64,000 bases of DNA from Haliclystus octoradiatus (taxonomy: Eukaryota > Cnidaria > Staurozoa > Stauromedusae > Haliclystidae). This document shows positions 1 through 64,000 of the stretch, piece after piece; within the stretch, counting starts at the first letter, position 1, and every line of letters begins with the position of its first letter. The notes below the pieces were generated by a model. The model was not told the DNA's origin, made no database searches, and saw only the letters and a program-made list of their open reading frames with translations. The stretch covers positions 1,550,001-1,614,000 of the forward strand of contig OU744451.1 of NCBI GenBank assembly GCA_916610825.1, in the 5' to 3' direction. The translations under genes and the position numbers were made by a program.

Positions 1-2484
1 GGCTTTGAGAAATTTTGCGACTTCTTTTTTATTCCACAGTGAAGTTATGATATTATGAGTGGTTCACTTGAACTATTTATGATCTATTTATGAACTTGAT
101 CTTTTTCTTACATTTTTTCTTATTTGATGACATTGAAACATTAATGGACGAGAATGAATGAGATGGAAGTCAAACTTATATTTTGTAATTGAACAAAAGT
201 ATACACCTGTGAAAACAGTTCATAGACAGTTTATTAAAAGGTTATAAAAATGATCATGAAGAATATGATCATCAAGCATCTGTGAACAGTTTATTAATTG
301 AACTACTTAAAAACAGTACATAACTGTTCATGAAAATGTTCATGAATTTTTGTAAAGTTGATGAACCCTGCTCATGAAAAATTTCATGAAAAACAAAACA
401 GTTGACATTCGCAAACAATTCATGAAGGGTTCATGCACATTTTATGTCTTTACAAACATTCATAAACTGTTCATGAACTCCTTATAATCAGTTCAGTAAC
501 CGTTCATAAACTTTTCAAGAACAGTTCATGAACTTTACGAAAATCCATGAAGTATTTATGAAAAGTTCATAAATTGTTTATAGGGAGTTCTTGAGTAGTT
601 CATGAATTTTCGTAGATGAACTGTTCATGAAAACGTTCATGAAAGCAGACCATTTAACATCTGTGAATAGTTCATGAACTGTTTATAAGGTGTTTTTCAT
701 GAACTCAGTGATTTGTTATGCAGGAGTTGATGCTTTTTTAGATACAATACGCTAATTTGTTCATTATTTTGCAGACTTATTTTCACAATTAGTTTGCTTG
801 GCTCAAGCTTCGGAGTGATGTTTTGCATAAATTGAAGAAATTACTCCTTGCCATATGCGTTCATTACAACTCATCATTTATTCATTCAGAAACGCTTCAA
901 GTATCATTATATTGAAAAAATTAAAATGACGATTTTTGTTTTCACTCCTTTTTCAGATGGCTGATATTGGCTGGGATCAAAGCGTTCATATTTTTACAAT
1001 GTAATAACATGGATTATGGCTTAGCACCGTATGTTGATAATATTTCATAAAACTATGTAATTCGATTGGAAGACAATTTATATTTAAATTGATGAATGGG
1101 TCCTGCTGAATTATCGTGCTCCCAGATACTGTATATGGGAAGCTCTGTTCTGCTTCACCAACTTTCCATGTTATAGTAGAGGGTAAAAACAAGTTACAGA
1201 GCAGGAACACTCAAACGTGAAAGAGTTTCTTTTAATATGCTGAGGACAATTAAGGTTAGTTGATATTTTATAAATAATGCATTTAATAATATTTTGATAG
1301 TATGGTATTGCAATTATAAACAAAAAAGAACTTTTAGACAAAACAGAACACTTGAAGTGTAAATAAAGTATCGATAAACCATGCAATTGATGTAATCCTG
1401 TGCACCAACAAAAACAGTTCATGAACGCTAAATGGCCCAATTTGTCAGAACTGCTCATAAACTGTTCATCTAACGTTCATTAATGTTTGTAAAGCTCATT
1501 TTGAACTCAACAATTTTTCAGAAGAGGAAGAGACGGATTCATAGTATTTCTCTCAAATAGTTCATTAAAAGTATTAAAATAAATAGATATCCAAGCATGG
1601 GGAAAAAAATGCTGTTAAATTCCTTATAATCTGATATCTGCATTACGGCAAAGCAAATAAAATTAAAATAAAATTGTATGAAAATAATATATGTATATAT
1701 TGATTAATGCTGATGAAATATGACTTTCAAGACAATTTAATTATCCGTTGTTTTAACAATTTATTTTCTAAACGGAATTGTTGATATAGTTTGTCTGAGG
1801 TATTTATTTCAAAGTCAGACTTTGGACCCATTGTACCAATGATTGGACTTGGATCATGAATCCAGATTATACAAACAAATTATTATGGTTCCCCTGTGAA
1901 AAATATCCATGAGTTCATGAACAATTTTTTTTTGGTCCATGAACAGTTCATGAACAGTCATGAACACTTTTTTTGGCTCATGAACAGTTCATGAACAGTC
2001 ATGAACACTTTTTTTTGGTTATTGGACAGTCCATGAACAGTCATGAACACTTTTTTTTGGTTCATGAACAGTTCATGAACAGTCATGAACACTTTTTGTT
2101 TGGTTCATGAACAGTCATAAACACTTTTTTTTGGTTCATGAACAGTTCATGAACAGTCATGAACACTTTTTTTTGGTTCATGAACAGTCATGAACACTTT
2201 TTTTTGGTTCATGAACAGTTCATGAACATGAAATTGCCCAAGAGTTTATAAACTTACGCTTCATGAACTCATGTTACAGATTTCAATATTATAAATTGGA
2301 CTAAATTTATAACATTAAAATCTGTAACATGTAATGTCAGATTAAAACAACTTAAAATGTGTAAGAAATGTACGTGAGTAAGTCTGTGGTTAGTGTAGTT
2401 GTCAGGGTATTGAACTTTGATCCATTGAACTTTGAACATTGAATTTCAACAGATTTCATGACAGATTGACCTTGATTGTTCATA
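1..2484. repeat. Gene-free stretch rich in GTTCATGAAC-type repeats
   Basis: No coding exon seen. Degenerate copies of the palindrome GTTCATGAAC and half-sites (TTCATGAA, AACAGTTCAT) crowd 210-715 and 1395-1490. The densest part is a tandem array at about 1890-2232, entered separately. The rest is unstructured AT-rich sequence. Confidence 0.7.
1890..2232. repeat. Tandem array of TTCATGAACAG / CATGAACAC units
   Basis: About eight imperfect units of roughly 30-43 bp. Each has one or two GTTCATGAACA palindromes, then GTCATGAACAC and a run of T before GGTTCATG. Copies differ in T-run length and in number of palindromes, as expected from slippage. The left edge cccctgtgaaaaat matches the ends of the element at 5680-5920. 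Confidence 0.8.
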
Positions 2485-2487
2485 GGA

Positions 2488-2866
2488 AAGGAGGATTAGC
2501 TCAGATGGCAGAGCAACTGAACTTCAGATTGGATCATATCTGATCGACCGTGGTTCAAATCCCCCTAAGGTCAACTCAGCCTTGACTTTATCTGAAACAT
2601 CAAATGAGTACCATCTGAGGATGGCGGATGGAATGGTCCAGAGGGAATTGCATTGTGAGTAGCTGCGGCGCATTGTTGCGCATTGACAATCGAGACCTAT
2701 CTGCCATGAAATCTGTTGAAATTGATCTGCAGTGTCGCGGCTGAGATCAACAAAGAGCGTTTAAAATCATTGCTCTCAGCGAAAAAAGCCACTCATCTAG
2801 AAATAGGGGAGTGGTACGGGTGCCTTCGGTAGGGCGACACGTCTACATTACTTTTTACTACCTTGA
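2488..2866 (+). mobile_element. tRNA-derived SINE, family 1, plus orientation
   Basis: The tRNA-like head has an A box (TAGCTCAGATGG at 2497) and a B box (GGTTCAAATCC), followed by a non-tRNA body with ACCATCTGAGGATGGCGGAT and a tail around CTTCGGTAGGGCGAC. The acceptor strands do not pair, so it is not a tRNA gene. A copy of the same head and body lies at 59908-60275 in the opposite orientation. Confidence 0.75.
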
Positions 2867-3080
2867 TTGTCAATGCGCAACGATGTAATCATGTAAAATT
2901 AATCATGCTATTTCCTCTGGACCATTCCATCCGCCATCCTCAGATGGTATTCATTTTGATGTTTCAGATAAAGTCAAGGCTGGGTTCACCTTCGGGGGAT
3001 TTGAACCACAGTCGATCAGATATAATCTGATCTGAAGTCCGGTTGCTCAGTTGCTCTGCCATCTGAGCTAATTCTCCTCG
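2867..3080 (-). mobile_element. Truncated SINE, family 1, minus orientation
   Basis: Reverse complement of the tRNA head plus first part of the body, from GAGGAGAATTAGCTCAG at the right end down to the region matching TTGACAATC. It lies tail to tail with the preceding SINE, so the pair forms a ~590-bp inverted repeat. Confidence 0.75.
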
Positions 3081-3525
3081 ATTCGTTGATCACACATTTT
3101 AATAATAATAATTCTTATATATAAGGTTTTTCAATAATATATTATGCCTATATTTAAATGCACATCTAATATAGAAATATGTACGGTATGTGTCAAATCA
3201 AATTTATATTTGGTAAATGATAATAATTATAAATAATACTAAATTAAAAATATTGATAAGAATAATAATTATATAATCTGCACAACTAATCTTTTTCTTC
3301 TATACATATATACGTGTATAGATATTTAACGTAGCATTTGCTCAATACCCATAGTGGACTATTTAAAGACTCAATGATTTGTTTGTCTGTCATATGTAGA
3401 TTGTATATCGTGTCATCATATTTGCTGATATTTGAATATTTTCATTTTTTGTTTCAACAATTATTCAATGTGTCGATGGGGAATTATAAGGCAAGTGAAA
3501 CCTCTTTTTCATTTGTGTACATGCT

Positions 3526-15139
<11,614 letters not shown>

Positions 15140-18100
15140 AACGTTTTATGAATCGAATTCATCGATAAAACTATTAATTTTTCAATATTATAACATAATT
15201 ATTCATTAACCATATATACATATATATATATATATATATACCATAAGCCTTGATAAATATACCTCAATTACAAATCACATTATCGCCTTTTATATAATAA
15301 TATAAATGACGTAATTTTCATGTCGTTGGTTTGTAATAGTTATAATAACTTATCTCATCTTCGTGTTAAAATATATATATATAATAATAATATATTATTT
15401 TGTTGGTTTCATAATAATATTTCGCATCTCTTCTGTACACAGAATGTAAATAAAAAATCTGCTTTCGAAATGTCAGTCTTTTGTTATAGGTCTATTGTTG
15501 AATTGCTTCAGAAAAGCTCCGAAAAAAGCGTCTAGGAGATATCACCTGTCCGCTACAAAGTCATAACACTTAAAATTCTTTCTTCAAAGTCAAAAATTTA
15601 TATTCTCAATATCACATGAAGTAGCTTGCGGCCATTTCGCTAACGTATAATTGGTAATCAGTATATGATGAGCGTAAAGTAAAAACAGACGATAATCGTC
15701 CCGCAAATAAATGACCGCAAAGGCCTAACGTAGTCATGTTGCCCGTTGACCGCAAATTACAACATCTATTGAGAAAGTGGTATGCACACCTGCAACGCCT
15801 GAAATAAGCTCACTATGGAATCTGTAAAAATTATCATAGAAAACACGCACTAATCAATACAGACCACCATGCCTTTACCCCGTGAAAATACTATGAGTTA
15901 ACGGGGATTTAATGTGTTTTTAACAAATATACATCCGTAAAATTTATAATATTATGCATGTTGCTAGGAATGGATCTTTATTGCTGTATTTCAGCGTTAA
16001 TTAATTACTAACTTATGATGACTACCGTTATTTCATTTTAAAAGGACACCGACCCGGGAATAGTAGAATTTCACTAGGAATTAAGAAGCCATTCAACAAT
16101 TTGCGTTCCAATTTAAAACTCAACCTCGCACCCGGAGTGTGGAGAATTTTAATGAATAGTGCATTCATCTATGTATAGCTGGTGTGTATTATAAATAAAT
16201 TTCATTCTTGACACGTGGAATTTATTTTTCACGGTGTAATTTCCGCCAAAAATATAATAAAGTATTTACTAGCTGTACTGTACATTTTTATTAATTCCAT
16301 TTTTCTAATCAATTTTTCCATATATAAAAAATGTCAATAATATTATTTGTTAATTTCTGAAAGCAGCCAATTAGCTAGAGTATCCTTAATTTAACCAACC
16401 TAGAACATTCCAAAGCATTCTTTGTCTTAAACTATATTTTAAAAAGGCTAAATTTCTGATTATTCAATAGTCTTGAAAATATTGACGATAGTTCTAATAA
16501 TGTTCCAAAAACTTACTCTTAGAGTATTATATCTGAATTATGGGAACTCGCGATAGAATAATTTTAATTTCTAAAATGTAACATTTTTTACACTTTTTAT
16601 CCTTTCGAAAATCATTACTCGGTCAATTTATTTTTCAAAATATTTTCTGTTTAAATCCATTCGTAATGTTATATCTTTCAGACTAATTTGGGCGGGACAT
16701 AATTACTGGTGTTATAATATATGCTATTCATTATTTGAAAGCTAAAAATATTTGCTTCATCTAATCCCTGTATAAATTATATCAAAAGGGTATTATAATA
16801 TATGTCGTATGGATACATTTGTCGACCATTGGAATTAATCATAGATTTTCTCGCCAAAATATATAGAAACTTCAACAAGTAGCTATTTTGACTTGATAAA
16901 CATCTAAGGAGTAATTTTGACATCAATAAAATTTGTTTAGCAGATTGGTTCGAATAGAGCCTTTTATTCTCAGGGTTCGAATGGTCACGTTAAAAATTAT
17001 AAAGAACGCAGTTTCTTTTTGCATAACAGCATAAATATGAATAAGAACATATACAGAATAACTTTAGCAATAATTAACAAGTGATTAAATAGTTTTACAT
17101 AATTAAGAATTTGGATAGGTTTTATTTGATAAGTATATTTTGAGTTTACAGTATTAACATTGTGTGCTTGACGTATCTCTAAGCTTAATATATATACAAT
17201 GATACCTCTTATAAAAAGGTTTGAAGATGACGATTGACGATTGAATTCGCTGTTGACACAACAGGTCGACGACCATGTATGAAAGCCAGACATAAGTTGT
17301 CTCATAGCTAAGCTCATCAAAACAAGGGCTTGACTAGGACATTCAATAATGTGACATTATAGTTACAACGAATTTAATGCATATAGGTTTGTTATCTATC
17401 ATCAACTCAAAATAGTTATGACCAACATTTTTTCTTTGAAGGCGTAATGTTTATAACCAATTTTATGTGTGTTTATTACCAATAGGCGGGTCCTATCACA
17501 TGACTTGTATATAGACTAGATGTAACGGGCTAAGTACGGAATCGATACGATGAATCAACGCGATACATTTAAGTCCTAGTTAAACCTAATCAAATTATTA
17601 CTAGTGGTTGTACTGGAGCATGGTTTGATAGGTAATTACTGTACAGTTTAGCCCCTGATTAACCCTAAATTAATTCCATGTTTCAATTTCAATAAAGTTT
17701 TGATGTTGTCAAGATATTCTACAAACAATTCTATAATTAATGAGACAATTTTTGTAACCACGCCTTTCCAACTATACGCAGCTGACATAACACCCCACTT
17801 TGAAGAACAGTCAGAAAGAAAATAAGATTTTAATATCTTAAAAATGTTACATAATAAAAATAAACAGTGAAGACCACGTTATGAGAAATAGATGAATACA
17901 ATTAAGGACCGTCTATTTTTCTTGTGAATAAATCAAATGACAATTGCATTCAATGTGCGCATGTGTACAGAATTATACTTTTTACCGCAAAGAGTGCACG
18001 TAAGCTTTAAAATGTTTTTGCGGGAAATACCTCATGCGGGAGATTGGTAGAAATTGTCATGTTTCCTACTACGTCGTCATAAGGACGCCTAATTTTGAGG

Positions 18101-18776
18101 TCACGTGCATCGGGGGAGGGCGTTCAGTATACAATCGTCATCATCATCATCGTTCTTCAGAACTGTTAGTATACTACTGTATCTTTCTCTGAGGACAAGT
18201 GTTAAGGGGCAATATTACCATCAGAGGATCTATATTCATCCTCAACCCCCGCGTTGAAAAAGATGGATTGAATTAGAATGAGGCTAGTTTCGAATCAGAT
18301 CGAGGTTTACGGAATCCGAAAATGTAGAAAAAATTATCAACCCAAATTAAGCAAACATAGAAATGAAGAAACTAAACAAGAATAATCTGTAATACGGGGC
18401 CAACCCTTGATTCTAACCTCTATGTAGAATTATCTAAACAATTTTCAACTTTGCAATTTAATTTAGAAACTACCAGGATTGCATTCTAGTCTCCGGCTCC
18501 AATTCCTGATCCTGACTGGCAAAAAAATTCACTCCGTTCAAGCTCCTGTTGAAATACGGATACTTCTACCGGAGTTGAAGTTTGGCCCGGCTCATCTACA
18601 CCGCTAGTTTGGATTAGCCTTGAAAATGCCTGACAAATGTTTGAGGAATGCTAGATTGTGTTTAGATTTCTTCAGTGATCAAATTAATCATGACACTTTT
18701 TAAAAATGTTATACATAATGTTTCTGTAGTTAAGAATAATGACGAACAACAATTAAAAATGGTCCTTTTAATTATA

Positions 18777-18954
18777 CAGTCAAACCTATTATAATGGTCA
18801 CCTCTGTACTGCAGCCACCTGTATATAGTGGTCACCCTTGCAATGTCTAAAGTGGTATTTTCTATTGAATCAAGTCTGTATATAAAGGCCACCTGTCTAT
18901 AGTGGTTAATTTATCTCACCTCTGGTAGCTGGTTGTTATATACAGGTTTCACTG
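18777..18954 (+). mobile_element. TA-flanked MITE, copy 3
   Basis: CAGTCAAACCTATTATAATG to TATATACAGGTTTCACTG, flanked by TA. Same interior as copy 1, with scattered substitutions. Confidence 0.8.
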
Positions 18955-21000
18955 TAATTACTTATAGTAGTATCTAATAAAAAAATCGGTTTGGTTAAAG
19001 CTTATTGAAATTTCCCAAAAAAAATCACAGAAAGCTATCAGGCAACCCCATTTATAGAAAATCCAGCCTGGGTGGCTATATGACTTCATTGTAATTATGT
19101 ATAAGAGCATCATGATCAGTGATTGACGTAAGGATTATTTCACACTATTTTACAGTATATATCTTTTAAATTGAGATCATTCTTTCATTGGACATGAAAA
19201 CAAAGAATATTAAAATCACAATTACACATCATTTTATGCTTCGTTTCGTTTTTGTCATCCGGTTTCATTTCTGTATTACATATCTTACGCTTGCATAACA
19301 TATAATTTAAATGGGGGTTATTGAAAGAAAGTTAAACTCTTTCATTTTCTTTATTAATAAATTGTGATTTTGATGTCGATGTCACTATTCTTTTGTGTAT
19401 TATGTTCCACAAGGCACTTGAGAGATTTAAATTTCTTAAGGTTTATGGTTTGATCAAAAACTGTCTTTTTACTACCACACCTGATTCTTTCTGCCTCAAA
19501 ACGTATTCATTAGCTGTTTGCTGAATTCGTAAACAAATCAAAATCTTATGTTGTGAAAAGTTGAAAACAGTTCATAGATAGATAGATCTATATTTGTCAA
19601 AATTAAAGCTAACAGGAACAATTAGGGTAGAGACTACCACTCACAAAATGCCATAAATACATGAAACAATTGAAAAAAGAAAAACTAATTTGAATTACAA
19701 AGTTGTATGTGTGTGTTACTCATGATGGTGAAAGTGACAAACGTGATTTTAATGACTAAATTGCAATATTCATGAATGTTAAATAGCCCATTTTTCATGA
19801 ACTGTTCATGTCCACGAAAACAGGATCATTCAACGCTGTTTATGAGGTGTCATGAGTTGGGTGTATTTGTTTGATAACAAAACAGAAGCAAACTTCAATA
19901 ATATTTACCAAATTCAATTTGAAAAGTTACTGACTCAAATTTACAAGTTTACGTGTGAATTTGTTAAGTACAAAAATTATTACAAAAATTATTGATAGTT
20001 TCAAAATGTATTCCAACGAAATCAAATTAATTTAAAATTTAAGAAAAAGTCATCCTTCAAAATTTCCGGTCAGCTGATTCCGAGATTCATTTTACAGTGT
20101 ATATAACTATGGCTAAAATATAAATAGGCTGGAATTGGGGTACAAGAAGTTTCTAGGGGTTATCAGCAAGCTTTTGTCGGTTTATTTTCAATGAATTATT
20201 CATAAATGTTAATAACTTTATCATCATTCAGAACCTTCCAGAAAAAAAACGGCTGACCATTACGGTGATTATACAAGACAAGCTATTGATTGAAACCCAA
20301 GGATTTGCCGACATAATTTTGTTCAGAATGAGTTCCACCTTCCTCTTGTGACGGCTCTTGTACGAATATGTCCAGTGTACCCTACACTATCGTACTTTCA
20401 TTATTATAATTACTTATAGATGTATATTTTCAAGAAACTATTCAAGAGCATTTATGGCTGACATGCTAGAAAGATACGAACATCGAAGCTCAACTCAGTT
20501 TTCATGTTCTGTAAAAAAAGGTGCGGTTTGAAACGGCGGTGATGGGCGGATACCGTTTTAAATTATAATTTTTTATCGAGTAAAGCTCTGATACCGTATT
20601 ACGGATAGTTCCAAACAGTATACGGATGATCCTTAAAACTTGGTATGTTTCATAAGTAGATTTTCATGGTATCAACTTTATATTAGTATTTGTTTATTCA
20701 AAAGAGTGAAGTGTTGAATTGTAAACATAAACCATTTAATCCTCTTAGATTATTTATGTGGTTATTAAACCATGCCAGGAAATAATATCAGAACTCTTTG
20801 ATATGTTATGAGAGGGTGTTTTGTGGTTGAAGGTAATTAAAAGGGATTTACATCTTCAATAAACTTCCATAACGGTCTTCTTTAAATCTATACTTTGATA
20901 TTTCAACAAGATTCACTTTCTGATTTTCCATGATTTTAAGTTCTGGGGACGCCCCTGAACGACCCCCTATAATAAACGTAGTGTAGTGTACAGTACAGTA

Positions 21001-21098
21001 TTGACTGATCTATAAGTCCCGCTTTGATATACCGCAATTTGACGAGCTTACCAACATATCAAAATCGTCAAAGTAAAAGTGAGACTTGGGCAAGTCAA
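21001..21098. mobile_element. Short inverted-repeat element (TTGACTGATCTATAAGTC)
   Basis: A 98-bp imperfect hairpin: the left part CCCGCTTTGATATACCGC with GACGAG is echoed by the right part GATTTTGATATGTTGG on the other strand, and the end reads GAGACTTGGGCAAGTCAA. A close copy lies at 29216-29326 and a partial one near 25590-25660. Confidence 0.65.
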
Positions 21099-21325
21099 AG
21101 TACAGTACATATTCAGACAGTATATGAAAGCCGAAAGTTGATTGAGTTTTGCATAAAATCGTAGAAAAGGATTAAATAAGCATAAGATGACACAAGATAG
21201 GATATATAAATTAAGCATGGCACAATTTTAAAGAGCACGATTAAGGAATATATATTTCATGCAAGCACTTGCATTACAAAAAATCAGATCGAAAAACAAG
21301 CGATTAAAGGGTGTACTTTTGCGAC

Positions 21326-21481
21326 ATTTCGTCTTATACTAATATGACATTTCAAGGGAATTTAAACATAAACATTCATGGGAAATTAGATACATCAATA
21401 ATGAATGTTCATGAATTTTAATTGTTCAATCCTTTAATGCTATGATCCCTTGAAAATGTCATATAATAGTGTAAACGAAAC
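21326..21481. mobile_element. Short MITE with TTATACTAATATGACATTT ends
   Basis: Left TTTCGTCTTATACTAATATG then ACATTTCAAGGG, mirrored at right by CCCTTGAAAATGTCATATAA and TAGTGTAAACGAAA. It lies just 3' of the WASF stop (minus strand), so it probably falls in or near the WASF 3' UTR. Confidence 0.65.
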
Positions 21482-21557
21482 ATGGTAAAGGTAAATCTCT
21501 TTTATCGATTATCTTTTCCTTTCTAAATCTAAATCAAAATAGTTGAAATAATAATAG

Positions 21558-22427
21558 CTAATCATCCCATTCGTCATCATCATCTGAATAATCATCGTCA
21601 TCATCGCCATCGCTGTCACTTAATTCAACGGCAATACGTCTTGCAAGGATAGATGCAACATCCATGACTGCCGATGATTCTTGTTTCTTCTCTTGGGTAT
21701 TACGTTCTTGAACTTTTTTAAGAGCCATACCTTGGCGAATAGCAGTAAGTAGACCATCTCTTGTAGGCTCATCATCTTCATCATCTGCTTGGTCAGGTGG
21801 GGGAGGCGGTGGAAGGGATGATGAAGCTGTGGACGGGGGTGGTGGTATACAACCGCCGCCGGTGCCCATGGACATTGGAGGAGGGGGTGGCGGTGCTGGT
21901 GCAGCATTAAATTGAGGAGGGGGTGGCGGTGGCGGTGACATCCCTGGGGGTGGGGGAGGCATCGAACCACCAGGTGACAATAGAGGAGGAGCAGGGAATG
22001 AATCATTAAGAGAATGACTAGGCGGGGGAGGCGGTGGAAATGGAGACATACCACCTGGACCTGGCGGGGGTGGAGGCGGGGGTACTGGGGATATCATGCT
22101 ACTTCTGTGTGAACCTGAATCACCTGGGGGAGGGGGTGGCGCAATCCTAGATGGTCTTTCAATATTTGATCCAGTTGACAATCGCTTAGAATATCGATGA
22201 CTAGGTGACTGCTCTGGTGTCAATGAAGATGGCGGAGGAGGTGGTAGTACATCAGACATTTGTGATGCGGAACGGCCTTTAGATGGAGATGCAACAACTT
22301 CAACATTTTGCTTTTTCTCTGTACTTCTTATTTCCCAATCAGGAACATTTGGTTTCACTTGCTTTTTACGCACTTTAGTGACAGTTTTATTTTCATCTCT
22401 GTTGTTTCGATTTCGTTGCGCTCGTTT
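21558..22427 (-). CDS. WASF: WASF exon 3: proline-rich and WCA region
   Basis: Terminal 870-nt exon after acceptor ctttgttgtttag, phase 0. It encodes the end of the basic region, the polyproline segment (profilin and SH3 binding) and the complete WH2-central-acidic module to the stop. The reading frame extends upstream of the first start-like codon at 22373 to the acceptor. Confidence 0.95.
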   Translation of the reverse strand, partial: KRAQRNRNNRDENKTVTKVRKKQVKPNVPDWEIRSTEKKQNVEVVASPSKGRSASQMSDVLPPPPPSSLTPEQSPSHRYSKRLSTGSNIERPSRIAPPPPPGDSGSHRSSMISPVPPPPPPPGPGGMSPFPPPPPPSHSLNDSFPAPPLLSPGGSMPPPPPGMSPPPPPPPQFNAAPAPPPPPPMSMGTGGGCIPPPPSTASSSLPPPPPPDQADDEDDEPTRDGLLTAIRQGMALKKVQERNTQEKKQESSAVMDVASILARRIAVELSDSDGDDDDDYSDDDDEWDD

Positions 22428-25400
22428 CTAAACAACAAAGAAATTTAAAAAATTAATTCTACTTGGGAGTGTTCAATAGACTAATATTCGAATTATTATA
22501 CTAAAAATGTTTAATCTATACACATAAATGTGAATGTCTTTGTATGTGAGTTTGTAGGTGTTTTTTTCGATTTTCCAGCCATTTCGAAACCAAACTAATC
22601 AAATAGCATATCATCTGATAGACAATTGCAAATAACTACCTAAATGGGCCAAATGTTTTTTCAAGTTTTCTCTTTGCTTGGCGTATCGAAAAAATAACTC
22701 AATTCACACATTGGTTTTGTTTTGCTTTTGGGAACGCAATACTACTACATGCTTTGTTGTGTCGTGTTTACTATGTAATGTATAGATAAATAGAATGAGT
22801 AAAAAAAGATACAGTCAAGCCTGTTATAACAGTCGCCTCTATACAGCAACCATCTGTCTATAGAGGCCACTTGTATATAGTGGTCACTGTTGCAATGTCT
22901 ATAATAGTATTTTCTATTGAATCAATCATGTGCATAGAGGCCACCTGTCTATAGTGGTCAATCTATCTACCTTTCATAGCTGGCTGTTATATACAGGTTT
23001 CCTTGTACATGAATTCTCGCTACTCCGATCTTTATTGAAATTAATAAAAAATACAAAAGAAGGAAAATATTGGCTCTACTGTTCCAAACCTCCTTAAGCC
23101 AACAGAAGAATGTCAGTCCGATCCGATTAGAATGCATCGGATTCATGTTTGGATTTGCACACCTTTAGTGGATTCGTTTTCTTTTATAGTCTGTCAATAT
23201 GATTAGTAATTGAAGTAGGTCTATAACTACTACACAAATTGTAAATTTGCTGATACAACTAAAACAAATCTATAAAATATTATTTTACCTTTTTACGTTT
23301 TCGTTTCTCAAATTCTTCACTCATTTTCTCGTACCAGAGTTCAAAGAAATATGTTGGATTGGTATAAAATTTCAAACCTTCTTTGCCATCAATGCGATAA
23401 ATATTTAAACTATTTAAGTCTGGTACTGGGTCGCATTTCTTGAAATTACCAAGCATGGCATCTGGTAGAGTACTTCTCGATACAACTTGTTGGTCAGAAT
23501 GAATGGTCATTTTAAATGCTTTCTGCATGTTGATGTCTTGTAATGAAACTAAACAGAAGAGGAGAATAGGGATGTACATTCAAAGTGCTTGCAAATCATT
23601 CAAGCTACAAACTTGAAAACAATTCATCTTCGAAATGAGAATAACATTCATCATCATTATCATTATTATGTATTCAGAAACCTTTGAGTTACATACAATT
23701 TTTTTTCAAAGGACTGATTCATTTTGAATTGACAAATTGTAAACAGTTTTAATGTACTCTGATATGTGCACCCTGAGTGCGTAATGAAACATGAAAGAGG
23801 CTTTAAAACATCACGAGCTGCCAGTGAAAATTAATGTCGAATTGAAATCTAGGCTGTTTCATCGCATTACAAATTCAAAATATGAGACTGCTGCATTTGT
23901 TACAGGGTTGCCAGAGCAAAAATTGAGTAACGAGGGCAGGCAGCAGAAACAGGCACTTTTTCAAAAAATTTCTCTAATTCATTCTTGCACCATTTATTAT
24001 ATGCTGTGACTATTTGACTGGCAGTCGCAGCCATTATGGATACCAACGCATGCGTATCATGAAAGAACAGTAACTTACAAACATTTTGGAATGAAAATAA
24101 TGAAAATAAATTAAAAATTTCGAACGACCTGGACTCAAACCAGCATGACTTGCGCGCTAGTCAGACGCACTCCGAATGAGCTATGCCAACCGACGAAAGA
24201 TCATGAAACAGAAATGAATTTAACCTTGACTGGGTGGTTATTCTGTGATCGGACCCTAACTCTAACCTTAGCCGAATGGCTATCACATGATAGGACCCTA
24301 AACCTAACCCTAACCCTGGGACGAGTGAAACATGTGATTAAGTGAATTCCGGCCCCCGTAGTTGAATCCATAATGGTTGCGACTGCCGGTCAAATAGACA
24401 CTTTGTTTATTATATGGGCCTATAAATGTTTTGTTTTTGAACACAAGTAGAAAATATTAATATTTTATGACCAAACCTTGACCAATGAGCGTTTATTTAC
24501 AATTCTTGTGTGGTCAATATCAAGTTATGATTGAAAAGTACATAGTTCGTACATTAGTAAATACAACACTATTATGGAAAAGGCACATGCTGCCCCCGTA
24601 CAGCAGGGGTATGGGTCAGCTGCCCCATGGCTCTGGTGCCACTGATTTGTTGTGGCAGGCAGATAGAGCAGATTGTAAAGTCTGTTTCTTTCGGTTAACA
24701 TCTTAGCAAAAGAAGGTTTTGAACTTGATTTTACTCACACATCTTGTCTTCTTTGCAGCATTTCCTATAATTATGTTTTTATCAAAATAGCAAAGATATC
24801 AGAAATGTTGACTTGTGTCCTTTGCCAATTCTATTGTTTTTGAAAACAAAGAAACCACCAACAAAATCTCGTCGATGACGTAGTTTTATTTGAGTATTCC
24901 AGGGTGCAACAGTCAACAGCGAACAAATTGTAAAATATATTAGCACCTGAAATTTTGCTGCTAAATTATTTGACAGAAAAAGTGCCTTGAGTCACCTTGT
25001 GTCTATATATTGCAGGGTATTGGAGCTAATTAAACTGGATAACTGATTTTATTATTCTAATTTACTGATTCTGGAGAGTCATTGATTTATGGTGGCTACT
25101 GTTTACTGCAAACTTTTTGAGCGCTCGTTGGAGATCGAAATACAGACTGAAATAAATGATTCAAATTTGTGGAAATGATAAACATGACACTTGAAGGTTG
25201 CTATATTCTGAATAAATTTTTCCCTTGTTCTTGTACACGTGGAACTGCTGAATTTTTCGATGGTAGTTCCAAAGCATTCACAATGACACACTAATAATCC
25301 TGAAGGGTAAAAACATGTCCAGCTAATTTCGTCATCTGTATTTTCAATTTTGATGATGTTGAAATAAGTTTGTGATTTTCTACAAGCATCAGTTAATCGA

Positions 25401-27793
25401 CTTGATTTTATAACCATAAGTTTCCATATGGATTTAAGTCATTTTATTTTGGCTTGCATGTTGCATCTTTCATTAATTTACGTAATGTTGAACCCCATCT
25501 TTCCCCGTACATCAAATGCGTGATAATTTGCCAGAACAATACGATCAAACAGAATGCGGTTACCGATATGCAGAATCCTGCACCACGCTGTACAAAGGAT
25601 ATAAGTCCCGCTTACCACTTGTCAAATTGCGGCGTATCAAAGTGGAACTTATAGATCATTCATTTGATCTAATTCTAATTCATCTATCTAGCTTGATTAT
25701 TTTTACCATATGGTTTGTCATTGTCAACTTAATTTAGCTGCAAATAGCTGCTGCAAAAATAGCACAATAGGCATGAATGCTATTAGTCATTAATAATAAT
25801 AATACGCAAACCGTGTCGGTGATCAAATCACCATTGTTTCATTATTGTTAAACTCCTTTTCCGCAGAGCACTTTCCAAACTTCTTATACGCTTCTGGGTT
25901 ATCTATAGGCCTTTGGCTATCCGACGTTTTGTTTTTACAGGTTAAAATGCTATAAATTGCTCATAAATTGCGATTAAAATTTCCAAAATAGTGATATTTC
26001 GACGGAAGTTATGTGAAAATAAACTGCTTTCCTTGATGTATCCCGTCATGCCTAGCAACATCACGAATTTTAGAGCACGCTTTATTTTAATGGCTGCCAA
26101 TATTTTGTAAAAGTGTTTCATATTTTGCAAAAGTATTCCAATATGCCTAGAAGGAGATGAGGTCCAACAATACTCCATTTTACATCACAAACAGAAGACA
26201 CAATTCTCGGTAAGTCTTTTACAACTTGAATGTTTAAATGCTTCATGTAAAGTCTGTCGAAGTCACTTTTACCGTGGTTTTTACCCTGTTGCATCACTTG
26301 CATGAGGGCTTACAGGACTCTAATGGCAATTGTTTATACTTTTAGTTTTCATAATCCCCAATAGCCTACTTTGTTATCAAGTCATCGTTGGCCGAAGAGA
26401 TTTCTGTGTCACTGTATCGCCATGATAGCTTGATTTGTTATGAACTGCTCTCCGTTGGAAGAAAGGATTTACTGTGTCACCGTTTTATGTCAGCAGTTCT
26501 GTTCTGTTATCCACACTGCACATACAGAGATTTGACCCATAACAAATACACAAATTCAGAGAATTAGTGTGGTACTTTTCAGTCGTCAAGCAGTTGTAAG
26601 TTGTACAAATACAAAATTAGAATTGTAATTTAGCTGCCTTCTATCGTTTTATCGAAATGTACATTTATAATGTGCCATACATTGACAACGTCCACTGTGA
26701 CCACACATTGTTTGAGTTAATCATTATTATAAGACGTAGGTGAATGGTGACCATTATAGACATTTGTCCTCTCTGTGAGAAGCTGGCTCAAGTTAATAAA
26801 ATATTAGAGTTTGGGTCTCTCATTTATGTAATTTACTGTATCAAATTTCAGAATCACCTGTTGTTATTACCACTCAATGACTCATGCTGAGATTCACTCA
26901 ACCGATACAGCAATAATATTTACATACCAATGCCTTTCACTGTGAAAACAAGTTCATTAACTGCTTACCTAACATACAATCCAAATTTATTTAATTTGAA
27001 CTATGTAGTCAACATAAAATTTACTTATAGATAACCTATATTTATTTGATTTGAAATATGTAAGACAATAGAGTATCAATTCTCTCCTTTTCTCTATGCT
27101 TTACATGTACGTAAGGATTAATTATCAAAACTGAAATTAATTATCAGTGTTGTTCTGCTTTTTTGATTCCTTCTCATGACTATTTTGTTTCATTGACATT
27201 CTCTTTGACAAGATTTACTGCAGGCTACTAACGGGAGCGAAGCGACCTCTTTGAGGAAGCCGAAGGCTGACTGGCCCCGGGCGCAGGCCGCAAGCCGAAG
27301 GCTTGTACAACAATAAAATAGAAACAACTAATTACATATATTATGCCTAGGCTTACTATTATTAAAACTTGCAAATGCATTAGCGCCCTATTTTTTTAAA
27401 AGCGGAAATTTATATAATACACATATCAAATCATTGTACATTTAGATATTTTGTTTATCGGCCATATTAAGCATTAGGCCTATTAGCCCAACAAAACTTC
27501 AAACTTATTTATAAGTACAACTTACTTTCTTCTCCAGCTGAATCAAGCTGGGTTACTTTAACAGATAACTTTCCAACACGTTCATGTACATGACATGTAC
27601 GACTATAGATATTAGTAGCCTCAATGAACAGTTCAGCGAAAACGTTTTCTGCGTGCTTCGCTAGGCTACTCAATTGTAGTATAACACCGCTCAATGTATT
27701 CACTGTCACAGCTTCCAGTTCATTTTTAACTCCTTTGGGTATTTCATCACGGCTAATATGAATTGGTTCAATACATCTTTTTACTAAAGGCAT
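21558..27793 (-). CDS. WASF: WASF/WAVE actin-nucleation-promoting factor (3 exons, 465 aa)
   Basis: Joined exons on the minus strand are 27793-27526, 23548-23289 and 22427-21558 (1,398 nt). The protein is the output subunit of the WAVE regulatory complex: downstream of Rac it recruits and activates Arp2/3 to build branched actin at the leading edge. Seen: N-terminal WAVE homology domain (residues 1 to about 170) beginning MPLVKRCIEP, with the family blocks VKVTQLD, ISLQDIN and GKEGLKFYTNPTYFFELW; a basic Lys/Arg patch across the exon 2-3 junction; a proline-rich centre with many PPPPP runs; a WH2 motif at about 399-415 (LLTAIRQGMALKKV); a central helix (VASILARRIAVEL); and an acidic tail with the Arp2/3-contacting Trp in EWDD. 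Length is slightly below vertebrate WASF1-3 (about 500-560). A single WASF gene of this form is typical for invertebrates. Confidence 0.96.
22812..23005 (+). mobile_element. TA-flanked MITE, copy 4
   Basis: CAGTCAAGCCTGTTATAACA to TATATACAGGTTTCCTTG between TA dinucleotides, in WASF intron 2. Confidence 0.75.
23289..23548 (-). CDS. WASF: WASF exon 2: rest of WAVE homology domain
   Basis: A 260-nt exon after acceptor cttctgtttag, entered in phase 1 (A+TT gives Ile) and left in phase 0 at AAG before gtaaaata. It contains the family signature GKEGLKFYTNPTYFFELW and the start of the Lys/Arg-rich basic region. Confidence 0.94.
24118..24196 (-). pseudogene. tRNA-like sequence inside a transposable element
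   Basis: On the minus strand: TAGCTCATTCGG (A box), an anticodon-like stem-loop, and GGTTTGAGTCC (B box) with a partly paired T stem. The acceptor strands do not pair, so this is a tRNA pseudogene or SINE head carried by the 24004-24405 element. Confidence 0.5.
24291..24319. repeat. Short interstitial telomere-like repeat
   Basis: About four CCTAAC-type units (ACCCTAAACCTAACCCTAAC), with weaker echoes at 24244-24270. Too short to be a telomere; it lies inside the 24004-24405 element. Confidence 0.5.
24706..27525 (-). other. WASF intron 1, remaining part
   Basis: Intron 1 runs 23549-27525. Apart from the element at 24004-24405, it holds a small inverted-repeat fragment near 25590-25660 and a GC-rich patch at 27228-27302. 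Minor frames here (for example 25103-25417, minus) show no recognisable domain. Confidence 0.4.
27228..27302. repeat. GC-rich patch with GCCGAAGGC repeats
   Basis: GGAGCGAAGCGACC, GAAGCCGAAGGCTGAC, then GCAAGCCGAAGGCTTG: short self-complementary GC words in a very AT-rich intron. Origin unknown. Confidence 0.5.
27526..27793 (-). CDS. WASF: WASF exon 1: start of WAVE homology domain
   Basis: Begins ATG-CCT-TTA (MPLVKRCIEP), matching the conserved WASF N terminus and fixing the start. It ends GGA GAA GAA A before gtaagttg, phase 1. It encodes 89 residues of the amphipathic helix/coiled-coil region that binds Abi and HSPC300 in the WAVE complex. Confidence 0.95.
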
Positions 27794-28032
27794 GTTTATG
27801 CTTTATTTGATGCTCTAGGCATCGAATAAAGCAACCAAATTTGTAATAAAAGTCAATAAAATTGTAGAAATAATATCTGTAAAACTCCTCCCAACTGAAA
27901 GTTTATCTTGACGGAAGGTGAGCCTCTATTTCATGTTTGTGTATTTGATTGTTTTATTCTGAGGCAATTGCACATAATCTTCACACAGACAATACTGAGA
28001 AGCGCCAAATAAAACACACGATACTCGGCAAC

Positions 28033-28100
28033 ATCATCATCATCATCATCATCATTTATTCAGCACCCGATAAACTTAAAGCTTTTTCACGGGATTGTAC
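28033..28100 (-). mobile_element. Retroposon 3' tail (GAATAAATGATGATG), minus orientation
   Basis: The reverse complement reads CCCGTGAAAAAGCTTTAAGT, TTATCGGGTGCTGAATAAAT, then (GAT)n. Very similar tails occur at about 31000, 37885 and 50510. Such 3' ends with a (GAT)n microsatellite suit truncated non-LTR elements or SINEs. Confidence 0.6.
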
Positions 28101-28404
28101 ATAATAAACAAAATATAATAACAGGTTATAATAAGTTATAGTAGATAAGGGAATCATTTACAGGATTTCGATTCAGATCGATAACGGTTTCGATTTATTT
28201 TAAAATATATATATATATGATCATCTGTCTTTATTAGTAAAAATATGTAAATATTTACTAAAATAGATACTCGTAAGACGGTCTTTATGAAAAAGACACT
28301 AATACTATACGGCTAAATTTTCAATTTAAGTATACAGTAGTTAAAATAATTTTATACACAGTTCAAATTTTAGGTAAACTAGTAATTTGGTTTTAAATTC
28401 GAAA

Positions 28405-28441
28405 ATGGAATCGGTAGTGAGTAATGACGATATATCAGATG
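28405..28441 (+). CDS. Possible first coding exon of an unidentified gene
   Basis: ATG-GAA-TCG-GTA opens 12 codons (MESVVSNDDISD) that run into a strong donor, G before gtaagtta, phase 1. It lies 611 bp upstream of, and divergent from, the WASF start, so the two could share a promoter. No convincing continuing exon was found before TFG at 33847, and a 669-bp repeat element begins within 30 bp of the donor. The gene is unrecognised and could be chance. Confidence 0.25.
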
Positions 28442-28468
28442 GTAAGTTATGGCCATTATAGTAGAATA

Positions 28469-29137
28469 AGGCCCTGTTTACAACTGAGGAGGGTGAGTTA
28501 CTCGGGTTGGCGAGTTACCCACCTGCGTAGTCCTGCCCCCCCCCCACCTCTTCAAATTTTGTCCAAAATATCATAAATACTATGATCAGTAGTTGATCAG
28601 TTGTGATCAGGTGTTTTTAAGACTGATCAAACAAAAGCGTTACAGTTATTAACGATGTTCTAGTGGGGGGCAGGACTACGCCAGTCCCCCCACCTCACCA
28701 AATTCGAAAATTTACATATCAAAAGTTTGATCACGCTGTCGTAAGTACTTATCAGGCATTTATATTGCTGATCAAATTACGATCAACGAAATATTTGCGT
28801 TTTAGGCTCAATTTATAGCGTAGTCCTGGCCCACCCACCCACTTAACCACGCCCAATTTCGAAAATTTTCATGTCAAAAGTTTGATCACGATGTGATCAG
28901 TCCTGATCAGGCTATAACTAAATTGATCAATTGAAGATCAAAGAGATATTCACGTTCCACGGTACAAAATTACCGTAGTCCTGGCCCCCCCACCCCGTTT
29001 AACCACGCCCAATTTTGACCCGGGTCTATTGTTTATGCGCGTTCTGTTCTGTTTACAAGCAAAGTGAGAAAGTTGTCTCGCCCACCCGAGTAACTCGCCT
29101 ACCCGGGTAACTCGCCCTCCTTGTAAACAGGGCCCTA
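28469..29137. mobile_element. Inverted-repeat element with internal TGATCA-rich repeats
   Basis: Ends AGGCCCTGTTTACAA and the complement of TTGTAAACAGGGCCC, each followed by GAGTTACTCGGGT-type sequence. The interior holds four imperfect ~150-bp repeats, each with CGTAGTCCTG, a C-run, and paired TGATCA sites. No transposase frame. Ends resemble hAT-type termini; target duplication not resolved. Confidence 0.65.
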
Positions 29138-29215
29138 AGAGCCTCAAAAGTCAATAGATTATGTATAAATGTTTTAATTATCACGAACTACGATGTGAAC
29201 TTGTTATCTCTCTCA

Positions 29216-29326
29216 TTGACTGATCTGTAAGTCCCGCATTGATATACCGCAATTTGACGAGCGGTAAGCGGTCACTTACCAACATATCAAAATCGTCATA
29301 GTAAAAGTGAGACTTGGGCAAGTCAA
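29216..29326. mobile_element. Short inverted-repeat element, copy of 21001-21098
   Basis: TTGACTGATCTGTAAGTCCC at the left and GAGACTTGGGCAAGTCAA at the right match the copy at 21001 almost base for base, with a short insertion (GGTAAGCGGTCACTTACC) in the centre. Confidence 0.7.
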
Positions 29327-29559
29327 TCTCTCTCACTGTCTCTTCCTGCCCGATGATGTATGTATCTGTATATGTATTTTATTTGCCAAAACTGACACGT
29401 ACATTTTAGAATTGATCGAAACCGTTGCATATTACAACTCATGTGTTTTATTTGTGACTACTCCGTATATAAAATGAAGTCGAACTATTTATACAGGATT
29501 ATAACGTCAAATATCGTATATGGCAATTAACGTGCTATTATCAATGTGAAGCCGTAGCC

Positions 29560-29910
29560 CGGGAGGTAACTCCAAGTGCCACATTCATGGGGGGTTGCCA
29601 CTTTGGAAAAATGTGGAGCACCCGAAAAGTCCCAAAAGTCCTTTAAAAGTAGCCTGCGCGCAGACCCAAATCTTTTTTTATGATTAGTATGACCCTACTA
29701 ATCATAAAAAAAAGATTTGGGGCTGCGCGCAGGCTATTTAAAAGCTACCCAAATTGTTTTGAAAATTTGAAAATGCTACCCAAAAAATCTCAGGAGGGTA
29801 CTTCCATATAGGCTACCCAAAAAGTACATTTCTCAGCAGTCGAATACGGACCCAAAAAATAGTGGCACGTCCCCGTATAGCAGCAATATGGGAGTTACCC
29901 CCGGGAGCCA
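29560..29910. repeat. Repeat with CCCGGGGGTAACTC ends, interrupted by a hairpin
   Basis: Inverted ends (CCCGGGAGGTAACTCC at left, GGAGTTACCCCCGGGAG at right) enclose repeated CTACCCAAAAA words. It is interrupted at 29650-29736 by a hairpin element. A related end (CCCGGGGGGTTAACTCAAG) lies near 63232. Confidence 0.55.
29650..29736. mobile_element. 87-bp hairpin element (TAGCCTGCGCGCAG ends)
   Basis: TAGCCTGCGCGCAGACCCAA and AATCTTTTTTTATGATTAGT fold onto the right half. Flanked by 8-bp direct repeats TTTAAAAG. Its ends match the 1-kb element at 34749-35753, of which it is a minimal version. Confidence 0.8.
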
Positions 29911-32020
29911 TAGGCATTGCACCGGATTTTGCATAAAGTTAAAATCTTTCTTGTCAAATATCTATAAAGGACCCTGCCCTAATGTTTACAAAAAATACAG
30001 AGTTAGTTGCTACACCGTAGAATCATTCGATAGGAACCAAAGTAGGAATAAACATCATTGCTCTTAATAAATTATAAGAGCCACTTCTCTAGAATGGCCG
30101 GGTGCCTTCGATAATGTATGTATATGTATGTATGTATTTTATTTTGTCGACAATGGTGACAGGCAAATACAGGGAAACTTGTGGCTCCCACGTATGTAAA
30201 GCCGTTAAAAAAGTTAAAATAGGTTATTAAGATAAAAGTTTTACAAACAAAATTGCTACTAAAATATTTACAAGGCATTTAGAACTATCTAGCTAAGTTA
30301 AAAAGGTTATAAGATAAAATTTAAAGGTTACGACATTTGTACTAAAGTATTCACAAGGCATTTAAATCTATGCTAGCTAAAGAACGTTTGAATGCTGGCA
30401 CTGTCTTTGAAATAACACATATTTGAACTTGGAAGTTGATTTTGATTTTAATTTGCAAGAGTTTTCTCTAATATGGTATTTATTTATATCGAAATCGCAT
30501 AGTTTATTTATGTCTAAATTGACCATATTATGTTAAACATCAAAATTAATTCGTTTTCAACTCTACGAGTTTCCAACGATTCAAGATTGTAATATTTTAG
30601 TCTTTCAGGATATGACTTGTAATACAAACTGTCTACTCTTGAAGAGTTCATTTGAAGTGAGGTGATCTATTTATACAGGTCGGAACTACTACTAAAAATT
30701 ACTAGAAAACGATTCATTTGAAGCGGGCTCTGGTGATACTTCCAGGCTGTGTGTTTGTGCGTGTATTTTATTTGAATTCGTAAGCCAACATGAGTAGCAG
30801 TACTGCTCGTTTTACATAATAATTGATAGTTGATGAAATCTGCTACCGTAATAACAGTAATAACAGTAACTATAGAAAAATATTTAAAATGGTTAAGTGG
30901 AGTAAGCAGGGTTTTTCAGCGTTGAGTATTAGCTTCAAGTGAGGCAGTTTTGTCTCAGTCGGGGCTTTCGATAGATTCGGTTATCAGTCCTTTGAAAAAA
31001 AGTTATGTATAACTTAAAGGTTCTGAATAAATGATGATGATGATGATGATGATGGTTGTTCTATGACTAAATAGTTTGTAGTTACTCAAACTTTTCAGTT
31101 TTGTTGAAAGAAATATCCAAATTCGTTAAAAGACAACTGTTCACGTAGCAAGTTGCCTTACTCCTAGATATTGAATATTTTTGAGTTGTTTAATGCCCCC
31201 CAGATGGTAAGCTGGTAGTCGTTAGCTGGTCCCTACTGTTTTTAATCCGTTCTTAGCGGGATATAAATATGTAGACCACCTGGTTCAGAAGACTGGTTCA
31301 TATAGTCTAGCAGGTTGTTTAACCTGGCATTAACATTGAAATTACTTCAATATCAATAGGCTGTTATCTGGAGTGCTTTAATATATTGAGAAAAAAATAC
31401 AATGCATGGGATTTAATTCTTTATAATTTGATAATAATAGATGAGATTACCTCCAGGAATATCCACGTAAACAGAAAGCTTCACTGAGGATCATCGATCC
31501 TAAAAATTCCAAAATTTTGTGTAATCTGCATTGCTTGGATTTCATTCAGTCACTAGAAAATACAATCACCAAAGTTTTAAGGAACTTGACTAAAACGTAA
31601 CCGAAGAAAAAATATTCATATCTTGAAATATATTACTAAAATAAAGTTTCTTACGTTGACGACCTCTCTCCCGATATTCATGAAATATCAACCAACTATA
31701 CCATCATTACAGTTTCAGAGTATACCATCCAATCGCAACACGCCGTGGATGTTACAGGACAGCAAAGTCGATAGAATATAGACTCGTATAGACACTTTGA
31801 GGACATGGAATTGGGATCAATTTATAAATGCCATTCTTTTTTGAATTTTACTCTGATCAATTAATTCATTAACGTAAAATGCTGATATTCGGGACTATCA
31901 GTTAAATTGATTTTCAATTTATCCCGTGTTTTTGACGTTTATTTCTTGATGTCTGAAATCTAGGATCCTATGATCCATACTTTTGTCAGGCATTGTAAGC
32001 TTATGATTAAAACATGAATA

Positions 32021-32197
32021 CAATCAAACCTGTTATAACGGTCACCTCTATAGATGGACCACCTGTTTATAGTGGTCACTCTTGCAATGTCTAAAATAGT
32101 ATTTTCTATTGAATCAAACCTGTAAATAAAGGCCACCTGTCTATAATGGTCAATTTACCTACCTCTGATAGCTGGCCGTTATATACAGGTTTCACTG
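32021..32197 (+). mobile_element. TA-flanked MITE, copy 5
   Basis: CAATCAAACCTGTTATAACG to TATATACAGGTTTCACTG, flanked by TA on both sides. Confidence 0.8.
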
Positions 32198-32511
32198 TAA
32201 CAGATATTAGAAATTCTCAGCTATATATTTATACATATTCTCTAGCATATTAAATAGACCGTGCTAGTAGTTAGCGATGCATCTGCATTTTAAATGCGCT
32301 GTAGAGTGACTTGTATAATTGTCACATGTTCATATAATTAGCAAAAAGTTATAATGATATTCTGTAATAAAAGTTACAATACAAAATATGTTATCATAAT
32401 AGAATGTGAGTATCAAATCAATGATCAAGTTATACATCATTATCCTTTTCGATATTTTATAAACGCTTACATAGTTGATGTGTAATTCATTTGGTCTGCT
32501 GTCGATTCAAT

Positions 32512-32722
32512 TATTGACACCAAAACCATGAAAAAATCGTGAAATTTCATTGCGTTTCCATGGCATTTTCACATATTAATATCGTGAAGATGGATCAGAT
32601 GATTTTCGAACTTTTTCATGACTTACACAAATTGTTGTTTTCACTTTTCCACATTTTCATCGAGTTTTCACAACACTTTCATGACATTTTCATGGTTTTG
32701 ATGTTGGTAGTGTGTACTTTAA
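32512..32722. mobile_element. MITE with ACCAAAACCATGAAAA ends, copy 2
   Basis: Left ATTGACACCAAAACCATGAA is mirrored by right TTCATGGTTTTGATGTTGG. The interior is full of TTTTCATG/CATGAAAA. Relative of 12628-12832. The plus-strand 64-codon frame across it is not a gene. Confidence 0.6.
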
Positions 32723-33846
32723 TATACTTTTGATATTTATAGGAAACCTTATGACAATATTTATTTAATTAATGTACTCAACAATGTTAAAGCAAGAGTT
32801 GTTAAAACGTTTTTGCCATGATGTCATTATAACTGATTTTGGAAATGGGAATATTTCATAGGCTCTGCATTGATCTTTGTAACCAGCTGTGTTTATAATT
32901 CCAGTTGTATCTATTTTGAGGAAAGGTTCCAGAGGTGATTTTTAAATCAGGTCGTTATTTCTTTAAGAGCTTCCAAAAATCTACAACGTAATTTCGTCAG
33001 GTATCGAGAAAAAATTTAATTTAAGGTATTTTGTTGTTCACTAAAATGTGATCGAATTTTGGGCGAATTTCATAGGTGCAAAAACTATATCGTAACACAT
33101 AGTTTTCACTGTTCAGTTCAATCCTTTGCTGTTTCTGCTGTAGGTAGGGCATAAAGGCGTTGCTAGTATCGTAGGGTGACGAAACAGGTAGAGAGTAGTG
33201 AGAAGGGCTTATAATTTCGATTGGATAAGATATGGATGGATGGAGATAAATAAATTAAATAGAGAATCCAGATCAAAAATCTGTCTAGTTTTAGTTTCCC
33301 TAATTAACCTAGATAACAATGATTGAAAGTTGCGTTGATCGTCATAACTCATAATTATTTATATGTAGTAACTTTTAATATGCCTTAATAATTGGCCAAT
33401 TGTGTCATATAAAAATTTAAGCTACCAGTAAACCCGGCGCTGTTGTTTGCCCATTGTTGAAAAAATAATAACATTTTATAGGGAAGTGAGAATTCATGCG
33501 TAAGCAATGATCGATAGCTAACATAAACAATTGCCTTCTCGATTAAACAATATTTCATTAAATAAATATGTTTTTTGTTTATCGAGTTTTGTGGAGACTC
33601 TGAACCGGAATAATATTCCGAGCTGATTTCTCCGGTGTTTCGGGCGATTGCTTAACCGTGATTTATAGATGACTCAGTCCAAGCCCCTTGTCTGGCGCTA
33701 ACTAAAAACGGTAAAAACGGCGTTGGCGGCAAGACAAGACAAGCGTCTCGTCTCTCCAACCAAAAGAGTGGTTGGAGAACGGTTGAAATATCACTACAAT
33801 AACATTTAAATCAAGCAAAACATCCACGAAATGATAATATAAGTGC

Positions 33847-34057
33847 ATGATGTCTTCTTCAAACTTAGGATTCCCTGCTCCACAACTTGATTTATCTGGA
33901 AAACTCATCATCAAAGCACGTCTCGGAGATGATATTCGACAAATTCCAATTCACAATGAAGACATTACTTACGATGAACTATTATTAATGATGCAAAGAC
34001 TATTTCGAGGCAGAATCAAAGGGTCTGATGATATAGTTATCAAATACAAAGACTCAG
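33847..34057 (+). CDS. TFG: TFG exon 1: first part of PB1 domain
   Basis: Starts at one of two adjacent ATGs and ends GAC TCA G before gtaactat. It encodes the first ~70 residues, including the basic face of PB1 ([13 protein letters not shown]) and IVIKYKDS at the junction where the acidic block follows in exon 2. Confidence 0.95.
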
Positions 34058-37000
34058 GTAACTATTATATTTACTAAAGCTACATATCTTAAGAATATTA
34101 TGTTAGCAACGTTCAAATTTGAAAATGTCATATACACGATTCATCAACAAAATTTTCCCATGTAGTTTTATATCAAATATGTCCCATTTCAAAGTTTAAT
34201 TTGATTTGATAAATGCTGGTATTTCTATAATAAATTCCTATCTTAAATAGTTTGAGTGTAGCTTAGAGATCATTTAAGATAACATTTTCAACGTTTATGA
34301 TATCATGTTACATATTAGGCTATAATATTATCAATGTATTATCGATTAACAGTTGGATGGGTCTTACTAAGAAAATACAATGTATATCTGTTAAATATTC
34401 CATTATTAGAAATCATGGGCTACGTTATTATATATCATGATTTGCTAGAATATTTTAACTTCAACAATGACTTAAATTTGTTTTTTCGAACTTACTAGGG
34501 GTGGCGCCATGAAAGGGTACAGGCATTACATCCCCCTGTTGAGGATACTCAGCCCCTAATTGATGAAAAACTTTTGACTGTTGAGGAAGCTTTTGGTACT
34601 TTTTCAAGCAACTTTTCAAATATTTTCCATTCCAACTGTATTTTTAGTTTTATTTGAAACCGAGTTCGACTGCAGGATGGTTTGGCTAAGAGCGTAATGA
34701 GCTGTTTTATAAAGAGGGTTGATGATAATCATAGACTTAGGCCTAGATTAGCCTGCGCGCAGACCCAAATCTTTTTTTTATGATTAGTAGGGTCTGCGTA
34801 ATATCGACAGAAAGCTCGCACTGGGCGGAAGTTGGAGGGAGTGGCGGAACGTCATTACACTATAACTCCTGCTGTTCAGCGTTGTTCAACTACAGACGGC
34901 GTCATAAACAGCATTTCTGCAAGTCCGATTTTCGTAAATAACAAAACTTTTCACAATCAAAATTGACACTTATTATTTACGAAATAAAATGGGTTGATTC
35001 ATAACCACGTTCAAATGATTAATACTAACTTAATACAACGTACTATTTCTGTTCAATATGAAGTGATCTAAGTTGTCCAATGTTTTTAATGCATTTGTTT
35101 TTCACAAAGAAACTCGAAAATTGACATCAATGATGAGAATTAGTCTTTCGTGAAGAAATATTTTTGTAATCCATTGCCATGGCACAGTGAACAAGATCCA
35201 GAGATTAAATCGTTCTATATCTAATACAATGATTTGTTCTTTCGATATTACCCATGACAAATTGGCTTTTACGACGAACACAAACACAATCCAAATAAAT
35301 TTCAGTATCTTGAAATCAAGTTGGCCGATGCTGCATGTAAAACATGTCCCGTCCTCTGTGAAAGGCAAATTAATAATTACAACAAGAAATCGTTTTCTTC
35401 AATACACTATGTTCATTTACTACAAACATAATTACAAAAAGTCTGTGTTGAATAAAAAAATCTGAGGTCTCCCTCGTACAAAACTGAAAAACGAACACAA
35501 GCAAATGATTTTATCGAAGAAGAACGACGTTTTACTTGAAAAGGAATGCGTCAAGAACTTATATTTATCGACCAATCATGTTCTGGTTCTAGTTTTGGAG
35601 AACTCGCTAGCGATTGGCTGATGAACAATAGACAAACAATAGATTTCTCACGTTTCTGCCACTCCCCCTTATTCAGTCCAGCGCAAGCTTTCTGTCGATA
35701 TTACGCAGACCCTACTAATCATAAAAAAAAGATTTGGGTCTGTGCGCAGGCTAGGCCTAGATAGACTGCTGATTCCATTGCCAAACTTCACGGAAACACA
35801 TAGCGACCATGGGCATCCATAATGGCTGACGCAAGGTACCAAAACAAAGGCTTGAAAACCGCGAAGTTTCAAGCCATTTTTTAAGCAATTTTTGTTTCTA
35901 AATGAAACAGGATTTTTATTCATAAAAGAGTTATTTATGACTACCAATTTCAAGTTGCATCATACATGAGTTGAAAATTCTATTTTTTAATCGCATTTGA
36001 AAGTACATAATATTTTTTTTTAATTTTTATGTTTCCTTGTCTCTCGGTGTGATTTTAAATTATTCATAAATGTTTGAAAATAATTGTGATCCTATGAACA
36101 AATCTCACTTTGCTGGCAGGAAAATCCTATTTAAACTATCTTTCTATGACAGTGAGAACATATTGTTTGGAGTTTAGATTACAAAAGAGTTTATAGGAGA
36201 GATCAAATAATTTTGAAAATGTCAATGAGGAGAGCGCTAAAATATGTCCTTTGCGTCAGCCATCTTTGTTCCCCATGTTGCACATTTTCGTCAGCAGTCT
36301 ATGTAAGTCTATGGTGATAATGGGCTGAGCGAATTATCTCAAACCAGCCAGCTACAGGCAATTCAATGAACGTCCAGTCAGGTTGGTCCCAGTGACTCGC
36401 AGTGGTCGAAAACATTTTCCAGTGCCTGCAACCACATAATTTTACCTTAAAAATACCTGCAAATATTTTACCAGGCATTATCTTGATCAAGCAATTTAAA
36501 CTGACATTATTTATACCTATTAGAGTGATTAGTTTCATCGATCGTTATGCAACTATTATTCGGTTTCATTAATAAATTTTATGCATTATTTATAGATTAA
36601 AAATACTTTAAATTTTAGAAAAATGTACCTGCAGGAATTTTATTGGTTAATACCTGTGTCTGCAACCGCCAATCCCATTGGTCACAACATTTCTACCCCT
36701 GAAAGCGAGTACACGCAAATCCTGATCAAATTGGAAACTCTTATTTGTGATGTCAAGCTCGTTTTGCAATATCGATTGCATTTTCAAAACTTTTTTTTGT
36801 TATAATTTGATTTTAATTTAATTTAAGCCTGACATAAAAATTATTTGCTAGCGCTTGTAAATTGTAAAAAAAATTCAAATACATTTAAAAAAGATTTAGC
36901 TGGCTGATTTGTAGCCTGTGTACCAGCCCCTAGGTTATCGTGCCAGCCACCGGATTCATTATGGTATAAACATTAATAGTTGATAGATCTATTTTGAAAG

Positions 37001-40000
37001 TGTTTTTCTTTCCTTTCAGACGGAGATCTTATTACCATTTTTGATAGTTCTGACTTATCATTTGCGAAATCACTCAATAGACATCTAAAAGTCACATTGT
37101 TTGGTAGGTACCATTGTATCTTACATAGCCTAAAGGAGTTCATGAGTTCTTAGATATTCATTGCACGTAGAAAAGGCTGATGATGTGAATGATGGTATTG
37201 TTAGATCCGAAATTATGTTATAACATGCTTAAGCGGGATAAAAATGTTTCTATCTGGTTGAAATGATTTTAGTTTGCATCCTACTTGGTGAAATCACTTT
37301 AAGTATGACATATTTTTCATATTTTTAAATTCGTAGTTTCTATTTGACCGGCAGTCGCAGCCATTATGGATTCAATTGCGCGTGCACAGATAGTCACTTA
37401 CCCAGTCTCGTGTTTCACTCGTCCCACGGCTAGGGTCCCATTATTGTTATCATTATTACCCATGCGTTGCTATTCATAATGGCTGCGACTGCCGGTCAAA
37501 TAGTCACAGTGTTTTAAAATTTAAGAGCACACAATAGAGGATTCTACTGTTCAAAAAATATTTTTCAAAGTAATGAGAGATTCTGATGTATATGAATTGA
37601 AAAAATTGATTGAGTAAAAGTTCAAAGCCGATCCGATAAGAAATGACAGAGTCATCGATGTTTTGAAGAATCTAGTTTTGCCGCGCGTTTATTTTTGTGA
37701 CGTAAACAAGTGATCATTATTCATTAAATGACAGTTGAAATATGAATTGAAAAATTACAAATATCATTTTTAATTATTGAAGATGTCCATGCAGTGAATC
37801 TGCACACTGTTCTCGTAATGTGCCAACAGACCGAGGGCATGGTCTAACATAGTCATTTGAAAACATGTTTTCTGTAACTTGAAGGTTTTCTGAATAAATG
37901 ATGATGATCGTCCCCATTTTATTTGAGCTTTCATGTTATCTTATACAGGGTCCGACAAAAGTGGGGATCCTAGATCCCGGAAGCGATTTGACAAACAGAT
38001 AGAAGTTGTGACCACCTGCGCGCGCATGTGCCGTAACATATCCAAAGCGGTCAATTTGCTCTAATTTGTGCGGCCAAAGCCTAACACGTAAGTTATCTTT
38101 ACAAAATGGCGATCAGAAGCAGACGTAAAACGAAGGAAACCTATGACTTATATTTAGATTACACTTTATATTTCTTAATGAAAATTGAATACTTGATTAC
38201 ACTTCACAATAAAAAACTTACGATTAAATGGATTCAGAAAAACTTTTATTATCAAGTCAAATAGTCGACGGCATAAATCTTAATTCCTGAATGTCATGGC
38301 CTATTATTTGCTTATTCTATGGTTCTAGACACAATGTAGTCGAGAATCTATATCGCTAAATAGGTAAGCACATAATAAACTATGACTTATCTAAGTTTAA
38401 AACTGTTGACGGTATTTGATAATGCTTCAACGAACAGCAGCTCGATATTTATTCTGCAAAAACACGACAGTCGAGTTAAACAAATTCTAGAAACCTTCTA
38501 TAAGTTGGCAATGAAAACTGTCTGGTTCTTTTAAAAGCGCGCACTAATTTATCTAAAACTGGTTGCACAATTAAAATAAATAATAAACTACCATGATTCT
38601 AAAATTGACGATAATTGCTTGACTCTTTTATACCAAAGTTATTTACTTTGCAAAATACGAAGTATACCATACTCTTTCCGCTTTGTTGACAAAGTCTCAA
38701 AGCCATTTTTACTTTTTGAATTATAAGGTCTCTCAAATCAAAGCAAGGTAATGCCGATGACTACATATCACTCAACATGTATCACATGCATACACATGTA
38801 TCGACGTAAATTGATAAAATTTCATGAAAAAGTATCAAGTTTAATATGTTTAGATATATAACCATCCAAGTTGCCAAAGGTTTTTTGGGGGAGGGGGTGT
38901 CAAAATGTAGGTCTTTCACTTACTTCAACTTGTAGGTCTCTCCAAATAAATTGAGACATGCAGATGACTAGATATCATTAGGTAGTAATCTTAGACATGT
39001 ATCAAAATCAATTCAAAATATTTCTTGAAAATCGACCAAGTTTATATTTAGATACCGCCACTTAAGTTGACAAAGGGGGCATTTGGGTTTATTCAAAAAG
39101 CTAGGTTTACATTTTCTCCCACTTCTAGGTAGGTTTCTCAACATAAAACAAGGGATGCCGATGATAAGATATCATTAGAGATTACTCCTAGACATGTATT
39201 CAAGTAAATTCAAAAATAATTCTCGAAAATTGATCGAGTTTATATGTAAATATAGCCACTTAAGTTGACAAGGGGGGCATTTGGGTTTGTCAAAAAGCTG
39301 GGTTCACACTTTCTCCAGCTTTTAGGTCCGTCAAATTAAAACAAGGGGTGCCAATGATTAGATATCATCAGAGATTACTCCTTGACACGTATCGAAGTAA
39401 ATTCAAAACATTTCTTGACAAAATATCTAGTTTATATTTAGATTGAGCCATTTAAGTTGACAAAGGGTGCATTTTGGGTTTTTCAAAAAGCTGGGTTCAC
39501 ACTTTCTCCAGCTTCTAGGTCCGTCAAATTAAAACAAGGGGTGCCAATGATTAGATATCATCAGAGATTACTCCTTGACACATATCGAAGTAAATTCAAA
39601 ACATTTCTTGACAAAATATCTAGTTTATAAATAGATAGAGCCATTTAAGTTGACAAGGGGTGCATTTTGAGTTTTTCAAAAAGCTGGGTTTTACGCTTTT
39701 TCCAACTTCTAGGTCTCTGAAAGTAAATTGAGACAGGCAGATGACTAGATATCACTGGATGGGACTCTTAGACATATATCGAAGTAAATTCAGAACATTT
39801 CTTCAAAAAACATCTAGCTTATATTTTGATAGAGCCATTTAAGTTGACAAGGGGGGCATTTGGGGTTTTCAAAAGCCGCATTTTCACTTTCTCCAACTTC
39901 TAGGTCCCTTTAATTAAAACGAGGGATGCCGATGACTAGATATTACCAGATATTACTTGTAAACGACACCCAGCGTCTGTGGAGTTTAATTTGTGTTACA

Positions 40001-43000
40001 GTTTGTATATTTGTTCAACTATTAGAACATTGAGGAACAAATGAAATTGTTAGAACATTGAAACAACATAACACTAAACACATGAATATCTTTGCTACAG
40101 TATTAAAATTAACTATTTCAAATTAATAATTCCGTTGTCGTAGAACACCCAAACACCTGACAAACAACTGTCACAAATTGAGGTGATGTGTACGTAAAAC
40201 AGCGGATGCACATTCCAACTGCATGCTGCTGAGGATGACTGCCACATTTTTGAGAGATAAATCCAACAACTAAATTCCCTTGTATTTCATGTATTTCTTA
40301 ATAAATTATATTTATTTCAAGCAGTTTCAACTAAGAAATCATTGTCACCATTCTTCATCATTTAGCTTCAGCTACTTGAATCTGTGTTAAAAATTTGTTG
40401 TGTCATGTGCTCTTTAAACTAGGTTACCTATATAGGCAAAATACCTAAATTATCTAATTGCTCAGCATTCTAAAAATAGGGTTACGTTATGATTGAATAT
40501 AGTACTCTCAAAACAATCCCGAAGTAACATTACGTTATAAGTTAAAGATGTGACATGCTATCATCTATTACATTCAAATAACGACACCATAATCAAACTT
40601 AGGCATAATTCAGAATACCTGTTCATGTAGCTACGTCATCCAAGTTTAACATTTGTAATTAAACAATCATGTAATAATATAAAAAGAGGCCGATAAATTA
40701 GGAATTCCATTAATTAATTAACTAAATAAAAAGCACAAATTTCATGAAAAAATATTAATTTAAGGTATAAAATATATAGCCTCAAATTGATGTATCTAAA
40801 TATACACTAATAATAACATAAAAGTGATTGTGTAGTCATTGCTGTTTTAATATTGTTTGATGCCATAAAAGCAGAGCTGTTTAATAATAAATAAATGCAA
40901 ACATGAGACATTCATATTTGCTACTAATAGTTTCGCCTTGAGCGATCATCATGCAATTTAATCTGTAGATATGATATGAATGTCTGATTTTTGTGTTTAT
41001 TTATTATTAGATATGAACTAGATATTTTTTCAAGAAATGTTTTGAATACTTGTCTAAGAGAAATCTCTATTGATATCTAGTCATCGGCATCCCTTATTTT
41101 AATATGAGGGACCTAGAAATTGGAAAAAGTGTAAATCCGGCTTTTTGAAAAGACACAAATGCCCCCTTTGATAACTTAAATGGCTCAATCTGAATATAAA
41201 CTTGATATTTTGTCAAGAAATGTTTTGAACCTACTTCAATATAGTTTGTCAAAGAGTAATCTCTAATGATACTTAATCATCAGCACCCCTTGTTTCACTT
41301 TGAGGGACCTAGAAGTTGGAGAAGGTGTAAGCCCAGCTTTTTGAAAAACCCCAAATGTCCCCTTTGTCAACTCAAGCGGCTATATCTAAATATAAACTGG
41401 ATCCTTTTTCGAGAAATATTTTGAATTTACTTCGATACATGTCTAAGAGTAGTATCTAGTGATATCTAGTCATCTGCATGTCTCAATTTATTTTGATAGA
41501 CCTACAAGTTTAAGTGAAAGACCAGCATTTTGACCCCCCTCCCCCCAAAAAACCTTTGTCAACCTGGACGGTTATATGTCTAAACATAATAAATTTGATA
41601 GAGCTTTTTCATGAAATTTGATCAATTTACGTCGATACATGTCTATACATGTGATACATGTTGAGTGATATGTAGTCATCGGCATTACCTTGCTTTGATT
41701 TGAGAGACCTTATAATTCAAAAAGAAAAAGATGGCTTTGAGACTTTGTCAACAAAGCGGAATGAGTATAGTATAATTCATATTTTGCAAACTAAATAACT
41801 TTGGTATCAAAGAGTCAAGCAATGATAGTCAAACTTAGAATCATAGTAGTTTATGAATTATTTTAAATGTGCAACCAGTTTGAGATTAATTAGTGTGCGC
41901 TTTTAGAAGAACCAGACAGTTTTTATTGCCAACGTAGGCCTATCGAAGGTTTTCTAGACTTTGTTGAACTCGACTGTTGTGTTTTTGCAAAATCAATATC
42001 GAGCTGCTCTTTGTTGAAGCATTATCAAATACTGTCAACAGTTTCAAACTTAGATAAGTCATAGTTTATTATGTGCTTACCTTTTTAGCGATATAGATTG
42101 TCGACTACAGTGTGTCTAGAATCATAGAATAATCAAATAATAGGCCATGACATTCAGGAATTAAGATTTATGCCGTCGACTATTTGACTTGATAATAGAA
42201 GTTTTTCTGAATCCATTTAATCGTAAGTTTTTTATTGTGAGGTGTAAACAAGTATTCAATTTTCATTAAGAAATATAAAGTGTAATCTAAATATAAGTCA
42301 TAGGTTTCCTTCGTTTTACGTCTGCTTCTGATCGCCATTTTGTAAAGATAACTTACGTGTTAGGCTTTGGCCGCACAAATTAGAGCAAATTGACCGCTTT
42401 GGATATGTTACGGCACATGCGCGCGCAGGTGGTCACAACTTCTATCTGTTTGTCAAATCGCATCCCGGAAGGCTAGACAAAATTCAGAAGAAAGTTGATG
42501 TTTTTAATGATTTATTGGTCAAACGTCAACAAACAAATTCAGAAGAAAATGTTGAAATGCCTCTAGGATTCCAGAAGGACCCTGATCTTATGTGTCTTTT
42601 GTTGTTTTAGTTAATGGAAAGCCTAAACCGCTTGAGAGTGATCAAGTGAAAGATCTACGCAACGAGCTAATATCAATCCGAGATACTGTTAATGATTTAT
42701 TGAACCGTTTACAGTCCTATTCTGACAATGCTCCTGTTCATTCAATAACAACCGTGGAAGATCGTAATTCACTTTCAGCTCCTGGTAGGTGACATTTTTC
42801 ATATTAAAATATAGTTGTCTACCGTAGTGATACCGTGACATAGCAGCTAGCTAAAGGACTCTAATTTTAATAAGGCTACTGTATCAACAAGTGAACTAAG
42901 CCATTTGCGAATGAATATTGCCACTATCTTTTGATCGGCTACAAATTTAGACAGGGGTTCGTTGTTGTATGTTCAAGTAGAATGTAGTAGCAAGTTTGTT

Positions 43001-46000
43001 GTTGTAGATACAAGGCCCTGCAATCATAGATTCAAAAAGGCTGAAGCAGAAACATATAGCTGAAATATATGTGTGAAAAAAATGATATTTTTGTGATTTA
43101 TAGACCAGATTTCAACAAGAAAATTCAAAAAGAAATTTTAAAATGATTTAGGATTCCAAGAGACCTAACCGTTTGTCAGACCCTGCTAAATGATGTAAAT
43201 ATTGCTAACTTATACATAGTAATCAATTCCAATTTACCTTGTTAAATTCTCGTTTGCATCAGCTATATGTCATGCAGGGCTGTTCTAAGCAGAGGCACTG
43301 TTACGACACACGCACACAGCCAAAGCTATCATATACACCCTTCTCCAGTAAGAAACCATAATTATTTGAATAGTTAGTTCGAATTAATGTTTTGATATAA
43401 ATTAAAACAGTAATTGATGTAGTGATTGTGAGCAACATCTAAGCTAATCAGGTTTACTCCACGTCAGCTCGTAACTATAAATAACTTTTCATTTCATGCA
43501 GTTCCTATTTTTGCATTTAAATTGAATTAATTTCTCTTCTCGTAAAAATGTCCCCCAGAGTATATGTCAACGGCCCTGAAGTAAGATTGCAATAAATTGT
43601 TTGTGGCTGTGGAGGCCAGGGTTCGATAAATAGGGGATTACAAGTCCTGGAAGACTACAAATGAAGAATGGAAATTAAAATGTTTCCAAAACTAAAAGGA
43701 ATTCATGTTTACATTTTTCTTCCTTTCAAAGATATAAAGGAGATATGCAATTTTAGGATAATTTGGTGATACCTAAAATTGCAATATTTTTGCTATGACG
43801 CAAATTTATATGTTATTATCATCAGAAGAAGTATTTTAAAACGGGACGCTAGATTCCTTTTTATCGGACCCTGGTGGAGACGGCCTACTGGTTCCACTTC
43901 ATAGGCACGCTCCTTGATTTTTCATCTTAGCCAATACAACAACTACACATTCTGCTGACCGTCCGCCATTGGTTATGTCTCCTTCGTCGCCTTCGCCTAT
44001 CATAGTGCACAATTTATCCAGTAGTTCATCATCGCTTCTGCCATCTGCTGTTGGATTGAAACGATCATCTCAAGATGCTTTCTCGCCAACATTTAGTAAT
44101 CCACCGACTGATAATAATACACCATTTGCAAAGAAACGCCTTGTATCACGATTTCCAGATTCGATCCGTGATATTTTAGAAGGAGCGTATCAAACAAAAT
44201 TTGAAGGACCTGATGACAGAAGACAGTTTAGTAAAGAAATTGTTGTTGGCTTGGCAAATCAATTACAGATTACACCTGAACAGGTTAAACAATGGGTTCG
44301 TAATAGAAACAAGAAGGAAAGACAAAAATATCGTGAAGACAAAAAGTTCGATCCTTCTGACGATGCACTGGGTCATGAGCAATCTGTTAACAATGGTCCT
44401 GTCAAAGATAGCCGCCATACGATATGTTCCGCACAAGGTGTTTACGTTGTGCACCAAAAAGAACATCGGTCAAATCAAAATATTTAATCATATTTTAAAA
44501 CATGATCAAATCTTGTTTTGAATATATATATATATATATCAGTTGATTGTTGCTGACTAAAACAACATATTTACAGTCTTTGTTAAGAACAGACTTATAA
44601 TGCATAGCATTTAATATAGCAATTAAGAATTTAATTAGATATCTTTTATATCTACATGGTTTAACCATGAGTTAAATATTTGTAATAGATAGATAGTAGA
44701 CTGCTCTAGAAGTCTTTTTATAAAGATGTATATATATCTTAGATTTTTACAACAACAACAAGTGTTTAACTAGCTGGACTCTAGATTAAAAATGATCAAA
44801 TATTGTTTATAGTGTTATGATCTGTAGAATAGGAAAGAAATGTTTTAATTCTGTATTGGAACTGTCTATTATTTAACAGTTAGTGATCGAAGATGATGTG
44901 AATATTGGCTGATAATGATTGAGGTATGTCGAGGTCATCATGCCAATATTCATCAAGTCTGAGATCAATAACTGTTTTAGTCAATGTCTAACAGGTCAAT
45001 TTTGTAATATAATCATTAAATGTATAATGTATTTTAATGTACCAAAAAACGCAATTATCTGTTGCGTCTTAACGCTTAAACAGCAAAAAAAACATGGTGG
45101 GTGCAGTCAATACAGCTCTATAATTGATAGCTTTTCGGCAAATCAAATTGCTCGATTTTCGTATTCACCTGTTAGACGATGGCTAAAGAATTGATAATAA
45201 TGCAGTCGTCAAACTCAATTATTATTAAACATTTGAAGGATTGCCATGTTATGTATGTCCACAACTTGGTAAACCTTTTTATATAATGATAGTTGTTTGA
45301 GGTTTGCATTATTTTTATCAAATTTAACGAAAATATAATATTCAATAGCTAACAGGAAATATTTTTAATTTCTACTTCAAAGATGTAATTAGATACTTTA
45401 TTTTATATTTTGATGATAACAGATGTAGATATGTAATTTTTCCAAGGGAACATTATAGATTATATTAATTATTTAGATTAATGATGTTGGATATTGTTAA
45501 TTTTGTGTAGAGATTATTTAATGACATGACAGTAAATAGAATTGATATACCTAGAATACAACAACAAAAAGTGTGTATTTTGAAAAAAGCTGTTTCAAAG
45601 CTTTTGTTAAAGCTTTCCTGGTGTTTTTATTATTCAAAATAGATTACGTGATGGCTCATTATTTTGTTTATTATTCTAATTAGTGACTAATGAGTGAATT
45701 GTTTTGATGACTATCAGAGAGAAATATTGCGTTTGAACATTACAGTACTTGTCTTTCATAGTTTTGAAATTGAAAATCATTGCACATGCCGCAAAAGTTT
45801 GTTCTTGATTCTCCATAAATAAACAGGCATGAGAGAGCTCTTCTCTGTTAGCTCCATAACAAAGAAAACACTTTTCTAGTTGTTGTTTTGAGGGGTTTCA
45901 AGGGTTTTCCTCCCTTTTGACTGAACTCTACTCTCGTGCGTGATAATAAGTGGCCCTGCGAGAAAAAGGGGGCACACACCTAGGAACAAAACAAAATAAC

Positions 46001-49000
46001 AAAATATTTATGGAAGACAACATGATCTATAGGATCTAAAGTTAAATTTATTTGAAAACAGTAATCATATGTTTTGTTTCCCGTTTTCCCGTACAGTAAC
46101 CCACATCAGTCTTGTGTTTGAATTTTCTGATACCAACATTTTGGATGTTTGGAGGCCTTTGAAAGCTGACAAACAATCACCCTGTGAGATCAAAGAGTTA
46201 CCATACGCTTGCCATGATTTTATTCATATTTATTGCACAATGGAAGCAACGATTGGAGTGTTAAAGGCATGAGCGTGCGAGGCAAATGATTTCAACACTT
46301 CCTGTGTGTCTTTCAACTTTTCCCAATGTAATCAATATAAATACAAACATTTGCAAGCTTGTGGTAACCCTTTTCTAAAATAAAACAAATTATGTTTATA
46401 TTGCGGTAGGTTGTTTGAATTTTGAATTAAGGAAGTTGGACCCCAGCCCGTATGGTCTTAGGTTAATCCTTGGCAGAAGCACTATAACTAGATATGGCTA
46501 TAAAACTCACACATGCCCCACTAACCGGTCACTCCATTGAAAAAGCTGATATTCTCCACTGGCATAAATATAATTGTGGTGACAGATTTGAAATGCGAAC
46601 GTGAATTGTAAATTGACCATGTGAATATCAGCATTATTTAGTTTTAGTGTGAAATTTTCAAGCACGGAAATATTGTACTGCTTGTTTCGCAAGATCCAAC
46701 AAAAGTGCAGTTATTGACATCCTAGATCCAGCTAGTGTAGATCAAATTGATATATAGGCCGCCAAGCCTTAACAAAGAATCCATATAGTAAAAAGTAAAA
46801 CATATTCTACGATTCTGAAAGGCTATTCCTTCTTCCCTTTGTATAAACATACAAGCAAATTTTTTAAGCAATTTATTTCCTCCAAGTTACAGTGAAGATC
46901 ATAATGAATACTCCTATATTTGTAGTTAAACTGCTATCCTAAAATTGAACAAGAAATGATCAGAGAATTGACTTCACTAAACACAGCTTTTTCTATCTGC
47001 TGTTTTGTCAACTACAGAATATACCACATGCCAGCCTTAAGGGAGCAAAATTGACTGGCGGTCACTACGAGCTCAATTTGAATTAAGCTTAGTGAAAATT
47101 CAACAATCGACGTCAGTCGTCAGTCGTGGCTTCAGGATGGCTTCAAAAATTTCAGTTTCGGCATGGTTTCAGGCACAGAAAAAATACGATTAACAAACAT
47201 GCATGTCACTCTAAGCGTGTAGATCCCGCCTGTCAATTTTGATCCTTTAAGTTATGGAATTGGAATTAGAGATTAGACGATCACAAAAATACCGATTCAT
47301 TTTACCGGTTATTTTTACTGATCGGCCAGCCAATTAACCGTTAATTTCAAAAATATAGAAAACAAAAGACATAGTTTCTCTTTGTAACTTTGCATGCCAT
47401 AATTTTATTTATTTAATTTAATTGCCGATTATTTGTAAATGATCAGCCGATTACCAATTACATTTACCAATTCAGCGGTATTTCCGATTAATTCCTATCG
47501 TCTCATCTCTAATCGGATTACGGAATATTCCGTATCTTGTACTAAGTACTTAATATATTAACCTTGATTGATCTCCATTTCTGGTGTAAAAGAAAAATAG
47601 GCAAATATTAAGCAAAGTAAAATATAATATTTTTATGGGTAATTGGGACTAAAAGTCAGTTTTATGTGAGATTGTAAGGATATTGAGCAAGGTCTGGCGT
47701 AAAGGGGGATATATTGGGTTAAAGGGGTTGTGCTGCAAATGCTAGCATTTTTTATGTTGTAGCACAGTTCTTAAGTGCAGAAATAAATAATCAACCAAAA
47801 CTTAAATAAGATTTGTGTATTCAGCTTCATGAAATGTTTACCAGTTGCCATAATTACGGATAATATATCAGATATCACATGTATATGTAATGTATACCAT
47901 ATAGACATACAAACATGTTCCTTCAAACATATGTACACTAATGTTATGTGCAGTCTTGATGTAGTGATTAGGGATTTGGACATTTGCCTGCAGGGTCTTG
48001 GGTTCAATCCCTGGCAGAAGCACTATTGGTTGGCGTCAAGAAAGGCCTTCGACCATGAAATGCACGAAATATTAAATAAGAAAAAACTAATCAATTAACA
48101 TACCACCCCGTTTTGTGAAAAAAAGCTTGAAGCTTACCCGGTTTGTGGATAAATGACAAACAAATAAAAATAAATAATAACCTCCTGAATTCTCCATCAA
48201 AATGTATGAAAGTAGTATCATTAGATTCACGGTGCTTTGGTCTATGTTTTTAACTGTTTCATTTTTGTTGTGTACTCTTTGTATCGAAACGAAGTGTATA
48301 TTTTCAGTGTGCGGTCTTTGTGACTTTGAGTCATAGCGTGCTATTGTTTTTAAGGAATTTCCCTGTGAATATCCCCAATCTAACTCAGCCCACATTAAAC
48401 CCAGCAACGCAGGTAACTCATTGCTAGAGCTACATATGACAATCATCCCAGATCTAATGAGCAATACCTTTCAAAACTTTATGAACAGATCATGAACTTT
48501 TAAATAGTTTATGAACTCACACGCGTTTTATACATCTCCAAAACAATGCAAGTATAGTTTTGTTTGGTTTGTTTTTGTTTATTAAGGAGTTTAACTGACA
48601 GTAGGGTCTGACATTGTCCAGAAACCCGGTTTGCAGAAGGCTACAAAATTCAAAAGGAAAAGCAGAATGCTGGATATACGGCTAAAATCGTTAGAAAAAA
48701 TGATTTCAATTTCAAACTTTCATATCACAAAAATTCACAAAAATTTATCTAAAAGATGGAGGTATGCAGAATGAAAATTATTATATGTTAGAATTTCGAA
48801 CAGTTGACTGGTTAATTAAAAATTATTTAAAATCCATGAGATTGGTCTGTTCATGAACTGTTGACGGAAGAGTTCATAGAAAGGGTGCCACTTCACACTT
48901 ATTTTGCAGAGGATAGTTTTTGCTCTAATTAAATTCACTAATCGCTGGCATTGTTTGGCCCATATTTTGTTTAACTATATTTGCAGTACAGATTTTTTGA

Positions 49001-52000
49001 ATGACCAGGTTTCAAAAAAAAAACTACCAAGGACCAACAGCCACATGGATGTTCTGGAAACAATAATTATCAACTAGAACAGCTTCAAAAATGTATAATT
49101 TTCAGGACCTATACTAGATTTTTAAAACTAGAAATTTAGATTTGATCGTATTGGGTGCTTGTCAGGGTTCGATAAAATGGGGAATTCTAGAACTGAGAGT
49201 CGCGGAAGGCTAGCACAAATTCAGTAGGAAGGGAAAGGAATAGTTGTAATGGAAGAAATAATTGTAAATAATTTATGTTTTTTAATCAGAAGATTTCTTT
49301 TCTTGGACAGAGAAGTGAAACTGTGCAGTTGTTACCTTTTTTATGACAAAAACCGTAAAATATAAAGTTCTGGAAACAGTTTGCACTGATCAAAGCTTAG
49401 ATAGAATGCTCTTTGTCTTCGAACCAATTGCAATTGCAAAATTAGTTTGACCATTTTCGGAAATTTTAGGAAAGCTAATTTTAAAACTATCAGTTGTGTT
49501 CGACTAAAGGTGGAATAATTGCTAGAACATTTTTTAACATAATTCAAGTGAAGGAATGTCCATAGTCAAAATCAGTGCAACTCATATAAATGTTCTGCTT
49601 GTTTGTATGACCCTTGCTTTGAAACTCGATTTGAAATTTGAAACTTTGGTTTCGAGCAAAAGAGATGTCCCAATGGTGTCCATAAAGTGGTAGATCACAG
49701 ATAGCTCACTTTCACATTAAATCCACTTATTTCGTCCAAATTGAAAAATTCCATTTCGCCATTCTTCCTCCTTGTTTTGCATCAGCATCTATTTGAAGCT
49801 GTTTCAAATTTGTTTGTGTCATGTGCATGTTAAATAAGATTTTTGACATGCAGTATTAAAATTCAAGGATTTAGATATGTAAACAAGGGAGATGGTTGAT
49901 CAAATATGTTTAATTACAATATACAGTCAATCCTGTTATAACGGTCACCTCTATAAAGCGGCCACCTGTCTATAGTGGTCAATTTTGCAATGTCTAAAAT
50001 AATATTTTCTATTGAATCAAACCTGTATATAAAGGCCACCTGTTTATAGTGGTCAATTTATCTACCTCTCTTAGCTGACTGCTATATACAGGTTTCACTG
50101 TATTGCATGATTTGCTTTGTACTATTAAAAGATGATCTACATGCATGGGGTGGGTATCATTAAGCTATTTTCAAAGATTCATATTTAAAAAATGCAAAAC
50201 CTATTTGACATTTTGACCCAATAAACTTTAATTGACAAGAGCAGATCAAACTAAAATCGTATGGCATACTATTAATGCTACCGTTTTATGATTCAGCCAA
50301 TCACAGCTCACACGACTGATCATTTATTGCATTGAAACTGTATATAACAGCCAGCTATAAGAGAAAGATAAATTGACCATTGATGCAGGTGGTCTTTATA
50401 TACAGGGTTGGTTTAATAGAAAATACTATTTTAGACATTGCAAGAGTGACCACTATAGACATGTGGCTGCTGTATAGCTGTCAATTAAATACAAATCAGG
50501 CCTGTGAATAAAAGCTTGTAGCTTATCAGGTTTTCTGATTAAATGATGATGATGATTGATTTGTGCTATTTCAACATCAATTAATGAAATCTTTATAACT
50601 ATTATGTAATGTTTATTGACCATGAATTCTTATTAATTTACATATTATGCTAAAAGGAAATATTATCATCAGCCGCTTTGAAGCATAATTATATGGTGAT
50701 TTCAATAGAAGCAAGTAGTTTAGTACAGTAGTTTGTTATACAACATATAAATATTATGTAGTACGGTTTTGTTTATAACAGAGCTCAACAGTGTATTGCT
50801 TGGTGGCATTTAATCAGTACAGTATTTGTAAATGTTCTAATTAGGTTCGAAGACAAACAGGTCGATTTACGTTGGTGTTTTTCAGGGAAAGATACAGAGA
50901 AGCCAGTTGCCAAAGTACCCGGAAGTATGATTAATCAGATGCAGGTCAATTCTGTTGATACGAATAAAGCAAGTGCTGCCATGTTTGATCCCCTCAAGAA
51001 TGAAGCAGATAGTACCAGCCAAAGAAAGGATCCCTTTACTGCGATTGGTGAGTTGATTGCAATGTAGCTGACCATTTCAATTTTTCCATTATCATCAGCA
51101 ATTCATACATAAATACACAATCAATAGAAATGTAGATTATTTAATACAGCGTATTCTTGTTAATAACCATTACTTTTTCACAACCAGTTCCTATCGAATT
51201 CAACTAATTCACTCCGGTTAATATCACGATTTTTGGCTGCACCATGACAATAATATTTATGAGGCTACACTGTATAATCATGATAGCTTGTGTCTTCCAA
51301 CATGACAGGAAGAGATGCCAAGGGCTACTATGGCCTTCAGTCTGTACTTACAGTGATACAACCGACACAAAGAGACGAAAAAGAATGTTGACTTGGTAGA
51401 GTTCACACACATAAATTATCCCTAAAGGGCCCATGAAAAGGAAGCCCATCTTTCTTCGTTCATAAATTAGGGCTATTTATTGGATCTGAATTTGTAGTGA
51501 TTTAAATTTGTATGTATGTCATTATATTTTGTTTGTTAAACAGTTTGCTTCCGTCCATTAAATAGCTCTATTTAGATAAAGAGTTCGTGAATTCATGGGT
51601 CCGTTTTAAAAAAAAAAAATCAGGCCAACATACGTCCTGCGAAAAAGTTTGTTGATTTCGTGAACTGTTCATTTTGATGAATGTTATGAATATCAACACT
51701 AATTCATGAACATTAAATCAAAATGTTTCAATTTTCATGAATTTTTCCATGGAGTCAAATTTTTTAGTCATCTTACGTTTATAAACTGTTTACACAGAAG
51801 TTATGTTCATGGACATTGTAGAATTCATTAAAAATGTAGCGGTATTACCCTATCAAAGATGCCCTCATCATCATTCTGTTCTAGGGAAGTGGCTCATTTT
51901 CTGGAAGGTAGAAGCTATTCTACGCGAAGGAATGTCGGTGACGGATAGCCCCTGTGTAAAGTCCAACAAAATTCAGACACCTGGTTGCAGATAGCCTGCT

Positions 52001-54070
52001 CGCAGACTCTCTGTAAATATGAAACTTAGTTAACTATGTAGTACTGTAGCAGTCTACTGTTTTATTTAGTTTCCGATTTACAGAGAGCCTGCGAGCAGCC
52101 TAGGTTGCAGAGGGCTACGTAAGGTCGAAAGGAAAGGCTAGATTTAAGGCTATAATCATTAGAAATACAAAAAGTAAAATTTTGATTTTGCGTTTTGGTA
52201 GTTTAATAAAATTACTTGAATATTGAGCTAAAAAGTTTGCGAACTCTAAAATGTTTCGTTGGGCCACCCCCTGTGTAAAATTTTCATGAATTATTTGCAA
52301 CTCAAGGGATGCGAAACTAATACAGGTGCTTTCGAATTCATAATAGAAACAAGATTTAATAAAATGATATGTAATCTGCCTAATTTGGGTTTATAAAGGG
52401 CTGTTTTAAAACATGCATAATAGGCATGTGCCTACAGTCGGCCTGTTTCTAGTGTGGAGGATTTGTAAAATTTAAAATCAATGCAGACCTTCATTACACA
52501 ACATTCTATATGATACATATCACAATACATTCTTAGCATTCTTGTGCTGGATTGGTGGGACGTCTGCAGCCAATCAACAATGGCAGAAGCCAGGATACCC
52601 AAAAATCATACCTGTTACCACTAAGACCAGGCACCAGTCACACTGCTAAGTCAGTGGAGAACCTAATATACTTACCTTGCCTTGCTCCTTGGAGGTGAGG
52701 GGGCATTACTTGGATAACCCAGTGTAAGCACTGCGCAAACCCACAACCAGCATAACAGCCGTACATAGGTGCAGCATTGCACAACAATCTTGTACCCATA
52801 ACTGAATACATTTGTGAGGCCTCAGTGCAGCAGTGAACATTGCACACACATGTTTGTAAGTTCAATACACTGGTTAACGAACTGGTTAAGCAATAATCAG
52901 CAAGTAATAACCAATACAATCTCAGATTGACTGAGGAACTCAAAGCAGCTAGCAAGAATTGCTCGATATGGCTCGCCATATTGACCTGTTGGTTGAAGAC
53001 TAACAAAAATTATCCTTAGTTTCAGTCTATTTCAAACATTTTTACTTTCATGGCTGTGTTATGGTGGGGAAGCAAGGCAAGTTAAGAAAACTTTAGGGCT
53101 ACCACGTAATTTCATGAATTGAGTTTGAAATTAGGTCCCGTATTTCAAATGTTTTGCAAAAAGGCTGCTGATCATTTTAAAAAAATCTAATTTTCTCCTT
53201 TTTTATACCCTCTTCCTTAACAGTCGCATCATTAACATGTTTCTATACTCTATCCCCCAAACAATTGCTTCTTCTTAATATCCAACTATCTTAATTTCTA
53301 CCTTTTCGGCAATATCAAAGAGGAGGAATAAAGTTTGACTTTATTTAATTGGCCATTATGGACAAGTGGGCACTAAATGGAGGTTTCCGCTATTGCAGGT
53401 TGTTTGTTGCTGTAAATATTTGTAGTATTATGGTTACTTTTTCTATGTAGGTCAATCGCAACACCAGACTGCAATTAAACCAAATCCTCCAATTCATGAT
53501 ACTTCAACTTCATATCAACCTCAGGCTAATTTACCTTCTACTCAGCAACCGAATCAGCAACCAACCTATCCTTCATCAGTTGCCCAGGCGCCTGCAAATC
53601 AATATCAATCTGATCAAGCAATAGGCGGCTCCTCAGTTGCTGCTTTACCTGTCGTATCTGATAACACTGCTTCTGTTCAACCATACTCTAATCAGCAACA
53701 ACAACAACAACAGCAAGGCAATTTTTATGAAACCAACAACACTGGATATCAACAGCCATCTTATCAACAACAACAACAACAACAACAACAGGCTCAAGCT
53801 GTAGGATATGCTTCTCAGGGGGGACAACCCCAGCAAAGTAATTCTTTTTATAATAATCAACCAGCTACAGCATATAGTCAAGAAACTCAAATTCATCAGG
53901 TGCAACAGCCTTCTTATAATCAACAGAGTAATCCTTATCGTACGATGTCACCACGGCAACAATATCCAACACCAAGTCAAGGCTATGATATATATTATCA
54001 ATCACAAGGCGGTACTCAACCCCCTGTTGCTGCATCAGTTCATTCTGGTTATACTGGTTTACCAGGCTAA
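33847..54070 (+). CDS. TFG: TFG (Trk-fused gene), main isoform, 5 exons, 416 aa
   Basis: Joined exons 33847-34057, 37020-37103, 42611-42784, 50886-51047 and 53451-54070 (1,251 nt); all four introns are phase 1 with GT-AG ends. TFG forms oligomers at ER exit sites and organises COPII carriers between ER and ERGIC. Seen: PB1 domain (about residues 16-98) with [20 protein letters not shown] and the acidic [16 protein letters not shown] block; the family block [17 protein letters not shown] leading into a short coiled coil (about 100-140); the conserved FDPLKN motif at about 190; and a C-terminal Pro/Gln/Tyr-rich low-complexity region (from about 211) with CAA/CAG Gln runs. Length is close to human TFG (400). 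The tandem ATG-ATG at 33847 and 33850 leaves the start ambiguous by one residue. Confidence 0.96.
34749..35753. mobile_element. 1-kb foldback element with 9-bp target duplication
   Basis: Inverted ends of ~115 bp begin TAGCCTGCGCGCAGACCCAA and close with the complement. Exact 9-bp direct repeats GGCCTAGAT flank it (34740-34748 and 35754-35762). No transposase; interior frames are unrecognised. It lies in TFG intron 1. Mutator-like by duplication length and long inverted repeats. Confidence 0.8.
35763..37019 (+). other. TFG intron 1, remaining part
   Basis: Intron 1 spans 34058-37019. Apart from the foldback element at 34749, no exon or complete element was recognised. Confidence 0.4.
37020..37103 (+). 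CDS. TFG: TFG exon 2: acidic PB1 block
   Basis: An 84-nt exon between ctttcctttcag and gtaggtac. It encodes [19 protein letters not shown] and the end of PB1 (HLKVTLF). Too short to show as an open frame; identified by TFG homology and matching phases. Confidence 0.95.
37335..37505. mobile_element. Inverted-repeat element related to 24004-24405
   Basis: CTATTTGACCGGCAGTCGCA then GCCATTATGGAT at the left, with the complement at the right. A loose A/T-rich direct repeat (TTTTTAAATT / TTTTAAAATT) flanks it. In TFG intron 2. Confidence 0.65.
37615..37715. repeat. Dispersed repeat shared with 9755-9850
   Basis: AAGCCGATCCGATAAGAAAT with GTTTATTTTTGTGACGTAAA closely matches AAGCCGATACGATAAGAAAT with GTTTATTTTCGTGACGTAAA near 9760. 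Neither copy is coding. Confidence 0.6.
37983..42461. mobile_element. 4.5-kb foldback transposable element with 9-bp target duplication
   Basis: Exact 9-bp direct repeats ATCCCGGAA (37974-37982, 42462-42470) flank inverted ends GCGATTTGACAAACAGATAG. The arms have about 745 bp of unique sequence (37983-38727 and 41711-42461) and then tandem ~195-205-bp units: about seven on the left (to ~39960), four on the right (from ~41075). Each unit has AGGTCTCTCAAA-like sequence, ATGCCGATGACTAGATATCA and AAGTTGACAAAGGGGGCATT. The ~1.1-kb centre has no transposase frame. The TSD length and foldback shape suit the Mutator superfamily; it is non-autonomous. It fills most of TFG intron 2. Confidence 0.85.
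42611..42784 (+). CDS. TFG: TFG exon 3: coiled-coil segment
   Basis: A 174-nt exon between tgttgttttag and gtaggtga. It encodes [10 protein letters not shown], the coiled-coil stretch ([19 protein letters not shown]) and a Ser-rich linker ending SAPG. It is the last exon shared by the main and the homeodomain-like isoforms. Confidence 0.95.
42785..43930 (+). other. TFG intron between exon 3 and the homeodomain-like exon
   Basis: No further exon found. It carries fragments of a dispersed repeat (GGTTCGATAAATAGGGGATT near 43620; a reverse copy near 43140-43190) that also flanks the large foldback element. Confidence 0.4.
43931..44487 (+). CDS. Alternative TFG exon encoding a homeodomain-like helix-turn-helix
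   Basis: Starts after acceptor gatttttcatcttag and reads, with the single G left by exon 3, as [13 protein letters not shown]..., then a Ser/Pro/Asn-rich linker, a basic AKKRLVSR, and a homeodomain-like segment at 44149-44331: helix 1 IRDILEGAY, helix 2 [13 protein letters not shown], recognition helix [19 protein letters not shown]. Homeodomain core residues W48 and N51 are present; position 53 is Asn instead of Arg and the helix 1-2 loop is about seven residues longer than the classic fold. The frame then runs 50 more residues to a stop at 44487. Spliced to TFG exons 1-3 it predicts a 341-aa protein with PB1, coiled coil and putative DNA-binding domain. A possible donor at 44437 (phase 1) would instead make it a 507-nt cassette exon in frame with TFG exon 5. 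It could also belong to a separate nested gene. I do not recognise the homeodomain class. Confidence 0.65.
45818..45823 (+). promoter_or_regulatory. Candidate poly(A) signal for the homeodomain-like TFG isoform
   Basis: First canonical AATAAA downstream of the stop at 44487, giving a 3' UTR of about 1.3 kb. Weaker ATTAAA variants occur earlier, at about 44784, 45015 and 45225. Position only; nothing here proves use. Confidence 0.25.
47955..48090 (+). mobile_element. tRNA-derived SINE, family 2
   Basis: A-box-like TAGTGATTAGGG and B-box GGGTTCAATCCCTGGCAGAA, followed by GCACTATTGGTTGGCGTCAA. A diverged copy of the B-box part lies at about 46440-46500 (AGGTTAATCCTTGGCAGAAG). The head differs from family 1. 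Confidence 0.6.
49924..50100 (+). mobile_element. TA-flanked MITE, copy 6
   Basis: CAGTCAATCCTGTTATAACG to TATATACAGGTTTCACTG, flanked by TA on both sides. Confidence 0.8.
50333..50490 (-). mobile_element. TA-flanked MITE, copy 7 (degraded, inverted)
   Basis: TGAAACTGTATATAACAGCC and AGACATTGCAAGAGTGACCA are clearly the family interior in reverse. The right end has decayed and runs into a retroposon tail (about 50500-50550). Confidence 0.65.
50886..51047 (+). CDS. TFG: TFG exon 4 of main isoform: FDPLKN motif
   Basis: A 162-nt exon between ttggtgtttttcag and gtgagttg, phase 1 at both ends. It carries [13 protein letters not shown], matching the conserved SAFDPLKN segment of TFG, and so confirms that the main transcript skips the homeodomain-like exon. 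Confidence 0.94.
51048..53450 (+). other. TFG last intron
   Basis: No exon recognised. It holds a GTTCATGAAC-family fragment near 51640-51790, a dispersed-repeat fragment interrupted by the hairpin at 51992-52102 and otherwise unassigned sequence. The 122-codon minus frame at 52638-53006 has no recognisable domain. Confidence 0.4.
51992..52102. mobile_element. 111-bp hairpin element with 9-bp target duplication
   Basis: TAGCCTGCTCGCAGACTCTC with TGTAAAT at the left and the near-complement ATTTACAGAGAGCCTGCGAG at the right. Exact 9-bp direct repeats GGTTGCAGA flank it (51983-51991 and 52103-52111). Ends resemble those of 29650 and 34749. Confidence 0.8.
53451..54070 (+). CDS. TFG: TFG terminal exon: Gln/Pro/Tyr-rich tail
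   Basis: A 620-nt exon after ttttctatgtag, phase 1, stop TAA at 54068-54070. It encodes the low-complexity C terminus with two polyglutamine runs (around 53696-53716 and 53766-53790) and many QQxYxxQ units; this region of TFG phase-separates and binds COPII coat. A candidate poly(A) signal ATTAAA lies at 54229. Confidence 0.95.
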
Positions 54071-54940
54071 AACAATAGGTTGATTTTCATCACGTGGGTC
54101 ATAGAAGTCACGTGACTATTTCACTGTCACAAATTAATTTGCTTGCTTCACAAACTTTTATATATTTCATTTGTATTATTATTATTATTATTATTATTAT
54201 TGGTAGAAATGTATCCCTTTATTATCTGATTAAAATATCTATTTCGTTACAATTATACATGTGTTATTATATAATATTATAGATTATAAATGTGGGCATG
54301 TTATGTTACTCTGATAAGTTGTATGTGTGTTAATCAATAATATTTTGCTGGCCTTTATTTGAAATATATTTCTGCATTGTTCTATTTTCTGGTCATTTAT
54401 ATGTTTTATCATTAGGAACCATCCAGAAAGTATTTACTTACTAAGTGTCCCAATATTTGACTCCCCCTCCTCTATGTATGCAGCTGTATATGTTTTTGGA
54501 TCACCCTCTTCTACGTACGTACTCTCACAGTTTTGTAACCCCCACCCCCCCACACATTTTTACGAAAATTGTCTTTGTTATCTTCAAGTGCAACCATTTT
54601 AGGGAAGATCAAATTTTCGCGGTCAATAATGATTTATAGCTCCATTTTTTGGCAATATAAAAAACAATTTAACCATCAAAAACTGATAATTAATAGCATT
54701 TATAACCTTTCAAAAGTGCAACCATGGTTGCAACAGATACAGTCAAGATGCGTACGTACTTTGATGGTTGACATCCCCTCCACCATGTACGCAGCTGTAC
54801 GCTTTGGGTATGACCCACCGTCCCATATCTGAGTAAACTGTATGAAAATCGATACTTATTTGAGCAATTTGTTGCTAGTTCTGAGCACACTGATGTATAA
54901 ACGTATAAATTATTATATGATAGTTTTAGCAGAAGATCAC

Positions 54941-55665
54941 TTGTTCTGGGCAAAATAATTCTACTCAAGTAAAAAATTAATTGTTCTGAGCAAAATAACT
55001 CTACTCAAGTAAAAAATTAATTGTTCTGAGCAAAATCATTCTACTCAAGTAAAGATTTACTTGTTCTGGTCAAAATAATTCTACTGAAATAAAAAAATAC
55101 TTGTTCTGAGCAAAATAATTCTACTCAAGTAAAAATAAACTTGTTCTGAGCTAAACAATTCTACTCATGTAAAAATCACTTTTTCTGAGCAAAATAATTT
55201 TACTCATGTAAAAATTTACTTGTTCTGAGCTAAATAATTCTACTCAAGTAAAAAATTACTTTTTCTGAGCAAAATAATTTTACTCATGTAAAAATTTACT
55301 TGTTCTGAGCAAAATAATTCTACTCATGTAAAAATTACTTTTTCTGAGCAAAATAATTTTGCTCATGTAAAAATTTACTTGTTCTGAGCTAAATAATTCT
55401 ACTCATGTAAAAATCACTTTTTCTGAGCAAAATAATTTTACTCATGTAAAAATTTACTTGTTCTGAGCTAAATAATTCTACTCAAGTAAAAAATTACTTT
55501 TTCTGAGCAAAATAATTCTACTCACATAAAAGTTTACTTGTTCTGAGCAAAATAACTAATCAAGAAAAATTACTTGTTCTGAGCAAAATAATTCTACTAA
55601 AGTAAAAAATTACTTGTTCTGGTCAAAATAATTCTACTCAACTAAAAATTTACTTGTTCTGAGCA
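54941..55665. repeat. 40-bp tandem repeat, about 18 copies
   Basis: TTGTTCTGAGCAAAATAATT recurs at 54941, 54981, 55021, 55061, 55101 and 55141, exactly 40 bp apart, then with minor drift to ~55665. Units alternate between CTCAAGTAAAAAATTACTTG (self-complementary) and CTCATGTAAAAATTACTTTT variants, suggesting higher-order two-unit amplification in the middle. It lies ~870 bp past the TFG stop. Confidence 0.9.
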
Positions 55666-56261
55666 AATTTAGTCTACCGTAGAATCTGATTTTTTGCAAT
55701 TACAGACTTAATGGATGGTCCTGCGGTCGCTACGTGCTTAGTGTCACATGGGTGTTTCCATTTCGTATTGTTTCTGTGTCTGAAACCATATAGAATGCTA
55801 GAAGCCAGGACTCTGCCATTGATTGTTGAACTTACGCTAATCTTAATTCAAGTTGAGCTTTTAGTGACTGCTGGTCAGTGCTGCTTCTTTATAAGTATGT
55901 GTTTATTAGTTCTGCATACAGCAGCCTGAAAATCAGCCAATCAGCAGTGTTTCTGTGTTTACGATAATATTCTATCTACGATTTGAGATTTGCTAGTTAC
56001 TAATTCCAGGCATCATCTTTTTTGTGGCAAAATTGAAATATTTCAATTTTCTGCCCCTGTTCTTCCACTATTCAAAACTTGTGAAAGATTTCTGGTACTG
56101 ATTTACTGTTGCCACCAAACTGTTAAGATGGTGTACTGTGCCTTGACAAGCGAGGGCCATGAAAACTGATCTGTAATTTCTCGCCCAGGATTTCGGAGCT
56201 GAATAAACCATGTTTCTAAAAATGAAACATTTGGTCGATTTTAAAATTTATTTGACTTAAT

Positions 56262-56700
56262 TTCTCGTGCCAGCCGGGTCCGGCGCGAAGCGCCGGTTCG
56301 CCGGCCTCTGGTCGGGGTTTCGCGCTGCCATGACGACGGCGAGCGCGTCCTCGAGCGAAGCCGTCACAAAAAACAGAAACACAACGACCACCCACGGACG
56401 ACAGTCTTTACAGGCCGAATTAATCTTGAAGTTGGTAGAGCTCCTACGACATCTCGACAACGGCCGTTCAGATCAATACGAAAGCAGCGGCAATCGGAAG
56501 AAAGGGCCAAATCATTAGAAAAAGTTTTTTTTCAGCGTTGTGAATGCATCCGTTGATTTTTAATTAATTTTTCAACTTTCAGCCCCTTCGTTGACTCATT
56601 GCGCTGGGACGTCGTAGCCGAACGGACAGAGAACGCCAGCCTCATCAGTCGAGCCGCCCGCACAACGACAGTATTGTGATATCAGCCCGCAGTAGGCATG
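56262..56700 (+). other. GC- and CpG-rich island with a small ATG-started frame
   Basis: Abrupt rise in G+C with CCGGCGCGAAGCGCCGG and many CpGs in otherwise AT-rich, CpG-poor DNA. An ATG at 56329 opens 62 codons (MTTASASSSEAV..., with helix-like SLQAELILKLVELLRHLDNG) to a stop at 56518; a second frame is open over much of the same stretch. AATAAA follows at about 57053. It could be a promoter island, an exon of an unidentified gene or inserted DNA. I do not recognise the product. Confidence 0.3.
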
Positions 56701-58956
56701 GCATGACCGCAAAGCATTGCTTCTTTTTATCAGTTTTTTATGAGTTTCTTATGAATTGCCCTATCGGACGTTGCATTTCGAATTAATTTCAATATTTTAT
56801 TAGATGCTCGAGCGGCTGCTTCCGTCTTTCTTGACGTGTTTCTAGGGCACAGAGTTCTGTAGTGAGCTGCACAGGCTCGGCAGTTTTGCAACTTTTACTT
56901 CCATACTGGCCCGAATGGAGAGACCTTTTTTATGTCGCTCTGATTAGCACAAGCTTTTGAACGGCCACAATTCTGTTGGCCACGGAGTATGATGGATCGT
57001 GGATGGACTCTGTTTGTATATATGTGCATTACAGTAAATATGTTAAAGTTCGAATAAAAGTTATCAAGCTACTAACAATGATATAACTTATCATCTTGTA
57101 AATAAATATAGGAGATATTTATAAGTAGAAATAATCATTTTTAACTTATGATAAAAACGATTGCAATCAATATACATATTAAAGTTCCATTTAAAGTTGT
57201 ATGCATGTATATATGTATATAGTATTTGTAGCACATGTCTAACATGCAAATGAAACAAAGGAGGATATTTTTTAAATGTATCCTCATTTACATGTGGCCT
57301 TCAAAATTCTAAAAATAAAACATTACTATCATAGGTACAGAGAAATATCAATAGACAGTTCATACAAAGAGTTAAAATATATCATATGGTAAATAGAAAA
57401 TACATAACCAAGCAACTGAGATTCAACTAGAGTAACTACAATATTTAGATAAATTAACTTTGTTACGTTTTGTTTGGAATATTTCCAAAGATTTGTAAGA
57501 AATCCCATCTCATTCTTCAGAAATGCTATTCCATGGACTGATGACTCTGTTAGCGAAGGCATATTTGCAACAATCATATCTTCAGTTCATTTTTGAACGA
57601 ATTCTCTTAATGACACGTATATGGTATAGAGTTCCACCAAGGGATGACTCTGGGGGAAAATTCAAATTTTACTCAATCATTTTTTGGGGTTACACAGAGG
57701 TTTCAATGTTAAGGAATGGGACCTCAATAAATATTTTGATTTTTCAATTCTAAAAAGTTCGCAAAATGGAACGTCAGTAATGCCATGTACATTTTTTATA
57801 TAAGAGATAGAGATCTTAATACATAGATGAGCGATGTTAGTAGGAATAACCACTTTCATCTTATGATACATATAAAACTGTATTGCAGGGATTGCAGTAA
57901 TGAAATTACATTCGGATTTAATTTTATAAAGTTACGAACAACATATGAACGTTGAACGGCATTGAACAGCAATCATGGAATAAATGAAATTTAGTGGATA
58001 GAAGAACAATTAATACGGAGAATCATTTGCCGCTGATAATTAGTGATAAAATATTCTTGGTTTTTCTAATGGCATAATTACTTCTTCTGTCTGATTACTG
58101 GTCCGAGGACACAAGTAAATCATATTTTGAAATAAATATTAATGTAAATTTGTTAATACTCTCTCTTCTACTATCTTGCCTGAACTAAGATTTAGGTGTG
58201 GTTATCGCAAATATAGACAGTCGCATAGTGAAGTAAATGTTTTAAGGCAGGCCTACCTTTACAAAGACCTTTTCAGATAAGCAATCATTATTTGGTGTTT
58301 GATAAATTTCGGGGGGTCATGAGATGTCAATTGACTCATGTCCATGTGCTGATGTATTAATGCTTTCAAAATGAATGAAATAAGTTTTAAAAATGAAAAT
58401 TTTCAATTATTCCACTTATCATTGAAAAAATTGTACAGTACATGCGTATTTTGTTGATAATCGATATAAATTGGACTACACAAAATTTAAGTCTCATACA
58501 AACTTTATTATGACAGTTGTTTTCCTTCGCTTTTAAAAGCACTGTGACTGTAAAGGGAGACTGCCAGAGACGGTGTCCGTCTCGGTCGATTGTTGACCCA
58601 ATTTTATCATTTTGGCTAAATGGGAAGGACGGTTCAGGTGTGTAGATGGTGATGTAGCATCGTTGACGATGACAAATGCTGCGTTTTAAAAGTTCCTGGA
58701 TGTTTTCGTCGTTGCTCATTTAAAAGTGTACGTCGTTTCAAATTGGTGTCGTTATGGCTAATGATAATAACATTATCATCACCGCGACACGCAAATGACG
58801 AAACGACGACATCATCCATTCAGCGTCAACTTCTATATCAAATAACTATTGTTCGATGGTCTACTGGATATCGGCCTTAATCTGGAAACATGATATCGGT
58901 TTATCTATCTCTATAGATTGTGCGAAAAATGATGGACGTATACGTCAGCTCGCTCT

Positions 58957-59110
58957 GTGATTGGCTAAATAAGTATTACATAATTAGAATGGCTGCATAA
59001 TTATATTCTGATTCTGGTCTGTGATTGGTTAAATAAGTTTCACGTGATTAGAATGGCTGGATAATTATATTATGTTTCTGGTCTGTGATTGGTTAATGCA
59101 AACAGTTGTT
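58957..59110. repeat. About 2.3 tandem copies of a CCAAT-box-bearing unit
   Basis: TCTGTGATTGGCTAAATAAG recurs as TCTGTGATTGGTTAAATAAG and again as TCTGTGATTGGTTAA, with GATTAGAATGGCTG between them (unit about 66 bp). GATTGG is the complement of CCAAT. It lies just past the 3' end of the PAN-like gene. Confidence 0.6.
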
Positions 59111-59149
59111 TATTTATGATTGGTTAAAATGATCGTCATCTGACTTTAG

Positions 59150-59577
59150 TCAATGCAATTCCATTACAAATATATCCACAAGCAATCTGCCTCTGTTATT
59201 TGCTTCCGAATGATTGTAATAATCTTGATAAAACCACAATCTATATTCTTCTCCTTGTCGCAAGTAAATATTTGTTGATGTTGACAAAAAGCTAGTCGCT
59301 TCGTTATTTCCATCAGTTTTGTTAAACTGCCTTTTGTTCAATAACAGGCTATTAGTTCTATCTGTCAGAATAGGTGCAAAAACTACATTGTGAGCCATTG
59401 CATTAACGAAATAACAAGCTAATGGTTTGTTTCTAAATCCATTTGACCTTTGACCTGCTTTTCCGTTGATATGCTTCAAGTACATTTGATAGCTTGCAGA
59501 TTTAAAAGGAAAGTGGAATGATCCAAACTCTTCATTTTTCATGCCAAAAGAAATTTCACCAACATTCAAGGCAAGCA
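59150..59577 (-). CDS. Exon 3 of the PAN-like protein
   Basis: 428 nt after acceptor atgtatttttcag, phase 1, to the stop at 59150. It encodes 142 residues beginning LALNVGEISFGMKN, with aromatic-rich beta-like segments and only one cysteine. Upstream Met codons in the open frame lie in the intron and are not used. Confidence 0.6.
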
Positions 59578-62500
59578 CTGAAAAATACATAATTATTACA
59601 ATAGATTTAGCTTTAGAAATATTAAATAGAAGTTCGCATAATAAATGGGGGTCATAGGGGAAAACGGTCCACGCATTTGTAGGTTTTTCTTCAACGGTTT
59701 TTGTTTTCTGTGTCCGGCTCCTGGGTTATATAAGTAGTCCAGTTTGCGGAATATGGAATGTTCAATGTTAGTTTTCGGATTATCCTACATTACGATTTGT
59801 CATGCAACAATCAATTGTTTTGAACACCTGAGTCGCAAAAGCCAAGTTTATCCCCTTCACGGCCTTTACATATGGATGAAAAAAGTCACGGGTTGGATAA
59901 AAATAATGCAGACGATATCGCCCTACCGAAGGCACCCATGCATACCACTCCTCTATTTCTAGACGAGTGACTTTTTTGCTGAGAGCAATCATTTTGAACA
60001 CTCATTGTCGATCTCAATCGCGACACTGCAGGTCAATTTTAATAGATTTCATGGCAGACAGGTCTCGATTGTCAAAGCGCAACGATGCGCCGCAGCTACT
60101 CACAATGCAATTCCCTCAGGACCATCCACCATCCGCCATCCTCAGATGGTACTCATTTGATGTTTTAGATAAAGTCAAGGTTGAGTTGACCTTAGGGGGA
60201 TTTGAATCACAGTCGATCAGCTATGATCCGGTCTGAAGCTCAGTTACTCTGCCATCTGAGCAGATCCTCCTGCTGGATCAGTTATATTGTACCCACATTG
60301 GCATATTTTCCAGTCCTTGGTGTTCCGGTACTGAGCGGTGATTGCACCTGGACATGTTTTAGAAATGTTAGTTGCATGTCTATCAGATCTAGTGTGGTAT
60401 ACATGATAAACAGTAGCATGAGATTAGAAACATATCCCGGTTTTTGCAATTTTTAGCCTCTGTTTTTGGTTTTTGAGTCTACATTTTGCGGTTTTCAGAC
60501 CTCCTCCCTTAATAAAGGGTATCATGATTTACAAATGATGAGCTTATTGCAGTAAAACAAAGTGGAGATTATATATGCAAGACATTAGCGAAACAGAAAT
60601 CAATAATTAAAACCTTTCATATCATGTTGTTTCCTTCTAGAAATCGTATCAGTGCAGCATTCTTCAAACACAATTTTATCAACTTACCTGGAATTGCTGC
60701 CATCTATAAAAAAAAAACAGAAAGAAATATATCAGAATCTGAAGACGATTACATTTTTGGTTTGAGAAGAAGCATCATCATAAATTCACAAAAATACATT
60801 GCCTGAGTACGACAGGTAAAGGTATAAACTTTCAAGGTTCATGAACAGTCATTCAATAATCATTAATTAAAGGGTTCATGAACAGTTATTCTAAAATATC
60901 ACGAAGGTTTTCTGCGATCTGATTGGTCGAAAGAGCGTGCATGAAATCCTAGGGTAAAACATGGCTCCGAAAAACGGGAAAAACCGCAAGCTTCAAAAAA
61001 GTTTGATCTGTGATAAAATACAGATGTTATACTCGAAAATGTTGGGAGACACTCGGGAAGCTAAAAATCACTCGCTCGGAGCTCGTGATTTTTTAGCGCT
61101 TCACTCGTGTCTCCCAACATATTCTCGTTTAGTAAATATGAATACAAACATGGCAAGTATGTGGTAACCCTTTATTCTAAAATATCACGAAGGTTTTCTG
61201 CGATCTGATTGGTCGAAAGAGCGTGCATGAAATCCTAGGGTAAAACATGGCTCTGAAAACCGGGAGAAACCGCAAGCTTCAAAAAGTTTGATCTGTGATA
61301 AAATACAGAATTTATAACTTTTTGATAACAATCCAATAAATATCTCAATAATGGCTACGATTTACAAAACGACATTTAGCTCAAGATGTTTATATTTATT
61401 GAAAAGCGTGGTGAATGAGTTATTGGTCGTGTAACATGCAAACTAATAACACAGAATGAAAGACAATTATAGGCTACGTTGCTGTTTCAAGGTAAACCTA
61501 AAATTTAAATAACAATAACTGCATTAATTTGCTAAAGAACTATTGTACCACTTATATTACAGACGTTCTTGTATATGTCTTTCTTTATTCGACAATATCT
61601 ATCTTCATCTTGTTGTGGGATTCTCTTTGCTTGGTTTATGAATTGAAATTGAATTTTAAATTGTGAATTCATGAATTGAAAATTCGCCGTCGAATGAGAT
61701 TCCGACATTTGTTTTATTTTAGAAAAGGGTTACCACATGCTTGCAAATGTTTGTATTCATATTTACTAAACTCGAAAATGTTGGGAGACACTCGGGAAGC
61801 TAAAAATCACTCGCTCGGAGCTCGTGATTTTTTAGCGCTTCACTCGTGTCTCCCAACATTTTCTCGTTTATAGTAAATATGAATACAAACATGGCAAGTA
61901 TGTGGTAACCCTTTATTACTGTACTTTATCTCAAAATCATATGTGCAATTAAGTAATAAACAAGAGACGAATTTCTCCAAATTGTAGAGCTAGCAATTCG
62001 CAAACATAAGCACTTTTTCTGTAAAGAAGAATTCAAGGCTTGACTCATGAATAATGCATAGCAGTCTTTCGCAACCTAATAAAAGAATTGTAAATTTTTA
62101 ATTTGGCATGCATTTGAAGACTCACCAATTATCCGTTGTTTTGATTGGCTATAGCAACCAATCGACAATTAAATTGATAATTGCAACGACCAATCGACCA
62201 ATCAAATTCCTCCTAGAACGCAGCTGTTCTGGCCAGCCCCCTTTGATATTATTCTAGGACATTCTTGGTTGTACTGTATGTAGTTTATTTGTTCATAAAA
62301 TATTGGCTGCCAAATATTAGCTGGTTCAATTTTTTAAATAATTTTAAATAATTAAGAAATGACAATTAATGGTGACATTTTTAATCAATGTAAATAAAGG
62401 GATTTCCGACAATCGATTTCGGCTGAAATCTGTTCTTATAAATATAAATAGTGAATTTAATAATGTAATTATTCATACCTCGATATATGTTCCATTATTT

Positions 62501-62811
62501 GAATCAATAATTTCTCCATAGTTTTTCAACATTTGACATAATCTTGTACTTCCAATGAAATTAATAAATCTTGATTTTGATTCATAAATTGGCATTTGAA
62601 TGCATTCGAGAAAAGATCGAGTTTTAATTTCCTTCAAAATATTTGATAAAGACGATGAAGAGGATATCATTTGTTTGTCTTCGTAGATTCTGTAAGAATC
62701 ACCAGAGAACGGTTTATCCACATCTGCTGATACCAACGACAGATATACAAACAGAATAATAACCAATCCGATTAACATGCAATCAAATCCACTGTGTTTG
62801 AGTTTCCACAT
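59150..62811 (-). CDS. Unidentified secreted or type II membrane protein, PAN-like (3 exons, 258 aa)
   Basis: Joined exons on the minus strand are 62811-62479, 60703-60688 and 59577-59150 (777 nt). An in-frame stop precedes the ATG. The protein starts MWKLKHSG, then a hydrophobic segment (about 13-29) that is a signal peptide or anchor. Residues about 65-100 look like a reduced PAN/apple module (LECIQ...RFINF...RLCQML), lacking its middle cysteines. The C-terminal half contains EYRLWFYQDYYNHSEANNRGRLLVDIFV, recalled (here split: YRLWFYQDY, then NNRGRLLVDIF) as similar to a tail domain in PAN-bearing secreted proteins of marine invertebrates; this is memory-based and weak. Function unknown. 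The exon chain is supported by splice signals and by frame, which only the 16-nt middle exon preserves. Confidence 0.6.
59908..60275 (-). mobile_element. tRNA-derived SINE, family 1, near full-length
   Basis: On the minus strand, from GGAGGATCTGCTCAGATGGC through B-box GATTCAAATCC, the ACCATCTGAGGATGGCGGAT body and the tail GGGTGCCTTCGGTAGGGCGA. It lies in intron 2 of the PAN-like gene and shows the full ~370-bp length of the family. Confidence 0.75.
60688..60703 (-). CDS. 16-nt microexon of the PAN-like protein
   Basis: ATGGCAGCAATTCCAG flanked by a long polypyrimidine acceptor (ctttctg, ten T, atag) and a consensus donor gtaagttg. It enters in phase 0 and leaves in phase 1, exactly what is needed to join exon 1 (phase 0) to exon 3 (phase 1). 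It adds MAAIP and a split Val. Confidence 0.6.
60894..61313. repeat. Direct duplication around a hairpin insertion
   Basis: A ~130-bp block (ATCACGAAGGTTTTCTGCGA through TTTGATCTGTGATAAAATAC) occurs at 60894-61022 and again at 61184-61310, nearly identical. Between them lies the hairpin unit at about 61028-61175 (ATGTTGGGAGACACTCGGGA with its complement). The same hairpin recurs at 61722-61918. Short frames across these repeats are not genes. Confidence 0.75.
61722..61918. mobile_element. Hairpin element with GGGTTACCACATGCTTGC ends
   Basis: Left AAAGGGTTACCACATGCTTG, TTTGTATTCATATTTACTAA and ATGTTGGGAGACACTCGGGA are mirrored at right, with centre CTCGCTCGGAGCTCGTGA. The copy at 61028-61175 retains only the inner and right parts. 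Confidence 0.75.
62479..62811 (-). CDS. Exon 1 of the PAN-like protein
   Basis: 111 codons from ATG to GAG, then donor gtatgaat, phase 0. It holds the hydrophobic N-terminal segment, a Ser-rich spacer and the PAN-like stretch with two cysteines. An overlapping frame at 62772-62984 is in another phase and looks non-coding. Confidence 0.6.
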
Positions 62812-64000
62812 TTTTGTATTTCCTTCAACTTTTCCACATTCAGATTTTTTATATAATGATTATATTGCGTTTCTTCAAAGAGGTAATTATTTTTCTTTTC
62901 TGTCACAACAACTGGTGAAAATCGAGTTTTTTCTGGCTGATTCACCATATAAGGCATTGATATGATACGGTAACTCGTCACCAAAAGAGACAGCTTGCAG
63001 CGATCAAACTGTTGTTGAATGGGGTAACTATGTTTTCTTTTTCCGATCCAAGATAACTGTGTAAATTTGACGACTGTTGAGTTATATTTTAATTATATTA
63101 AATATTTATCTAATATGAAAACGAGGTTAACATTAGAAACAAGTTAATAATTTACGTTATTAATAGCTTCCATGCGAAGACGACTAAGTCATATACATGT
63201 TACATGTATATCTAAAGCTCTGTACTTACGGCCCGGGGGGTTAACTCAAGAAATTTCAGGGACGGGAGGGGTGCCAACTTAAATTCAGAAATTTGCCCTC
63301 CAAAATTGATACTTTTAATATTTTATTCAGACCAAAATTTATATCCATAATATTTCTCTATCGATGCTTATTTGAGAATTGATTACAGCTTCGTAGGTTT
63401 ACATCAACATTTTTTGCTCAACAAGAAAGCTTCCTGTAGGAAAACGGTGAAGTCAGAATTATAAAAAATCGTTTCTCCTTTCGTGCGAAATCAAAAGTTT
63501 CTAGCGTCAAAAACAGCTGTCCACAACTCTAGGACACCTTTTCTGCTTGAAATAAATATCATTTGTTAAGAAATACATGAAATACAAGGGATTTTAGTTT
63601 TTGGGTTTACTTTTTTCTGTCGAAAAGGTGTCAATCGTTCACATCACCTCTACTTGTGACAGGACTAACTCAGGTGTTTGAGCCTTTTTCTACAGAAAAC
63701 GCTATTTTTCGATTTCTAAAAGTCCTTGTATCTTTTGTGTTTCTTAGTTAATTGCACTAATTTCAAGCAGAAAAGGTGTCCAAAGGTTTAGGCATAGCTG
63801 ACTCGGACGTTAGAAACTTTTAATTCTGCGTGAATGGAGATACTTTTTAAAGTTTTCAATTGCTCTTTTTTCTATCGTAAGCCCTCTTGTCATTCTTACT
63901 ATCGTTCCGAGTTTGTAAAGTGACTGATGGGAAATAGGGTAGATTCAACATTAATTATCTCTGCTTATGCGCATTCAAAATAAGAAATCATTGTCACCAT
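62812..64000. other. 5' flank of the PAN-like gene and window edge
   Basis: Immediately upstream sequence may include its 5' UTR. Near 63232 lies an end resembling the 29560 repeat. From 63430 to 63850 runs an imperfect inverted arrangement of AAAAGGTGTCC and GTTTCTAGCGTC/GACGTTAGAAAC words; TAAGAAATACATGAAATACA and the window-end AAGAAATCATTGTCACCAT recur in the centre of the large foldback element near 40270-40350. Confidence 0.5.

What the first reader, a model, noticed from the sequence alone, without database searches (positions are those of the whole stretch)
43931..44487. A homeodomain-like exon inside the TFG gene
Between TFG exons 3 and 4 lies an exon with a good acceptor, in the phase of exon 3, that encodes a helix-turn-helix with homeodomain hallmarks (WVRNRNKK at the recognition helix; conserved Trp and Asn) and then a stop. 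It predicts an isoform in which TFG's PB1 oligomerisation domain and coiled coil are joined to a putative DNA-binding domain, replacing the COPII-binding tail. I know of no TFG isoform with a homeodomain. A secretory-pathway scaffold that also makes a nuclear-type protein would be new. Phase match alone has a one-in-three chance.
Basis: partly seen in the sequence, partly recalled or inferred. Interest (0 to 1): 0.85.

Follow-up and report, generated by a model that had tools for sequence, protein, structure and literature searches.

The report
Homeodomain-like exon inside jellyfish TFG
In a stalked jellyfish, the gene for a protein that organises secretion (TFG) carries in one intron an intact, in-phase exon coding for a divergent homeodomain-like fold, which might turn the scaffold into a DNA-binding protein; RNA evidence is still needed.

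Summary
TFG lies on the + strand (E 3.3e-41 to a solved TFG PB1 domain) and its four introns are all phase 1. In intron 3, 43931-44487 is open behind an acceptor as good as that of exon 3, in exon 3's phase. It encodes a divergent homeodomain-like fold: Pfam 2.8e-4 but below the cut-off; hhalign 96.5% over the fold. W48 and N51 are kept; F49 is V, R53 is N, and about 8 residues are inserted before helix 2. It is unique in this genome. Codon signal starts at the acceptor, before the first ATG, which favours an upstream spliced exon over an intronless nested gene; the one candidate first exon found in the intron scores non-coding. Scaffold lengths point to Haliclystus octoradiatus. RNA reads could not be reached, so splicing to TFG is inferred. 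Whether the exon ends at its own stop or is a 507-nt in-frame cassette is open; its tail scores non-coding. Cnidarian PPCS/POU6 is a published homeobox-enzyme gene fusion, so the kind has a precedent; I found no report of the TFG pairing.

The parts
33847..34057 (+). TFG exon 1 (start ATG, first part of PB1)
   Evidence: PB1 alone only 17.6 bits, below Pfam cut-off 23.6; with the other exons E 3.3e-41 to PDB 9e7c Protein TFG
37020..37103 (+). TFG exon 2 (rest of PB1), ends phase 1
42611..42784 (+). TFG exon 3 (helical segment, coiled coil by recall), ends phase 1
   Evidence: donor score 4.99
43931..44487 (+). Candidate exon 3b: S/T/P-rich linker, homeodomain-like fold, short tail and TAA stop
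43931..43974 (+). Stretch between acceptor and first ATG; its 14 full codons score as coding in the TFG phase
   Evidence: score 0.69, reached by 0.46% of 3,678 GC-matched open non-coding windows
44140..44331 (+). Homeodomain-like fold, helix 1 to helix 3, with about 8 inserted residues before helix 2
   Evidence: hhalign 96.5%, E 8.7e-10; Pfam covers helices 2-3 only
44438..44443 (+). Weak candidate donor (AAG/GTGTTT) that would make a symmetric 507-nt cassette 43931-44437
   Evidence: score 1.0; 29 of 585 GTs as high
44785..44790 (+). Candidate poly(A) signal ATTAAA for a terminal-exon form; first AATAAA is at 45818
50886..51047 (+). TFG exon 4
53451..54070 (+). TFG exon 5 (Q-rich tail and stop)

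Best explanation
43931-44487 is a coding exon of TFG in Haliclystus octoradiatus, used alternatively after exon 3, that adds a divergent homeodomain-like fold to TFG's PB1 and exon 3 helical part. If it ends at its own stop it makes a 341-residue protein without the exon 4-5 Q-rich tail; if the 44437 donor is used it is an in-frame 507-nt insert. Likely working: PB1 oligomerises the protein, the basic third helix (WVRNRNKKERQK) contacts nucleic acid, and a multivalent, nuclear-capable form is made from the promoter of the secretory scaffold. Shown: sequence, open frame, fold similarity, phase, acceptor quality, uniqueness, codon signal. Inferred: the splice junction, expression, nuclear location, DNA binding, function.
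For: Acceptor comparable to real TFG acceptors in the phase of exon 3; all TFG introns are phase 1. Rough chance that so good an AG falls in the 57 open bases before the ATG and in phase: about 0.02 (my arithmetic). Codon signal in the 14 codons between acceptor and ATG, 0.69, reached by 0.31% of 14,970 open non-coding windows and 0.46% of 3,678 GC-matched ones (windows overlap). No signal in windows starting at 43850 and 43880. Only one ATG-started phase-1 segment with a donor of at least -2 lies in the intron before it, and it scores non-coding. Fold. No parent copy elsewhere. Precedent for homeobox fusion to an unrelated gene in Cnidaria: PPCS/POU6 (PMC6599738, passages).
Against: No RNA and no relatives. 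The first ATG at 43975 would also serve an intronless gene. The tail 44338-44436 scores like non-coding sequence: 43% of 4,295 open non-coding windows score as high and only 2.8% of 2,599 coding windows as low. The cassette donor is weak. F49 and R53 are replaced and Pfam's cut-off is missed. Codon training is small and partly homeobox exons.
Confidence: 0.55

Rival explanations
1. An independent homeobox-like gene nested in TFG intron 3 on the same strand, with its own promoter, starting at ATG 43975 (intronless) or with a short or non-coding first exon; the TFG phase match is a coincidence (one in three).
For: ATG 43975 follows an in-frame stop and gives a 170-residue frame holding the whole fold. 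TATA-like words at 43396 and 43476. A short ATG segment 43272-43347 ends at a phase-1 donor of score 2.04.
Against: Codons before the ATG look coding in the frame that runs on from the acceptor. The segment 43272-43347 scores -0.13, reached by 78% of open non-coding windows. A non-coding first exon cannot be excluded.
Confidence: 0.25
2. A decaying relic of a homeobox gene or of an old insertion, not expressed.
For: Two near-invariant residues lost, Pfam below cut-off; tail scores non-coding; dispersed repeats on both sides, 43075-43185 and 44870-45187 (capped lists).
Against: 189 codons open in AT-rich DNA; frame-specific codon signal across linker and fold; no parent or sister copy in the genome.
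Confidence: 0.1
3. A gene whose 5' end is made by spliced-leader trans-splicing at the 43930 acceptor, with translation from ATG 43975.
For: Trans-splicing is known in Hydra (recalled; PMC3273482 was seen only in listing and two passages). An acceptor 44 nt before an ATG is the expected layout. The recalled Ciona leader matched this genome more often than its reversed control at up to 2 mismatches (1,080 against 552).
Against: In 0 of the 10 Ciona-leader matches that I read does a GT donor follow, so the excess does not look like leader genes. The recalled Hydra leader is not in excess: 146 matches at up to 3 mismatches against 238 for the control. A staurozoan leader could differ; two tries with the SL RNA family did not complete. 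The codons before the ATG look coding.
Confidence: 0.05

Closest known systems
PPCS/POU6 fusion gene of Cnidaria (PMC6599738, passages)
   Same: A homeobox joined to an unrelated enzyme gene, in cnidarians only; PPCS-like and POU-like exons also lie near each other in this genome
   Different: Full POU-class homeobox gene, other partner, reported in several species; here a divergent lone fold inside an intron of TFG, seen in one genome
TFG-TEC (TFG-NR4A3) oncogenic fusion (PMC8795729 and PMC11706801, passages)
   Same: N-terminal part of TFG joined to a DNA-binding protein; described as a strong transcriptional activator
   Different: Tumour translocation in people, nuclear receptor partner; not a normal isoform
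Ceramide synthases with a homeodomain-like region (recalled)
   Same: Secretory-pathway protein with a homeodomain-like fold
   Different: Membrane enzyme; constitutive part of the protein
Yeast MAT alpha2 homeodomain (recalled)
   Same: Working DNA-binding homeodomain with V at position 49
   Different: Keeps R53; three-residue insertion
TFG (solved PB1 domain 9e7c)
   Same: Host gene; PB1 and tail exons present
   Different: The homeodomain-like exon; none reported in the searches

Membership tests
Homeodomain (PF00046) | Score over Pfam's curated cut-off | tested here: not met
   21.1 bits against 22.9; genome scan 21.9, also below
Homeodomain (PF00046) | Three-helix profile along the whole domain | tested here: met
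   hhalign 96.5%, 56 columns, helix 1 to 3; 100 shuffles reach at most 18.5 of 48.1
Homeodomain (PF00046) | W48, F49, N51 and R53 (numbering recalled) | tested here: not met
   W48 and N51 kept, F49 is V, R53 is N
Homeodomain (PF00046) | About 60 residues without long insertions | tested here: not met
   About 8 extra residues before helix 2
Homeodomain (PF00046) | Sequence-specific DNA binding | not testable with these tools
   -
TFG (host gene) | PB1 domain of TFG type | tested here: met
   E 3.3e-41 to 9e7c over residues 7-105
TFG isoform with exon 3b | Acceptor and phase compatible with exon 3 | tested here: met
TFG isoform with exon 3b | RNA joining exon 3 to 43931 | not testable with these tools
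   No reads held
TFG isoform with exon 3b | Conservation in sister species | not testable with these tools
   No other cnidarian genome was on hand; scans of viral contigs and genome contigs found none
POU class | POU-specific domain | tested here: inconclusive
   None in the exon or in 10 intron ORFs given to Pfam; genome-wide POU search not answered. Best pairwise match is a POU homeodomain, 79 against 74 for the next gene
CUT class | CUT domain nearby | tested here: not met
   Only one CUT match in the genome, on another contig, C10

The most novel reading that the evidence does not exclude
Staurozoans make from the TFG gene a conserved, PB1-oligomerised homeodomain-type protein, so that one gene yields both the ER-Golgi scaffold and a multivalent nuclear DNA-binding factor: a natural counterpart of TFG-TEC and a second cnidarian homeobox joined to an unrelated gene, beside PPCS/POU6.
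Probability: 0.35. Interest if true: 0.8.

Novelty: new variant of a known kind. Interest (0 to 1): 0.55.

Why it matters
If the junction is real, a gene known for organising secretion also makes a DNA-binding-type isoform, which would show a self-assembling scaffold domain borrowed for transcription in normal evolution, as tumours do in TFG-TEC. With PPCS/POU6 it would suggest that cnidarian homeoboxes became attached to unrelated genes more than once. It is quickly testable: RNA-seq of the species is public and a second staurozoan genome (Calvadosia) is published.

Tried and rejected
Homologues elsewhere: viral contigs (17 pattern matches, none confirmed) and genome contigs (86, none confirmed); neither collection is meant to hold cnidarians. 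Solved structures: the whole frame gave 13 sequences at E up to 1, best a designed protein at 0.032; the domain alone gave 30 at E up to 10, best the same designed protein (7bqq, 0.012), then POU3F1 (0.11) and other homeodomains. Retrocopies that might show the spliced form: TFG matched only its own five exons (5 of 5 matches) and the exon only itself plus one POU gene at E 0.85. A PB1 search of the genome found nothing and rang in none of the 14 controls, so it says nothing. Rfam found no RNA family in the window. Ascidian origin considered and dropped after the leader test and mitochondrial code; octocoral dropped because no MutS match lies on mitochondrial contig C33. A PPCS search with the DFP model found nothing, though PPCS-like exons were then seen by eye. 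Class assignment: 71 homeobox loci given to (L032 and L049 overlap), 15 yielded no domain by my pattern and were dropped. Exon boundaries were off by one base at exons 2 and 5 and at exon 5 (including its codon training); one search has them right, and codon figures are unless one search is named. Literature, all open-access PMC: 2 papers, listing only; 185 papers, 20 listed; 0 papers. No homeodomain isoform of TFG appeared, but the 165 unlisted papers were not seen.

Full report
What was checked. The finding says that between TFG exons 3 and 4 lies an in-phase exon encoding a homeodomain-like fold and a stop. I read the region, rebuilt TFG, tested the exon for domain, splice and codon signals, looked for copies in the genome, and identified the species.

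The host gene. Exons 33847-34057, 37020-37103, 42611-42784, 50886-51047 and 53451-54070 give an open 416-residue protein. Its first part matches the one TFG entry found among solved structures, 9e7c, at E 3.3e-41. All four introns are phase 1. The five matches of a genome search with this protein are its own five exons, so no second copy was seen.

The species. Scaffolds of 39,977,743, 28,991,210 and 20,733,292 bases equal the longest, N50 and N90 scaffolds of Haliclystus octoradiatus jrHalOcto1.1, also with 33 scaffolds (PMC9975415, first of two parts read). The total held here, 261,861,806, is 36,537 below the 261,898,343 in that paper; I did not trace the difference. Mitochondrial COX1 reads best with code 4 by eye and lies on the strand opposite COX2, as I recall for medusozoans. 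The window's contig, 26.96 Mb, fits chromosome 6.

The exon. The frame 43918-44487 is open. Pfam finds Homeodomain at E 2.8e-4, 1.8 bits below its cut-off; the genome scan lists the place at E 0.04 among 124 matches at E up to 10. Profile comparison with 25 homeodomains of the same genome is clearer: 96.5%, E 8.7e-10, helix 1 to helix 3, with about 8 extra residues before helix 2; score 48.1 against a mean of 9.6 and maximum of 18.5 in 100 shuffles. W48, N51 and a basic helix 3 are kept; F49 is V and R53 is N. I therefore call it homeodomain-like rather than a member of the family. Among 56 homeobox loci compared (of 71 given) the best pairwise match is a POU homeodomain (79 against 74 for the next), a weak preference; no POU-specific domain was found in the exon or in 10 intron ORFs, and the genome-wide POU search did not complete.

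Is it joined to TFG? The acceptor scores 3.58, between the real exon 3 (3.35) and exon 4 (5.02) acceptors; 11 of 434 intron AGs reach it. Its phase fits exon 3. If the exon were an intronless gene starting at the first ATG (43975), the stretch from the acceptor to that ATG would be untranslated. Its 14 codons score 0.69 in frame, reached by 0.46% of 3,678 GC-matched open non-coding windows and 0.31% of all 14,970 (windows overlap, so these are not exact probabilities). In one search, with a slightly wrong training set, the other two frames score negative and windows starting at 43850 and 43880 show no signal. In the intron before the exon one ATG-started segment ends at a phase-1 donor of score -2 or better, 43272-43347; it scores non-coding. 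Together this favours splicing from exon 3, without proof.

Where does it end? After the fold the codon signal fades: 44338-44436 scores like non-coding sequence. This counts against a long tail. The best donor in the exon, 44437/44438, would make a symmetric 507-nt cassette but is weaker than all four real TFG donors. Otherwise the exon ends at its stop, with ATTAAA at 44785 and the first AATAAA at 45818. Both options stay open. Dispersed repeats lie on both sides, at 43075-43185 and 44870-45187 (40 best candidates scored in each, so copy numbers are lower bounds).

Trans-splicing. The recalled Ciona leader matched more often than its reversed control (1,080 against 552), but none of the 10 matches read is followed by a GT. 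The recalled Hydra leader is not in excess (146 against 238). These are weak tests.

How it would work. A passage in PMC12009431 says TFG was reported to form octamers through PB1, and that its condensates admit COPII coat proteins. The terminal form would keep PB1 and exon 3 and lose the Q-rich tail; the cassette form would insert the fold before it. Either product would be an oligomeric protein with a basic homeodomain-type helix. TFG-TEC, a sarcoma fusion of TFG with a DNA-binding protein, is called a more potent activator than TEC in a reference title (PMC8795729; see also PMC11706801). A nuclear role is thus plausible; it is inference.

Comparison. PPCS/POU6, a homeobox fused to an enzyme gene, is reported for Cnidaria only, and is linked to a Hox gene in Eleutheria, Calvadosia and Cassiopea (PMC6599738, passages). 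In this genome PPCS-like exons, a POU-specific-like exon and a POU homeodomain lie on one strand of C5, and a Hox-like gene lies close by on the other (recognised by eye and recall). So the kind is known; the TFG pairing did not appear in the listings. Verdict: observation confirmed, interpretation partly supported, new variant of a known kind pending RNA.

Noticed in passing
L104-L106, G000:C5:9930156-9951142: Hox-like gene (+ strand, 9930156) about 3 kb from a POU homeodomain, POU-specific-like exon and, further on, two PPCS-like exons (- strand): looks like the PPCS/POU6-Hox linkage reported for other medusozoans.
   Followed up: partly
G000:C5:12817300-12909396: Sixteen homeodomain matches of nearly equal score on the - strand within 92 kb, one with a stop: a tandem homeobox array.
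   Followed up: no
L019 and L020, G000:C6:3550387 and 3552032: Two almost identical posterior-Hox-like homeodomains 1.6 kb apart.
   Followed up: no
window 37975-42469: Large nested inverted repeat in TFG intron 2; outer arms 519 nt, 96% complementary, 3,457 nt apart: probably a foldback-type mobile element.
   Followed up: partly
window 21558-27802, - strand: ORFs that look like a WASF/WAVE gene with a proline-rich part (recognised from recall).
   Followed up: no
window 11149-11935: Long AAT/ATT-type triplet repeat open in several frames (poly-N, poly-I, poly-Y); a simple repeat, not a gene.
   Followed up: no
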